Part shown: one piece after another, positions 1-64,000 of the stretch | Layout: each line of letters starts with the position of its first letter | How positions within the stretch are numbered: the first letter of the stretch is position 1 | Assembly (NCBI GenBank): GCA_947453205.1 | Contig: CANGFT010000001.1 | Span: forward strand, 124,001-188,000 | DNA length: 64,000 nt | Origin: Beijerinckiaceae bacterium | GTDB lineage: Bacteria > Pseudomonadota > Alphaproteobacteria > Rhizobiales > Beijerinckiaceae | Direction of reading: 5' to 3' | Program-made: the position numbers and the translations under genes | Notes under the pieces: model-generated | The model's database searches: none | The model's input: only the letters and a program-made list of their open reading frames with translations | Told to the model about the DNA's origin: nothing

Positions 1-548
1 AGATGAACGGCTTGAGCCTTCTCACCAATGGCTATGTGGGCTGGACGCCGGGCAAGGAATGGCAGGTCAAGGGCACGGGCGACTTCAACGCCGATGGGAA
101 GAGCGACATTCTCCTGCAGAACAGCGTCGATGGCTCCTGCTACGTCTGGGGGATGGATGGATTGAATCTTAAGCCAGATGGCTATGGCTATATCGGCTGG
201 ACGCCGGGCAAAGAATGGCAGGTCAAGGGCACGGGCGACTTCAACGCCGACGGGAAGAGCGACATTCTCCTGCAGAACAGCACGAATGGCGACTGCTATG
301 TCTGGGAAACGAATGGGCCCAATGCCGCTCTGGTCGGGTATGGCTATGTCGGCTGGTCACCCGGCAAGGAATGGGTCGTCAAGGCCACGGGCGACTACAA
401 CGGTGACGGGAAGAGCGACATTCTCCTGCAGAATAGCGTCTATGGCTCCTGCTATGTCTGGGAGTTGGATGGTCTCAATCCCCTGAGCAGCGGGAGCTAC
501 GGCTATGTCGGCTGGACGCCCGGCACTGATTGGCAAGCGACCGCCTGA
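1..548 (+). CDS. FG-GAP/VCBS-type repeat protein, C-terminal part (5' end outside window)
   Basis: The open frame enters from the left edge, so the visible ~181 residues are only the C-terminus. They consist of 52-residue repeats: the block starting GWTPGKEW recurs with DNA period 156, 156 and 159 nt (starting near 39, 195, 351 and 510). Each full unit carries D-x-N-x-D-G-K-S-D, a calcium-binding FG-GAP/VCBS signature, followed by ILLQNS and CYVW. Such repeats form beta-propeller blades or stalks in secreted or surface proteins. Repeats 1 and 2 are almost identical at DNA level, suggesting recent duplication or gene conversion. The export signal and any catalytic domain would lie upstream and cannot be seen. 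The true function is unknown. Confidence 0.75.
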   Translation, partial: MNGLSLLTNGYVGWTPGKEWQVKGTGDFNADGKSDILLQNSVDGSCYVWGMDGLNLKPDGYGYIGWTPGKEWQVKGTGDFNADGKSDILLQNSTNGDCYVWETNGPNAALVGYGYVGWSPGKEWVVKATGDYNGDGKSDILLQNSVYGSCYVWELDGLNPLSSGSYGYVGWTPGTDWQATA

Positions 549-679
549 TCCCTCGTCTGGTCAGTGACCTGCGGCGCGGGGCCGTCATCAGCCTCCGCGC
601 TACTCGCGACAGGGGGCTGGCGCGTCCGCGATCTCGCCGCTAATCTGGTCATCCAGAACAAACGGGGGGAGGGGACGTC

Positions 680-1465
680 ATGGCGACGGCGCCAGTTTCC
701 ATTCAACGCAAGATTCACGACGCGCCCATGAGCGAGGCGGAACGCAAGATGCGCGTCGACCTCGCCGCCTGCTATCGGCTCATCGCCCTCAATGGCATGG
801 ATGACCTGCTCGCGACCCATATTTCCGCCCGCGTGCCGGGGCCTGACGAGCATTTCCTCATCAATCCCTATGGGCTGCTTTTCTGCCAGGTGACGGCGTC
901 GAACCTCATCAAGGTCGATCTGCAGGGCAATATCGTCTCGCGGTCGGACTATGGCATAAACCCCGCAGGCTTCGTCATTCATTCGGCCATCCATGGGGCG
1001 CGGCCGGATGTGGTCTGCATCATCCATACCCATACGGTCGCGGGCATGGCGGTGGCCTGTCTGGAGGAGGGGCTGCTGCCGCTGTCGCAGAAGTCCCTGC
1101 GCTTCTACAACCGCATCGCCTATCACGACTATGAGGGCAAATCGGACGACCTCGACGAGCGCTCGCGCCTCGTGCGCGACATCGGCGCCAAGAACGCCCT
1201 GATCCTGCGCAACCATGGCCTGTTGACCTGCGGCGCCACCATCGGCCGCGCCTATCACGCCATGCTCAATCTCGAGAAGAGCTGCAAGATCCAGCTTGAG
1301 GCCATGCAGAGCGGCGGCAAGCTGATCCAGCTCTCGCCCGCCGTGCAGGAGCACGCAGCGCGTCAGCATGACCGTGATGATGTGCCGGGGCAGGGCGGAC
1401 GGCCCGACATGTGGCCCGCCCTGCTGATGATGCTCGACAAGATCGACCCGAGCTATCGGGACTGA
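680..1465 (+). CDS. class II aldolase/adducin family protein
   Basis: 261 residues with the class II aldolase fold: a central IHTHT metal-ligand motif (about residues 115-119) and NHGLL near residue 178, which together provide the zinc-binding histidines. The family includes fuculose-1-phosphate aldolase, ribulose-phosphate epimerases and aromatic-acid decarboxylases, and the substrate cannot be assigned from sequence. A purine-rich GGGGGGAGGGG stretch just before ATG 680 is a good ribosome site. It is followed within 30 nt by a YciI-like gene and an alpha/beta hydrolase on the same strand, so a small catabolic operon is likely. Confidence 0.8.
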   Translation: MATAPVSIQRKIHDAPMSEAERKMRVDLAACYRLIALNGMDDLLATHISARVPGPDEHFLINPYGLLFCQVTASNLIKVDLQGNIVSRSDYGINPAGFVIHSAIHGARPDVVCIIHTHTVAGMAVACLEEGLLPLSQKSLRFYNRIAYHDYEGKSDDLDERSRLVRDIGAKNALILRNHGLLTCGATIGRAYHAMLNLEKSCKIQLEAMQSGGKLIQLSPAVQEHAARQHDRDDVPGQGGRPDMWPALLMMLDKIDPSYRD

Positions 1466-1492
1466 CGGACTGAAACTCCGGGGGAGGATGAC

Positions 1493-1813
1493 ATGGCCGA
1501 CGCGCGCCGCATGGATCAGCTATTTGTGATTTTATACCGTTTGAACGAGAACCCGCCGACGCTGCCTGCGTCCGATGCGGAAATGATGGAGCGGCACAAG
1601 GCCTTCCTGCAGGGCCTTCTGGACCGCAAGCTCATGTTCGGCTCTGGCGCCACGAAGGACGAGCAGGGCGTGCGCCACGCGGCGGGGCTCATCATCGTGC
1701 GCACCAGGACCCTGGCGGAGGCGCAGGCCCTCGCCCTTGAGGAGCCCTTCTGCAAGGCCGGGCAGCGACGGGCGGAGGTCATTCCCTGGCAGCGCAGCTG
1801 GTTCGAGGACTGA
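1493..1813 (+). CDS. YciI-like protein
   Basis: 106 residues, typical of the YciI/DGPF ferredoxin-like small domain: an N-terminal hydrophobic strand (FVILYRL), a helix with ERHKAFL containing the conserved histidine, and a C-terminal AEAQALALEEPF segment. Members are small dimeric proteins, sometimes dehalogenase- or muconolactone-isomerase-like, but most have no known activity. It sits between the class II aldolase and an alpha/beta hydrolase, with 27 nt and 5 nt gaps, so co-transcription is likely. Its role in the putative pathway is unknown. Confidence 0.7.
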   Translation: MADARRMDQLFVILYRLNENPPTLPASDAEMMERHKAFLQGLLDRKLMFGSGATKDEQGVRHAAGLIIVRTRTLAEAQALALEEPFCKAGQRRAEVIPWQRSWFED

Positions 1814-1818
1814 CGCGC

Positions 1819-2625
1819 ATGCCCGTCAGCGCCGCAAACGGCCTCGACATTCATTACACCGTCACAGGCTCCGGCCCGCCTCTGGTGATGGTCCATGCGC
1901 TGCCTTTTGATCGGCGGCTCTGGGATCTCCAGATTGCGGCTTTTGCGGATCGCTTCACCTGCATCGCCATGGATCTGCGGGGATGGGGCGCCTCGGCCAA
2001 GCCTCATGACCCCTTCACCCTGCGCGACATGGGTGATGACGTCATGGGGGTGCTGCGCGATCTCGGGGTCACGCAGGGCGCCGTCGTCATGGGTTGCAGC
2101 ATCGGCTCCAAGATCGCCTTGATGCTCGCCTGCGATCACCCGGATGTGTTCTGCGCCACGATCCTCATCGGGGGGCAATCAGGACCGCAGAACCAGTTCG
2201 ACCATCGCATCGCCGCCTATCGCGCCCATGCGGCTGCGGGAACCCTGAGCGGTTATCATCTTGGCCATCTGCGCCATGGGGTGACGCAGGGCTGGGCGGA
2301 TTCGCAGGCGGGGCGCGCCTTCCTTCAGAGGTTCGTGGACGATGCTTCCCTCGACCCCGAATGCATCGCCCAGGTCTTCGGCGCGCTCACGGTGTCAGAC
2401 CTCACGCCGCGGCTCGGCGCCTACAAGACCCCAACGCTCATCGTCAATGGCGAGCATGACAGCGCGCTGGCGGGGGGCACGCGCACGGCAGGGCTCATCG
2501 CCCATGCGCAGCATGTCATCATGCCCGGCGCCGGCCATTGCTGCTTCGTGGAGAACCCGGCCTCGTTCAACGACACCGTCTCGGCTTTCCTTGGCCAGCA
2601 CGGCTTCATGCCGCGCCCGGCCTGA
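1819..2625 (+). CDS. alpha/beta hydrolase (enol-lactonase-like)
   Basis: 268 residues with a complete alpha/beta-hydrolase core. The nucleophile elbow is GCSIG in the context VVMGCSIGSK (about residue 95), an acid follows in VNGEHD (about residue 215), and the catalytic histidine is in GAGHCC near residue 240. Order and spacing resemble 3-oxoadipate enol-lactonases and related C-C or ester hydrolases, but the substrate is not determined. There is no signal peptide. The gene starts 5 nt after the YciI-like gene and ends tail to tail against a reverse-strand binding protein with no gap. Confidence 0.75.
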   Translation: MPVSAANGLDIHYTVTGSGPPLVMVHALPFDRRLWDLQIAAFADRFTCIAMDLRGWGASAKPHDPFTLRDMGDDVMGVLRDLGVTQGAVVMGCSIGSKIALMLACDHPDVFCATILIGGQSGPQNQFDHRIAAYRAHAAAGTLSGYHLGHLRHGVTQGWADSQAGRAFLQRFVDDASLDPECIAQVFGALTVSDLTPRLGAYKTPTLIVNGEHDSALAGGTRTAGLIAHAQHVIMPGAGHCCFVENPASFNDTVSAFLGQHGFMPRPA

Positions 2626-3645
2626 TCATTTCTTCTCGGAGCTCGCCAGCAATTCAGCCGCGCGCTTGATGAGCGCGGGCTCGGCCTTGTAGTTGCGTTC
2701 GAGCGAGGCCTTCATCTCTTCGCCCGTCAGGGGATCGACCTCCATCATTCCCTTGCGGGCGTCCTCGAGGAAGTCGGGATCCTTCATCGTCGCGTCAAAG
2801 CCGCGCCGCACGGCCTGAACCATGTTCGCTGGCGTGCCCGGCGGCATGACGAAGGGCCTGCCCATGTCCTCGGAGAAGGAGATGAGGTCCACGACCTTCT
2901 TGTCGGTTTCGCTCTTCACCAGATCGATCAGCAGGGGCGTGCCGGGCAGTTCGAAATGGGCTTTCGACCCCGTCTGAACCAGCACATTAAGGCGCTTGTT
3001 CTGGATCCAGTCGGGGTTGGAGGCTTTCAGGGTCGACCAGGACAGGCCGCAGATGCCGTCCGTCTCCCCGCGCTCCACGGCGAGCCGCGCCTCGTTGGTC
3101 GCATAGCCCAGCACGACCTTGATCTTCGTGCCGATGAGGGCGTTGAGCACCAGCCCCATGGTCGCCGAAAAGCCTGTCGCCCCGGTCGAGGACACCGTCA
3201 GATTCTGGCCGATGGCCTGATCGATGGTCTTGATCGGATTCGTGTGCCAGGTGACGCAGATGTTCTGCTGCTTGCCGATGGAGCCGATCCATTCGAATTT
3301 CAGCGGATCGAACTGCACCGCCGGATTGCCAAAAAGCGGTTCGGGGATGAGCGCGTTATAGGTCGCGAGCAGCACGCTGCCGTCTTTCGGCGCGACCGAA
3401 TAGGCCCAGTTGGTGGCGAGCATGCCAGCGGCGCCCGGCATGTTCTGCAGCACGATGGCGGGACGCCCGGCGACATATTTGTCGAGATGGCGGGCCAGCA
3501 GACGCGCGTAGGCGTCGTAGCCCCCGCCGACGCCTGCGCTGATGACGATCCGCAACTGCTGGCCCTTGTAGGGGCCCTCGCCAGTCTGCGCGAGGGCGGG
3601 CGTGACCAGCGCGAGGGCGAGCGCCGTGCTGCAAAGTCTGAACAT
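2626..3645 (-). CDS. tripartite tricarboxylate transporter substrate-binding protein (Bug/TctC family)
   Basis: 339 residues when started at MFRLCST, which has a strong GGGAGG ribosome site a few bases upstream; the frame stays open a further 14 codons. The N-terminus is a classic Sec signal peptide ending ALA-QTG. The mature protein has the Bug-family pattern: QLRIVISAGVGGGYD, NMPGAAGM and VVLGY. Such periplasmic proteins bind carboxylates and amides for a TctAB permease. No TctA or TctB is present in this window, so the partner must be elsewhere or the protein may act as a sensor component. A homologous binding protein lies at 6741-7841. Confidence 0.85.
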   Translation of the reverse strand: MFRLCSTALALALVTPALAQTGEGPYKGQQLRIVISAGVGGGYDAYARLLARHLDKYVAGRPAIVLQNMPGAAGMLATNWAYSVAPKDGSVLLATYNALIPEPLFGNPAVQFDPLKFEWIGSIGKQQNICVTWHTNPIKTIDQAIGQNLTVSSTGATGFSATMGLVLNALIGTKIKVVLGYATNEARLAVERGETDGICGLSWSTLKASNPDWIQNKRLNVLVQTGSKAHFELPGTPLLIDLVKSETDKKVVDLISFSEDMGRPFVMPPGTPANMVQAVRRGFDATMKDPDFLEDARKGMMEVDPLTGEEMKASLERNYKAEPALIKRAAELLASSEKK

Positions 3646-3819
3646 GGGTTCCCTCCCGGGGACGTCCTTATGATGGCTGGCTGGCACTATAGCCGGGCCT
3701 GTCCGCCGGTGTCACCCGCGCTGACGCGCGCCGTCATTTTTAGCTTGGCGGCGCCCGCCTATGCGTTAGACTGCCTGCATGAACGCGGGCGTCAAGACCC
3801 GCTGCACCGGGAGGCCTTC

Positions 3820-4863
3820 ATGGATCACAAGCGGATCGTGCGCGTCGCGTCGTTCGGCGCCTGTCTCATGGCGAGCGTGCTGGCGGGATCGACGTCCCGC
3901 GCGGCCGATCAGGCGTTGATCGACGCAGCAAGGAAAGAAGGAACCCTCACCTGGTATACGACGCTCATCGTCGACCAGTTCGTGCGCCCCGCCGCCGCCG
4001 CTTTCGAGAAGGCCTATGGCGTCAAGGTCAATTATGTCCGCGCCGACCATAACGACGTCACCCTGCGCATCCTCAACGAGGGCAAGGCGGGACGCATGCA
4101 GGCGGATCTTTTCGATGGTTTCTCGCAGGTGGTCACGCTCGACAGGGAGGGCATGGTGCTGCATTGGTCGCCGGATGCGGCCAAGCGCTTTCCCAAACAT
4201 CTGTCGGACCCCGACGGGCGCTGGATCGCGGCCAATCTTTATGTGCTGACGCCCGGCTTCAACACCGACCTCGTGTCCAAGGGAACCGAGCCCAGAACCT
4301 TCGAGGATCTGCTCAACCCCAAGTGGAAGGGCAAGATGGCCTGGAGCAGCAATGTCTCCGCTTCGGGGTCCGCCGGATTCATCGGCACGGTCCTCACCCA
4401 TATGGGCGAAGACAAGGGCATGGACTATCTGAAGAAGCTGGCGGGGCAGAACATGACGGGCCTGCGCGTCTCCGCGCGTCAGTTGCTCGATCAGGTGATC
4501 GCAGGCGAATATGCCATCGGCCTCCAGATCTTCAATTATCATCCCGGCATCAGCGCCGCCAAAGGCGCGCATGTGGACTGGATCAAGATGGAGCCCGCGC
4601 TCGCCGCCCTTGGGGTCATGTCCATCACCAGGCCCGCGCCGCATGAAAACGCTGCGAAGCTGTTTCTCGATTTCCTGACCTCGCCCGAGGGTCAGCGCCT
4701 GTTCCGCGACGCCGATTACATGCCCGTCGATCCCGAAGTGCCCCCGCGCGATCCCTCGATCCGGCCGGACGGGAACACGTTCAAGGCGATTTACATGACC
4801 CCTAACGAGATCGACAGTCAGGTGCCAAAATGGGCCAAGGTCTACGAGACGTTTTTCAAATGA
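3820..4863 (+). CDS. extracellular solute-binding protein of an ABC transporter (iron/putrescine-like)
   Basis: 347 residues from ATG 3820 (GGGAGG 8-13 nt upstream). The first 30 residues form a signal peptide (hydrophobic FGACLMASVLAG, cleavage near SRAA-DQ). The mature protein begins ALIDAARKEGTLTWYT, a hallmark of type 2 periplasmic binding proteins related to Fe(III)- and polyamine-binding proteins, and has NPKWKGKMAW in the middle and a C-terminal FLDFLTSPEGQ segment. No permease or ATPase gene is adjacent. The stop codon overlaps the next start (ATGA), so it is translationally coupled to the following alpha/beta hydrolase. Confidence 0.8.
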   Translation: MDHKRIVRVASFGACLMASVLAGSTSRAADQALIDAARKEGTLTWYTTLIVDQFVRPAAAAFEKAYGVKVNYVRADHNDVTLRILNEGKAGRMQADLFDGFSQVVTLDREGMVLHWSPDAAKRFPKHLSDPDGRWIAANLYVLTPGFNTDLVSKGTEPRTFEDLLNPKWKGKMAWSSNVSASGSAGFIGTVLTHMGEDKGMDYLKKLAGQNMTGLRVSARQLLDQVIAGEYAIGLQIFNYHPGISAAKGAHVDWIKMEPALAALGVMSITRPAPHENAAKLFLDFLTSPEGQRLFRDADYMPVDPEVPPRDPSIRPDGNTFKAIYMTPNEIDSQVPKWAKVYETFFK

Positions 4864-5780
4864 GCGCCATCACGCGCCGGTCCACTTTGCTGATGGGCGT
4901 TGCTGCGGCCCTCGTCGCTGAGGCGGGGGCGCAGGCTCAGGCGCAAGCGCAGGCGCCGATCGTCGATCCCTTCGTCCCCGTGCCCATTCCCCCGCCCATG
5001 GCGGCGAAGGAGGGGCTGATCGAACTGCCGTCCGGCAAGGTCTTCGTGCGCGATACGGGCGGGCAGGGGCCTGCCGTCATCCTCATGCATCCCGCCACCG
5101 GCAGCGCGCTCATCTGGGCCTATCAGGAGGCGGCCTTCGTGGCTGCGGGCCATCGTGTCATCGCCTGGTCGCGGCGGGGCCATTATGGGTCGGATCCCGT
5201 CGACAAGGCCAATCCCGGCTCCTATACGCGCGACATCGACGATCTCGCCAATGCGCTGGGAGTTTCGCAGTTCAGCCTCGTGGCTTCGGCGGCGGGCTGC
5301 ACGATTTCGCTCGACTACGCCATGTCCTTCCCTGCGCGTCTGCGCAAGCTGGTTCTGTCAGCGGGCTCGCTCGGAAATATCGAGGAGGCGGAGATCAGGA
5401 ACGCCACCGAAGGCTCGCGCCTGAAAGGCTTCGACGACCTGCCCGCCGATTTCCGGGAGCTGAGCCCGGCCTATCGTTCCGCCAATCCCGCAGGGGCGAA
5501 GGCCTGGGTTGAACTTGAACATAAGGCGCTGTCGGGCAATCGGCAGGGGCCGAAACTGCTGAACGCCTTCAACTGGACGACGCTGGGCCAGATGCAGAGG
5601 CCGACGCTGCTGCTTTATGGCGGCGCGGACCTCGCCGCGCCCACGACCATCGGGCGCATCGTGGCGCGCCGTCTGCCCAATCGCGAATTCGTCGTCGCGC
5701 CTGAGGCCGGCCATTCCATCTACTGGGAACAGCCGGCGTTCTTCAACCGGACGGTGCTGGACTTTCTCGCGAGGGCCTGA
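4860..5780 (+). CDS. exported alpha/beta hydrolase-fold protein lacking the usual nucleophile serine
   Basis: 306 residues from the ATG that overlaps the upstream stop (ATGA). The N-terminus has TRRSTLL followed by a hydrophobic stretch and a QAQAQAQAQ run, suggesting Tat or Sec export. The fold is alpha/beta hydrolase: oxyanion-loop region LMHPATGSA, acid-loop LLLYGGADLA and histidine loop PEAGHSIYW. The nucleophile elbow reads LVASAAGC, so the position that normally holds Ser in G-x-S-x-G is Ala. Either a neighbouring Ser (two residues earlier) substitutes or the protein is not a classical hydrolase. It is coupled to the binding-protein gene in front. Confidence 0.7.
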   Translation: MSAITRRSTLLMGVAAALVAEAGAQAQAQAQAPIVDPFVPVPIPPPMAAKEGLIELPSGKVFVRDTGGQGPAVILMHPATGSALIWAYQEAAFVAAGHRVIAWSRRGHYGSDPVDKANPGSYTRDIDDLANALGVSQFSLVASAAGCTISLDYAMSFPARLRKLVLSAGSLGNIEEAEIRNATEGSRLKGFDDLPADFRELSPAYRSANPAGAKAWVELEHKALSGNRQGPKLLNAFNWTTLGQMQRPTLLLYGGADLAAPTTIGRIVARRLPNREFVVAPEAGHSIYWEQPAFFNRTVLDFLARA

Positions 5781-5783
5781 ACC

Positions 5784-6722
5784 TCAGGTCATAGGCCAAT
5801 CCAGCCGCTCGAGAATCGAGCGGCCCATGACCCAGTCGAGATCCTCCTGCGACATGAATTTCAGCTCTTCGGTGAAATGGGTGACCCGCTGGCGATAGCT
5901 CGCCTTTGCGAAGGAGTTGGTGACATCCGTGCCCCAATGGCAGCGGCGTGGCCCAAAGGCTTCGAAGAGGCGCTGGATATGCGGGTTCACGTCGTTGAAG
6001 GGATAGGCTTCCTTCGAGAACAGCGGCGCGGCGGAGAGCTTCACGGACACATTGGGATATTTCGCCAGGGCCGCCGTCGCTGCGATGGCCTCCGGGAGCT
6101 GGTTCTTGGCGACGGCGTCGGAGGAGACGCCCATGTGATCGACGATCAGCCGTAATTGCGGATGGCGTTCGGCGATGGGCCCGAACAGCGCCGTCTGCCC
6201 CGTGGTGAGGAACATCACGGGCAGGCCCGCCTTTTCCGCCGCAGGCCAGAACCAGTCGGCTGATCCATCGGTCATCCATGGGGCTTCGACGGCGCCGATG
6301 TTGAGGCGCACGCCAAGCACGGCGGGCTGCTGGCGCCATCCCGGCAGCCGCTTGGCCTCGTTGGGATCATTGAGCTGGATTCGGCCCATGGTGGCGAAGC
6401 GGCCGGGATAGCGGCGCGCCGCTTCCTGACCATAGTCGACCCTCATGCCCTCCAGCGTCGGCGGCACGATGATGAGACGATCAACGCCGCCTTCATCGAG
6501 CAGAGGCAGCACCCGCTCGATGGTCATGGGCTCGGGCAGCTGGGGGCGCGCATCCGCCGCCCAGGGGCGATCCGGCGTGTTCGCCTTCCAGAGATGGATC
6601 TGGGAATCGACGATGATGCGCTTTTTGGGCGCGGCGGGCGCTTGCGCGAAGGCTTCCCCGGCCAGCGGAAAAGCGAGGCCTGCGCTGATGGATGAGCGCA
6701 GAAAATGGCGACGTGTCAGCAT
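5784..6722 (-). CDS. Tat-exported amidohydrolase (amidohydrolase_2 type)
   Basis: 312 residues. The N-terminus MLTRRHFLRSS followed by a hydrophobic segment and AFA-QAP is a twin-arginine signal. The mature part begins IIVDSQIHLW, where the family normally has the D-x-H-x-H metal site; here the second metal residue is Trp. VDHMGV, HWGTDV and an N-terminal beta-alpha barrel layout fit the PF04909 family (2-pyrone-4,6-dicarboxylate hydrolase, decarboxylases). AAGGGAG precedes the ATG. It lies 18 nt upstream of a TctC-type protein on the same strand, but that gene would be transcribed first. Confidence 0.75.
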   Translation of the reverse strand: MLTRRHFLRSSISAGLAFPLAGEAFAQAPAAPKKRIIVDSQIHLWKANTPDRPWAADARPQLPEPMTIERVLPLLDEGGVDRLIIVPPTLEGMRVDYGQEAARRYPGRFATMGRIQLNDPNEAKRLPGWRQQPAVLGVRLNIGAVEAPWMTDGSADWFWPAAEKAGLPVMFLTTGQTALFGPIAERHPQLRLIVDHMGVSSDAVAKNQLPEAIAATAALAKYPNVSVKLSAAPLFSKEAYPFNDVNPHIQRLFEAFGPRRCHWGTDVTNSFAKASYRQRVTHFTEELKFMSQEDLDWVMGRSILERLDWPMT

Positions 6723-6740
6723 ATGCGTTTCTCCCTTGCG

Positions 6741-7841
6741 CTAGTCGCCGCCCTTTTTGGCGCCGCCTGCAATCTCCTGCGTATCCTGTTTCTTCGGCTG
6801 GATGGCCTCGCGCACCTGCGCCTTGAGGTCGGCGGGCGCTTCGATCAGCTCCCTGATGATGCCGGCGAGCTGGGCGCCCGTCATGGGGCTGATCTCCGCC
6901 CGCTCCTTCTCGGCCTCCCGCATGAAGGCCGGGTCTTTGAGGGTGGCGTCGAAGGCGCGGCGCAGGGCCTCGACGCGCTCTGCGGGCACGCCTGGCGTCG
7001 TCGCTATGGGGCGGCCCACGGCGACGGCCTTCGACATGAAATCGAGGATCGGCTGGTCCTTCGGCGATAGTCCCATGTCGCGCAGCAGCGGCACATGGGG
7101 CAGTGCGGGGTCTTTCTGCAAACCGACCTGAATCAGCGGCGTGATGAGCTTGTCGGTCACGAAATGGGGCGAGACGGAATAATAGCTCGCCCAGGTGTTC
7201 GTGCCGCGCCCCTCGACCTCGCCGCGCTGCATGGCCATGTCGACGTCGTGGCCATCGGGGTAGCCGAAGACGATCTTCAGCTTCGCGCCGAGCACGTTGT
7301 TGTAGAAGGCGGTGAGTTGCTGGGAGATGGAGCCTGCCTGCGTGGTGCCGATGGTCGTGACGCGCTTGCGGGCGTCCTCGAAGCTCCGGGTGGGCGAGGT
7401 GTGCCAGACCGCGAGGACCTGGTTTGAGTCGCTCATATTGCCGACCCAGTTGAACTCCCGGAGATCGGCCTGAAACGAGGGATTGAGCCCGAGAGCCTGA
7501 TCGACCGCGAGCCCCTGGCTGACGATGGCGAGCACGGTTCCATCGCGCGCCGCCGCCTTGGCCACGAAATTCGCCGCGACGATGCCGCCGCCGCCGGGCA
7601 TATTGACGGGCATGACTCTGGGATTGCCGGGTATGTTGCGGCCGATATGGCGAGCCAGAAGCCGCGCGTAGGAATCATAACCGCCGCCGCCCGCCTGCGA
7701 GCGGATCACCATCTGCATGGTCTTGCCGCGATAGAAGTCCTCGATCGGGTCCGCGGAGGCTGGAAGCGCGCTCGTGACGGCGCAGAGCCCGAGCGCCGCG
7801 CCCATGGCCGCTGATCTCAAACGCCCCGTCGATATGGACAT
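6741..7841 (-). CDS. tripartite tricarboxylate transporter substrate-binding protein (Bug/TctC family), second copy
   Basis: 366 residues from MSISTGRL, with GGGGGAAG just upstream. A signal peptide (GAALGLCAVTSALPASA-DP) is followed by EDFYRGKTMQMVIRSQ, GGGGYDSYARLLARHI and NMPGGGGIVAANF, typical Bug-family strands. The middle part (LKIVFGYPDGHD) and C-terminal tail match the paralogue at 2626-3645 in layout, but the sequences are clearly divergent, so it is not a recent duplicate. It probably forms a unit with the amidohydrolase downstream. No permease subunits are seen here. The frame extends upstream another 140 codons, which is noncoding opposite hemF. Confidence 0.85.
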   Translation of the reverse strand: MSISTGRLRSAAMGAALGLCAVTSALPASADPIEDFYRGKTMQMVIRSQAGGGGYDSYARLLARHIGRNIPGNPRVMPVNMPGGGGIVAANFVAKAAARDGTVLAIVSQGLAVDQALGLNPSFQADLREFNWVGNMSDSNQVLAVWHTSPTRSFEDARKRVTTIGTTQAGSISQQLTAFYNNVLGAKLKIVFGYPDGHDVDMAMQRGEVEGRGTNTWASYYSVSPHFVTDKLITPLIQVGLQKDPALPHVPLLRDMGLSPKDQPILDFMSKAVAVGRPIATTPGVPAERVEALRRAFDATLKDPAFMREAEKERAEISPMTGAQLAGIIRELIEAPADLKAQVREAIQPKKQDTQEIAGGAKKGGD

Positions 7842-7974
7842 CGACTTCCCCCCGCGATGGCCGATGTATCCCGGCTGCCTCTCCAATATGGACGGCTTGC
7901 AGGGAAAAGGGAAGGCTGCGCGCGACGATGGACCCCCGACAGCGCCTTCAGAGGTCGGCGAGCGTCGGAAGCTT

Positions 7975-8880
7975 TCAGGGCCAGCGGACGGTCGGGGGCA
8001 TGGAGGAGAGGATCGAGTCCACATTGCCGCCAGTCTTGAGGCCGAAGATCGTCCCGCGGTCATAGAGCAGGTTGAACTCCACATAACGCCCGCGCTGGAT
8101 CTGCTGCGCCTCCCGCTGCGCGTCTGTCCAGGGCGTCGCCATATTGGCGCGCATGATCTCGTCATAGCTGCGGATGAAGGTCTCGCCGACATCGCGGGTG
8201 AAGGCGAAATCGTCTTCCCAGCCGGAGTTTTCCGGATCGCCTGCGCTGTTGAGATAGTCATAGAAGATGCCGCCGATGCCGCGCGGCTCGTTGCGGTGCT
8301 TCAGGAAGAAATATTCGTCGCACCAGTCCTTGAACTTGCCATAGGGGGCGATAGCCGCATGGCGGTCGCAGGCGCCCTTCATGGCCGCGTGGAAGGCCAC
8401 GGCGTCGGGGTCTTCCTGACGTCGCCGGTCGGTCAGCACAGGCGTCAGGTCGGCGCCGCCGCCAAACCAGGCCTTGGACGTCACCACGAAACGGGTGTTC
8501 ATGTGGATCGTCGGGGCGTTGGGATTCCAGGGATGGGCGATGACCGAAATGCCCGAGGCCCAGAAGCGTGGATCGACATCGGCGCCGGGGATCTGCTTGG
8601 CGAATTCAGGCGCGAAAGTTCCAAAGACCGTGGAGGTATGCACGCCCATCTTTTCAAAGACGCGGCCGTGCAGGATCGCCATGCGGCCGCCGCCGCCGGG
8701 CTCGCCTGTATGGTCCGTGCGCGACCAGGGTGAGATCTCGAACCGTCCGGGCTCGCGGGCCTCATCGGCGAAGGGGCCTTCGCAGTCCCGCTCCAGCCCT
8801 TCCATGGCCGCGATGAGCTTCATCTGCACGCTCTCGAACCAATCGCGCGCGCGTTGTTTTTTGTCAGCGAAATCCGTCAT
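7975..8880 (-). CDS. hemF: oxygen-dependent coproporphyrinogen III oxidase
   Basis: 301 residues, normal length for aerobic HemF, which converts coproporphyrinogen III to protoporphyrinogen IX using O2. Family signatures visible: [43 protein letters not shown] and the C-terminal [17 protein letters not shown]. The start MTDFADKK is chosen because it fits the family and has a purine-rich GAGGGTGAG sequence before it; in-frame codons further upstream run towards hemE. It follows hemE by 28 nt on the same strand, so hemE-hemF is likely one unit divergent from bchI, feeding porphyrin into both heme and bacteriochlorophyll. Confidence 0.93.
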
Positions 8881-8908
8881 CTCACCCTCACGTCCTCTGT
8901 CGCCCGCC

Positions 8909-9946
8909 TCAGGCGCCGCGCACCCGCCGCAGCAATTGCTCGACATGGGCTATTGGGGTTTCGGGCAGGATTCCATGACCTAGATTAAAAATATGGGGCC
9001 GGCCGGCGAAAGCCGACAGGATTCTGTCCGCCGCCTCATCGAGCCCGCGCCCGCCCGTCAGGATGGCGATGGGGTCAAGATTGCCTTGCAGCGTCACGCT
9101 GGCGGGAAGCTCGCGCGCCGCCCAGTCGGGATCGACGCTGGTGTCGAGGCCAATGCCCCTGACGCCCGGCATGGCCGCGAACTGACGCAGATGCGACGTG
9201 CCCCCGCGCGGGAAGGCGATGATTCGCGCATTCGGCTCCTGCGCGCGCACCTTCTCGACGATGGCCCGCACCGGGGCGAGGCACCAGCGTTCGAATTCCG
9301 CCACGGGCAGCACGCCAGCCCAACTGTCGAAGATCTGCACAGCCTGAGCCCCCGCGCGCAGCTGGCGCACGAGATAGTCTGCGGACACATCCACCAGCCG
9401 GTCGATGATGGCCTGAAAGAGCGCGGGCTGCTCATAGGCGAAGCGGCGGGTGGGGGCCTGATCGGGTGTGCCGCGCCCGGCGATCATATAGGTCGCGACC
9501 GTCCAGGGGGCGCCGCAGAAGCCGATCAGCGCGGTCTCGGCGGGGAGCGCCGCGCGCACGAGGCCCACCGTCTCAAGCACAGCGCCGATGCGGTCCATGT
9601 CGAGGTCATGGCGCAGGGCGTCGAAATCGGCCTGGGTCGCGATCGGGGTGAGGCGCGGCCCTTCGCCGGTCTCAAAGCCCACCTTCTGGCCGAGCGCGTC
9701 GGGGATCACCAGAATGTCGCTGAAGAGGATGGCCGCGTCGAAGCCAAAGCGCCGGATTGGCTGCAGCGTGGCCTCCACCGCCAGCTTTGGCGTGTAGCAG
9801 AAATGCAGGAAGGACTGCGCCTCCGCCCGGATCTGTCGATATTCAGGCAGATAGCGCCCGGCCTGCCGCATGAGCCAGATGGGCGGAACGGCGGCGGCGG
9901 AGCCATCGAGCGTGGCGAGGAATTTGTTCGGTGCGGGGGTGGTCAT
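8909..9946 (-). CDS. hemE: uroporphyrinogen decarboxylase
   Basis: 345 residues, normal length. HemE removes four carboxylates from uroporphyrinogen III to give coproporphyrinogen III. The signature [17 protein letters not shown] sits at residues ~21-37, followed by [18 protein letters not shown] and [13 protein letters not shown], all strongly conserved in the family. The start MTTPAPNK follows a divergent promoter region shared with bchI that contains a TGT-N12-ACA palindrome. Co-transcription with hemF is expected from the 28-nt spacing. Confidence 0.95.
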
Positions 9947-10043
9947 GAAACGTCCGATTCCCTGACTTCGTTGCCTTGATGGACGCCGCACGCTCCCGCA
10001 TGGAATGAGCGGCGCCGACCCCTGTGAATTCTGGCAAGAGTCG

Positions 10044-10092
10044 TTGACGATTTACGCTCTTGTCAAGGCATAAGTGTAAATTAATAGTGACA
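10044..10092. promoter_or_regulatory. PpsR/CrtJ operator region between hemE and bchI
   Basis: An exact TGT-N12-ACA palindrome lies at 10075-10092 (TGTAAATTAATAGTGACA). Just upstream TTGAC (10044-10048) and GTCAA (10062-10066) form a looser inverted repeat spaced by 13 nt. PpsR/CrtJ binds pairs of such sites and represses bch and crt genes in air. The pair sits in the 272-nt gap between the divergent hemE and bchI starts, so it can act on either or both. The bchI leader downstream of the box is about 126 nt and contains a short GCCTTT/AAAGGC hairpin. Confidence 0.7.
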
Positions 10093-10218
10093 CATGCCCA
10101 TCAGGAGTGTATCAAGACAAGCGGGAGGCGGCGGGCTCTGCGAACGGCCTTTGGCGAAAAGGCGCCCACAGGGGCCGCGCTTCCGACCCGTCACACCGGC
10201 TTGAAAGCGATTGCGCGC

Positions 10219-11244
10219 ATGGCTCTGCCCTTTCCCTTCTCCGCCATCGTCGGCCAGGACGACATGAAGCTGTCCTTCATGATCGCCGCTGTCGATCCGT
10301 CGGTCGGCGGCGTGCTGGTCTTCGGGGATCGCGGCACCGGCAAATCCACGGCGGTCCGGGCCCTGGCGGCTCTTCTTCCCAAAATTTCAGTCGCTTCGGG
10401 CTGCGTCTACAACTGCGACCCCGGCAAGGCCAGCGGCCTGTGCGAGGCCTGCGGCGCGGGTAAGGCCAAGGGACCGCTCAAGGCCCAGACGGTTCCCGTT
10501 CCCGTGGTCGATCTGCCGCTGGGCGCGACCGAGGACCGGGTGGTCGGGGCGCTGAACCTCGAACGCGCCCTGTCCATGGGCGAGAAGGCCTTCGAGCCGG
10601 GCCTGCTGGCCCGCGCCAATCGCGGCTTTCTTTATATCGACGAGGCCAATCTGCTGGAGGACCATCTTGTGGACCTGCTGCTGGATGTTGCGGCCTCGGG
10701 CGAGAATGTCATCGAGCGCGAGGGCTTGAGCGTGCGCCATCCCGCGCGTTTCGTGCTGATCGGCAGCGGCAATCCCGAAGAGGGCGAGCTGCGTCCCCAA
10801 CTGCTGGACCGCTTCGGCCTCGCCGTCGACGTCAAGACGCCGACCGACATTCCCACGCGAATCGAGGTGGTGAAGCGCCGCGAGGCCTTCGAGCGCGATC
10901 CTGAGGCCTTCACGAAGAAATGGAGCGCTGAGGAGCGCAAGCTGCAGCGGAAGATCCTCGCAGCCCGCGCGGCTTTGGGCGCCATCGTGACCCCCGACGC
11001 CGCGCTGGAGAGCGCAGCCCGGCTCTGTCTGGCGCTGGGCACCGATGGTCTGCGCGGGGAGCTGACCCTCATCCGCGCCGCCCGCGCCCTGGCCTGTCTC
11101 GAAGGTGACGCGCGCCTGGGCGACCAGCATCTGCGCAGGGTGGCGCCTTTCGCGCTCAGCCATCGTCTGCGCCGCAATCCGCTGGATGACGCGGGCTCCA
11201 GCGTCCGCGTGGAGCGCGCCGTCAACGAACTTTTCGCCGCATGA
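10219..11244 (+). CDS. bchI: magnesium chelatase ATPase subunit I
   Basis: 341 residues from MALPFPFSAIVGQDDM, the usual BchI beginning; the frame is open upstream to 10060 but that stretch runs through the operator and does not resemble the family. The AAA+ ATPase has Walker A GDRGTGKST (about residues 39-47) and Walker B FLYIDEAN. BchI hexamers with BchD drive BchH to insert Mg into protoporphyrin IX. The stop overlaps the bchD start (ATGA). Expression is probably PpsR-controlled through the box at 10075-10092. Confidence 0.96.
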   Translation: MALPFPFSAIVGQDDMKLSFMIAAVDPSVGGVLVFGDRGTGKSTAVRALAALLPKISVASGCVYNCDPGKASGLCEACGAGKAKGPLKAQTVPVPVVDLPLGATEDRVVGALNLERALSMGEKAFEPGLLARANRGFLYIDEANLLEDHLVDLLLDVAASGENVIEREGLSVRHPARFVLIGSGNPEEGELRPQLLDRFGLAVDVKTPTDIPTRIEVVKRREAFERDPEAFTKKWSAEERKLQRKILAARAALGAIVTPDAALESAARLCLALGTDGLRGELTLIRAARALACLEGDARLGDQHLRRVAPFALSHRLRRNPLDDAGSSVRVERAVNELFAA

Positions 11245-13061
11245 GCGGCGCCCGCGCCCGCGATCCCGCGCAGGAGGCCGCCTGGGCCTTCGCCTGTCAG
11301 GCGGCCGCCCTCATCGCCATTGATCCGCGGCTGGGCGGCGTGGCCCTCCATGCCGCCGCAGGGCCCCTGCGCGACGCCTGGATGGATCTGCTGCGCGCCT
11401 TTGCGCCTTCCCAAGCCCCCTTTCGCCGCGTGCCCCTGAGCATCGGCGACGAGCGCCTTCTGGGCGGTCTTGATCTGCCCGCGACCCTGCGCGCCGGGCG
11501 TCCCGTGGCCCAGACCGGCCTGATGGCCGAGGCCGATGGCGGATTTCTGATCCTGGCCATGGCCGAGCGGCTCACCACCGGAACCGCCGCCCGCATCGCC
11601 AGCGCCCTCGACAGCGGCGAGGCGGCCACCGAGCGCGAGGGCCTTTCGCTGCGCGCGCCCGCCCGCTTCGGCGTGGTCGCGCTGGACGAAGGGCAGGGGG
11701 ATGACGAGCGGCCTCCGGCGGCCCTGCTCGACCGTCTGGCCTTTCATGTCGACCTCAATGACATCGCCCATGATTGCGCCCGCGCGCAGCCCTTCGCGCC
11801 TGACGACGTCGCCAAGGCGCGCGGGAGGCTCGCCAGCATCCCGGCCGATGACGCGGCCATCGAAGCTTTGACGACGGTGGCGGCGCGGCTCGGCGTCGAC
11901 TCCCTGCGCGCCTTGTCGCTGGCCCTGCGGGCCGCTTGCGCCGCCTGCGCCCTGCGGGGGGCCGAGGCGCTGGAGGAAGAGGACGTCATGACCGCCGCGC
12001 GCTTCGTGCTCGCGCCCCGCGCCACCATGTTCCCCACCAGCGAAGCGCCGCAGGAGGAGGATCAGCCCGAGCCGTCCGAATCCCGGCCCCCGGAGGATCA
12101 GGATCCCGGTCCGCCGCCGGAGGCCGCGCCAGACAGCAACGAGCCGCAGGACAGTCAATCCCTGCCGGATCTGACCGATCTCGTGCTGGCCGCAGCGCTC
12201 GCCGCGATTCCGCCGGGCCTTCTGGCCCAGCTTCAGGCCGGGCGCGCCATGCGGGTCAAATCGGAGCGGGGCGGCAAGTCGGGCGCGGCTGCGCCTGCGG
12301 GCAAGCGCGGGCGGCCCATCGGCGCGCGGCAAGGCCAGCTGCGCGATGGACGGCTTGGCCTCGTGGACACGCTGCGGGCGGCTGCGCCCTGGCAGCGGCT
12401 GCGTCGGCAAGGGCTGGCGGAAGACGCCGGCCGCCGCGTCGTGGTCCATGCGGAAGATTTCCGGATCAAGCGCTTCAAGCAGCGTCGCGAGACCTCCGCC
12501 ATTTTCGTCGTCGACGCCTCCGGCTCCTCCGCCATGCAGCGCCTCGCCGAGGTCAAGGGCGCCATCGAACTCCTGCTGGTGGATTGCTACGCCCGGCGCG
12601 ACAGCGTGGCGCTGGTGGCCTTTCGCGGCAAGACCGCCGAGATCGTCCTGCCGCCCACCCGGTCATTGGCCCGCGCCAAAAGAGTGCTGGCGGGCCTGCC
12701 GGGCGGTGGTGGAACGCCCATCGCTGCGGGGATCGAAGCCGCCCTCGGGCTGGCTGACGCCGTGCGCCGGAAGGGGCAGACGCCGCTGGTGGTGCTGATG
12801 ACGGATGGCCGCGCCAATGTGGGCCGCACAGGGGCGCCCGGCCGCGCCCAGGCCTTCGAGGACGCCATGCAGGCGGGCCGCCAGATCCGCGCGGCGGGAA
12901 TCGCCACCCTCGCCATCGATACGGCCCCGGCGCTCGGGCCTGCTGGCCAGGCCCCCACAGCCCGGCTCAGCGAAGCCATGAACGCGCGCTATGTCCGCTT
13001 GCCCTACGCCAACGCCGCACTTGTCTCTCAAGCGGTGCGGGCGGCTGCGCCGATTCCATGA
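11241..13061 (+). CDS. bchD: magnesium chelatase subunit D
   Basis: 606 residues. The N-terminal third is a degenerate AAA+ module; the middle (about residues 270-310) is a Pro/Glu/Asp-rich linker; the C-terminal third is a von Willebrand A domain with MIDAS motif DASGSS, GGGGTP and MTDGRAN. BchD bridges the BchI motor to BchH during Mg insertion. It overlaps bchI and bchO by 4 nt at each end, so bchI-bchD-bchO are translationally coupled. Confidence 0.95.
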   Translation: MSGARARDPAQEAAWAFACQAAALIAIDPRLGGVALHAAAGPLRDAWMDLLRAFAPSQAPFRRVPLSIGDERLLGGLDLPATLRAGRPVAQTGLMAEADGGFLILAMAERLTTGTAARIASALDSGEAATEREGLSLRAPARFGVVALDEGQGDDERPPAALLDRLAFHVDLNDIAHDCARAQPFAPDDVAKARGRLASIPADDAAIEALTTVAARLGVDSLRALSLALRAACAACALRGAEALEEEDVMTAARFVLAPRATMFPTSEAPQEEDQPEPSESRPPEDQDPGPPPEAAPDSNEPQDSQSLPDLTDLVLAAALAAIPPGLLAQLQAGRAMRVKSERGGKSGAAAPAGKRGRPIGARQGQLRDGRLGLVDTLRAAAPWQRLRRQGLAEDAGRRVVVHAEDFRIKRFKQRRETSAIFVVDASGSSAMQRLAEVKGAIELLLVDCYARRDSVALVAFRGKTAEIVLPPTRSLARAKRVLAGLPGGGGTPIAAGIEAALGLADAVRRKGQTPLVVLMTDGRANVGRTGAPGRAQAFEDAMQAGRQIRAAGIATLAIDTAPALGPAGQAPTARLSEAMNARYVRLPYANAALVSQAVRAAAPIP

Positions 13062-13951
13062 TTCGCCGCGACTGGCCCAATAGCGCGGCCAGCCAGATGG
13101 TCGAGGCGGGCGGATTGCGCTGGCATGTGCAGCGCATGGGCGCTGATCCCTCGCATCATCGGCCCCGGATGCTGCTGGTCCATGGAACAGGCGCCTCCAC
13201 CCATTCCTGGCGCGCCCTGGCGCCATTGCTCGCCAGACGATTCGAGGTTGTCGCCCCCGATTTGCCCGGCCATGCCTTCAGCGCGCCGATTCCCTCCGGC
13301 CCCGCCTCGCTTTCGGCCATGAGCCGGGCCTTGCATCATTTGCTCACCGCGCTGGACTTCAAGCCCGACATCGTCGTCGGCCACTCCGCTGGCGCCGCCA
13401 TATTGGCGCGCATGTGCCTTGATGGGCGCATCGCGCCGCGCTTGCTGGTGAGCCTCAACGGCGCCTTCCTGCCCTTCGAGGGGCTGGCGGGTCATCTGTT
13501 TCCCCCCATCGCCCGCCTGTTGTTCCTCAATCCCCTTGCGCCCCGCCTCTTCGCCTGGTCGGCCGACAGGACCACAGTGACCCGGTTGCTGCGGGGCACA
13601 GGCTCCATGATCGAGCCAGCGGGCGTCGACCAATATGTTCGTCTTTTCAGTGACAAGGAGCATGTCGCAGGCGTCCTCGCGATGCTGGCGAACTGGAGCC
13701 TCGAGCAACTCCAGCGCGACCTCGGCAAGTTGAAGACCCCGCTGGCGCTGGTGGTCGGCGCGCAGGACAAGGCGGTTCCCCCTGAAAGCGCGCGTCAGGT
13801 TCTGTCGAGGGCCCCCGGGGCTCGCCTTGAGCGTCTGCGCGGGCTCGGCCACCTCGCCCATGAGGAGAATCCGGTCCTGGTGGCGGATCTCATCCAGAAA
13901 ATGTCCGAAGAAGCGGGGCTTTTGACGCCGGAAGCGCCGTCGAGCCCTTGA
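13058..13951 (+). CDS. bchO: alpha/beta hydrolase BchO (magnesium chelatase-associated)
   Basis: 297 residues with an intact catalytic set: oxyanion HGTG, nucleophile elbow GHSAG near residue 110, acid in VVGAQDKAVPP and His in GLGHLAHEENP. BchO is a conserved neighbour of bchI and bchD in purple bacteria; its substrate has not been established to my knowledge. It overlaps bchD by 4 nt (ATGA). The gene ends 32 nt before crtI, and a PpsR-like palindrome lies in that short gap. Confidence 0.88.
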   Translation: MIRRDWPNSAASQMVEAGGLRWHVQRMGADPSHHRPRMLLVHGTGASTHSWRALAPLLARRFEVVAPDLPGHAFSAPIPSGPASLSAMSRALHHLLTALDFKPDIVVGHSAGAAILARMCLDGRIAPRLLVSLNGAFLPFEGLAGHLFPPIARLLFLNPLAPRLFAWSADRTTVTRLLRGTGSMIEPAGVDQYVRLFSDKEHVAGVLAMLANWSLEQLQRDLGKLKTPLALVVGAQDKAVPPESARQVLSRAPGARLERLRGLGHLAHEENPVLVADLIQKMSEEAGLLTPEAPSSP

Positions 13952-13974
13952 TAAATCCAAAATGACAATGTTAC

Positions 13975-13992
13975 TGTCAGCCTATGTTGACA
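13975..13992. promoter_or_regulatory. PpsR/CrtJ box overlapping the crtI start
   Basis: TGTCAGCCTATGTTGACA is an exact TGT-N12-ACA palindrome with extended TGTCA/TGACA arms. It covers the ATG assigned to crtI (13984). Its right half contains TTGACA (13987-13992), which resembles a -35 hexamer as at crtE, bchC and pucB, although no clear -10 follows. A second short palindrome TGACA-N7-TGTCA (13963-13979) partly overlaps it on the left. This arrangement makes either the start codon or the promoter position of crtI uncertain. Confidence 0.7.
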
Positions 13993-15513
13993 TTAGAGCG
14001 ACCGAAAATCCCCCTCGTGTCCCCGCCCCGGCGACCCCATGCGGTCGTGATCGGCAGCGGCTTTGGCGGGCTGGCGGCGGCGGTGCGGCTGGGGGCGCGC
14101 GGCTATCGCGTCACCGTCCTTGAAAAGCTCGACGCGCCGGGCGGGCGCGCCTATGTCCACAAGCAGGACGGCTTCATCTTCGACGCCGGGCCGACCATCA
14201 TCACGGCGCCCTTTCTGTTCGAGGAGTTGTGGAGCCTTTGCGGGCGCAACATGGCGGATCACATAGATCTGCGGCCCATGGACCCCTTCTACCGCATCCG
14301 CTTTCATGACGGCCAAAGCTTTGACTACAACGGCGATGTCGAGGCCATGCGGGCTGAGGTCGCCAAGTTCAATCCCGGCGATGTCGAGGGCTACATGCGC
14401 TTCATGCGCATGAGCGAAGAGATCTATCGCGTGGGCTTTGAACGGTTGGGGGACCAGCCTTTCAGCACCGTCATGGATATGGCGCGCATCGCCACCGACA
14501 TCATCCGTCTGCATGGCTATCGCAGCGTCTATGGTCTTGTCAGCTCCTTCATGCGCGATGAACGCCTGCGCACGATCTTCAGCTTTCATCCCCTGTTGAT
14601 CGGGGGCAATCCCTTCGGCGCCACGGCCATCTACTGCCTCATCGCCTTTCTGGAGAAGGCGCACGGCGTCCACTTCGCCATGGGCGGCACGGGCAAGCTC
14701 GTGGAGGGCCTCGTCAAGCTCATCGACGATCAGTGCGGCGCAGTGCGTTGCAATGCGCAGGTCGAATCCATCACCGTGAAGGATGGAGCGGCCTGCGGCG
14801 TTCGCTTGTCGTCGGGAGAAGAGATCCGCGCTGACATCGTCGTGTCCAACGCCGATTCCGCCTGGACCTATCGCCACCTCCTGCCGGAATCAGCACGCAA
14901 GAGATGGACGAACCGCAAGGTGGAGCGGGCGCGCTATTCGATGGGTCTCTTCGTCTGGTATTTCGGGGTCAACCGCAAATATGACGATGTGCTGCATCAT
15001 ACGATCATGATGGGCCCGCGTTATCGCGAGTTGCTGCACGACATCTTCGACAAGAAAATCCTCGCGGAGGATTTCAGCCTCTATCTGCATCGCCCCACCG
15101 CCACCGATCCTTCGCTCGCGCCCGAGGGCTGCGACACCTTCTATGTGCTCTCGCCCGTTCCCAATCTGGAGGGCGGGCAGGACTGGAGCGTGGAGGGCGA
15201 GCCCTATCGCAAGTCCATAGAGCGCCTGCTCGAAAGCACGCTGCTGCCGGGCCTCAGCGAGGCCATCGTGACGTCGCGCATCACCACGCCCCAGGACTTT
15301 CACGACAATCTGAACGCCTATCGCGGCGCAGGCTTCGGGCTTGAGCCCGTGCTCACGCAAAGCGCATGGTTTCGTCCGCACAATCTGAGCGAAGATGTGC
15401 GCAATCTCTATCTCGTCGGCGCTGGCACCCATCCGGGCGCCGGCTTGCCGGGTGTTCTTTCCTCCGCACGGGTTCTCGACAAGGTGGCGCCAGATGCTTC
15501 AGTCTTCGTCTGA
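13984..15513 (+). CDS. crtI: phytoene desaturase
   Basis: 509 residues. A Rossmann dinucleotide motif AVVIGSGFGGLAAAVRLG at residues ~20-37 is followed by EKLDAPGGRAYV; the C-terminal GAGTHPGAGLPGVL is the bacterial CrtI signature. It desaturates phytoene to neurosporene/lycopene, the entry to spirilloxanthin-type carotenoids. ATG 13984 has no visible ribosome site and lies inside a PpsR palindrome; GTG 14017 (giving MSPPRRPH...) is an alternative. It overlaps crtB by 20 nt. Confidence 0.95.
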   Translation: MLTLERPKIPLVSPPRRPHAVVIGSGFGGLAAAVRLGARGYRVTVLEKLDAPGGRAYVHKQDGFIFDAGPTIITAPFLFEELWSLCGRNMADHIDLRPMDPFYRIRFHDGQSFDYNGDVEAMRAEVAKFNPGDVEGYMRFMRMSEEIYRVGFERLGDQPFSTVMDMARIATDIIRLHGYRSVYGLVSSFMRDERLRTIFSFHPLLIGGNPFGATAIYCLIAFLEKAHGVHFAMGGTGKLVEGLVKLIDDQCGAVRCNAQVESITVKDGAACGVRLSSGEEIRADIVVSNADSAWTYRHLLPESARKRWTNRKVERARYSMGLFVWYFGVNRKYDDVLHHTIMMGPRYRELLHDIFDKKILAEDFSLYLHRPTATDPSLAPEGCDTFYVLSPVPNLEGGQDWSVEGEPYRKSIERLLESTLLPGLSEAIVTSRITTPQDFHDNLNAYRGAGFGLEPVLTQSAWFRPHNLSEDVRNLYLVGAGTHPGAGLPGVLSSARVLDKVAPDASVFV

Positions 15514-16558
15514 TCAGACGCTCGCAGAGCCCGGTGATTACGCGCAGTGCCGCGAGGCGATCCGCCACGGCTCGAAGACATTCTATGCGGCCTCGCTGGT
15601 GCTGCCGCGCGCTGTCCGCGAACCCGCCTATGGCCTCTACGCCTTCTGCCGCCTGTCTGATGATGCTGTGGACCTTGATGGCGGCTGCCCTCAGGCGGTC
15701 GAGCGCCTGCGTGATCGGCTGGACCGCGTGTGTCAGGGGCGTCCGCTGCCCGTGGCTGCGGACCGCGCCATGGCCGACCTCATGCGCCGCTACGCCATTC
15801 CGCGCGCAGTGCCCGAAGCGCTGCTCGAAGGCCTCGCCTGGGACACGCAGGATCGGCGTTATGAAACGCTGGAGGAGCTCCATGACTATGCTGCGCGGGT
15901 TGCAGGCACGGTCGGGGTGATGATGACCCTGCTCATGGGTGTGCGCGCCCCCCAGGCTCTGGCGCGCGCCTGCGATCTGGGCGTCGCCATGCAGCTCACC
16001 AACATCGCCCGCGACGTGGGTGAGGACGCGCGCAACGGGCGCCTCTATCTGCCGCGCGCATGGATGCGCGAGGCGGGGCTTGATCCCGACGCTTTCCTCG
16101 CCAATCCCGTGATGAGCGCAGCCCTGAAATCGGTCATCGCGCGCCTGCTCGCCAGCGCCGATGAGCTTTATCAACGCGCGCGCTCCGGCGTCGCCTATCT
16201 GCCGCTTGGCTGTCGCCCCGCCATTCTGGCTGCGGGCCTGATCTATGCTGAAATCGGGCGTGCGCTCGAAGCCCTGTCTCATGATTCCGTCGCTCACCGC
16301 GCTCATGTCTCGGGCGCGCGCAAGGTGCAGCTCCTGACAAAGGCCGCAGCCGCGACCCCATGGCTGGCGCGCGGCGCTGACAGCGAGCCTCTGGCCGCCG
16401 TCGCCTTTCTGATCGAGGCCGTCAAACAAACGCCTGCGCCCGCCAACAAAGCCGCCGCCGCGCCGCGTCCCTTCGTCAATGTGGAGTCGCAGTTCATTCG
16501 CGTGCTCGATATTTTCGAACGGCTGGAGCGCGCGGAGCAGTTGAGCAAGTCGCGGTGA
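15494..16558 (+). CDS. crtB: phytoene synthase
   Basis: 354 residues. Trans-isoprenyl diphosphate synthase (head-to-head) family with two aspartate-rich motifs, DDAVD (about residue 56) and DVGED (about residue 176, in NIARDVGEDARNGRLYLP). It joins two geranylgeranyl diphosphates into phytoene. The start ATG lies within the last 20 nt of crtI, giving translational coupling. The C-terminal ~40 residues (Pro/Ala-rich, then NVESQFIRVLDIFERLERAEQ) are longer than in many homologues. The stop overlaps the start of a small membrane protein (GTGA). Confidence 0.95.
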   Translation: MLQSSSDQTLAEPGDYAQCREAIRHGSKTFYAASLVLPRAVREPAYGLYAFCRLSDDAVDLDGGCPQAVERLRDRLDRVCQGRPLPVAADRAMADLMRRYAIPRAVPEALLEGLAWDTQDRRYETLEELHDYAARVAGTVGVMMTLLMGVRAPQALARACDLGVAMQLTNIARDVGEDARNGRLYLPRAWMREAGLDPDAFLANPVMSAALKSVIARLLASADELYQRARSGVAYLPLGCRPAILAAGLIYAEIGRALEALSHDSVAHRAHVSGARKVQLLTKAAAATPWLARGADSEPLAAVAFLIEAVKQTPAPANKAAAAPRPFVNVESQFIRVLDIFERLERAEQLSKSR

Positions 16559-16692
16559 ACCCCGATCAATACGGGCTGATCGAGCTTGTATTGTCCTTTG
16601 GCCTCGTTCTCGCGATCCTGTTCTGGCAATTATATTCCGTGAAACGATCCATCAGAGAGGATGCGCGGAAGAAAAACCCGGCGGATGATTAA
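16555..16692 (+). CDS. small single-pass membrane protein coupled to crtB
   Basis: 45 residues starting at a GTG that overlaps the crtB stop (GTGA at 16555-16558). The sequence begins MNPDQYGLIELV, has one hydrophobic helix (residues ~8-27, ending LFWQLY) and a basic cytoplasmic-looking tail KRSIREDARKKN. The overlap, membrane-protein character and ribosomal coupling argue that it is real. I recall similar tiny proteins after crtB in other alphaproteobacteria, but this was not checked. A role in anchoring phytoene synthase or CrtI at the membrane is speculation. Confidence 0.65.
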   Translation: MNPDQYGLIELVLSFGLVLAILFWQLYSVKRSIREDARKKNPADD

Positions 16693-16737
16693 GACGGTTC
16701 TCGCCTGCGCCGATGCGCGGGGCGCGAAGCCCTCGGC

Positions 16738-17421
16738 TCAGGCGTTGTCGGCTGTCTGAGTGATCGTCAAACCCGACATGACGACGGTCTTGCGGGTGTA
16801 GCGGGCTTCGGTGAGGTTATCGACGATGAAGGCGGCGAGATCGATGCGGCTGATCGTCCGCTTGCGCCGCTCACCTTTTGTGCTCGCCAGCCAGCGTCCG
16901 GTCGCAGCGCCATCGGTCAGGCCCACCGGCTGCACCAGGGTCCAGTCAAGGCCGGACGCCTTGACCAGTTTCTCCTGCTGCTCCTTGTCGTCCATCTGCT
17001 CGCGCAGGCGCAGCCAGCGGAAGATCCGTTTGTGCATCGGCGGCAGCAACTTTCGGGTGTCGCCGACGCCGTAGCTGGTGACGCAAACCAACCGCTGCAC
17101 TGAAGCCGCCTGCGCGGCGGCGATCACATTGGCGGTCCCGATCTCGCAGATGTTCGGCGACGTGATGCGCTTCATCCCCACCGCCAGCGCAAATGGATTG
17201 CGCGAGTCGCCAAGGGCCACCACAATGGCGTCATGGCCGACCACAGCGCGGGCGACCGCTGCGGCGTCGAGGGCGTCGCCCGTGATCGCAGCGATTTCCT
17301 CGCGCTCAGGGAGCTTCGACGCATCGCGTGCGAAGGCGGTCACCTGATGGCCTCTGGTGAGCAACGTCAGCGCCACCGCGCGCCCCACTCTGCCAGTCGC
17401 CCCGAATACAATGACCTTCAA
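16738..17421 (-). CDS. NAD(P)-binding NmrA/SDR-like protein
   Basis: 227 residues starting at a TTG codon (17419-17421) with AGGGGT about six bases upstream. The N-terminus KVIVFGATGRVGRAVALTLL is an atypical SDR Rossmann motif (GATGRVG); VVALGDSRNPF, CVTSYGVGD and LDWTLVQPVGLTDG follow, as in NmrA-like NAD(P)H-binding proteins (flavin-reductase-like or anti-sigma-like). No catalytic YxxxK is obvious. It lies inside the carotenoid gene region but on the opposite strand to its neighbours, so a pathway role cannot be claimed. Confidence 0.75.
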   Translation of the reverse strand: MKVIVFGATGRVGRAVALTLLTRGHQVTAFARDASKLPEREEIAAITGDALDAAAVARAVVGHDAIVVALGDSRNPFALAVGMKRITSPNICEIGTANVIAAAQAASVQRLVCVTSYGVGDTRKLLPPMHKRIFRWLRLREQMDDKEQQEKLVKASGLDWTLVQPVGLTDGAATGRWLASTKGERRKRTISRIDLAAFIVDNLTEARYTRKTVVMSGLTITQTADNA

Positions 17422-17836
17422 AACAGACCCCTAACGCCCTGCGGCCCTGCGGCGCCCAATCCGGCTCTTTTGATCGCTGAAGCAACGCGCAGCGATCGAC
17501 GTCACGATAGTCGAATTTAACTTAGCTGTAAATTAGAAGAGGGCATGTGAGGGGCAGGCGTCGTGCGGCGCCGAATGATCGCACGATGTCGTCCGCCGAT
17601 TTCTGCGGCGATCTTGATTGCACCCTGCAAGGTTCCGGAAAGTCCGGCTTGGCGCCGACAGAGCATCCTTGCTGGCGCTATCCAAAAGAGCGATTTCATT
17701 GACGGGCGCCGACCCAGGCTTTATCGTGACTTAACCTCCCCTGTCTCGCTGGGAGTAAGTGTCGCAAACAGTTGCTGCGTCGGCGCCTTCGGAGGCGCGG
17801 CGTTCTTTCGTCAAGCGCACCTGGTGGACGTGGACC
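17422..17836. other. 415-nt intergenic region with a divergent promoter
   Basis: No convincing gene lies here. Visible elements: an inverted repeat AATTTA-N9-TAAATT (17514-17534), and TTGACG (17699-17704) 17 nt before TATCGT (17722-17727), a plausible sigma-70 promoter for the DUF2269 gene. No TGT-N12-ACA box was found by eye, in contrast with most other divergent gaps of this cluster. Confidence 0.5.
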
Positions 17837-18304
17837 ATGTACGAATTTTTCAAGGCGCTCCATATCTTCGGATTGATCTTGATGGCGGGGAACGTCACCG
17901 TCACCGCCTTCTGGAAGGTGTTTGCTGATCGCACGTGCAAGACGCAGATCATTGGCTTTGCGCAGTGGCTGGTCACGGTCACCGACTTCACATTCACCCT
18001 GACCGGCGGCTTTCTGATGGTGATCGGGGGCTATGGCGCCGCGCTGGTGGGCGGCATACCGCTGTTCGAGACGCCCTGGCTGGTGCTCGGCCAGCTCATG
18101 CTGCTTGTGTCAGGCGGCATCTGGCTGCTTATTCTCGTTCCGATCCAGATCAGGCAGGCCCGTTATGCGCGCGATTTCGCAATCATCGGCGACGTGCCGG
18201 AAATCTACAAAAGAGACAGCCGCACCTGGCTGGTCTGGGGACTGATTTCGACCGTGCCGCTGACGCTGGGCATGTATTCCATGGTGTTCAAGCCCTACTT
18301 CTAG
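17837..18304 (+). CDS. DUF2269-like integral membrane protein
   Basis: 155 residues from ATG MYEFFKALHIFGLIL; a GTG at 17759 with GGGAG in front would add 26 residues rich in basic and Trp residues. Four hydrophobic helices are evident (residues ~5-25, ~48-72, ~80-102, ~132-150), with conserved-looking ALHIFGLILMAGN at the start, the pattern of DUF2269 membrane proteins. Function unknown. It lies between the NmrA-like gene and crtC, 129 nt before crtC on the same strand. No PpsR box is seen in front of it. Confidence 0.7.
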   Translation: MYEFFKALHIFGLILMAGNVTVTAFWKVFADRTCKTQIIGFAQWLVTVTDFTFTLTGGFLMVIGGYGAALVGGIPLFETPWLVLGQLMLLVSGGIWLLILVPIQIRQARYARDFAIIGDVPEIYKRDSRTWLVWGLISTVPLTLGMYSMVFKPYF

Positions 18305-18433
18305 GACATGCGATGCAAAGATCGGCGCGGCGACCATGTGAGCAGTTCGTCTTTCGCCTCAGCGCAGGCCTGTCAGCCCCTTTGATGGCGCCCTCCACCA
18401 CACATAACCTTTCACACCCCTGGAGATGGCGTC

Positions 18434-19426
18434 ATGTCAGGAGATGAATCGCCACCCACATGTGACGGGACGCCGGACGCATCGACGCCAGTTCCCGGGC
18501 CTCGGTTCGATGCGCCGGTGGTGCGCGGCGGCTACAGTTGGTGGTACGTCGATGCGCTTAGCGACGACGGCAAAAATGGCATCACGATCATCGCGCTGAT
18601 CGGCAGCGTGTTTTCGCCCTACTATGCGGCGATGCGGCGTCGCCCCGGCGGCGGCGATCCGCTGCACCATGTTTCGTTGAACGTCGCGATCTATGGCGAG
18701 GGCAAGCGCTGGTGCATGACCGAACGGGGCCGGGATTCGCTGCGGCGCGACAAGACATGGCTGCAGATCGGCCCCAGCTCGCTCGAGTGGGATGGCGAGA
18801 GCCTCATCATCCGCATCGACGAGATCACGGCGCCCTTACCCAGACGCATCCGCGGCGAAGTTCGGGTGCGCCCGACGGCGGTGCTCGGGCGATCCTATCC
18901 GCTCGATCCTGCCGGCCGTCACCATTGGGCGCCGCTCGCCCCTTGCGCGCGCGTGGAGGTTAATCTGAACCGCCCGTCGCTGCGCTGGTCGGGCCATGGC
19001 TATCTCGATTCGAACCGTGGAGACGAGCCGCTGGAAGCGACCTTCCGGCGTTGGGACTGGTCGCGCACGGCGCTGAAGAACGGCGCCGCTGTGCTCTATG
19101 ATGTGACCCGCCGTGATGGCGCAGGCCCCGTGCTCGGCCTGCGCTTCGATCCCGCTGGCCGCGTCGAACCATTCGAGGCGCCGCCGCGGGTGAAGCTGCC
19201 AAGCACCCTTTGGCGCGTCGAGCGCGAAACCAGGGTCGATCCGCACAGCAGCGCGCGCGTCGTTGCGACGCTGGAAGACACGCCATTTTACGCGCGGTCG
19301 GTGCTGGAGACCAACCTCTTTGGCGAAACGGCGACCGCCATGCACGAGAGCCTGTGCCTGGACCGCTTCAACTCCCGTTGGGTGCAGACGCTGCTTCCGT
19401 TCCGGATTCCGCGAGCCTTGCGCTGA
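18434..19426 (+). CDS. crtC: carotenoid 1,2-hydratase (hydroxyneurosporene synthase)
   Basis: 330 residues with the CrtC/lipocalin-like pattern: FDAPVVRGGYSWWYVDALSDDG at the N-terminus, GSVFSPYY, HHVSLNVAIYG, and the C-terminal half GYLDSNRGDEPLE, RWDWSRT, ARSVLETNLFG. It adds water across the terminal double bond of neurosporene, lycopene or rhodopin-type carotenoids, the first step after CrtI in the spirilloxanthin series. The start MSGDE has a CTGGAG site 8 nt upstream. No PpsR box is visible in the 129-nt leader. Confidence 0.9.
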   Translation: MSGDESPPTCDGTPDASTPVPGPRFDAPVVRGGYSWWYVDALSDDGKNGITIIALIGSVFSPYYAAMRRRPGGGDPLHHVSLNVAIYGEGKRWCMTERGRDSLRRDKTWLQIGPSSLEWDGESLIIRIDEITAPLPRRIRGEVRVRPTAVLGRSYPLDPAGRHHWAPLAPCARVEVNLNRPSLRWSGHGYLDSNRGDEPLEATFRRWDWSRTALKNGAAVLYDVTRRDGAGPVLGLRFDPAGRVEPFEAPPRVKLPSTLWRVERETRVDPHSSARVVATLEDTPFYARSVLETNLFGETATAMHESLCLDRFNSRWVQTLLPFRIPRALR

Positions 19427-19504
19427 ATAAAGCGGGACTTGTGGGAGCTGTCGTCTTTGCATCATCACGGCTCCCGGTGACTGACAGGATAGAAGGGGCG
19501 GACC

Positions 19505-19810
19505 ATGGATGAATTGTTGGCAGGCGGGCGCGCCATCGAGTTGGTCCTGTCCCTGATCGTCGCGGAGGCGATCGTGCTGATGGTGCTTTGGCGGATGCGC
19601 CTCTGCCCCTTGCCGCCGCGCGCCACCCTGCTGATTCTGGCCCCCGGCACCTCGCTGCTGCTGGCCGCGCTCGCCGCCCTCTCCGGCGCCTCCTGGATGT
19701 CTGTGTCGTCGCTCTTCTTCGTCGCATTGGTCATCCACCTGATCGACCTGCGGCAACGCTGGCGCGAACGGGCGCGCCTCGACGCATCGCCCGATCCAGA
19801 GGTCAATTAG
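19505..19810 (+). CDS. small three-helix membrane protein, paralogue of 39168-39557
   Basis: 101 residues with helices at ~12-30, ~40-60 and ~65-82. It ends in HLIDLRQRWRERAR. It shares layout and spaced residues (I-E-L-V-L-x-L-I-x-x-E-A near residues 11-22; FFVALVIHLIDLRQRW) with the protein encoded at 39168-39557, whose equivalent reads [15 protein letters not shown]. No known domain was recognised. GAAGGGGCGGACC precedes the ATG. It follows crtC by 78 nt on the same strand, so it may be co-transcribed. Confidence 0.65.
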   Translation: MDELLAGGRAIELVLSLIVAEAIVLMVLWRMRLCPLPPRATLLILAPGTSLLLAALAALSGASWMSVSSLFFVALVIHLIDLRQRWRERARLDASPDPEVN

Positions 19811-19967
19811 TTCGCGCGCCGCCCGGGTTTGTCTGATCTAAACCGCCCCTGCGAGAGAGCAGGGCATGATGAATGCGCCGCGCAGGCGCAGGCCCGTCAG
19901 GTCGGCGCCTCAACTTGCCCCGTCATTTGGGTCCGTCTATTGTTTTGGTGTTGGAGCGCAAAGAACG

Positions 19968-20894
19968 ATGGGCTGGACAAGAGCCGACATTCCCTCGCAA
20001 AGAGGCCGACTGGCCGTCGTCACCGGGGCGACCGGAGGGCTTGGTTACGAGACGGCGCTGGCGCTGGCGGCTGCGGGTGCCGAGGTCGTGCTGGCGGGCC
20101 GCAATGAGGCCAAGGGCGCAAACGCTTTGGATCGGCTGCGCGCCGCCCATCCCGGCGCCTCGGTTCGTTTCGAGCGGCTCGACCTTGCTTCGCTCGCCTC
20201 GGTCGCCGCTTTTGCGCAGACGATGCTCGCCGCGGGGCGCAGCATCGATCTGCTGGTCAACAATGCCGGCGTCATGGCGCTGCCCGAGCGACATGAGACA
20301 GCCGACGGCTTCGAACTGCATTTCGCCACCAACTATCTCGGCCATTTCGCTCTGACGGCGCGGCTGCTGCCCTTGCTGCGGCGCGGCGGCTCGGCGCGCC
20401 TGGTCAATGTCAGCAGTCTGGCTGCAGATCTGAAGTCGATCGATCTGGTTGATCTGCAGTCGCAACGCTCCTATGTCCCATTCCGGACCTATGGCATGAC
20501 GAAGCTGGCGATGCTGATGTTCGCACTTGAATTTCAGCGCCGCAGCGAGGTCGCGGGCTGGGGCGTGGAGGGGCTGGCCGCGCATCCGGGCTTCGCCCGC
20601 ACCGACATCATCAGCAACGGGCCCGCCTCTTCGGGCTTGCGAGGCGCGCTATGGCGGATGTCGAAGTCGTTCCTGCTTCCGATGAGCCCGCCGGCCGGCC
20701 CGGCGGCGCTGCCGATCCTGCTCGCCGCGACTTCGCCTGATGCGAAAGGCGGCGGCTATTATGGGCCGGGCTGGGTTCTCGAAGTCATTGGTCCGCCGGG
20801 CCCGGCCAAGCTGCCCAAGCGGGCGCTTGACCGCACAGCCGCCAGCCATCTTTGGGAGGCGTCGGAACGGCTGGCCGGGGTCAGCTTCGCGTGA
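19968..20894 (+). CDS. short-chain dehydrogenase/reductase (light-dependent-POR/retinol-dehydrogenase-like)
   Basis: 308 residues from MGWTRADIP. It is a classical SDR with an NAD(P)-binding motif [13 protein letters not shown] (residues ~15-27), NNAGVM, NVSSLAA and the catalytic YGMTKLA (Y-x-x-x-K). The C-terminal region [16 protein letters not shown] resembles the retinol-dehydrogenase/POR-like SDR group. The frame stays open upstream to 19866, but the sequence there is not SDR-like. It overlaps nothing and precedes a glycosyltransferase by 10 nt. A role in modifying a carotenoid or lipid is possible but unproven. Confidence 0.75.
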
Positions 20895-20904
20895 GGCGCG
20901 GGTG

Positions 20905-22083
20905 ATGGTCGGCCAGGCTCCTGCCCGGATTCTGATCGTCTCCGACGCCTGGACGCCACAGGTGAACGGCGTGGTCCGCACGCTCACCGCCGTCACCGCC
21001 GAACTGCGCGCGATGGGCCACACCGTCGAAGTGATCGGTCCCGACCGATTCCCGACCATACCCTGTCCGACCTATCCGGAGATCAGGCTGGCGGTGCTGC
21101 CGGGGCGCCCACTGGTCGGCCTCATCGAGGCCTTCAGGCCCGACGCCCTTCACATCGCCACGGAAGGACCGCTGGGCCTTGCGGCGCGTGCCTGGGCATG
21201 TCGCCGCGGCCTGCATTTCACCACCGCCTACCACACGCGCTTCCCCGAATATCTTGCTGCGCGTCTGGGACTGTTGGGACGCAGCGGGGTCATGGGGGCG
21301 ATGGTCCGCCGCTTTCTGAAATGGTTTCACGCCCCCAGCCAGGGCGTGATGGTGGCGACCCAAAGCATGCGGGACGAGCTTGCCATGCGCGGATTTTCCC
21401 GGCTGCGGGCGTGGCCGCGCGGGGTGGACCTGTCGCTTTTCGACCCCGGGCTGCGTCAGGAGGCGCCCGATTTCACCGAACTGCCACGGCCGCTCTTCAC
21501 CTATGTCGGCCGCGTCGTCGTGGAGAAGAACATAGGCGCATTCCTCGACCTCGACCTGCCGGGGACGAAGCTGGTGGTCGGCGGCGGCCCGCAGTTGCGC
21601 GCGCTGGAGCGCGCCTATCCGAAAGTCCGCTTCGTCGGCCCAAGGCATGGGCGCGAACTCGCGCGGGCCTTCGCCAGCGCCGACGTTCTGGTGTTTCCGA
21701 GCCTGACGGATACTTTCGGCCTTGTGGTGATCGAGGCTCTGGCGAGCGGCGCCCCGGTGGCGGCTTTTCCGGTGACGGGTCCGCGCGACATCCTCAGGGG
21801 CGTCGACGGCGTCGTGGGCGTGACGGACGCTGACCTGCGCGTGGCGTGCATGCGGGCCTTGATGCTTGATCGCGCGGCCTGCCGGACCCATGCCGAGGCG
21901 TTCACCTGGCGGGCCAGCGCTGAGGCCTTCCTCGACAATCTGGCGCCGATCTATGGCGTGGAGGGCGGGGTCAAAGCCGGGGCCAGATTGAGGTCCGCCA
22001 TCACGCTCAGCGCCGCCTGCCGACCCGACAAGGCGGCCATCGGCACACCCGGGCCCGGATGCACGCCCCCGCCCGCCAGATAG
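20905..22083 (+). CDS. GT4-family glycosyltransferase
   Basis: 392 residues from MVGQAPARILIVSDAWTPQ. GT-B fold: N-terminal ILIVSDAWTPQVNGVVRTL, YHTRFPEYL, then C-terminal PLFTYVGRVVVEKN, PSLTDTFGLVVIEALASGAPVAA (donor-binding E-x7-E region). This resembles MgtA/SqdX-type enzymes that add mannose, glucose or sulfoquinovose to lipids. Its place next to crtC and crtD makes a carotenoid-glycosylating role, as needed for rhodopin glucoside, conceivable, but lipid acceptors are equally likely. Its last 133 nt overlap the 3' end of crtD on the other strand. Confidence 0.75.
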   Translation: MVGQAPARILIVSDAWTPQVNGVVRTLTAVTAELRAMGHTVEVIGPDRFPTIPCPTYPEIRLAVLPGRPLVGLIEAFRPDALHIATEGPLGLAARAWACRRGLHFTTAYHTRFPEYLAARLGLLGRSGVMGAMVRRFLKWFHAPSQGVMVATQSMRDELAMRGFSRLRAWPRGVDLSLFDPGLRQEAPDFTELPRPLFTYVGRVVVEKNIGAFLDLDLPGTKLVVGGGPQLRALERAYPKVRFVGPRHGRELARAFASADVLVFPSLTDTFGLVVIEALASGAPVAAFPVTGPRDILRGVDGVVGVTDADLRVACMRALMLDRAACRTHAEAFTWRASAEAFLDNLAPIYGVEGGVKAGARLRSAITLSAACRPDKAAIGTPGPGCTPPPAR

Positions 22084-23480
22084 AGCCCCGGCAGACGGCT
22101 TCGTGCGCCAGGACGCGTGAAGGAGGCTATCCAGCCATGCTGCGCCGGACCATAGAGCGCTCCGCCTGAGGCTGGAAACATCCGGGCGAAATCCGCGGGC
22201 GTCGTGACCACGCGCGCGCCCTCCAGCGGGGTCACTTTCAATCCGCAGCGCTCGAGATGGCGGAATGTCGCCTCTTCGCATGACTGGAGGTCGGACGGCT
22301 TGAGTGGGGCGCCATCGCCATTTGCGGGCGCGTTGATGAGACATAACAGGCGTTCGTTTTGCGGCTCCGCGCCCTGCGCCGGCGCATGGTCGCCGCGATC
22401 CTGCGCGCAGACATAGACGGTGGGCGCACGCGGGGTGCGTCCATGGATGAGGATGTCATCGAATTCGGCGCGGTAGGCGTCCGAGAAAAAGACATTATGG
22501 CGCAGCAGGGGAAAGCCCTCCGCCTTGCCCTGCAGGGACCAGGTGACCGCCGAGAGGAAGCGCGCCTTGGACGGCGGCATTGAGACGGCGCCGGTGACGT
22601 CGGGGCCTAACAAGCCCGCGCCCAAAGCCGTCACATCGCCATTCATGATGACGGCGTCGGCGGCCAGCCGCTCGCCCGTGCTCAGCTCCACGCCGCAAGC
22701 CCGCCCGCCCTCGACGAGGATGCGCGCAGCGTGGCGCTGATAGAGATAGGTTGCGCCGAAACGCTCGCCCATGGCGGCGAGTCCCTCGGCCAGCCGCTGC
22801 ATGCCCCCCTCGATCAGCCAGACCCCCTCGCGCTCTACATGGGCCACGAGCATGAGGGTGGCGGGCGCCGCATAGGGGGAGGAGCCGCAATAGGTGGCGT
22901 AGCGGGCGAAGAGCTGGCGCAGGCGCGGATCGCGGAAGGACTGCGCCAAGGCCCCCGCCAGCGTCGAATAGGGTGACAGCCGCATCAGCTCGCCAAGGCG
23001 CGACAGGCCGATCCGGCGCGACAGTTGAAGCAGATTGGGCCGGGAGGCGCGGATAAAGCTGTCCTTGAGCGTCGCATAAATGCCCTGCGCCCGCGCGGCG
23101 AAGGCGCGAAAGGCCTGGGCGTCCTGCGCGCCCGAAAAGGCTTCGATGGCGGCGACGCTTTGGTCGAGATCGGCGAAAAGGTCGAGCCGCGCGCCATCGC
23201 TCCAGCCGTGGCGGGCGAGGGTTTGGGCTGGCAGACATCTGATGTGATCGTCGAGGGACAGGCCCACATCGGCGGCAAGTTCGTCAAAAACCCAGCGCAT
23301 GGTGAAGACCGTGGGGCCGGAGTCGATGGGGACGCCGCCCGCCATGACTTCGCGCATCTTGCCGCCCGGATCTGGAGCCGATTCCACGACCGTGACCTTG
23401 ACGCCCGCCGCGGCCAGACGCAGCGCGGCCGACAGCCCTCCCACGCCTGCCCCTATGATCACAACATGGCGCATGCGCAT
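21951..23480 (-). CDS. crtD: methoxyneurosporene dehydrogenase / carotenoid 3,4-desaturase
   Basis: 509 residues from MRMRHVVIIGAGVGGLSAALRLAAAG, preceded by GGTGGAGG with 8 nt spacing; the frame is open 20 codons further upstream but that part crosses a PpsR box. FAD-binding motif GAGVGGLSA, ESAPDPGGKM, and C-terminal GGGVHPGPGVPMAALSG identify a CrtI-family desaturase; the GGGVHPG-x-GVPM ending is typical of CrtD. It introduces the C3-C4 double bond in 1-hydroxy carotenoids. Divergent from crtE through a shared PpsR palindrome. Its 3' end overlaps the glycosyltransferase by 133 nt. Confidence 0.9.
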   Translation of the reverse strand: MRMRHVVIIGAGVGGLSAALRLAAAGVKVTVVESAPDPGGKMREVMAGGVPIDSGPTVFTMRWVFDELAADVGLSLDDHIRCLPAQTLARHGWSDGARLDLFADLDQSVAAIEAFSGAQDAQAFRAFAARAQGIYATLKDSFIRASRPNLLQLSRRIGLSRLGELMRLSPYSTLAGALAQSFRDPRLRQLFARYATYCGSSPYAAPATLMLVAHVEREGVWLIEGGMQRLAEGLAAMGERFGATYLYQRHAARILVEGGRACGVELSTGERLAADAVIMNGDVTALGAGLLGPDVTGAVSMPPSKARFLSAVTWSLQGKAEGFPLLRHNVFFSDAYRAEFDDILIHGRTPRAPTVYVCAQDRGDHAPAQGAEPQNERLLCLINAPANGDGAPLKPSDLQSCEEATFRHLERCGLKVTPLEGARVVTTPADFARMFPASGGALYGPAQHGWIASFTRPGARSRLPGLYLAGGGVHPGPGVPMAALSGRQAALSVMADLNLAPALTPPSTP

Positions 23481-23521
23481 GCGGTCGCCTCCACCAGAAA
23501 AATGCGCGGGGCCCTCTTGCG

Positions 23522-23539
23522 TGTCAATATAAATTGACA
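23522..23539. promoter_or_regulatory. PpsR/CrtJ box between crtD and crtE
   Basis: TGTCAATATAAATTGACA is an exact TGTCA-N8-TGACA palindrome (TGT-N12-ACA), the best-conserved form in the window. It sits in the 101-nt gap between the divergent crtD (start 23480) and crtE (start 23582) genes. Its right arm contains a perfect -35 hexamer TTGACA (23534-23539) oriented towards crtE; the matching -10 is weak. Repression of both genes by PpsR is the likely outcome. Confidence 0.8.
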
Positions 23540-23581
23540 TTACATTTGGCTACCAAAGATGACGAATGATGGGGTAGGACC

Positions 23582-24451
23582 ATGCAGATCGCAGACCGCA
23601 TCGAGCAAGCCCTCGCAGAGGCCGTCGCATCCGCGCAGGGCGCAGGCGCGCCGCCGCTTCTGGCCTCCGCCATCCATTATGCCGTTTTCCCAAGTGGGCA
23701 TCGCATCCGCCCTCAGCTCTGCCTGGCGGTGGCTCTGGCGTGCGGCGACCCGGACCCGGCGGCGGCGGATGCTGCTGCAGCCGCCATCGAACTCCTGCAC
23801 TGCGCCTCGCTCGTCCATGACGATCTCCCCTGTTTCGACGATGCCGACATGCGGCGCGGAAAGCCTTCCGTTCATGTGCAATATGGGGAGCCGCTTGCGG
23901 TTCTGACCGGCGACGCCCTGATCGTTCAGGCCTTCGAGATCCTTGCCAGGGGCGCCGCGAAGTCGCCCCATAGGCTGGCCAGCCTTTTGACCATCATCGC
24001 CCAGTCCGTCGGCTCGCCCAATGGCATTGTGGCGGGGCAGGCCTGGGAATGCGAGGCTGCGGTCTCCCTCAGCGATTACCAGCGCGCCAAGACCGGCGCC
24101 CTCTTTGTCGCCGCCACAGCGGCCGGGGCGGAGGCGGCGGGCCATGATTCCGCGATCTGGCGCACCCTGGGCGCGAAGCTTGGCGAGGCCTATCAGGTCG
24201 CGGACGATCTGCGCGACGTGCTTTGCAACGCCGCCGAACTGGGCAAGCCCATCGGCCAGGACGCCGTCCGCAAGCGTCCCAATGCGGCCGCGCAACTGGG
24301 CGTCGGCGGCGCCAAGGCCCGGCTCGAGGAGTTGATGAAGGCGGCGATCGAGTCGATTCCCGATTGTCCCGGCCAGACCCAGCTGCGCAAGCTCATCAAG
24401 GACCAGACCAGCCAGTTCTTCCCGAAGGAGCTCGCCCTCGTGGCGGCCTGA
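23582..24451 (+). CDS. crtE: geranylgeranyl diphosphate synthase
   Basis: 289 residues. First aspartate-rich motif DDLPCFDDADMRRG at residues ~80-93 and second motif YQVADDLRDV near residue 205, as in bacterial GGPP/farnesyl synthases; GRGAAK and GQAWECE regions also match. It supplies C20 diphosphate for both carotenoids (with CrtB) and the phytyl tail of bacteriochlorophyll (with BchP). The start has GGGGTAGGA upstream. It is followed by crtF after 9 nt, so transcription probably continues into the crtF-bch-puf superoperon. Confidence 0.93.
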   Translation: MQIADRIEQALAEAVASAQGAGAPPLLASAIHYAVFPSGHRIRPQLCLAVALACGDPDPAAADAAAAAIELLHCASLVHDDLPCFDDADMRRGKPSVHVQYGEPLAVLTGDALIVQAFEILARGAAKSPHRLASLLTIIAQSVGSPNGIVAGQAWECEAAVSLSDYQRAKTGALFVAATAAGAEAAGHDSAIWRTLGAKLGEAYQVADDLRDVLCNAAELGKPIGQDAVRKRPNAAAQLGVGGAKARLEELMKAAIESIPDCPGQTQLRKLIKDQTSQFFPKELALVAA

Positions 24452-24460
24452 GGCCGCGCC

Positions 24461-25627
24461 GTGACGGCGCAGGCCCCCGTGCGTCCCGTCATGGCGGACA
24501 CCACCTCCAAATGGCGCGACAGCCTGATCGGGCTGCGCAACCGGGTGATCAGCAGCCCCCGTTTCCAGCGCTGGGCGGCGGGCTCGCCACTCACGCGCTA
24601 CATCGCCCGGCGCCGCTCGCGCGCCCTTTTCGACCTCTGCGCCGGCTTCGTCTATTCGCAGGTTCTCGCCGCCTTCGTGCAGCTTCGGTTCTGCGATCAT
24701 CTGGCCGATGGCCCGCGCTCGGTGGAGGCCCTCGCCCGCCTGACGGAGCTGACCCCCGAAGCCGCAAGCCGGCTGCTGCGCGCGGCCGCCTCCCTGGGGC
24801 TGGTGCGCCCCATGCCGGGCGGGCGCTATGCGCTGGATGATCTTGGCGCCTCCATGATCGGCAATCCCTCCGTCGCGGCCTTCATCGCCCATCACGAATT
24901 GCTCTATGACGATCTGCGCGATCCCGTGGCGTTGCTGCGCGGACAGACGCAGACGCGGCTTTCCCAATTCTGGCCCTATGCGGGCGACCGGCCCGAGTCT
25001 CCTGCAAGCGGGCATGCGCAGCCCGAGGGCTATGAGGGCTATAGCGCTCTGATGGCGAAATCCCAGGCTCTGGTGGCGCAGGACATTCTCGACGCCTGGC
25101 CCATGGCGCGCCATCGCCGCCTTCTGGATGTCGGGGGCGGGGAGGGGGTCTTTCTGGCGGAGGCCGCGATTCGCCACCCTGACCTTGAATTGCAGCTTTT
25201 CGACCTCCCGCCGGTGGCCGAGTTGGCGCGGGAGGCTCTGGAGCGCCGGGGCCTCGGCGGCCGCATCGCGTGCGTCGGCGGCAGCTTTTTGCGCGATCCC
25301 CTGCCTACCGGCGCCGACATCATCAGCCTCGTGCGCATCGTCCACGATCATGACGACGAATCTGTGCTCGCCCTGTTGCGCGCCGTCCATGCGGCGCTGC
25401 CTGCGGGCGGCACGCTGCTGATCGCCGAGCCCATGGCGGGCACGCCGGGCGCCGAACCCATCGGGGACGCTTATTTCGGCTTCTATCTGCTGGCCATGGG
25501 CAGAGGCCGTGCGCGCCGTCCCGATGAGTTGAAACAACTACTTGGAGCGGTCGGCTTCACGCGAATGCGAAGCGTCCCCACGCGCAGGCCATTGTTCGCC
25601 TGCGTCATCGTGGCGGAGAAAATGTAA
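24461..25627 (+). CDS. crtF: hydroxyneurosporene/demethylspheroidene O-methyltransferase
   Basis: 388 residues from a GTG 9 nt after crtE; ATG 24491 (MADTTSKW) is an alternative. The N-terminal half is a winged-helix dimerisation domain (LCDHL-type FCDHLADGPRSVEALARLTELTPEAA), the C-terminal half a SAM methyltransferase with LLDVGGGEGVF (motif I) and ILIAEPM-like LLIAEPMAGTPGAEP. CrtF methylates the 1-hydroxyl of carotenoids in the spheroidene/spirilloxanthin route. The end carries an overlapping PpsR operator for bchC. Confidence 0.9.
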   Translation: MTAQAPVRPVMADTTSKWRDSLIGLRNRVISSPRFQRWAAGSPLTRYIARRRSRALFDLCAGFVYSQVLAAFVQLRFCDHLADGPRSVEALARLTELTPEAASRLLRAAASLGLVRPMPGGRYALDDLGASMIGNPSVAAFIAHHELLYDDLRDPVALLRGQTQTRLSQFWPYAGDRPESPASGHAQPEGYEGYSALMAKSQALVAQDILDAWPMARHRRLLDVGGGEGVFLAEAAIRHPDLELQLFDLPPVAELAREALERRGLGGRIACVGGSFLRDPLPTGADIISLVRIVHDHDDESVLALLRAVHAALPAGGTLLIAEPMAGTPGAEPIGDAYFGFYLLAMGRGRARRPDELKQLLGAVGFTRMRSVPTRRPLFACVIVAEKM

Positions 25628-25666
25628 ATTAGACTTGACGCACATCAATGTCGCTTTAAAATTACA
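25623..25666 (+). promoter_or_regulatory. bchC promoter with paired PpsR/CrtJ boxes
   Basis: An exact TGT-N12-ACA box TGTCGCTTTAAAATTACA lies at 25649-25666 and a one-mismatch box TGT-N12-ACG at 25623-25640; their centres are 26 nt apart. TTGACG (25635-25640) and TAAAAT (25657-25662) with 16-nt spacing form a good sigma-70 promoter, so both boxes overlap the polymerase site. The left box overlaps the last codons of crtF. This is the standard CrtJ arrangement in front of bchC in purple bacteria. Confidence 0.8.
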
Positions 25667-25710
25667 TTTGGACCAGCGCCTGCCTGTTCGCGGGTGGGGC
25701 GCTCAAGGGA

Positions 25711-26661
25711 ATGTGGATGCTGGACGCACTCGCCATCGTTCTGGAAAAACCAGAACATATCGCCCTCAACCGGCTCGCCATCTCGAGCCCGGAGCCGGAC
25801 GATGTGGTGGTGCAGACCCTTTGGAGCGGCATCAGCACGGGCACCGAGCGTCTCCTCTTCACCGGCCGCATGCCTTCGTTCCCCGGCATGGGTTATCCGC
25901 TGGTGCCGGGCTACGAGAGCGTCGGCGTCGTGACGCAGGCTGGCCCCGAATCCCATATGCGAGAGGGCGAGCGGGTCTTCGTGCCGGGCGCGCGCTGCTT
26001 TGGCGAGGTGCGCGGCCTCTTCGGCGGGGCGGCCTCGCAGCTCGTGTCGAAAGCCTCCCGCGTGATCCCCGTCCCCGAATGGGCGGATGACAAGGCGATT
26101 CTCTTCGCCCTTGCCGCCACCGCCCATCACGCCCGCGTGGGCGCCGCCGAAGGGGGCGGTGAGCTCATCATCGGCCATGGCGTTCTGGGGCGGCTCCTGG
26201 CGCGTCTGAGCGTGCTGGCGGGCGGCGAGCCGCCAACCGTCTGGGAGAAGAACCCGGCCCGCCTTGATGGCGCGCAGGGCTATCAGGTGATTTCGCCCGA
26301 CGACGATCCGCGCCGCAACTATCGCACGATCTACGATGTGAGCGGCGACTCGGAAATTCTCGACACGCTGATCCAGCGTCTCGCCCCGGGCGGCGAGGTC
26401 GTATTGGCGGGCTTTTATGAAGCCTCCCTGCATTTCAGTTTCCCCCCGGCCTTCATGCGCGAGGCGCGCTTGCGCATCGCGGCCGAATGGAAAGAGCCGG
26501 ACATCATCGCGATCAAAAGCCTCGTGGAGAGCGGCAAGCTCAGCCTTGACGGCCTCATCACCCATCGCTGGGCGGCGTCCTCTGCGCCCTCCGCCTATCC
26601 CACCGCCTTCAATGACCCTTCCTGCCTGAAAATGGTTCTCGACTGGAGCGCTTCGTCATGA
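25711..26661 (+). CDS. bchC: 3-hydroxyethyl bacteriochlorophyllide a dehydrogenase
   Basis: 316 residues of the zinc-type medium-chain dehydrogenase fold: SGISTGTERLLFTGRMPSFPGMGYPLVPGYESVG at the N-terminus, GHGVLGRLLARL for nucleotide binding, and a short C-terminus ending DWSASS. It oxidises the 3-hydroxyethyl group to the 3-acetyl group of bacteriochlorophyllide a. AAGGGA precedes ATG 25711; M3 (25717) is an alternative start. It overlaps bchX by 4 nt (ATGA). Expression is driven by the promoter at 25623-25666. Confidence 0.94.
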   Translation: MWMLDALAIVLEKPEHIALNRLAISSPEPDDVVVQTLWSGISTGTERLLFTGRMPSFPGMGYPLVPGYESVGVVTQAGPESHMREGERVFVPGARCFGEVRGLFGGAASQLVSKASRVIPVPEWADDKAILFALAATAHHARVGAAEGGGELIIGHGVLGRLLARLSVLAGGEPPTVWEKNPARLDGAQGYQVISPDDDPRRNYRTIYDVSGDSEILDTLIQRLAPGGEVVLAGFYEASLHFSFPPAFMREARLRIAAEWKEPDIIAIKSLVESGKLSLDGLITHRWAASSAPSAYPTAFNDPSCLKMVLDWSASS

Positions 26662-27638
26662 CCATCAACCAGACCAATTTCCTGCGCGCCGAGGCGACCG
26701 TCGAGCCTGATCCCGTTCCCACGGCGGCGACCAAGGCCACGCAGATCATCGCGATTTATGGCAAGGGGGGCATCGGCAAGAGCTTCACGCTCGCCAACCT
26801 GTCCTACATGATGGCGCAGCAGGGCAAGAAAGTCCTGCTCATCGGCTGCGATCCCAAGAGCGACACGACCTCTCTGCTCTTTGGCGGCCGGGCTTGCCCC
26901 ACCATCATCGAAACCTCCACCAAGAAGAAGCTCGCGGGCGAACAGGTCGCCATTGGCGATGTCTGCTTCAAGCGCGACGGCGTCTACGCCATGGAGCTTG
27001 GCGGGCCGGAAGTGGGCCGCGGCTGCGGCGGTCGCGGCATCATTCATGGCTTTGAGCTTCTGGAGAAGCTCGGCTTCCATGAATGGGGTTTCGACTATGT
27101 GCTTCTGGACTTTCTGGGCGACGTGGTCTGCGGCGGCTTTGGCCTGCCCATCGCCCGCGACATGTGCCAGAAGGTGATCGTGGTCGGCTCCAACGATCTG
27201 CAATCGCTGTATGTGGCCAACAATGTCTGCTCGGCCGTGGAATATTTCCGCAAGCTCGGCGGCAATGTGGGCGTGGGCGGCCTTGTCATCAACAAGGACG
27301 ACGGCACCGGCGAGGCGCAGGCCTTTGCAGAGGCGGTCGGCATTCCGATCCTCGCCTCCATTCCGGCCGATGACGACATCCGCCGCAAGAGCGCCAATTA
27401 CGAAATCATCGGCAAGCCCGACAGCCCCTGGGGCGCGCTGTTCGCAGAACTCGCCGCCAATGTGGCGGATGCTGCGCCCCATCAGCCAAAGACCCTGAAC
27501 CAGGATCAGTTGCTGGGCCTCTTCAGCGGCGACTCCGTCGGCCGCGACGTGGTGCTTGTGCCCGCCACCATGGAAGACATGTGCGGCGTCTCCAGCCTTC
27601 AGAAGCCGTCCCTCGAAGTCGTCTACGAAACCGTTTGA
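26658..27638 (+). CDS. bchX: chlorophyllide a reductase iron protein
   Basis: 326 residues, NifH-like. P-loop GKGGIGKS at residues 35-42, GCDPKSDTTSLL, and two cluster ligands: Cys123 in GRGCGGRG and Cys158 in LGDVVCGGF. BchX dimers hold a 4Fe-4S cluster and pass electrons with ATP to BchY-BchZ, which reduces the C7-C8 bond of chlorophyllide a. It starts within the bchC stop (ATGA); bchY follows after 25 nt. Confidence 0.96.
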   Translation: MTINQTNFLRAEATVEPDPVPTAATKATQIIAIYGKGGIGKSFTLANLSYMMAQQGKKVLLIGCDPKSDTTSLLFGGRACPTIIETSTKKKLAGEQVAIGDVCFKRDGVYAMELGGPEVGRGCGGRGIIHGFELLEKLGFHEWGFDYVLLDFLGDVVCGGFGLPIARDMCQKVIVVGSNDLQSLYVANNVCSAVEYFRKLGGNVGVGGLVINKDDGTGEAQAFAEAVGIPILASIPADDDIRRKSANYEIIGKPDSPWGALFAELAANVADAAPHQPKTLNQDQLLGLFSGDSVGRDVVLVPATMEDMCGVSSLQKPSLEVVYETV

Positions 27639-27663
27639 GCGGCTTGCAGCGGAAAGCGATGAC

Positions 27664-29247
27664 ATGAACGAGCTCGCGCCAACCAGAGACGAACACGCCG
27701 AACCGATCACAGCGGAAGCTGCGGGCGTTGATCTGCGCGCTCAGGCGGGAGCGATCGATCTTGCCGCCACCAAGACCGATGGGCTTGGTTGCCATGCCGG
27801 CAAGGATCAGATGCGCGCGGCCGCGCAAGCCGCGGGCATGAGCGAAACCCTCGCCGCCTATGCGAAAGACTATCCGGTTGGCCCCCATGACCAGCCGCAA
27901 AGCATGTGCCCGGCCTTTGGCTCCCTGCGCGTGGGGCTGCGCATGCGCCGCACCGCCACGGTCCTGTCGGGCTCGGCCTGCTGCGTCTATGGCCTGACCT
28001 TCACCTCGCATTTCTATGGCGCGCGCCGCACGGTCGGCTATGTGCCCTTCAATTCCGAAACGCTGGTGACGGGCAAGCTCTTCGAAGACATCCGTGAATC
28101 CGTCTTCGCTCTCGCCGACCCTGAGAAATACGACGCAGTGGTGATCATAAACCTCTGCGTGCCCACTGCGTCCGGCGTGCCGCTGCGGTTGCTCCCCAAG
28201 GAGATCAACGGCGTGCGCATCATCGGCATCGACGTGCCGGGCTTTGGCGTTCCCACCCATGCGGAAGCCAAGGATGTGCTGGCTGGCGCCATGTTGAACT
28301 ATGCGCGCCGCGAGGCCGAGCTTGGCCCGGTGCAGGCGCCTCGCGCGCCCCGTTCCGGCAAGCCCACCATCGCCTTGCTGGGCGAGATGTTTCCGGTCGA
28401 CCCCGTGCAGATCGGCGGCATGCTCGATCTGATGGGGCTGGCGGCAGGCCCCGTCGTGCCGACCCGCGAATGGCGCGAGCTTTATGGCGCGCTTGATTGC
28501 GCGGCGGTCGCCGCCATCCATCCCTTCTACACCGCCTGCGTGCGCGAGTTCGAATCTGCGGGCCGCACGGTCGTTGGCTCCGCCCCCGTCGGCCACGATG
28601 GAACCGAGGCCTGGCTCGAGAGCATCGGCGCCGCCTGCAATGTGCCGCGCGCACAAATCGACGCGGCGAAGAACAAGCTCCTGCCCGCCATCCGCGGCGC
28701 GCTTGCAGCCTCGCCCATCAAGGGCCGCATCACCCTCTCGGGCTATGAAGGCTCGGAGCTTCTGGTGGGGCGCCTCCTGATCGAGAGCGGCGCTGATCTG
28801 CGTTATGTCGGCACGGCCTGTCCGCGCACCCGCTTCTCCGATGCGGACCGCGAATGGCTCGAGGCGCGCGGCGTGCATGTGCAATATCGCGCCTCCCTCG
28901 AGCAGGATCTCGCGGCCATGGCGGAGTTCAAGCCGGACCTCGCCATCGGCACGACGCCGGTTGTGCAGAAGGCCAAGCAGCAGGCGATCCCTGCGCTCTA
29001 TTTCACCAATCTCATCTCCGCCCGCCCCCTCATGGGCGCGGCGGGCGCCGGCTCCCTGGCGACCGTCGTCAACGCCGCCATCGGCAATCAGGCGCGCTTC
29101 AACGAAATGAAGAGCTTCTTCGGCGATGTCGGCGAAGGCTTCAACGCGGGCGTGTGGGAGACTGTGCCGAAGGATCGGCCCGAGTTCAAAAAGAAGCAGC
29201 GCGCCAAGCTCGGCCGCAAGCCTGTTGAGGAGATGGGCTCATGCTAG
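27664..29247 (+). CDS. bchY: chlorophyllide a reductase subunit Y
   Basis: 527 residues from [11 protein letters not shown]; the open frame runs upstream into bchX but this ATG is the first after the bchX stop. NifD-like catalytic subunit with [27 protein letters not shown] and SHFYGARR, containing the Cys ligands of the interface 4Fe-4S cluster, plus GEMFPVDP further on. BchY-BchZ binds chlorophyllide a. A long N-terminal extension (first ~50 residues) precedes the catalytic core. It overlaps bchZ by 7 nt. Confidence 0.95.
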
Positions 29248-30698
29248 TCCTCGATCATGACAGGGCAGGGGGCTATTGGGGCGCCGTATATGTCTTCACC
29301 GCCATCAAGGGATTGCAGGTGGTGATCGACGGTCCGGTGGGTTGCGAAAACCTGCCTGTGACTTCGGTGCTCCATTACACCGACGGCCTGCCGCCCCATG
29401 AATTGCCCATCGTCGTGACGGGCCTCGCTGAAGAAGAGCTCGGCCGCCACGGCACCGAAGGCGCCATGAAGCGCGCCCACAAGACGCTTGATCCTGATCT
29501 GCCCAGCGTCGTCGTGACCGGCTCCATCGCCGAGATGATCGGCGGCGGCGTCACGCCGGAAGGCACGGGAATCCAGCGCTTCCTGCCGCGCACCATTGAT
29601 GAGGATCAATGGCAATGCGCCAATCGCGCCATGAGCTGGCTCTGGACGGAATATGGCCCGAAGAAGGGCGTCGCCCCCAAGCGCAAGGAGCGCGCGGCTG
29701 GCGCCAAGCCCCGCGTCAACATCATCGGTCCCAGCTACGGCGTGTTCAACATGCCGTCCGATCTTGCGGAGATCCGCAGGCTCGTGGAGGGCATGGGCGC
29801 CGAGATCAATATGGTCTTTCCGCTCGGCAGCCATCTCGCCGATGTGCCGCGTCTGGCTGATGCGGATGTGAACATCTGCATGTACCGGGAGTTCGGCCGC
29901 TTGCTCTGCGAGCAGCTCGACCGCCCCTATCTGCAGGCCCCCATCGGCCTGCACAGCACCACGAAATTCCTGCGCGCCCTCGGTGAGCTGCTCGACCTTG
30001 ATCCCGAGCCCTTCATCGAGCGCGAGAAACATACGACCATCAAGCCGCTCTGGGATCTCTGGCGGTCCGTGACGCAGGACTTCTTTGGAACTGCGAGCTT
30101 TGCGGTCGTCGCGAACGAGACCTATACGCGCGGCCTGCGCAACTTCCTTGAAGATGAAATGGGTCTGCCCTGCAACTTCGCAGTGTCCCGCCGCGCAGGC
30201 GAGAAGACCGATAACGAGACGGTTCGCACCCTCGTCAAGACCAAGGGGCCGCTGGTTCTCTTCGGCAGCTATAACGAGCGTATGTATGCGGCCGAGGCTG
30301 GCGGGCGCTCCATGTATATTCCCGCCTCCTTTCCTGGCGCCATCATAAGGCGGCACACCGGCACGCCCTTCATGGGTTATGCGGGCGCGACCTATGTGGT
30401 GCAGGAGGTCTGCAATTCCCTTTTCGACGCCCTGTTTCACATCCTGCCGCTGGGCACAGATATGGACAAGGTCGATGCGACGCCTTCGCGCCTGCACCAG
30501 GAGCTCGCCTGGGAGGCGGAGGCGAAGGCCATGCTTGATGAGATCGTTGAGTCCAATCCCGTGCTGGTGCGCATCTCGGCCGCAAAAAGGCTTCGTGATG
30601 CGGCGGAGCGTGACGCACGTCGTGCGGGAGAGAGTCAGGTCAGCAAGGCGCGCGTCAGCCGCGCTCACGAATTAATGACGGAAGGACGCGGCGCATGA
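29241..30698 (+). CDS. bchZ: chlorophyllide a reductase subunit Z
   Basis: 485 residues, NifK-like. The N-terminus [18 protein letters not shown] and [21 protein letters not shown] contain the conserved Cys ligand; [13 protein letters not shown] and [12 protein letters not shown] are family motifs, and a C-terminal helix segment ([19 protein letters not shown]) is characteristic of BchZ. Forms the catalytic heterotetramer with BchY. Start within the last 7 nt of bchY; stop overlaps the start of pufQ (ATGA), linking bch and puf genes. Confidence 0.95.
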
Positions 30699-31021
30699 CC
30701 CTTTCTATCGACATGGAACGCCCCTCTCAAAACACGCGCGCGTCGTCGTCTCCGGCCTCGGGCAAGCGCAAGTCGATCCCCTCGCGGCATCTGCAGGGCC
30801 TCGACTGGTTCTTCTACAATCTGGTCTTCGCCCTCGCTTTTCCAGCCTTCTGTCTGGCGGAATGGCTGGTCCGGCGCCAGGGATCACAGGGGTCTCGCGC
30901 CTATGCCTCGCTGTTCGCGGAGGCGCGCAAGAATGAACATATCGCGCTGTCCTATGCGTTCGATGTGCGCAAAACCCTGCATCAGTTCGGTCGTGGAGAC
31001 CAGGCGAAACGCCCATCGTGA
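30695..31021 (+). CDS. pufQ: PufQ-like protein
   Basis: 108 residues, longer than the ~75 residues of Rhodobacter PufQ. One predicted membrane helix ([22 protein letters not shown], residues ~38-58), preceded by a Ser-rich N-terminus and followed by a basic RRQGSQGSR and a soluble tail ending in HQFGRG. Position between bchZ and pufB, with ATGA overlap, is the classic pufQ place. PufQ is thought to affect bacteriochlorophyll carrier or assembly functions. Identity rests mainly on position and topology. Confidence 0.75.
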
Positions 31022-31083
31022 CTTGCCATCACGATATTGTCGCTGCGTGAGGCGTGCGCGGCATCTAAATGGAGGTCAATGAA

Positions 31084-31308
31084 ATGGCCAATGACAACGA
31101 TAGATCATCTTTGTCAGGATTGACAGAGGCGGAAGCAAAGGAGTTCCACGCGGTATTCGTGACCAGCTTTATCGGCTTCACGGTGATCGCGATCATCGCC
31201 CACTTCCTTGTTTGGAGCTGGCGTCCGTGGATTCCTGGTCCCAAGGGCTACGCCCTGCTCGATGGCGTCGGCAGCGCCATTCAGAGCGTCCTGCCAATGA
31301 TCAGCTGA
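31084..31308 (+). CDS. pufB: light-harvesting 1 beta chain
   Basis: 74 residues from MANDNDRSS with an excellent GGAGGTC site 7 nt upstream. [20 protein letters not shown], then a membrane helix with [11 protein letters not shown]; His40 is the bacteriochlorophyll ligand and His22 sits 18 residues earlier as in all beta chains. The tail after RPW is 26 residues ([13 protein letters not shown]...), unusually long for LH1 beta, most of which end near this point. Directly before pufA (10-nt gap). Confidence 0.95.
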
Positions 31309-31318
31309 GGAGCGCGCG

Positions 31319-31513
31319 ATGTACAAACTCTGGTTACTTTTCGATCCCCGGCGGGCGCTCGTGGCGCTCTTCTCGTTCCTCTTCGTTCTGGCGCTGACGA
31401 TCCATTTCGTGCTGCTCAGCACGGATCGGTTCAACTGGCTCGAAGGCGCCAAGCCCAAGACCAGCGAGATCCATCAGGCGATCCCGGGACTGCAACCTCA
31501 ATCATTCGCTTAA
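31319..31513 (+). CDS. pufA: light-harvesting 1 alpha chain
   Basis: 64 residues: [33 protein letters not shown] with bacteriochlorophyll ligand His29, and Trp40 at +11 after that His (STDRFNW), which normally hydrogen-bonds the LH1 bacteriochlorophyll. Ribosome site GAGGAG just upstream. Co-transcribed with pufB; followed by two strong hairpins before pufL, which probably explain the excess of LH1 over reaction centre. Confidence 0.95.
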
Positions 31514-31539
31514 AAGCGTTGGAGCACTTGAGGTTCCTG

Positions 31540-31570
31540 CTGCGGGCGATGAGCCCATTTTCGCCCGCAG
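31540..31570 (+). terminator. pufA-pufL intercistronic hairpin 1
   Basis: Perfect 10-bp stem: CTGCGGGCGA (31540-31549) and TCGCCCGCAG (31561-31570) with an 11-nt loop. It follows the pufA stop by 26 nt and lacks a downstream T-run, so it is more likely an RNA-stabilising or attenuating element than a full terminator. Such hairpins in Rhodobacter protect the pufBA messenger segment from 3'-exonucleases. Confidence 0.7.
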
Positions 31571-31639
31571 TCTTCGCTCTCACTTGAGCTGTTTCGCGTC
31601 CCATCGGATCGAAACTACTCTCGTTCCATTCGTTTTGAA

Positions 31640-31683
31640 GCGTTTTCGTCACGCGGAGCTGTCTTCAGACCGCTCGAAAACGC
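31640..31683 (+). terminator. pufA-pufL intercistronic hairpin 2
   Basis: Stem GCGTTTTCG (31640-31648) with CGAAAACGC (31675-31683), 9 bp, enclosing a 26-nt loop that itself holds a small GTCT/AGAC palindrome. It ends 26 nt before the pufL start. Together with the hairpin at 31540-31570 it probably sets the pufBA to pufLM ratio. Confidence 0.55.
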
Positions 31684-31709
31684 CATGAGAATCCGCAGGA
31701 GGTTCAGCG

Positions 31710-32534
31710 ATGGCCATGCTGAGTTTTGAAAGAAAATACCGGGTGAGGGGAGGCACGCTTGTCGGCGGCGATCTCTTCGACTTCTGGGTTGGCCCCTTCT
31801 ATGTCGGATTCTTCGGCGTCACGACGGCGATCTTCGCCTTGCTCGGGACTGCGCTGATCGTCTATGGCGCGGCCATTGGCCCGACCTGGAACATCTGGCA
31901 GATCAGCATAGCCCCGCCGGACCTGAAATATGGTCTGGGCTTCGCGCCCCTCAAGGAGGGCGGCCTCTGGCAGGTCATAACCGTCTGCGCCACCGGGGCC
32001 TTCGTGTCCTGGGCGCTGCGCGAGGTGGAGATCTGCCGCAAGCTCGGCATGGGCTATCATGTGCCCTTCGCCTTCAGCGTCGCTATCCTCGCCTATGTGA
32101 CCCTCGTCATCTTTCGGCCGATCTTGCTGGGCGCATGGGGACATGGTTTTCCCTATGGCATCCTGAGCCATCTCGATTGGGTGTCGAACACGGGCTATCA
32201 ATATCTGCATTTCCACTACAATCCCGCGCATATGCTCGCGATCACCTTCTTCTTCACCACGACCTTCGCGCTCGCCCTGCATGGCGCGCTGGTACTGTCC
32301 TCGGTCAATCCGGCCAAGGGCGAAGAGGTGAAGACCCCCGAACACGAAGACACTTTCTTCCGCGACGCCATCGGCTATTCCATCGGCACCCTCGGCATCC
32401 ATCGCCTCGGCCTCTTCCTGGCGCTGTCGGCGGTCTTCTGGAGCGCGGTTTGCATCATCATCAGCGGCCCCATGTGGACGCGCGGCTGGCCCGAGTGGTG
32501 GAACTGGTGGCTTAACCTTCCCATCTGGCGCTAG
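31710..32534 (+). CDS. pufL: photosynthetic reaction centre L subunit
   Basis: 274 residues from [26 protein letters not shown]. Five membrane helices; [16 protein letters not shown] and LHGALVLS carry the accessory and special-pair bacteriochlorophyll His ligands and the first iron His; [10 protein letters not shown] has the second iron His. AGGAGG lies upstream. It binds half the special pair, bacteriopheophytin and the quinone QB site. Next gene pufM starts 18 nt on. Confidence 0.98.
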
Positions 32535-32552
32535 GCGAACGGAGGAGCGACC

Positions 32553-33530
32553 GTGGCCTATTATCAAAACATCTTCACCCAAGTGCAGGTCCGCGCCGAA
32601 GCGCCCGACATGGGCGTCGCGCACGAGACCATTGAGCGAACCGGCAAGGGCTTCTTTGTCCATCTGTTCGGCCGCTTCGGCAATGCGCAGGTAGGACCGA
32701 TCTATCTGGGCAATCTGGGCGTGGCCTCGCTGTTGTGCGGGTTCCTCGCCTTCGAGATCATCGGGCTCAACATGTGGGCCTCGGTGAACTGGGATCTGCG
32801 CGAGTTCGTGCGGCAGCTCTTCTGGTTGGCGCTTGAGCCGCCGCCCCCGCAATATGGCCTTCGTGTGATGCCGCCGCTGCGGGAAGGCGGATGGTGGCTG
32901 ATCGCAGGCTTCTTCCTGACGGCGTCATTGCTGCTCTGGTGGCTGCGCATGTATCGCCGGGCGCGCGCTCTGGGCATGGGCACGCATACGGCGTGGGCCT
33001 TCGCCGCCGCCATCTGGCTCTATCTGGTGATTGGCTTCATCCGGCCGATCCTGATGGGTCATTGGAGCGAGGCGGTGCCCTTCGGCATTTTCCCCCACCT
33101 CGATTGGACGGCGGCCTTCTCCATCCGCTACGGGAACCTCTTCTACAACCCCTTCCATATGCTTTCGATCGCCTTCCTCTATGGATCGACGCTCCTCTTC
33201 GCCATGCATGCGGCGACGATTCTTGCGGTCAGCCGCTTTGGCGGCGAGCGTGAGATCGAGCAGATCGTTGATCGCGGGACGGCTTCGGAGCGTGCGGCCC
33301 TCTTCTGGCGCTGGACCATGGGCTTCAACGCCACTATGGAATCCATCCATCGCTGGGCCTGGTGGTTCGCCGTCCTGTGCCCCTTCTGCGGCGGCATCGG
33401 CATTCTTCTTACGGGCACGGTTGTCGACAACTGGTATCTGTGGGGCGTGCAGCATGGCATTGCGCCGGCCTATCCCCATGTGTTCCCGCCTGTCGTGGAT
33501 CCGGCCTCCGTCATGGGAGCGGTCAAATGA
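32553..33530 (+). CDS. pufM: photosynthetic reaction centre M subunit
   Basis: 325 residues from a GTG start with GGAGGAGCGACC in front. Motifs: [24 protein letters not shown] and ESIHRWAWW, giving the bacteriochlorophyll and iron histidines; GGEREIEQI supplies the iron-ligating Glu. Partner of PufL; binds the menaquinone/ubiquinone QA. Overlaps pufC by 4 nt (ATGA). Confidence 0.98.
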
Positions 33531-34579
33531 GGCTAGACTTTACCTTTCCCAAATATCTGGCCCTCGGCTATCTCGCGGTCGTCATTGTCGTGCTCTCGAC
33601 GGTGTCTGTGTTTCTCGGCCTTGGCTGGACGGTTGACCGCGTTCACGCCACGCAGAACGGCTATCGCGGCACCGGCATGGATCAGGTCAAATGGCCTGCG
33701 GCCGAACGCGCCCTGAAGGCGGCCAATGTCGTGCCGGAGGCGCTTGATCCCGCGTCCCCCGAAGGGGACAAGGCGACCGACGTCTATCAGAACGTGCAAG
33801 TGCTGAAGGATCTCAGCGCCGAGCAGTTCGGCCGGGTCATGTCGTCCATCACCGAATGGGTGGCGCCTGACGAGGGCTGCGGCTATTGCCACAATGTCGA
33901 GAACATGGCGGACGACAGTCTTTACACGAAGAAGGTCGCGCGCCGCATGTTGGAGATGACCCGCCACATCAACAACGACTGGAAGGCGCATGTCGCCAAC
34001 ACCGGCGTCACCTGCTACACCTGTCACAAGGGCAATCCGGTGCCCGCCAACATCTGGTTCGCTGATCCAAGCCCGCAGAAGGACGCTGGCGTGATGGCGA
34101 CCAATGACGGGATGGGCCATCCCAACAAGACCAACGGCTCCTCATCGCTTCCCCGCGATCCTCTGTCTCCGCTGTTGTTCGGCAAGGAGCCGATCCGGGT
34201 GGCTGGCACGACGGGCTTGCCTTCCAAGCCCTACGGCGCCTCGATCCAATCGACCGAGCAGACCTATTCTCTGATGATGCATATGTCGGCGAGTCTGGGG
34301 GTCAACTGCACCTTCTGCCACAACACCCGGTCCTTCTCCGACTGGGCGGACAGCACGCCCCAGCGCATGACGGCCTGGCATGGGATTCAGATGGCGCGAG
34401 ATTTGAACGGCTCCTATCTCGATCCTCTGAAAGGCGTTTACCCGCCCAATCGGCTGGGTCCGCTTGGCGATGCGCCCAAGGTGAGCTGCGCGACCTGCCA
34501 CCAAGGCGCCAACAAGCCGCTGCTCGGTGTGAGCATGGCGAAAGACTTCCCGGAGCTTGGCGGCGTGCCAGCGAAGTGA
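33527..34579 (+). CDS. pufC: reaction-centre tetraheme cytochrome c subunit
   Basis: 350 residues from [11 protein letters not shown], which has an N-terminal membrane helix/signal. Four CxxCH heme motifs are present: CGYCH, CYTCH, CTFCH and CATCH, with Met axial-ligand helices (for example [11 protein letters not shown] and [13 protein letters not shown]). It re-reduces the special pair. The N-terminus lacks an obvious lipobox Cys, suggesting anchoring by the first helix. A strong inverted repeat follows the stop. Confidence 0.97.
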
Positions 34580-34587
34580 CGACGATT

Positions 34588-34616
34588 GATCCGGCCATGC
34601 TCGGCTTGGCCGGATC
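34588..34616 (+). terminator. puf operon terminator-like hairpin
   Basis: GATCCGGCC (34588-34596) pairs perfectly with GGCCGGATC (34608-34616), 9 bp with an 11-nt loop. It begins 8 nt after the pufC stop. No long T-run follows, so termination may be Rho-assisted, and it can also serve the convergent regulator gene. Confidence 0.65.
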
Positions 34617-34653
34617 GACATCTTTGCCGGGCGTCAGTCGTGGTTTTGATGGC

Positions 34654-35553
34654 TCAGTGTGCTTCGCCTTGCATCAGCAAGAGCTTTTTGGCGAGGATCA
34701 CGGCGGCGGAAGCGTCATCGGCAAGACTGTCTGCGCCGACCTGAACCGCCCTTTCAGGATGACCTGTGAAGGCTGGTCCACCCACCATGACCGCGATCTG
34801 CCGGTTGCGCGAGACGCGCCGAATCTCGGTGATGCTTTGGCCCATATCTTCGAGGCCTGCATCGGCGCTGAGCGCGATCCCGACGACGCCGTACCAGTCG
34901 CTGGATACGGCGGCTGCGATTTCCCTGGCGCTCGGGGCCTTGCGGATCGTCACATCCCAGCCGGCGCCACGCATGAGTTTGCCCAGCATGTCGACGCCAA
35001 ACACATGCTGTTCGCCGGGCGCCGTAGCCAGCAGAACACGATGGCGAGGGTCTATGGCCGGACTGTCATCGGCGGCGCCATAGATCATCAGGAGTTCCTG
35101 CAACCGGGCGACGCCGATGGTGACGTCAAGGAAATCGCAGGAGTCGTCGATCCAGTTCTGGCCAAGGTGGCGGGCGGTCGGGGCCAGCAAATGGACAAAA
35201 AGCGTTTCGATCGAATGGCCGCGGGTGCACATATCGTCGAAAAAGGCGCGGGCCCCGAGATTGTCCGCCGCGACGGTCAAGGCGCCGAATTCAGCGATTT
35301 CCTGCGCGGTGAACGAACCGGGACCAAGGTCCGGGCGGCGAGTCGCCTCGTGAACGAGCAGAAGCCTCGGCAGGATTTGATCGGCGATGACGCCCTCAAG
35401 GCGACCCCGACCCTGGCGATGTTGCTGGCGATGAGCCGCCTCTCGGCCCCCCGACCGCATCGCCTGGGGGTCCGCACCCACAACGGAGGCAAACGAAGCG
35501 CGCTTCCCGCTCTCTCTTCTCATCGCCACCCCCACAGCAGCAGAAGACGTCAT
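34654..35553 (-). CDS. AerR/PpaA-type B12-binding antirepressor (copy 1)
   Basis: About 299 residues if started at MTSSAAVG (35553); the frame is open up to 35754, but that part has atypical codon use. Helical region VIADQILPRLLLVHEATRR, a B12-cap-like middle (FVHLLAPTARHLGQNWIDDSCDFLDVTIG), then a Rossmann B12 domain with APGEQHVFGVDMLG, where the His is the expected corrinoid ligand. AerR-type proteins relieve PpsR/CrtJ repression when carrying light-sensitive adenosylcobalamin. Start uncertain. A second paralogue lies at 44288-45247. Confidence 0.8.
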   Translation of the reverse strand: MTSSAAVGVAMRRESGKRASFASVVGADPQAMRSGGREAAHRQQHRQGRGRLEGVIADQILPRLLLVHEATRRPDLGPGSFTAQEIAEFGALTVAADNLGARAFFDDMCTRGHSIETLFVHLLAPTARHLGQNWIDDSCDFLDVTIGVARLQELLMIYGAADDSPAIDPRHRVLLATAPGEQHVFGVDMLGKLMRGAGWDVTIRKAPSAREIAAAVSSDWYGVVGIALSADAGLEDMGQSITEIRRVSRNRQIAVMVGGPAFTGHPERAVQVGADSLADDASAAVILAKKLLLMQGEAH

Positions 35554-35752
35554 TTTGGCCTGATTCAGGCCGGACTCCCCGCGTGCAAAGCCGATAGAAC
35601 CCCAGAAAAGAGACGCAGTAAAGCCAGATTGACGATTTTTCATTTGGCGCTTTAGGATGGTCCGCTTGCGCCGGTCGATGAAATTCGGGTTCTTTTTCCG
35701 CAGATTCTGGCTGCGGACCACGGCGACTGGAGCGCGGGAAAGCCCGTAGATC

Positions 35753-37264
35753 ATGAAAAAATATCATTTTATCATTATCTTATGTGCGGTGGCCTCGGTG
35801 CTCGGCGGTTTGTGGCCGTTGCTTGGGGATCGCAAGGATCTGACCATCGAGAACGTTTCGGTGGGCGGCGTTCCCGCCACTATTTTTCGAAACCTGGGAG
35901 GGGATAACGGGCCCGTGGCCCTGATCGCCCATGGATTCGCAGGCTCGCAACAGCTCATGCAGCCCATGGCCATGACCCTCGCCCATAGCGGATACACGGC
36001 CATCACCTTTGATTTCGCCGGCCATGGGCGTAACGAGCGGCCCATGCGCGGGGGTGTCCGCGACATCGGCGAGAGCACGCGAACGCTGCTTTCCGAGATC
36101 GACGAGATGGTCGGCTTCGCCCGAGGACTGGCGAGGGGCAGGCCGATTGCGCTGGTGGGCCATTCCATGGCGGCGGACCTCATCACGCAATATGCGATGA
36201 ACCGGCCGGAGATCGGCGCGGTCGCGGCGCTTTCGGTCTTCGGCGCCGGGATCACGGCCAGCGAACCGCGCAACCTCCTCGTCGTCACCGGCGCCTGGGA
36301 GCCATCCATGTTGACGGAGGCTGCGGCCCGCATTGCGGGCCTTGCGGCTGGTGGAAGCGCCGCAGAGCGCGTCACCTACGGCGATTTCGCCGCAGGAACA
36401 GCCCGGCGCTATGTGCTGGCGCGGGGCGCGGAGCATATCGGCGTCCTCTACAGCCGCGATGCGCTCAGCGAGACGCGTGACTGGTTGAACAGCGCCTTTG
36501 GACAAAAAGGGCAGGGCGCCATCGACAGCCGGGGCCTCTGGTTGGCGCTTCTATTTGGCGGACTGCTCGCTCTGGCGGCGCCGCTCGCCATGCGGTTTCC
36601 GAGTCTGTCGGCGCAGCCCCTTGGCGCGGGTCTTGGCTGGGGAAAGCTGGCGCCGGCCGCCATTGCGCCTGCGGTTCTGACGCCGCTTATCCTATGGAAG
36701 GCGCCGACGGATTTTCTGCCGATCCTTCTTGGCGATTATCTCGCCTGTCACTTCGTGATCTATGGATTGCTGAGCGCGGGCGGGCTCTGGCTCATGGGCT
36801 GGCGCCCATCAAAGGGGGGCGCGCTGAGGTGGCGCCGGGTGCTGATCCCGAGCCTCCTGCTCGCAGCCTATTATATCCTTGGCCTCGGCCTCGCGCTCGA
36901 CGCCTTCATCACATCCTTCATGCCGAGCGGCGAGAGGTGGATCATCATGGCGCCCATGCTGCTCGCCACCAGTCTTTATTTTTGCTGGGATGAATGGATG
37001 ACGCGGGGTGCGGGCGCAGCGCGTGGCGGCTATGTCTTCTCGAAGGTCTGCTTTCTCGCGTCCTTGCTTTTCGCCGTCGGGCTCAATCCTGAGAAGCTTT
37101 TCTTCCTCATCATCATTGTGCCCGTGATCTTCCTTTTCTTCATCGTCTACGGCCTTGTCAGCCGATGGGCCTATGCGCGCACAGGCGATCCGCGCGTGGC
37201 GGCGCTGGGAAATGCGGCGTCGCTGGCCTGGGCCATCGCCGTCACTTTTCCCATCGTCAGCTGA
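35753..37264 (+). CDS. alpha/beta hydrolase fused to a multi-pass membrane domain
   Basis: 503 residues. N-terminal signal-anchor helix (FIIILCAVASVLGGLWPLL), then a hydrolase domain with IAHGFAGS, nucleophile GHSMA (about residue 140) and a late His in GAEHIGVL (about residue 226). From residue ~260 there are about eight hydrophobic helices and no recognised motif. Lies between the AerR-like regulator (divergent, the two starts overlap by 2 nt if both are taken at the extreme ATG) and dxs (tail to tail). Function unknown; a lipid or pigment esterase is only a guess. Confidence 0.7.
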   Translation: MKKYHFIIILCAVASVLGGLWPLLGDRKDLTIENVSVGGVPATIFRNLGGDNGPVALIAHGFAGSQQLMQPMAMTLAHSGYTAITFDFAGHGRNERPMRGGVRDIGESTRTLLSEIDEMVGFARGLARGRPIALVGHSMAADLITQYAMNRPEIGAVAALSVFGAGITASEPRNLLVVTGAWEPSMLTEAAARIAGLAAGGSAAERVTYGDFAAGTARRYVLARGAEHIGVLYSRDALSETRDWLNSAFGQKGQGAIDSRGLWLALLFGGLLALAAPLAMRFPSLSAQPLGAGLGWGKLAPAAIAPAVLTPLILWKAPTDFLPILLGDYLACHFVIYGLLSAGGLWLMGWRPSKGGALRWRRVLIPSLLLAAYYILGLGLALDAFITSFMPSGERWIIMAPMLLATSLYFCWDEWMTRGAGAARGGYVFSKVCFLASLLFAVGLNPEKLFFLIIIVPVIFLFFIVYGLVSRWAYARTGDPRVAALGNAASLAWAIAVTFPIVS

Positions 37265-39175
37265 TCAGGCGCGGCGCGTTGCGGTCACCTGGGGCAGGGC
37301 GCCCAGAACGCGCGCCACGATGGCGCTGGCGTCAAGACCAGCGCGCGCATAGAGCTTTTCGGGCTTGTCGTGATCGAGGAAGACGTCAGGCAGCACCATC
37401 GTGCGGATGCGCAAGCCCTTGTCCAGCAGACCTGCGTCGGACAGGTGTTGCAGCACGAAGCACCCGAAGCCGCCGGTCGAGCCCTCCTCCACGGTGATGA
37501 GCACTTCGTGATCGCGCGCGAGGCGTTCAACCAGCTCCGCATCGAGCGGTTTGGCGAAGCGGGCGTCCGCAACAGTGGTGGACAGGCCGCGCGCCGCCAG
37601 TTCGTCCGCCGCCAGCAGGCATTCGCCAAGGCGTGTGCCAAGAGAGAGCAGGGCGATGCGCGATCCCTCGCGCAGGACGCGGCCCTTGCCGATCTCCAGC
37701 ACACGGCCCTTGGCTGGCATGTCGACGCCCACGCCATCGCCGCGCGGATAACGGAAGGCGATGGGGCCCTGGTCATAGGCTGCGGCGGTCGTGACCATAT
37801 GCACGAGCTCGGCCTCATCTGCGGCGGCCATCACCACCATATTCGGCAGGCAGCCGAGATAGGCGACATCAAAGGAGCCGGCATGGGTCGCGCCATCGGC
37901 GCCCACAAGGCCAGCGCGGTCGATGGCGAAACGCACGGGAAGATTCTGCAAGGCGACATCATGCACGATCTGGTCATAGGCGCGTTGCAGGAAGGTGGAG
38001 TAGATGGCGCAGAAGGGCTTGTATCCCTCCGTCGCAAGGCCTGCCGCGAAGGTCACCGCATGTTGTTCGGCGATGCCCACATCGAAAATGCGGTCGGGGA
38101 AGGCTTTGCCGAAAATATCCATGCCCGTGCCGCTGGGCATGGCGGCGGTGACGCCGATGATCTTGTCGTCGTGCTCCGCCTCTTTCACAAGGCTCTCGCC
38201 GAAGACGCGGGTATAGGACGGCGCATTCGCCTTGGGTTTGACCTGCGCGCCGCTCACGAGATCGAAGGCGTTGACGCCATGCAGCTTGTCGGCGGCGGCC
38301 TCCGCCGGCGCATAGCCCTTCCCCTTTTGCGTGACCACATGGACGAGGATCGGTCCCTCCGTGGCGTCGCGCACATTCTGCAGTACGGGCAGGAGATGAT
38401 CAAAATTATGCCCGTCAATCGGGCCGACATAGTAAAAGCCGAGCTGCTCGAAGAGCGTTCCGCCCGTGAAGAAGCCGCGCGTCAACTCTTCGGCGCGGCG
38501 CGCGCTCTCGAAGATGAAGGGCGGCATTTTCTTGGCGATCTTCTTACCCTTTTCGCGCAGGCCCCGGTAGGTTCCGCCCGAAAGAAGCCGCGAGAGATAG
38601 GACGACAGAGCGCCGACCGGCGGGGCGATGGACATGTCGTTGTCGTTGAGGATCACGATGAGGCGCGAATCCATGGCGCCTGCATTGTTCATGGCCTCAT
38701 AGGCCATGCCCGCGGACATGGAGCCATCGCCGATCACGGCGACGACATTGTTTTTGCCTCCCTTCAGATCGCGCGCGACCGCCATGCCAAGTCCCGCCGA
38801 AATGGAGGTTGAGGAATGGGCGGCGCCGAAGGGGTCGTATTCGCTTTCCGTGCGCTTGGTGAAGCCGGAGAGGCCATCGGCCTGACGCAGCGTGCGGATG
38901 CGGTCACGGCGTCCGGTCAGGATCTTGTGGGGATAGGCCTGATGGCCGACATCCCAGATCAGCCGATCCTGCGGCGTGTCGAAGACATAATGCAGGGCCA
39001 CCGTGAGTTCGACGACGCCAAGGCCCGCGCCCAGATGGCCGCCGGTCACCGAGACGGCGCTGATGGTCTCGCGGCGCAATTCGTCGGCGACCTGCGTCAG
39101 TTTTTTCTTGGAGAGTTTGCGAAGATCTGCAGGCAGATGGATCGTGTCGAGCAGGGGGGTCTGGCTCTCAGCCAT
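37265..39175 (-). CDS. dxs: 1-deoxy-D-xylulose-5-phosphate synthase
   Basis: 636 residues from [13 protein letters not shown] upstream. TPP-binding [18 protein letters not shown] (about residues 153-170), [14 protein letters not shown], and the transketolase C-part [18 protein letters not shown]. It makes DXP from pyruvate and glyceraldehyde-3-phosphate, the first step of the MEP route that feeds crtE and the bacteriochlorophyll tail. It is the last gene of a reverse-strand run with bchP and tspO, overlapping the preceding small membrane gene by 8 nt. Confidence 0.96.
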
Positions 39176-39557
39176 TGGCGGCCTCATCTTTTGGCGTCTG
39201 TGGCGCGGGGCGGATATGGGATGGTGAAGCGCGGAGTTTCAGGGTGGCGCGCATGTTCGGCGTCGCCGGATCTTGTGTGAGCGCGCGCCGACCATCGCCC
39301 CAGCGGGCGGCGAGATCGACGAAATGCGCCAGAAAGCTCGCGAAAATGCACGCCACGATCCATGCGGGCGCGGCTCCCGAGACGGCGCCGCGCAGGGCGA
39401 TCAGCAGGAAGGCGCCTGCGACGACGTTGCTGATGAAGCCCAGGGGTTGCGGCCCGCGCGACGTCATGATCCGCCAGCCCAGAATCGCCAGAGCCTCGAG
39501 CGCGACGAGCCCGAGGATCCAGTCAATCAGCGCGGCGTTGATCATCATGTCGGCCAT
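39168..39557 (-). CDS. small three-helix membrane protein, paralogue of 19505-19810
   Basis: 129 residues from [13 protein letters not shown] with GGGA upstream. Helices at ~9-27, ~38-58 and ~62-80; ends with [13 protein letters not shown] and a polar ~45-residue tail. It has the same E-A spacing near the N-terminus and [16 protein letters not shown] as the 19505-19810 protein. No known domain recognised. It lies between tspO and dxs with an 8-nt overlap into dxs, so it is translated from the same transcript. Confidence 0.65.
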
Positions 39558-39573
39558 GCCGGCATTCCCTTGG

Positions 39574-40083
39574 TCAAACAGCGTTACCCTGGCCCCCAAA
39601 GGGCCGGTTGAGTTGCACGATCTTGTAATTCAGCACGCCTGCGAAAGTGACCCAGGCGAGATAGGGGCACATGAGCCAGCCTGCTGTCGGCGAGATGGCG
39701 AAGATGGCGATGACGAGGCTGAGGATGGAGAGCCAGAGCAGGACGAGATCCACCAGCGCCCAATCCGGCCGCTGGACGCGAAAGAACAATCCGCTCCAGA
39801 GCACATTGAACACGCCGTTGATGGCGAAAAGCCCGATGAGCCAGTGGCGCTGCCGATCGGTCTCGGCTTCCTCCCAGGCGGTGATCCCGCTGGAGGCGAT
39901 GCAGATGAAAATCACCGTCCAGGCGGGTCCAAACAGCCAGTTGGGCGGGCGCCACGCAGGAAAGCGCAGGCCTTCGTACCACGGGCCGACCACCGTCAAC
40001 ATGCCCCCGGCGAATGCGACGAGCAAGGCTATGCCGCCGCCAACCGAAATCACGATCCAGCGGTCGCCCGGAAGCTCCATCAT
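39574..40083 (-). CDS. tspO: TspO/MBR family protein
   Basis: 169 residues, start ATG overlapping the bchP stop (ATGA). Family motifs: WYEGLRFPAWRPPNWLFGPAWTVIFICIA, NGVFNVLWSGLFF, and CPYLAWVTFAGVLN, five membrane helices. Bacterial TspO is an outer-membrane or envelope tryptophan-rich sensor that affects tetrapyrrole export and, in Rhodobacter, photosynthesis gene expression in oxygen. It is on the same transcript as bchP and dxs. Confidence 0.93.
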   Translation of the reverse strand: MMELPGDRWIVISVGGGIALLVAFAGGMLTVVGPWYEGLRFPAWRPPNWLFGPAWTVIFICIASSGITAWEEAETDRQRHWLIGLFAINGVFNVLWSGLFFRVQRPDWALVDLVLLWLSILSLVIAIFAISPTAGWLMCPYLAWVTFAGVLNYKIVQLNRPFGGQGNAV

Positions 40084-41267
40084 GGGTTCACAAGCCGGAA
40101 GAGATGGGCGAGATCCTTGAAGAAGATGCGCACATGGGCCATGGGATCGGCGCGCACCAGCTCTTTGTTCATATAGGCTTCCCACGTCAGGCGCTGCACA
40201 TCGGGATCGCGGCAGATGCTGACGAAACGCTCGCGGCGCTTGTCGGAGGAGTACCAGAAATACTGCATGATCCCGAGGATCCAGAAGACGCGGCCATGCA
40301 GTTTCATGAAGCGTTTGCGGGCTGTGGCGAAGCCGCGCGCGTCGCCGGTCTTCAGCACCATCTCCGCGGCTTCCGCCGAAAGCCTGCCGCCGAGCATGGC
40401 GTAATAGATGCCCTCGCCAGACGCAGGAGCCACGACGCCAGCCGCATCGCCCGCCAGAATGACATCGCGGCCATTGTCCCAGCGCTTGAGGGGTTTTAAA
40501 GGAATCGGCGCGCCTTCCTTGCGCAGGGTGACGGTGTTCTCCAGACCCGTGATGGCCCGCAAATCCTGTACGGAATTCTTCAAGGAGAATCCCTTCTTCG
40601 CGGTGCCGGTCCCCACGCTCATCGTGTCGCCATGGGGGAAAATCCAGGCGTAGAAGTCGGGCGACAGGGAGCCGCGATAATAGATCTCGCAACGTTTGGC
40701 GAGGTCTTCGTCATTGGCGGGCGCTGCGATGATCTCATGATAGGCGAAGACGAATTTCGTCTTTTCCGAGCCCGGCACTTCCTGACGCGCGACAATGGAA
40801 TTGGCGCCATCGGCGCCGATGACGATGCGGCCGCGCGCCTGTCCCATTTCGGCCGAACCGTCGCGGCGCTGATAGTGGACGACCGGCACGCCATCGGCGT
40901 CGCGAATGATCTTGACATAAAGACCGGCGCGCCGTTCAGCGCCCGATTGCTCGGCGCGCTGGCGCAGCCATTCATCATAGTCCTCACGATCGACCATGCC
41001 GACATAGCCGCCCTTGATGGGCATATCGACTTTCTTGTCCTGCGGAGAAATCATCCGCGCGGAACTGACCCGCGCCTTGAGCAGATGTTCGGGAATGTCG
41101 AAGTCGCGCATCAGGCGCGGGGGAATGGCCCCGCCGCATGGTTTGATGCGGCCGCCCTTGTCGAGCAACAGAACCTTGCGGCCCAAGCGCGCGAGGTCAT
41201 TGGCTGCGGTGGCCCCTGATGGACCGCCGCCGATGACGATGACGTCAAATGTGTCCTGAGCACTCAT
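40080..41267 (-). CDS. bchP: geranylgeranyl reductase (bacteriochlorophyll tail)
   Basis: 395 residues from ATG 41267; an adjacent TTG codon upstream is less likely. FAD motif DVIVIGGGPSGATAANDLARLG, GGRIKPCGGAIPPRL and VILAGDAAGVVAPASGEGIYYAM are typical of BchP/ChlP. It reduces the geranylgeranyl tail to phytyl. GGGAGG is ~10 nt before the ATG. It sits downstream of a PucC-family gene (16-nt gap); bchG, usual neighbour in other species, is absent. Confidence 0.95.
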   Translation of the reverse strand: MSAQDTFDVIVIGGGPSGATAANDLARLGRKVLLLDKGGRIKPCGGAIPPRLMRDFDIPEHLLKARVSSARMISPQDKKVDMPIKGGYVGMVDREDYDEWLRQRAEQSGAERRAGLYVKIIRDADGVPVVHYQRRDGSAEMGQARGRIVIGADGANSIVARQEVPGSEKTKFVFAYHEIIAAPANDEDLAKRCEIYYRGSLSPDFYAWIFPHGDTMSVGTGTAKKGFSLKNSVQDLRAITGLENTVTLRKEGAPIPLKPLKRWDNGRDVILAGDAAGVVAPASGEGIYYAMLGGRLSAEAAEMVLKTGDARGFATARKRFMKLHGRVFWILGIMQYFWYSSDKRRERFVSICRDPDVQRLTWEAYMNKELVRADPMAHVRIFFKDLAHLFRLVNP

Positions 41268-41283
41268 CAAACGCGAGCCTCCC

Positions 41284-42669
41284 TTAAGTTCCCGCTGCGA
41301 TCGGGCTGGTTTTTCTCGTCATGTCGGCGCTGAGGCCGGATGATGCGTTATGGTTGGTCAGGCGTCCGGCCAGAACGGCGGAGGCGAGGAACAGAAGGGC
41401 CTCGGCGATGAATACGCTGGCATAGGCGAGGCTGGGCTCGGACAGGACATGGCGCGCAACATCGACCGCCGCCGTTCCAAGAAAGCCGCCGACGCCGAAG
41501 GCGATGGCCTGCGCGGCGCCCCAAAGGCCCATGCGGGTGCCTTCGCGCGAGGCGGCGCCCGCGCCCGCCAGAGCCATCATGGAGCCGATGGCCGAGACCG
41601 CGAATGCGCCATTGGAGACGCCCAGCGCAAAGATCACCGCCCGCAGCGGATAGTCAGGCCCCATGAAGGGACCGGCGGCCAGTGCGGCGAGGGACAGGGC
41701 GGAGGCGACGCATCCGCCGACCGTCCAGGCGCCGAGCGTTCCGACGCCCGCGATGGAGGCGAGAAAGGCGACCGACAACATGCCGATCAGGACGCCGCCA
41801 TGCTGCACGCCAGCAAGCTTCGTCGTCGTGCCCGGCGTCATGGAGAAGACGAGGCCAGCATAGGGCTCGATGATCAATTCCTGCGCGCTGTAGGCGAGCA
41901 TGGAGACGAAGATGAAGATGGTGAAGCGGCGCGCGGCAGGTTCGTTCCAGATCTGTCCGATGGCCTCGCGGAAGGGCGGTTTTTCACGCCGCGCCGCATG
42001 GCTGCGGGAGGCTGAGGCCGCGATATGCGCCACCCTGTCTTCGACGCCCCGGACGGCGAGGCACGAAAGGCTGAAGGCGATGGCGCAGACGCCGCCGGTC
42101 ACGAGGATCAGGCGCTCGTTTGTGAAGGGATCGAGGAAATGGCCGGCGAGAGGCGCCGTGATGGCGAAGCCGAAGATCATCATGACCCAGACGATGGTCG
42201 CCGCCGCAGCGCGCCGTCTTGGGACCACACAGCTCGCCAGCATGGTCAGGACCGAAGTGCCCGCTGCGCCGACCCCAAGGCCGATGAGAAGAAAGGCGAA
42301 AACCGCCAGCGCCATGCCCGCGAGCAGGTGAGCCGACATCCAGGCGGTGGCGACGGCGGCCCCAAAGCCGCCCAGCGCCAGAAGGCCCATGCCGCCGATG
42401 ATCCAGGGCGTGCGGCGCCCGCCTATGTCGGCGCGGTAGCCCCATGCGGGCCGCAGGATCTGCACGGCGTGGTGCAAAGCCATCAACAGGCCAGGCACGA
42501 TGGCGGGAAGCAGGAGTTCGACGATCATCACGCGGTTGATGGTGGAGGTCATCATGACCACGATGGCGCCGAGGCAGGTCTGCACGAGTCCGAGGCGCAC
42601 GATGCCCAGCCATCCAAGAGAGGCTGGTTCTGGCGTTTCCATAGGGTCTGTCAGGGCTGCGCTTTCCAT
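41284..42669 (-). CDS. PucC/BCD-family membrane protein (orf428-type)
   Basis: 461 residues, 12 membrane helices, MFS fold. FVQTCLGAI-type start (GLVQTCLGAIVVMMTSTINRVMIVELLLPAIVPG) and RPAWGYRADIGGRRTPWII match the bacteriochlorophyll-delivery family. In Rhodobacter its homologue orf428 lies by bchP. ATG 42669 lacks a visible ribosome site and is 15 nt from a PpsR palindrome; ATG 42642 is an alternative start. It heads a transcript with bchP, tspO, a small orf and dxs. Confidence 0.88.
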   Translation of the reverse strand: MESAALTDPMETPEPASLGWLGIVRLGLVQTCLGAIVVMMTSTINRVMIVELLLPAIVPGLLMALHHAVQILRPAWGYRADIGGRRTPWIIGGMGLLALGGFGAAVATAWMSAHLLAGMALAVFAFLLIGLGVGAAGTSVLTMLASCVVPRRRAAAATIVWVMMIFGFAITAPLAGHFLDPFTNERLILVTGGVCAIAFSLSCLAVRGVEDRVAHIAASASRSHAARREKPPFREAIGQIWNEPAARRFTIFIFVSMLAYSAQELIIEPYAGLVFSMTPGTTTKLAGVQHGGVLIGMLSVAFLASIAGVGTLGAWTVGGCVASALSLAALAAGPFMGPDYPLRAVIFALGVSNGAFAVSAIGSMMALAGAGAASREGTRMGLWGAAQAIAFGVGGFLGTAAVDVARHVLSEPSLAYASVFIAEALLFLASAVLAGRLTNHNASSGLSADMTRKTSPIAAGT

Positions 42670-42683
42670 AGTTGGAAAGTAAA

Positions 42684-42715
42684 CTTGACATTCATCATGT
42701 CAAGTCAAAATTACA
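42684..42715. promoter_or_regulatory. PpsR/CrtJ box upstream of pucC-like/bchP operon
   Basis: TGTCAAGTCAAAATTACA (42698-42715) is an exact TGT-N12-ACA box. It overlaps a perfect inverted repeat whose 7-bp arms CTTGACA (42684-42690) and TGTCAAG (42698-42704) are separated by TTCATCA. Two overlapping dyads in 32 nt could bind a PpsR multimer. It lies in the gap between the reverse-strand transporter start and the ppsR stop. Confidence 0.75.
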
Positions 42716-42752
42716 GTTTTGCGGGAGGTGGAGGTGGTCCGCAGGCCGATTT

Positions 42753-44210
42753 CTAATTGGGCTTGCCATCCCCCGAGCCGCCGCTCTCCTCCTGCTCCTC
42801 CTGATCAAGGTCGCCAAGACCATAGCGCCGCAGTTTGGCGTAGAGGCCCTGGCGGCTCAGGCCCAGCATGTCGGCGGCTGAGGCGCGGTTGTCGCGCGTC
42901 AGTTCGAGCGCGGCCTCGATGCAGAGCCGCTCGATCAGGTCCGTGGTCTCGCGCACCAGGCTTTTCAGCGGCACGCGCCCCACCAGATCCGTGAATTGCT
43001 CGACGGTGCGGGGCAGTTCGCGCCCGCCGAGCCGGTCCTTGCCCACGCGCCAACCGCTGCTGCGGATCGTGAAGCCAAGGCTCGGCCGCTCGCCCCCGGG
43101 GATCGAGACGGCGGTGATTTCGACATCTTCCGTCGCGCCAAACTCACCGCGCAGGGTGGTCGAGAAATGGCGGACGAAGCCATTGGTCCGCAGATTGGCG
43201 AAGAGAACGTCGATATCCATGCCGGACCGGCCGAGCCAACGATCCAGAGGCTGGCCCCTTGTCTGCTCTTCGTTCGCCGCCTGCACGAGGTCCACAAAGG
43301 CGGAATTGGCGGTCAGGACGCGGCGGTCCGTGTCGGTGACGAGGAATGCGTCGGGCATCTTTTCAATGATGCGCAGGAGATTGGCCTTTTCGCCCGCCAC
43401 CGGGCCGCCCCCACCCACGCGCGAGAGCAGCACGAGCAACTGGTTTTCATTCTCCTGACGAAACAGGGAGCCGGACAGCAGGACCGCGTCCTTGTCGCCG
43501 TTCAGCAGAACGTGAACGTTATCGACGCGTGGCGCGACCCGCAGCGCAGCGACGAAGGACAGGGCGGCCTGACGGCTGTTTTTTTCGAAAAGCTCCGAGA
43601 AGACGGCGCCCACGACCCTGCGGGTGTCGGATTTACGTCCCTCCTGGCCCAGAAGGGCGAGGGCGGCGGGATTCGCCTCAAGAACTCTCTGCTGCTCGGC
43701 GTCGACGATCAGAACCGCCTCCGCCGCAAGCTGGAAGAGCATGCGATAGCGCTTTTCGGAATCGCGGATGCGGGCATATTCCCGCTCCATGGCTTGCTGC
43801 GCCTCGACTAGCCTTTGCTGGAGCGTCGCCATGGCGCGCTGGTCGCGGCCGACCGCCACGATTCGCCGGTCTTTGTTGGTGCGCACGACGCTATAGCGGA
43901 TGGGGACGTCTGGTCCGGTGGGCGAGGGATGGTTCACCTGGCGCCAGCGCGATGGGCGGCGCTCGGCCGCCTCGCGCAGCAGATCCTCAATTTTCGGACG
44001 GCTTTCCACGGTGACGGTCTCGGTCCAGCGGCGGCCGATCCAGTTGCTATAGGCGTCCCGCGCGAGATCCTCGCTTCCAAAGGAGACGTCGACAATGACG
44101 CCATCGCTGTCGAGGACGATGGCGACATCGGCGGAAGAGGAGATCAAGGCGGCGGCGGTCTCGGGGTCCATGGACCCAAGACTCTCCTGCGGCTTGTTGA
44201 AGCGCATCAT
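42753..44210 (-). CDS. ppsR: PpsR/CrtJ photosynthesis gene repressor
   Basis: 485 residues from MMRFNKPQESLGSMDPETAAALI, the form of the start I recall for Rhodopseudomonas PpsR; the frame extends 9 codons to a TTG. Three PAS-like segments (residues ~15-120, ~155-260, ~285-400), a coiled helix (QRLVEAQQAMEREYARIRDSEKR), and a C-terminal Fis-like HTH LGLSRQGLYAKLRRYGL. The only cysteine in the protein is Cys430 in ERLCIEAAL within the HTH. It is predicted to bind the TGT-N12-ACA boxes listed here. Lies 77 nt downstream of an AerR-like gene. Confidence 0.93.
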   Translation of the reverse strand: MMRFNKPQESLGSMDPETAAALISSSADVAIVLDSDGVIVDVSFGSEDLARDAYSNWIGRRWTETVTVESRPKIEDLLREAAERRPSRWRQVNHPSPTGPDVPIRYSVVRTNKDRRIVAVGRDQRAMATLQQRLVEAQQAMEREYARIRDSEKRYRMLFQLAAEAVLIVDAEQQRVLEANPAALALLGQEGRKSDTRRVVGAVFSELFEKNSRQAALSFVAALRVAPRVDNVHVLLNGDKDAVLLSGSLFRQENENQLLVLLSRVGGGGPVAGEKANLLRIIEKMPDAFLVTDTDRRVLTANSAFVDLVQAANEEQTRGQPLDRWLGRSGMDIDVLFANLRTNGFVRHFSTTLRGEFGATEDVEITAVSIPGGERPSLGFTIRSSGWRVGKDRLGGRELPRTVEQFTDLVGRVPLKSLVRETTDLIERLCIEAALELTRDNRASAADMLGLSRQGLYAKLRRYGLGDLDQEEQEESGGSGDGKPN

Positions 44211-44287
44211 CGTCGAAGGTTTGACTGCCTCAACCAACCCTTATCTCCGTGTCCCCTGGGGATCCGCGATTCCATATTTCCGTGTGA

Positions 44288-45247
44288 TTACACAATGACA
44301 TTCCGATCGGGCAAGCGTTCCGCCCAAAGCACAGCTGAAGGGGCGTCCTCAGCCATCGCGTCGGCGCCGACCGCCTTCACCAGTCCGGGATCGTCGAGAA
44401 AGACTGGCCCGCCCACCAGAATGCGCAGCTTTGGATTCGCAGACTGCCTGCGCGCCGTTGCAATCGCGTTCTTTAGCCATTCAAGGTTGCGGTCCATGCT
44501 CAGGGAGAAGCCGGCCACATCGAACCAGCCCGTTTTCAGATCATCCAGAAACGCCTTTTCGGCGGCGCGCATGACGTCCCATCGCGCATCCTGGAAAAAC
44601 TTTTCGACGATTGCGGCTCCAAAGACATGGGATTCGCCGGGCGCTGGAACCAGAAGGATGCGCTTGCCCGAGCTTGCTGTCCCCGCGACGCTCGCCCGTT
44701 CAGGGCGCAAAAGCCTGAGAATGCGGTGCAATATCTGCACGCCCACCGTGACTTCCATCAGGTCGCAACTGTCTTCATCCCACATGGCGCCGAGGCGGCG
44801 GGCGGCGGGGGTCAGAAGGTCAAGGCAGATGCTTTCACCCGAGGCCCCCTCGGCCTGGAGCCTTGCGACATAGGCCAAGGCGTCCTCTGCGTCTGTTTTC
44901 AATAAAAGATCAACAAATTCATCCAGCCGCTCTTTGAGGGCAGGGGCACGGAAGGTTGCGGGGGGCGTCGCAGGGGGTGTTGCAGGGGCGCCGGCATGTG
45001 CCGGTGGACGGTGCGCGCGCCCCGAGGAGTGCGGCGCGAGGGAGGCCAGCAGCCGGGGCACGACCTCCGCCTGTATCGCATATTCAAGCCTGGCTTTCCA
45101 GGGATCAGGGCGGTTCAGGGTGGTCCGCGACCCCCGCCCTCGTTCGTCAGATCTCGAATCGTCCGAGCGTGAGGGGGCGCTGAGATGATGCTCCCGCGTC
45201 GATCCCTGCGCATCCGAACTGTCGGAGATATGGTCGAATTCTTCCAC
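44288..45247 (-). CDS. aerR: AerR/PpaA-type B12-binding antirepressor (copy 2)
   Basis: 319 residues from a GTG with a strong GGAGGGG site 7 nt upstream. The N-terminus is Ser/Arg-rich with a WKARLEYAIQAEVVPRLLASL helix and a Pro/Ala linker (residues ~75-100). Middle AARRLGAMWDEDSCDLMEVTVGVQ and the B12 Rossmann domain VPAPGESHVFGAAIVEKFF with the ligand His. It sits next to ppsR and divergent to bchF, the usual place for aerR/ppaA in the cluster. Upstream promoter region holds two imperfect PpsR boxes. Confidence 0.88.
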   Translation of the reverse strand: MEEFDHISDSSDAQGSTREHHLSAPSRSDDSRSDERGRGSRTTLNRPDPWKARLEYAIQAEVVPRLLASLAPHSSGRAHRPPAHAGAPATPPATPPATFRAPALKERLDEFVDLLLKTDAEDALAYVARLQAEGASGESICLDLLTPAARRLGAMWDEDSCDLMEVTVGVQILHRILRLLRPERASVAGTASSGKRILLVPAPGESHVFGAAIVEKFFQDARWDVMRAAEKAFLDDLKTGWFDVAGFSLSMDRNLEWLKNAIATARRQSANPKLRILVGGPVFLDDPGLVKAVGADAMAEDAPSAVLWAERLPDRNVIV

Positions 45248-45365
45248 TTGCCCCCTCCAGTCCGATGGCTCGTCGTCGATCAGGATTTGTCATGGTCCAC
45301 CCGCCCGAATCGAAGTGAACGAGCAGATCGGTCGCCCCAGCTTTTCAGCAGGCAGCCGAATATGG

Positions 45366-45399
45366 TGTAAGATGAATTTTACGTCAATACAGATTGACA
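45366..45399. promoter_or_regulatory. tandem imperfect PpsR/CrtJ boxes between aerR and bchF
   Basis: Two one-mismatch boxes lie side by side: TGT-N12-ACG (45366-45383) and CGT-N12-ACA (45382-45399). The second has GTCA-N8-TGAC symmetry. Their centres are 16 nt apart. They sit in a 242-nt gap between the divergent aerR (start 45247) and bchF (start 45490), so may control both the regulators and the long bch-puh operon. Confidence 0.6.
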
Positions 45400-45489
45400 G
45401 TTCTGCCGGGGCGGTCCTAAACTCCCTGTAATCAGCCTACCCCCTCGTCAAGGGGCGGCGGATGCGAGCCAGGGTCGGGAAAGCGGTGA

Positions 45490-47309
<1,820 letters not shown>

Positions 47310-47311
47310 CC

Positions 47312-48884
47312 ATGCAGCTCACGGTCTGGACCTACGAAGGCCCTCCCCATATCGGCGCCATGCGCATCGCCACCGCCATGAAGGGTCTGCACTACGTGCT
47401 GCACGCCCCGCAGGGCGACACCTACGCTGACCTGCTCTTCACGATGATCGAGCGGCGCGACGTGCGCCCGCCCGTGACCTACACGACCTTTCAGGCGCGG
47501 GATCTCGGCGGGGATACGGCGGAGCTGTTCAAGTCTGCGGCGCAGGAAGCCTATGACCGGTTCAAGCCCCAGGCCATGATCGTCGGGGCCTCCTGCACCG
47601 CCGAGCTCATTCAGGATGATCCGGGCGGGCTCGCCGCAGCCTTGGCCTTGCCCATTCCGGTCGTGCCGCTGGAGCTGCCCGCCTATCAGAAGAAAGAAAA
47701 CTGGGGCGCCGCCGAAACCCTCTATCGTCTCGTCCGGACGCTGGCTGGCGCAAGGCGGGAGCGGCCCGCCCGCGCGCGGCCCCTGTGCAACATTCTGGGC
47801 CCGACGGCACTGGGCTTCCGCCATCGCGACGATGTGCAGGAGATCACGCGCCTGCTCGGGCGCATCGGCGTCGATGTCAATGTCGTCGCGCCCATGGGCG
47901 CCACGCCCCATGACCTTACACGCCTCGGCGACGCCGATTTCAATGTGGTCCTCTATCCCGAAGTGGCGAATGTCGCGGCCCAGTGGCTCGACAAGAATCA
48001 CGGCCAGCCCTTCACCAGGGTGATCCCCATCGGGGTGAATGCGACACGCGAGTTCATCGCGGAGGTCGCGGGCATAGCGGGCCTTGACGCGACCGAACTG
48101 CTGGCCGAGCAAAGCTCGCGCCTGCCGTGGTATTCGCGCTCGGTCGATTCGACTTATCTGACGGGCAAGCGCGTCTTCATCTTCGGCGACGCCAGCCACG
48201 CCATCGCCGCCGCCCGGATCGCCCAGACCGAACTTGGCTTCAAGGTGGTTGGCCTTGGCACCTATTCGCGCGAATTCGCCCGCGAGGTGCGCGAAGCCGC
48301 CAAGCTTTACGGCGTCGAGGCCCTCATCGCCGACGACTACCTCGACGTCGAGGCGCGCGTGGCCGAACTGCAGCCCGAACTGGTGCTGGGCACACAGATG
48401 GAGCGTCACATCGCCAAGCGCCTGGGCGTGCCCTGCGCGGTGATCTCCGCTCCCGTCCATGTGCAGGATTTTCCCGCGCGCTACTCGCCGCAAATGGGCT
48501 TCGAAGGCGCCAATGTGATCTTCGACACATGGGTCCACCCGCTGATGATGGGCCTTGAGGAGCATCTTCTGGCGATGTTCCGCGACGATGTTGAGTTCCA
48601 TGACGGGGCCGCGCCCTCGCACCTCGGCGGCAAGGCGCAAAAGCCGCAGGACAAACCTGCGGAGATGGTTGCGGCCGAGCCTCTCGACGCCATGCCGCTC
48701 GACGCAGCCCCTCTCGCCGCCGCCCCTCTCGCCGCTGGCGCTCCGATCACGTTCCACTGGGATGACAAAGCCGAAAAAGAACTGAAGAAAATTCCCTTCT
48801 TTGTGCGCGGCAAAGCCCGCCGCAATACGGAACGCTTCGCCTCCGAACGGGGCGTGGCGACCATCACCATCGAGACTTTGTATG

Positions 48885-48910
<26 letters not shown>
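47312..48910 (+). CDS. bchB: light-independent protochlorophyllide reductase subunit B
   Basis: 532 residues. Asp36 in QGDTYAD is the aspartate that replaces a Cys as fourth ligand of the N-B cluster in this enzyme family; [13 protein letters not shown] follows. A Pro/Ala-rich linker (about residues 445-475) leads to the C-terminal domain [22 protein letters not shown], the PCP_red type helix domain. It overlaps bchH by 26 nt. Confidence 0.96.
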
Positions 48911-53499
<4,589 letters not shown>

Positions 53500-53500
<1 letters not shown>

Positions 53501-54201
53501 TGACCACCGCCACACGCGACACCCGCCGCAGCGAGCTGGAGCACTACTTCGACCGCACCGCCGTCGAAGCCTGGAAGCGGCTGACCTCGGAAGCGCCCGT
53601 GGGCCGCATCCGCGCCCAGGTGCGCGCGGGCCGCGACACGATGCGCGACACGCTGCTCTCGTGGCTGCCGCAGGACATGCGGGGCATGCGCCTTCTGGAT
53701 GCGGGCTGCGGCACCGGCGCGCTGGCGGTGGAGGCTGCGCGGCGCGGCGCCGATGTGCTGGCCATCGACATCTCGCAATCGCTGGTGGACATGGCGCGCG
53801 AGCGGGCGCCGAAGGATCTGGGCGCAGGCAGCATCACCTTCGCCGTCGGCGATATGCTCGACGCCTCGCTGGGAACCTTCGACCATGTGGTCGCCATGGA
53901 TTCGCTGATCCATTATGTGGGCGAGGACATCGCGCAGACCCTTTCGGGACTGGCGCAGCGCACGCGTGGCTCCATGGTCTTCACCGTGGCGCCCCGCACG
54001 CCTGCCTTGATGCTGCTATGGGTCGTGGGCCGGGCCTTCCCGCGCAGCGACCGGGCGCCGGCCATCGAGCCCATCGCCCAGGACTCCCTTGAGCGTGAAA
54101 TGCGCAAGCTGCCGACGCTGGACGGCTGGAGCATCCATCGCAGCCACAGGGTGTCCCGCAGTTTCTACATCTCAGAAGCGCTGGAGGTGAAGCGGTCATG
54201 A
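53500..54201 (+). CDS. bchM: Mg-protoporphyrin IX O-methyltransferase
   Basis: 233 residues. SAM-binding motif LLDAGCGTGALAVEAARRGADVLAIDIS (residues ~66-93), Asp-rich post-I motif, and AVDSLIHYVGED-like MDSLIHYVGEDI. It methylates the C13 propionate of Mg-protoporphyrin IX, giving the substrate of AcsF. Its start overlaps the bchL stop and its stop overlaps the lhaA start (ATGA). Confidence 0.95.
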
Positions 54202-55649
54202 ATCGCGCCAGCGCAGCCATGATCCGGGGACTGATGCGTTTCGGTCCCGGCCTTCTGCCCTTCGCGGACGCCGCGACGGCGGAATTGCCCATGGGTCGGC
54301 TGCTGCGCCTGTCGCTGTTTCAGATGACCGTGGGCATGGCTGCCGTTCTGCTGATCGGCACGCTGAACCGGGTGATGATCGTCGAGCTCAACGTGCCCTC
54401 GTGGATCGTGGCGATCATGCTGTCGCTGCCCCTGCTTTTTGCCCCCTTCCGCGCGCTGGTGGGCTTCCGCTCGGATAACCATCGGTCCTTCCTTGGCTGG
54501 CGCCGCGTGCCCTACATCTGGCTTGGCACCATGCTGCAATTTGGCGGCCTCGCCATCATGCCCTTCGCCCTGCTGATCCTGTCCGGCGACACCACCGGGC
54601 CGCTCTTTGTGGGCCATGTGGCGGCGGCCCTCGCCTTTCTGCTCGTCGGAGCGGGATTGCATACGGTGCAGACGGTGGGCCTCGCCCTCGCCACCGACCT
54701 TGCGCCAGAACATGCGCGCCCGCGCGTCGTCGCACTGCTGTGCGCCATGCTGCTGCTGGGCATGGCCGTGAGCGCGCTTGTGTTTGGCCTCGCGCTCTCC
54801 AGCTTCACCCAGATCCGCCTCATTCAGGTGGTGCAGGGCTCTGCGGTCGTGACCATCGTGCTCAACGGGATCGCCCTGTGGAAGCAGGAGCCCCGGTCCG
54901 CCCTGATCGCGCCCGGCGGCGCCAGCGCGCCTTTTAGAAACGCATGGGCGTCGTTCGCGAAGGTCGGCCGCACGCGTCGGCGCCTCTTCGCGACGGGCCT
55001 TGGAACGGCGGCTTTCAGCATGCAGGACATTCTGCTTGAGCCCTATGGCGGCAAGATCCTGCATCTGCCCGTCGCTGCGACCACCGCCATGACGGCGATG
55101 CTGGCGGTCGGCGGGGGCATAGGCCTCGTCTTGGCCGCACGCTGGCTCACCAGGGGCGCTGACGCCCACCGGGTCGCCGCAATCGGAGCTGTGATCGGCG
55201 TCATCGCCTTCGCGGCCGTGATCCTGTCCGCCCCCATGGAGGCGGCGGCTCTCTTCGCGCTCGGCGTCACCTTGATCGGCCTTGGCGCCGGCATGTTCGC
55301 CCATGGAACTTTGACCGCCACCATGAGCCTCGCCCAGCCTCAGGACAGGGGTCTGGCGCTGGGCGCATGGGGGGCCGCGCAGGCGACCGCCGCAGGCGTG
55401 GCGATCGGCCTCAGCGGCGCGATCAACGATCTGAGCGCCGCCATCGCCGCGTCCGGCGCGCTGGGCGAGGCGCTGGTCAGCCCCGCAACCGGTTATGCAA
55501 TCGTCTACGCCATCGAGATTGTTCTCTTGCTGGCGACCGTGGTGGCCATCGGTCCGCTCGTCCGCTCGCCTCGTGCGACGCAGGATGGACTGACCGACAG
55601 CTTCAATCTTCTTTCCTCCAACGGATTATCATCGGGAGGCGTCAGGTGA
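54198..55649 (+). CDS. lhaA: LH1 assembly protein LhaA (PucC/BCD family)
   Basis: 483 residues, 12 membrane helices. MNRASAAMIRGL, PFADAATAELPMGRLLRLSLFQMTVGMA, LNRVMIVELNVP and GFRSDNHRSFLGWRRVPYIW, with QDILLEPYGGKIL. It is required for LH1 assembly, perhaps as a bacteriochlorophyll carrier. Its position between bchM and puhA is the standard one. The first 104 residues are very similar to the pucC start at 63688, pointing to a fairly recent paralogy. The stop shares one base with the puhA ATG. Confidence 0.93.
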   Translation: MNRASAAMIRGLMRFGPGLLPFADAATAELPMGRLLRLSLFQMTVGMAAVLLIGTLNRVMIVELNVPSWIVAIMLSLPLLFAPFRALVGFRSDNHRSFLGWRRVPYIWLGTMLQFGGLAIMPFALLILSGDTTGPLFVGHVAAALAFLLVGAGLHTVQTVGLALATDLAPEHARPRVVALLCAMLLLGMAVSALVFGLALSSFTQIRLIQVVQGSAVVTIVLNGIALWKQEPRSALIAPGGASAPFRNAWASFAKVGRTRRRLFATGLGTAAFSMQDILLEPYGGKILHLPVAATTAMTAMLAVGGGIGLVLAARWLTRGADAHRVAAIGAVIGVIAFAAVILSAPMEAAALFALGVTLIGLGAGMFAHGTLTATMSLAQPQDRGLALGAWGAAQATAAGVAIGLSGAINDLSAAIAASGALGEALVSPATGYAIVYAIEIVLLLATVVAIGPLVRSPRATQDGLTDSFNLLSSNGLSSGGVR

Positions 55650-56422
55650 TGCGAGGATCTCTCACCAGTTACATAGATGTCGCGCAAATCGTGCTCTATG
55701 CGTTCTTCATGTTCTTTGCGGGGCTGATCTTTTATCTGCGCCGCGAAGATCGCCGCGAAGGCTATCCGCTTGAGAACGAAGCGGCGGGCCGCCAGAAGGC
55801 GCGCGGCTTTCTGCTGATCGCAGCGCCCAAGCGGTTTCGGCTTCACACAGGCGAGGTTGTGGAGGCCCCCAACTTCGCTGTCGACCCGCGCCAGTTGAAG
55901 GCGGAGAAGGTCGAGCCCTGGCCCGGCGCTCCGCTGCAGCCGGTGGGCGATCCCATGCTGGCCGAGATTGGGCCGGGCGCCTATGCCCTGCGCGCCGACA
56001 CGCCTGAGAAAACCCATGATGGCCGCGACCTGATCGTTCCCATGCGGGTGGCGACGAATTACGCAGTCGCCAGGGAGAATGGCGATCCCAGGGGCATGCG
56101 CGTCTATGGCGCCGACCGGGTGGTCGGCGGCGTGGTCACCGATCTCTGGGTGGACCGCGGCGAGGCCACCTTGCGCTATTACGAGGTCGAGACGGGCGAC
56201 GAAAACGCGTCTCACCGCGTCTTGCTGCCGGTGAATTTCTGCAAGGTGAACTTCACGGGCAAATCCATCGCCGTGCAGGCGCTGTTGGGGCGCCAGTTCG
56301 CCAATGTGCCGACGACACGCAGTCCCGATCAGGTGACCAAGCTCGAAGAAGAGAAGATCACCGCCTATTACGGCGCTGGCACCCTCTACGCCACGCCCGA
56401 GCGCGCGGAGCCGCTGATATGA
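55649..56422 (+). CDS. puhA: photosynthetic reaction centre H subunit
   Basis: 257 residues: short periplasmic start, one membrane helix (IVLYAFFMFFAGLIFYLRREDRREGYPLE), then the cytoplasmic beta-rich domain with APNFAVDPRQLKAEKVEPWPGAPLQPVGDPM, MRVYGADRVVGGVVTDLWVDRGE and VLLPVNFCKV. It caps the L-M core and helps proton transfer to QB. GGGAGG is ~11 nt before the start. It overlaps lhaA and puhB. Confidence 0.97.
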   Translation: MRGSLTSYIDVAQIVLYAFFMFFAGLIFYLRREDRREGYPLENEAAGRQKARGFLLIAAPKRFRLHTGEVVEAPNFAVDPRQLKAEKVEPWPGAPLQPVGDPMLAEIGPGAYALRADTPEKTHDGRDLIVPMRVATNYAVARENGDPRGMRVYGADRVVGGVVTDLWVDRGEATLRYYEVETGDENASHRVLLPVNFCKVNFTGKSIAVQALLGRQFANVPTTRSPDQVTKLEEEKITAYYGAGTLYATPERAEPLI

Positions 56423-57081
56423 AGATCGTCGATCTCGACAAGCTTTTGCCTGCGGACATTCCAGAGGGCGAACGCGTCCTCTGGCATGGGCGGCCCGAGT
56501 GGGTCAGCCTTGCGCGCAACGCCTATCGCGTCGATCTCGTCGCTGCTTATTTCGCCGCCCTCGCGCTCTGGAACGCCGCGACCGAAGGCGCTGACGCAGG
56601 TTCGGCGGCGGCGCTGATCGCTGTCGCCAAGACCCTTGTGCTGGCAGTGGCGGGCCTTGGCCTTCTGTGCCTGCTCGCCTGGTTGTCGGCCCGCACCACG
56701 CTCTATGTCATCACCTCGCGCCGCATCGTGATGAAGGTCGGCGTCGCCTTGCCCATCTTCTTCAACATTCCGTTCTCGCAGATCGCTTCGGCCGCCCTGC
56801 GGACGTTCAAAGACGGCGCGGGCGAAATTCCCCTGACATTGGCGGCGGGACGTCGCATCGCCTATCTGCATTTGTGGCCACATGCCCGGCCCCTCCACTT
56901 CGCCAATCCCCAGCCCGCGCTGCGCTCCATTCCGCAGGCGGATGCGGTGGCTGCGACCCTGCGCGACGCCATGATTGCGGAGGCCCAGACAAGGCTCGGC
57001 CTGACCGGCGCATCCCAGCAAACGACGACGGCGGTGGAGACGCGTGACGCGCGGTTCCCCTCCAGCGCCGTAACGGCCTGA
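56419..57081 (+). CDS. puhB: photosynthetic complex assembly protein PuhB
   Basis: 220 residues. Begins MKIVDLDKLLPADIPEGERVLWHGRPEW, a PuhB hallmark; three hydrophobic segments (about 30-50, 60-90) with a PH-like ARTTLYVITSRRIVMKVGVALPIFFNIPFSQI region. PuhB is needed for efficient reaction-centre assembly in Rhodobacter. Overlaps puhA by 4 nt (ATGA). Confidence 0.92.
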   Translation: MKIVDLDKLLPADIPEGERVLWHGRPEWVSLARNAYRVDLVAAYFAALALWNAATEGADAGSAAALIAVAKTLVLAVAGLGLLCLLAWLSARTTLYVITSRRIVMKVGVALPIFFNIPFSQIASAALRTFKDGAGEIPLTLAAGRRIAYLHLWPHARPLHFANPQPALRSIPQADAVAATLRDAMIAEAQTRLGLTGASQQTTTAVETRDARFPSSAVTA

Positions 57082-57097
57082 AAGGGGATAGCGAGCC

Positions 57098-57571
57098 ATG
57101 AGCCAAGCGTCAGCCGCAACAAAGGTCCATCAGACGCAGACCCCGCGTGGCCTGCTGCTGGCCGCTTCCGCGCTCGTGATGTTTTCGATCACGGCGACAG
57201 GCGTCGGGCGCTGGAGCGATCTGGGCGCGGTGCATATGCCAGCCTCAACTGCTGTCGAGACCCTCTTGTTGCGCTTCGAGGATCTCAAGGACGGCGGCGT
57301 GGCTGTGCGTGACGCGCGGGATCAAAGCACCATCTACAAGGTGGAGCCGCAGACCAATGGCTTCATCCGCGCCACCCTGCGCGGCCTCGCCCGCGAGCGC
57401 ATGCGTGCGGGCGTCGGCCCCGAGACGCCTTTCGCGCTCACCCGCTGGAGCAACGGCTCGATCTCCCTGCATGACGAGACCTCCGGCAGGCGCATCGACC
57501 TCGACGCCTTCGGCCCGACCAATGCGCAAGCCTTCGCCCAATTCTTCACATCACAGGAGCCGATGAAATGA
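57098..57571 (+). CDS. puhC: photosynthetic complex assembly protein PuhC
   Basis: 157 residues with one N-terminal membrane helix (LLLAASALVMFSITATGVG) and a periplasmic domain: RFEDLKDGGVAVRDARD, FIRATLRGLARERMRAGV, PFALTRWSNGSISLHDETSGRRIDL. This matches PuhC, which assists RC-LH1 maturation. It starts 16 nt after puhB and overlaps the next small gene (ATGA). Confidence 0.9.
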   Translation: MSQASAATKVHQTQTPRGLLLAASALVMFSITATGVGRWSDLGAVHMPASTAVETLLLRFEDLKDGGVAVRDARDQSTIYKVEPQTNGFIRATLRGLARERMRAGVGPETPFALTRWSNGSISLHDETSGRRIDLDAFGPTNAQAFAQFFTSQEPMK

Positions 57572-57873
57572 ACATGCTCGGGCTCATCAGGCGGCAGGAA
57601 TTTGAGGTTCCATGCACGCTCACCATCGAACATTCCGCCGACAGCCTTCACGCCCATGTCGACATTGACGCCGATCTCGACATTCGGCCGGGCGATGAAG
57701 TTCTTGTCCATGACGCCCCGACCGACATCGTCTTTGGCGAGCGTCTGGTGGTGACGCGCATGGCCACGGTCATCCGCGCCAGCGCCATCGAGCGGCTCTG
57801 GACGAAATTCGCCGGTCATTTCGAGATGACCGAACTCTATGAAGTCAGCTTCACCGAGAGGAGGATCCTGTGA
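57568..57873 (+). CDS. conserved small protein of the puh operon (unnamed)
   Basis: 101 residues, soluble. Alternating beta pattern [40 protein letters not shown], then [20 protein letters not shown], an all-beta domain with a PGDEVLVHD turn like that of SH3 or KOW folds, and a C-terminal helix. It sits between puhC and acsF in the same overlapping chain (4-nt overlap on both sides). Homologues in this position occur in other proteobacterial clusters as far as I recall, without assigned function. Confidence 0.75.
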
Positions 57874-58934
57874 ACGCTCCCCTACGCCACGGCATTTCCG
57901 CCGACTCCACACGGGTCGCCCAGGAAAACACGATGTTGAGCCCGCGGTTCTACACGACCGATTTCGAGGAGCTCGATCGGACGGACGTCAGCGCGGTGCG
58001 CGCGCAATGGGACGAGCTGATCGCGGAGCTGAAGTCGGATCCCAACAAGCGCCATTTTGTGCGCAACGAGGAGTTCGACGCGGATTTCTCAAACCTGCCG
58101 CCCGAACTCGACAAGGAGTTCCGCGACTTCCTCATCAGCTCGATCACCGCTGAGTTTTCGGGCTGCGTGCTCTATGCGGAGATGCGCAAGCGCGCGAAGA
58201 ATCCCGATATGCGTGATCTCTTCGGGCTTATGAGCCGCGATGAGGCGCGCCATGCCGGCTTCATCAACGACACGCTGAAGGATTTTGGCATCGGCATTGA
58301 TCTGGGCTTTCTGACCAAGGCGAAGAAATACACCTTCTTCAAGCCCAAGTTCATCTTCTACGCCACCTATCTGTCGGAGAAGATCGGCTATGCCCGCTAC
58401 ATCATGATCTATCGTCACCTCGAGCGTCATCCCGACCGGCGCTTTCACCCGATCTTCAAGTGGTTCGAAAAATGGTGCAATGACGAGTTCCGCCACGGCG
58501 AGGCCTTTGCGCTGCTGATGCGCGCCAACCCGAAGCTGACCTCTGGCGTCAATGTCTACTGGATCAAGTTCTTCCTGCTGGCGGTCTACGCCACCATGTA
58601 TGTGCGCGATCATTTCCGTCCGGCCTTCCACAAGGCCATCGGCGTGGACCCCTCCGAATATGATTTCGATGTGTTCCGCATCTGCTCGGCGATCTCGCGC
58701 CAGACCTTCCCGCTGACGCTGGACATCGACAACCCGAAATTCAAGGAGGGGCTGGACCGCCTGGTGCGCATCGCCGATGCGACGGCTGCGGCCAAGGAGC
58801 AGGGCGGTCTGATCGGCGGCGTGAAGAAGCTGCTGTGCAATGCGGATGCAGCAATCACTTTCGCGCGGCTCTATTTCCTGCCCAGCCAGCCCAACGAAAT
58901 GCCAGCCGACATTCGCATGGCGCCGGTCTGGTAA
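57870..58934 (+). CDS. acsF: Mg-protoporphyrin IX monomethyl ester (oxidative) cyclase
   Basis: 354 residues from GTG with GAGAGGAGG upstream. Di-iron ferritin-like fold: [13 protein letters not shown] (first E), [10 protein letters not shown] (E-x-x-H), and a second [13 protein letters not shown] (E-x-x-H), providing the iron ligands. It builds the isocyclic ring using O2. Presence inside the operon implies bacteriochlorophyll synthesis under at least microaerobic conditions. bchE, the anaerobic cyclase, is not in this window. Confidence 0.95.
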
Positions 58935-58944
58935 GGAGCAAACC

Positions 58945-60093
58945 ATGGCGACCTATGGATTGCCGATCCTCTTCACGCTCGTCTTGTGGTGGGTCAGCAC
59001 GGTTGTGATTCTCTATCTCGATGGCCTGCATCGGCGCACCTTCGCTTGGTCGCTGACGGGGGCCACCGTGCTCATGGGGATCGCGCTCTGGGGGGTCTGG
59101 GCCACCCGGGGCGACACAAGCGTGAACGGCGTCTATTGGGCCTTCGCCAGCGGACTCACCGCCTGGGGCTGGCAGGTCACGACCTTCTACATGGGCGCGA
59201 TCACCGGCCCGCGAAAAAGCCCCTGCGATCCCGATTGCAAGGGCTTTGCCCGGTTCATCGAGGCGGCGCGCACCTGCGCCCATCATGAAATTGCGATCAT
59301 CGTCATGGCCGCAGCGATCATGTGGCTGACGCTGGGCCAGGCCAATCAGTTCGGCTTCTGGACCTTCATCGTCCTGTGGTGGATGCACACCAGCGCGAAG
59401 CTCAACGTCTTCTTCGGCGTCCCCAATCTTGGCGCTGAGCTGATGCCCCATCACATGCGCTATCTCGTCAGCTTCATGGCGCGTCGTCCCATGAATCTGT
59501 TTTTCCCGCTGTCGGTGACGGCGTCCACGATCTGCGCCGTGCATCTCACGGGCAAGGCCATGGCGCCGGGCGCCACTTCCTTCGAGGCGACGGGCTTCGC
59601 CATGTTGGCGACGCTCATGGTTCTGGCGATCCTGGAACATTGGTTTCTGGTGACGCCGATTGACACGAACGCGCTGTGGAAATGGGGCGTCAAGGCCGAG
59701 CGCGAGGATGCCGCGCTTTCGCCGACAGTGCTTCAAACGCAACATGCGCGCGAGGAGCAGGATGTCGGCGACAGCGATTATCCCAGGCCCATCTCCGGCG
59801 ACAGCGCTGTGATGGACACCTGGAGCACCGCGCCTCCCACCATTTGCGACGACGCTGTTTTGACGCGGCTGCTTGACGCGATCCGCGCCGGCGCCTTTGG
59901 CGACATCAAAAGCGTGAAAGGCGTCGTCAAGACGCGGGCCGACTGGCTGCAGTTCGACGTCGACAAGCAGCAGGCGCGAATCGCCCCCTTTGCGCCCAGG
60001 CAGAAGATCGACCCGCTGGTGATCGCGCTGGGGCGGCGCATGGACAGGGTGCGGCTGCAAGCTGCTTTCGACGCCTGCGCGGCGGCGGGGTAG
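58945..60093 (+). CDS. puhE: photosynthetic complex assembly protein PuhE with C-terminal extension
   Basis: 382 residues from [10 protein letters not shown] (AAGGAG upstream). Residues 1-255 are the PuhE (DUF3623) membrane domain, about seven helices, with [21 protein letters not shown] and [28 protein letters not shown]. About 125 further residues (EREDAAL... to ...ACAAAG) are hydrophilic, begin with a Glu/Asp-rich linker, and end with a compact region ([20 protein letters not shown]). Rhodobacter PuhE ends earlier (about 274 residues), so this extension is unusual. The stop shares one base with a GTG of the hemA frame. Confidence 0.85.
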
Positions 60094-60149
60094 TGGCCAT
60101 GAACGACAACGACATTCAACTTGATGGATACGGCGTGCAGGAGATGGGA

Positions 60150-61487
60150 ATGGATCAGTCTTCGATGAACTATCAGGCGCATTTCGAAGGCGCCATCGCG
60201 CGGTTGAAGGCTGAGAGCCGCTATCGCGTTTTCGCCAATCTCGAGCGCGACGCATCGCGTTTCCCCACAGCGCTCTGGCGCCCTGACGACGCGACGCTCG
60301 CGCCGCGTGAAGTGACGATCTGGTGCTCCAACGATTATCTTGGCATGGGCGGCCATCCCAAGGTGCGCGAAGCCGCCAAGCAGGCCATCGAACGCCATGG
60401 GGTCGGGGCTGGCGGCACGCGCAATATTTCAGGCACGCACCATCCCATCGTGCAGCTTGAAGAAGAACTGGCCGATCTCCACAACAAGGAGGCCGCGCTG
60501 GTCTTCACCTCGGGTTGGATCTCCAATCTCGCGGCGCTCTCGACCATCGCGGATTTGTTGCCCGATTGCCTCATCCTCTCCGATGCGCTCAATCATAATT
60601 CGATGATCGAGGGCATCCGGCGTTCGGGCTGCGAGAAGCAGCTCTGGCGGCATAACGACGTCAGTCATCTCGAGGAGTTGCTGATCGCAGCAGGGCCCGA
60701 CCGCGCCAAGCTGATCGCCTTCGAGAGCCTCTATTCGATGGATGGCGACATTGCGCCAGTCGCGGAGATCGTCGCCCTCGCGAAGAAATATAATGCGCTG
60801 ACCTATGTGGACGAGGTCCACGCGGTCGGCATGTATGGCGATCGGGGGGGCGGCGTCTGCGAGCGCGAAGGTTTGATGGACTCCATCGACATCATCGAAG
60901 GCACGCTCGCCAAGGGCTTCGGCGGCCTTGGCGGTTACATCGCCGCCAATGCGGCCATCATCGACGCCGTGCGCAGCTATGCGCCGTCCTTCATCTTCAC
61001 GACCTCGCTGCCCCCCGCCGTCGTCGCGGGGGCGCGCATGGCGGTCCAGCATCTCAAGGCCTCAAGCGAGGAGCGCAAGCGCCATCAACATATGGCGGCT
61101 ATGACGAAACATGCGCTCGTCGCCGCCGGTCTGCCTGTCATGCATAATTTCTCGCATATCGTGCCGCTCATGGTTGGCGATGCGGAGCTTTGCAAGGCCG
61201 CGAGCGACCTTCTGTTGAAGCGGCACGACATCTATATCCAGCCGATCAACTACCCAACCGTCGACATCGGGACGGAGCGCCTGCGCATCACGCCGACGCC
61301 GCGTCACACCGAAGAACATGTCGGGGCCCTCGTCGAGGCGCTTGTGGATGTGTGGCAGACCCTTGGTCTGTCCTTTGTGGAGCCGAAGGTTCTGCCCTTC
61401 CGCGCCATGAAGTCCGCGCCTGCGCCAGCGCCGGTCGAGGCTGATGCGCACTGCGGCTATATGGACATCAAGAAGGCGGCGGAATGA
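60150..61487 (+). CDS. hemA: 5-aminolevulinate synthase
   Basis: 445 residues from ATG 60150, which has GGAG six nt upstream. Other in-frame starts are GTG 60093 and ATG 60099, 60144, 60165. [64 protein letters not shown], and catalytic PLP lysine in [11 protein letters not shown]. It condenses succinyl-CoA and glycine, the C4 route of alphaproteobacteria. A C-terminal extension of ~25 residues has HCGYMD. End of the long operon. Confidence 0.95.
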
Positions 61488-61496
61488 CGCCATGAC

Positions 61497-61520
61497 TGGA
61501 TCCTCTGTCAAGGGGATCCA
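61497..61520 (+). terminator. hairpin after hemA
   Basis: TGGATCC (61497-61503) pairs with GGATCCA (61514-61520), 7 bp and a 10-nt loop. It follows the hemA stop by 9 nt, without a T-run. Weak as a terminator and may not fully separate hemA from the DUF3422 gene 21 nt later. Confidence 0.4.
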
Positions 61521-61541
61521 CTCTTGCTGATCGTGAGGACC

Positions 61542-62846
61542 ATGACCGAGGATACGGCGACCGTTGCGCAAGACCTGACGCCCCATCCGCTGCGCGCTGC
61601 GGTGCTGGGCGAAGTGCATGCTCGTCCGTTTCATCCGGTGGCGACTCCGCTGCGGATCCTGCATTTCGGGTTTCTCACAAACGCCGCGCAGACCGCCGCC
61701 GCCCACAAGGCGCTCGTGGACTACTGCAAGGCGAGAGGCGCCGAACCGCCCTCTGATGGCGCCAAGCATTTTCGCGTTGCGCTCGGGGGCGCAGTCCTTC
61801 GCTGGGAGAACCATGCGGAGTTCACGACTTATACCTGGGAATTGCCGGCCCATGGGCGCGGCGCCTTCGAACCGCCCTCAACGACCATCGCAGCCGCCAT
61901 GGCGGGATTGCCTCAGCCCGGGCCCCATCTGATCTCCGTCGATTTGCATTTGATGGCTGGAGATGACGCCGTCGCCCTTGATGGAATTTTTGATTCGGCC
62001 AGCCTGACCTCGTCCCATGTCGATGGCGGAGGCGCCGTCGTGGCGACGGATTTTCGTGCGGACCCAGGTGGCTTTGTTCGGATCCTCGTGCGTGATCGCG
62101 GTCTCAGCCCATCGCGCGCCGGCGCCCTCGTGCAGAGGCTTCTGGAGATCGAGACCTATCGGCTGCTGGCGTTGTTGGGGCTGCCCGAATCGCAGCAACT
62201 CCTGCCGCGCGTGCAGTCGATTGAAGCGCATCTATCGCAAGTCGCAAATCAGATGACCCGTTCGCCCGGTCTTGAGAGCGATCATAAATTGCTTGGGGAA
62301 TTGATGGGTCTTCTGGCTGAGCTGGAAGCGCAGTCCGCCTCCTGGATGTTTCGCTATGGGGCGACGCGCGCCTATGAGAAATTGGTGCAGCAACGATTGG
62401 TGGCCATCGGCGAGGAAGCGAATGATGGCTGGCCGACGATCGGGGCTTTCTTATCCCGGCGCATGATGCCGGCCATGCGCACCGCTGAAATGCTGGAGGC
62501 GCGGCAGTCCGAATTGTCCCGCAAGCTTGTGCGCGCCGCGAATCTGTTGCGCACCAGGGTCGACGTCGAAATAGAGCAGCAAAATCGGGATCTTCTGCAT
62601 TCCATGAATGAGCGCACGCGCATGCAGTTGCGGCTTCAGCAAACCGTGGAAGGGCTCTCCGTCGCAGCCATCACCTATTACCTGGTGGGCCTGGCGTCCT
62701 ATGTGATCAAGGGTCTTAAAGACGCGCAACTCATCACCGTCGATCCTTCTGCGGCGACCGCCGCCGTGGTTCCGGTGGCTCTTCTCGTTGTCGCATTAGT
62801 TTTGCGCCGGATTCGCGGGCGCACCCTGGAGGGGCCTTCCAACTAA
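61542..62846 (+). CDS. DUF3422 family membrane protein
   Basis: 434 residues from ATG 61542 (GTGAGG upstream; TTG 61524 is an alternative). N-terminal PLRAAVLGEVHARPFHPVATPLRILHFGF is the DUF3422 hallmark, followed by a large soluble domain and a helical region (IEAHLSQVANQM... RTRMQLRLQQTVEGLSVAAI). Two C-terminal hydrophobic helices (residues ~371-393 and ~402-420). Function unknown. It follows hemA by 54 nt and precedes the puc promoter region. Confidence 0.85.
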   Translation: MTEDTATVAQDLTPHPLRAAVLGEVHARPFHPVATPLRILHFGFLTNAAQTAAAHKALVDYCKARGAEPPSDGAKHFRVALGGAVLRWENHAEFTTYTWELPAHGRGAFEPPSTTIAAAMAGLPQPGPHLISVDLHLMAGDDAVALDGIFDSASLTSSHVDGGGAVVATDFRADPGGFVRILVRDRGLSPSRAGALVQRLLEIETYRLLALLGLPESQQLLPRVQSIEAHLSQVANQMTRSPGLESDHKLLGELMGLLAELEAQSASWMFRYGATRAYEKLVQQRLVAIGEEANDGWPTIGAFLSRRMMPAMRTAEMLEARQSELSRKLVRAANLLRTRVDVEIEQQNRDLLHSMNERTRMQLRLQQTVEGLSVAAITYYLVGLASYVIKGLKDAQLITVDPSAATAAVVPVALLVVALVLRRIRGRTLEGPSN

Positions 62847-62966
62847 AGAAACGATAGGCCCTCAGCGGCTTTTTCAGCGTGCGGGCGCAGGCCTGCGCGG
62901 ACGGTCTTCTGCGCCGCAAAACTGGTTAGTCGTTTTTAAAGTTATTTTTAAGTCCACGGTTAAATA

Positions 62967-63026
62967 TGTCAAAGTTTGTTGACAAAGTGAGTTGTGCGAA
63001 TAGGATTACAGTGTCGTAATACGACA
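62967..63026 (+). promoter_or_regulatory. pucB promoter with PpsR box and an extra palindrome
   Basis: TGTCAAAGTTTGTTGACA (62967-62984) is an exact TGTCA-N8-TGACA PpsR box. Its right arm holds TTGACA (62979-62984), 16 nt before TAGGAT (63001-63006), a likely promoter. Immediately downstream lies a 15-nt near-perfect palindrome TGTCGTAATACGACA (63012-63026), not of PpsR type and located near the transcription start. The leader to pucB is then about 120 nt. Confidence 0.7.
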
Positions 63027-63130
63027 GCGACAATGGGGGCCGTGTGGGCGCTGCTCGACATGGCAAACCGGCGCAACCCGCGTGCTGGGACAGCACGAGA
63101 CTGATCGCATTTCTCTAAGGAGGTAGCGAT

Positions 63131-63286
63131 ATGGCAGACGATCCAAACCGAGTTTGGCCGACGGGACTCACCGCCGGGGAATCTGAGGAACTGCATAAGC
63201 ATCTGATCGATGGCACCCGTGTCTTCGGGGCTATCGCGCTGTTCGCGCATTTCCTCGCCTATGTTTATTCACCCTGGCTTCACTGA
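63131..63286 (+). CDS. pucB: light-harvesting 2 beta chain
   Basis: 51 residues: [38 protein letters not shown]-type layout, ending [13 protein letters not shown]. His40 is the B850/B820-type bacteriochlorophyll ligand and His22 is 18 residues earlier, as in beta chains. Perfect AAGGAGGT site seven nt before the ATG. The gene is too short to stand out in long-frame searches. It is followed by pucA after 11 nt. Confidence 0.95.
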
Positions 63287-63297
63287 GGGAGACCGAC

Positions 63298-63519
63298 ATG
63301 AACCAAGGCAGACTCTGGACAGTGGTCAAGCCCTCCGTTGGGCTCCCGTTGTTTATCGGCGCGGTCGCAGTGACCTCGCTGACCATCCACTTCGCGGTCC
63401 TGACCCACACGACCTGGTTCCCGGCATTCATGCAGGGTGGCCAGAAGAAGGTCGCGATCGAAACCCAGACCACCGCTCCGGCGGTTCTGGCGCTGAACGA
63501 CGCTACGACGGTCAAGTAA
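63298..63519 (+). CDS. pucA: light-harvesting 2 alpha chain (Phe44-Met45 type)
   Basis: 73 residues. It aligns without gaps over the first 48 residues with Rhodoblastus acidophilus LH2 alpha ([30 protein letters not shown]). His31 binds the ring bacteriochlorophyll. Positions 44-45 are Phe-Met where B800-850 chains have Tyr-Trp, predicting loss of both hydrogen bonds to the acetyl groups. The C-terminus is ~20 residues longer than the acidophilus chain (ending ...ALNDATTVK). GGGAGA lies upstream. Confidence 0.93.
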
Positions 63520-63545
63520 CCGTCCCGCGCGTTTTCGACCAAAAA

Positions 63546-63570
63546 GGGCCGGGGTCAAAAATTCCGGCCC
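63546..63570 (+). terminator. pucA-pucC intercistronic hairpin
   Basis: GGGCCGG (63546-63552) pairs with CCGGCCC (63564-63570), 7 bp plus adjacent G-T wobbles, loop ~11 nt. It begins 27 nt after pucA, with no T-run after. Such a hairpin typically limits read-through so that pucBA messenger exceeds pucC. Confidence 0.65.
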
Positions 63571-63687
63571 GTCCAAAAGAGCCAAACGTCCAAACACCCG
63601 ATCTCGCGAAGGGCGTCGCCCCTGCGGGTGGTCAGGGGAGGTGCAGACTTCCTGGTGAATTTGGCGGCGAAAGGACTGGCCTGCACC

Positions 63688-64000
63688 ATGAATCGTTTCA
63701 GTCAGAAACTGATGCAGACTTGGGCGGGGCTTGGGCCCCGCTTTCTTCCTTTCGCCGACGTGGCCACCGCAGAACTCCCCCTTGGACGGCTCCTGCGTCT
63801 GTCGCTTTTTCAGGTCACGGTCGGCATGGCGCTCGTGTTGCTCGTCGGCACGCTCAACCGCGTCATGATCGTCGAGCTGGATGTGCCCGCCTCGATCGTG
63901 GGCGTGATGATTTCCCTGCCGCTGATCTTCGCGCCCTTCCGCGCGATCATCGGCTTTCGTTCGGACACGCATCAGTCGGTTCTGGGCTGGCGGCGCGTGC
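63688..64000 (+). CDS. pucC: LH2 assembly protein PucC, N-terminal part (runs off window)
   Basis: 104 codons visible to the right edge. MNRFSQKLMQTW, PFADVATAELPLGRLLRLSLF, VGTLNRVMIVELDVP, and GFRSDTHQSVLGWRR are PucC/LhaA-family signatures. Residue-by-residue it is close to LhaA of this window (54198), far closer than either is to the third paralogue at 41284. It belongs to the pucBAC operon and should deliver bacteriochlorophyll for LH2. Start ATG 63688. Confidence 0.92.
   Translation, partial: MNRFSQKLMQTWAGLGPRFLPFADVATAELPLGRLLRLSLFQVTVGMALVLLVGTLNRVMIVELDVPASIVGVMISLPLIFAPFRAIIGFRSDTHQSVLGWRRV

Follow-up and report, generated by a model that had tools for sequence, protein, structure and literature searches.

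A predicted blue-shifted LH2-type ring as the only peripheral antenna found in a Beijerinckiaceae genome, and a repeat protein encoded near puc

The puc locus of this Beijerinckiaceae bacterium raises the question of which light its peripheral antenna absorbs and under what conditions that antenna is made. A first-pass annotation of the whole 64,000-nucleotide stretch of DNA analysed here (the window) had proposed that an LH2 alpha chain with Phe44-Met45 in place of Tyr44-Trp45 makes a B800-820 or B800-only complex for low light. The gene order was pucB, pucA, pucC on the plus strand, with all three genes intact in the genome. The LH2 beta chain of 51 residues encoded by pucB (63131..63286; Pfam LHC, E 5.7e-9) keeps His22, Arg30 and His40, and its nearest solved chains are 7zdi_B, which is also in 7ze8 (E 3.3e-29), and the PucD chain 7ze3_B (E 8.7e-27). 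The alpha chain of 73 residues encoded by pucA (63298..63519, ATG to TAA; Pfam LHC, E 1.2e-11) carries Thr26, Ser27, His31, Phe41, Phe44 and Met45. The LH2 assembly gene pucC (PF03209, E 8.6e-150) starts at a GTG at 63628 or an ATG at 63688 and ends at 65091, beyond the window, which holds its 5' part (63628..64000). Because a recognisable pucBA pair is followed by pucC, the observation made in pucA is not one of chance.

We compared the two chains with solved LH2, LH3 and LH4 chains. It was confirmed that codons TTC (63427-63429) and ATG (63430-63432), together 63427..63432 on the plus strand, place Phe44-Met45 where the B800-850 alpha chain of Rhodoblastus acidophilus (1kzu_A) has Tyr-Trp. 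The alignment to that chain is gapless over residues 1-53 (E 1.3e-19), which extends the residue 48 given earlier, and the pairs given for the other antenna types were correct, with Phe44-Leu45 in LH3 (1ijd_A) and Phe44-Met45 in PucD (7ze3_A). The attributes of an LH2 pair were all found, namely the LHC domain, the pigment ligands alpha His31 and beta His40, the B800-site residues alpha Met1, beta His22 and beta Arg30, and a linked pucC. At the positions of the C3-acetyl donors (Tyr44 and Trp45, or Tyr41 in LH3) stand Phe44, Met45 and Phe41, so the alpha chain lacks the Tyr44 with Trp45 or Tyr45 of a standard B800-850 antenna. Classical LH3, in which the 1ijd structure has a single C3 bond from Tyr41, was ruled out by Phe41. 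The beta chain was likewise ruled out as the source of the missing bonds: its C-terminal 13 residues match PucD and B850 forms exactly, and it would thus neither replace the lost bonds nor account for a shift. In the cryo-EM structure of PucD-LH2 described in PMC9618040, no hydrogen bond to the ring pigments is seen and the peak lies at 803 nm.

In the same account the position of the ring band follows from how many C3-acetyl bonds there are: two give ~850 nm, one ~825 nm and none ~803 nm (PMC9618040). With Phe, Phe and Met at positions 41, 44 and 45, the C3-acetyl groups would be expected to rotate out of plane, which would raise the site energies of the ring pigments and lead to absorption at ~803-826 nm. 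Such a ring would feed LH1 across a wide energy gap, slowing back-transfer. Alpha Ser27 (codon 63376..63378, plus strand) also bears on the position of the band. In Rba. sphaeroides the equivalent Ser bonds the C13 keto group of a B850 pigment (PMC8775250), and changing Tyr44-Tyr45 to Phe-Leu there, with the Ser27 bond still present, is reported to give B800-826 (PMC9618040, PMC8775250). By the Rhodopseudomonas residue rule in Table 2 of PMC5069747, LH3 has F44 with M45 or F45 and LH4 has M26-F44-M45; Thr26 in place of Met26 therefore makes the present chain LH3, under a rule that its authors doubt for some cases, two strains with 'LH3' genes having given no clear 820 nm peak. Since the alpha chain offers no C3 donor, the beta C-terminus is shared with PucD and B850 forms, the residue rule points to LH3, and Ser27 accompanies the 826 nm band of the Rba. 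sphaeroides mutant, we expect the ring band at ~803-826 nm and not at ~850 nm. The blue-shifted antenna proposed earlier is thus well supported by the residues, and its 'B800-820 or B800-only' wording named the right range.

Within that range, it was considered whether the complex might be a true LH4-type, with no bond that matters left and a ring band merged with B800 into one peak at ~803-806 nm. The Phe44-Met45 pair is that of PucD, with its 803 nm peak and bond-free ring pigments, and PMC12654162 reports F44-L45 for aerobic phototrophs that show one band near 806 nm. The signature Met26 is replaced by Thr, however, Ser27 stands where PucD has Val27, and the Phe-Leu mutant of Rba. sphaeroides that keeps Ser27 remains at 826 nm. 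We regard the single-peak form as a serious possibility that falls somewhat short of an even chance. The lack of the LH4-signature Met26 and the presence of Ser27 lead us to give a slight preference to a two-band, LH3-like spectrum (B800 with ~815-826 nm) over one band at about 803-806 nm. In the PDB chain search, the two top-scoring solved alpha chains carry the label B800-820, and the best of them, 9dwz_A, has Phe44-Gln45, so similar sequences may differ in behaviour. A missing bond could also come from other residues, a different ring size or a further subunit.

We further assessed Ser27 across the LH2 genomes of the survey described below. Ser27 occurred in 39/39 genomes in which every LH2 alpha chain found by these searches has Phe44 with Phe, Leu, Met, Ile or Val at 45, compared with 8 of the 18 two-donor genomes (only Tyr44-Trp45 or Tyr44-Tyr45), the other 10 having Ala27 (Fisher test; p 1e-6, a value that ignores shared ancestry and concerns an association spotted in the same data before counting). 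Counted per genus, where one genus may fall in several groups, the figures were 26/26 with Ser among no-donor genera versus 7 Ser and 8 Ala among two-donor genera. Ten genomes were left out of the count: the intermediate G060, G602, G1337 and G1426, and the six mixed-type genomes G110, G181, G139, G208, G472 and G536, all with Ala27. Phe44-Met45 together with Ser27 represents a natural form of an experiment wished for in PMC9618040, the effect of the Ser27 bond when both C3 bonds are gone, and that effect should be readable from a single spectrum.

The genome was then examined for other antennas. An LHC-family search of the whole genome (rated 100% complete, 109 contigs) returned four matches, pufB, pufA, pucB and pucA, and no second pucBA pair, with Tyr-Trp or otherwise, was found in this search, although such a pair may have been collapsed or left unassembled in the 109-contig assembly. 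The LH1 genes pufBA (31129..31441, plus strand; matched stretches C1:155129-155233 and 155319-155441) are the only other LHC pair. With no other LH2 pair found, pucBA is not an alternative to a Tyr-Trp, B850-forming antenna. The window also encodes AcsF, the oxygen-dependent cyclase that marks aerobic bacteriochlorophyll synthesis (57870..58934, plus strand; TIGR02029, E 1.1e-146), while BchE, a PHY domain (phytochrome) and the RuBisCO large chain were not found in the genome searches. Two more PucC-family proteins (PF03209) were noted in the photosynthesis cluster, at 41284-42669 (minus strand) and 54198-55649 (plus strand).

The region upstream of pucB holds two TGT-N12-ACA consensus matches (62967-62984 and 62993-63010, plus strand; 62967..63010) that we take to be PpsR-type sites. 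The plain TGT-N12-ACA form occurs 13 times in the 64 kb against ~16 expected at equal base frequencies, which is about chance, so only the TGTC-N10-GACA form, with 3 occurrences in the window, carries weight; the site at 62967-62984 fits this form as well and includes TTGACA. A 15-base palindrome, TGTCGTAATACGACA (63012..63026), lies between these sites and pucB. The regulator gene ppsR is encoded at 42753..44237 on the minus strand (TIGR02040, E 2.5e-141). Two proteins with a B12-binding domain (PF02310) are encoded on the same strand at 34654-35754 and 44288-45247, the latter adjoining ppsR, and presumably resemble corrinoid antirepressors.

These findings bear on the proposal that the antenna serves low light, as one LH2 form among several that is switched on in dim light. 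In Rps. palustris, the transcript of pucAd (Met26-Phe44-Met45) is reported to be far higher at low light, and a mutant with pucBAd only forms LH2 only at low light (PMC5069747, PMC5783997). The present genome, however, yielded neither a second pucBA nor a PHY domain for a bacteriophytochrome, and PMC12654162 describes several aerobic anoxygenic phototrophs in which a blue-shifted antenna is constitutive and the exclusive one. We therefore find the 'for low light' claim unsupported as a switch and consider such a role very unlikely. The antenna would probably be produced whenever the photosynthesis genes are on, under PpsR control in an aerobic host, and the genome fits an aerobic anoxygenic phototroph with a blue-shifted sole peripheral antenna, a situation already known. 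We think it probable that pucBA encodes the only peripheral antenna of this organism, an LH2-type ring shifted to ~803-826 nm and likely controlled by PpsR with no low-light switching.

To place this antenna among its relatives, LH2 alpha chains were surveyed in 67 genomes, each counted at first encounter. These comprised 22/397 genomes of a family sample, G016, 23 further genomes of 397 at the order level, 11 further of 385 at the class level, G1166 (the sole addition from three extra small-group samples) and 9 further of 398 at the phylum level. The nearest named relatives by pucA were MAGs labelled Beijerinckiaceae, Rhizobiales and 'Rhizobium sp. Q54'. From the residues, 39/67 of these genomes are predicted to have a blue-shifted LH2 and no other. 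This suggests that what has been presumed a low-light device is, in many relatives, the usual antenna. It was noted that the 44-45 pair varies within the genus, with Phe-Met in the present genome and G409, Phe-Met with Tyr41 in G016, Phe-Phe in G327, Phe-Leu in G312 and G158, and Tyr-Trp in G010. In g49, taken as Rhodoblastus, 4/5 genomes combine Tyr-Trp chains with Phe-Met, Phe-Leu, Tyr-Met or Tyr-Phe chains, and the fifth, G257, has one Tyr-Trp chain. The classical LH3 pattern of Tyr41 with Phe44 and Met45 or Leu45 was observed in L081 (G016) and L049 (G178), near relatives having Phe41, and such close relatives probably differ in peak position. LHC matches were found in only 6/25 same-genus genomes of one sample (the present genome included, several being incomplete), and in G001 and G021 the sole pair was LH1; phototrophy and LH2 seem unevenly spread across the genus. 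A tblastn search of plasmid records with two pucA queries and the repeat protein introduced below gave no match, in a collection that may hold no puc genes whatever.

The variation of the pair within the genus (FM, FF, FL, YW) beside a conserved flanking motif could also be read as neutral drift in an antenna that an aerobic organism seldom uses, in which case the blue shift would have no selective value. Set against this are the intact pucB, pucA and pucC of the present genome and the 39 sole no-donor genomes, in which Phe44 is followed only by F, L, M, I or V and Ser27 is always kept. We consider drift an unlikely explanation.

An ORF of 311 residues was identified 658 bases past pucC on the same plus strand, 1.75 kb beyond the window end (C1:189750-190685, which is L037:2751-3686, or 65750-66685 in extended window numbering). 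The next ORF, on the opposite strand, is chlorophyll-synthase-like as named by eye. Residues 116-307 of this repeat protein form twelve exact 16-residue units with no insertion, such as RPFSEFFRMPELTSIA. Pfam gave no match for it and two relatives, nor did NCBIfam for it and three relatives (best sub-threshold E 0.091), and neither PHROGs, searched with the protein itself, nor a profile search of PDB sequences gave an informative match. The AlphaFold2 model of a close relative, L024, built from six sequences, has a folded N-terminal domain (blocks with pLDDT 61-92) and leaves the repeats unfolded (30-38). A Foldseek search with this model gave CutA1 as the best match (E 0.035) and none at E <= 0.001, so the modelled N-terminal domain is at most ferredoxin-like. 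The dN/dS ratio was 0.19-0.24 against three relatives, a fourth comparison being saturated. No description of the family was found in the open-licence literature (titles, abstract starts and passages).

We assessed the distribution of this family near puc by phmmer with the repeat protein, followed by an N-terminal-domain profile built from 38 matches. Relatives (E < 1e-9) were found within ~3.3 kb of pucA in 60/67 LH2 genomes. The profile was applied to wide flanks of the 28 genomes that were blank in narrow flanks, of which 21/28 then matched, and two weak rows were dropped (a 68-residue ORF in G139, E 0.0005). The matching ORFs begin no more than ~2.9 kb from pucA, the exception being a second copy in L176, at 3.3 kb. 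They are found immediately behind pucA, behind pucC, in divergent orientation to pucA or, in G875, convergent with it. Relatives near puc were absent in G430, G472, G536 and G585 (one genus), G904 and G1372, and G181 had none in the part of its puc surroundings covered (~1-15 kb each). Among 13 named puc loci, a relative was present in six (L024-L029), and none was found within the examined flanks of the other 7/13 (L030-L036; Rbl. acidophilus, Rhodopila, Rps. infernalis). The puf surroundings of four LH1-only genomes held no relative (39.5 kb in G001; 20 kb each in G021, G028 and G037), which is a weak control because only these surroundings were searched. The divergent relatives in L176 and L179 have units of ~23-24 residues by eye, such as MANFPIPLISRRKP, and L176 has two tandem copies.

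We compared the family with the gamma chain of Rps. palustris LH2, which PMC9618040 describes as a ribbon whose six repeats each bind a pigment by way of a Ser. The repeat period of gamma is 16 residues, as in the repeat-protein family. When gamma was placed on a ten-member column profile of the family (the present protein included), one register of 16 scored positive (25.2; others <= -44.8), and 0.7% of 20,000 column permutations reached that score (p 0.007). This register aligns Gly with Gly and Pro with Pro, and it places the pigment-binding Ser of gamma (YSG) at a column where the family mostly has Phe, Leu, Trp or Tyr, with a Ser three columns earlier in 79/120 units. The family thus weakly resembles gamma; it is plausible that the repeat protein works like gamma, and its being a gamma is not established.

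It was therefore considered whether the repeat protein is a third LH2 component, an extended gamma-like ribbon round the ring with a folded N-terminal domain. The twelve insertion-free repeats, the presence of a relative near pucA in most LH2 genomes, the dN/dS of ~0.2, the shared period with its single positive register, and the lack of predicted folding of the repeats when the protein is modelled alone are all consistent with such a role. The mismatch at the pigment-binding Ser column argues against it, as do the plain similarity to gamma, which was not significant (phmmer E 0.86, and gamma was unlisted in the PDB profile search), the 7/67 genomes with no relative near puc, and the report that gamma is restricted to Rhodopseudomonas and absent from Rba. 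sphaeroides LH2 (PMC9618040). A relative (L180) is also present in a strain of Rhodoblastus acidophilus. Given L180, it counts further against a third component that, to our knowledge, the solved LH2 of that species has no such chain. On balance, we view the third-component role as possible, though we would not yet favor it. More tentatively, LH2 in much of the Alphaproteobacteria may have an overlooked third protein encoded within ~3 kb of pucA, with a ferredoxin-like N-terminal domain and a ring-wrapping ribbon of 16-residue repeats, of which the Rhodopseudomonas gamma would be a stripped-down form; the twelve repeats here might then be long enough to surround the nine subunits of a ring that no longer has its band at 850 nm. 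If true, part of one of the best-studied membrane complexes would have been missed outside Rhodopseudomonas.

Several known systems resemble this locus in part. A small protein, PucE, copurifies with LH2 in Rba. capsulatus. The PucD and PucE proteins of the Rhodobacter pucBACDE cluster (PMC9231093) are like the repeat protein in their location after pucC, a likeness of position. Gamma RPA1495 (7zcu chain S) shares the 16-residue period and the in-register Gly and Pro, and its gene number is near the pucBA pair RPA1491-1492 (PMC5069747), as the repeat protein is near pucA; gamma is a 97-residue chain of six repeats, whereas the present protein has twelve and a folded N-terminal domain, with the Ser of gamma out of register. 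LH3 (B800-820) of Rhodoblastus acidophilus 7050 (1ijd) likewise has no donor at 44 and 45 but retains one C3 bond through Tyr41, where the present chain has Phe. PucD-LH2 of Rhodopseudomonas palustris (7ze3), an LH4-type complex, shares Phe44-Met45 and the last 13 beta residues; it differs in Met26-Val27 versus Thr26-Ser27, and in being one of several LH2 types and induced at low light, whereas the present pucBA is the only LH2 found. The exclusive LH4-like antenna of Roseobacter denitrificans and others is similar in being the sole peripheral antenna, blue-shifted and in an aerobic host, with a reported motif of Phe44-Leu45, the sole basis of comparison, versus Phe44-Met45 here.
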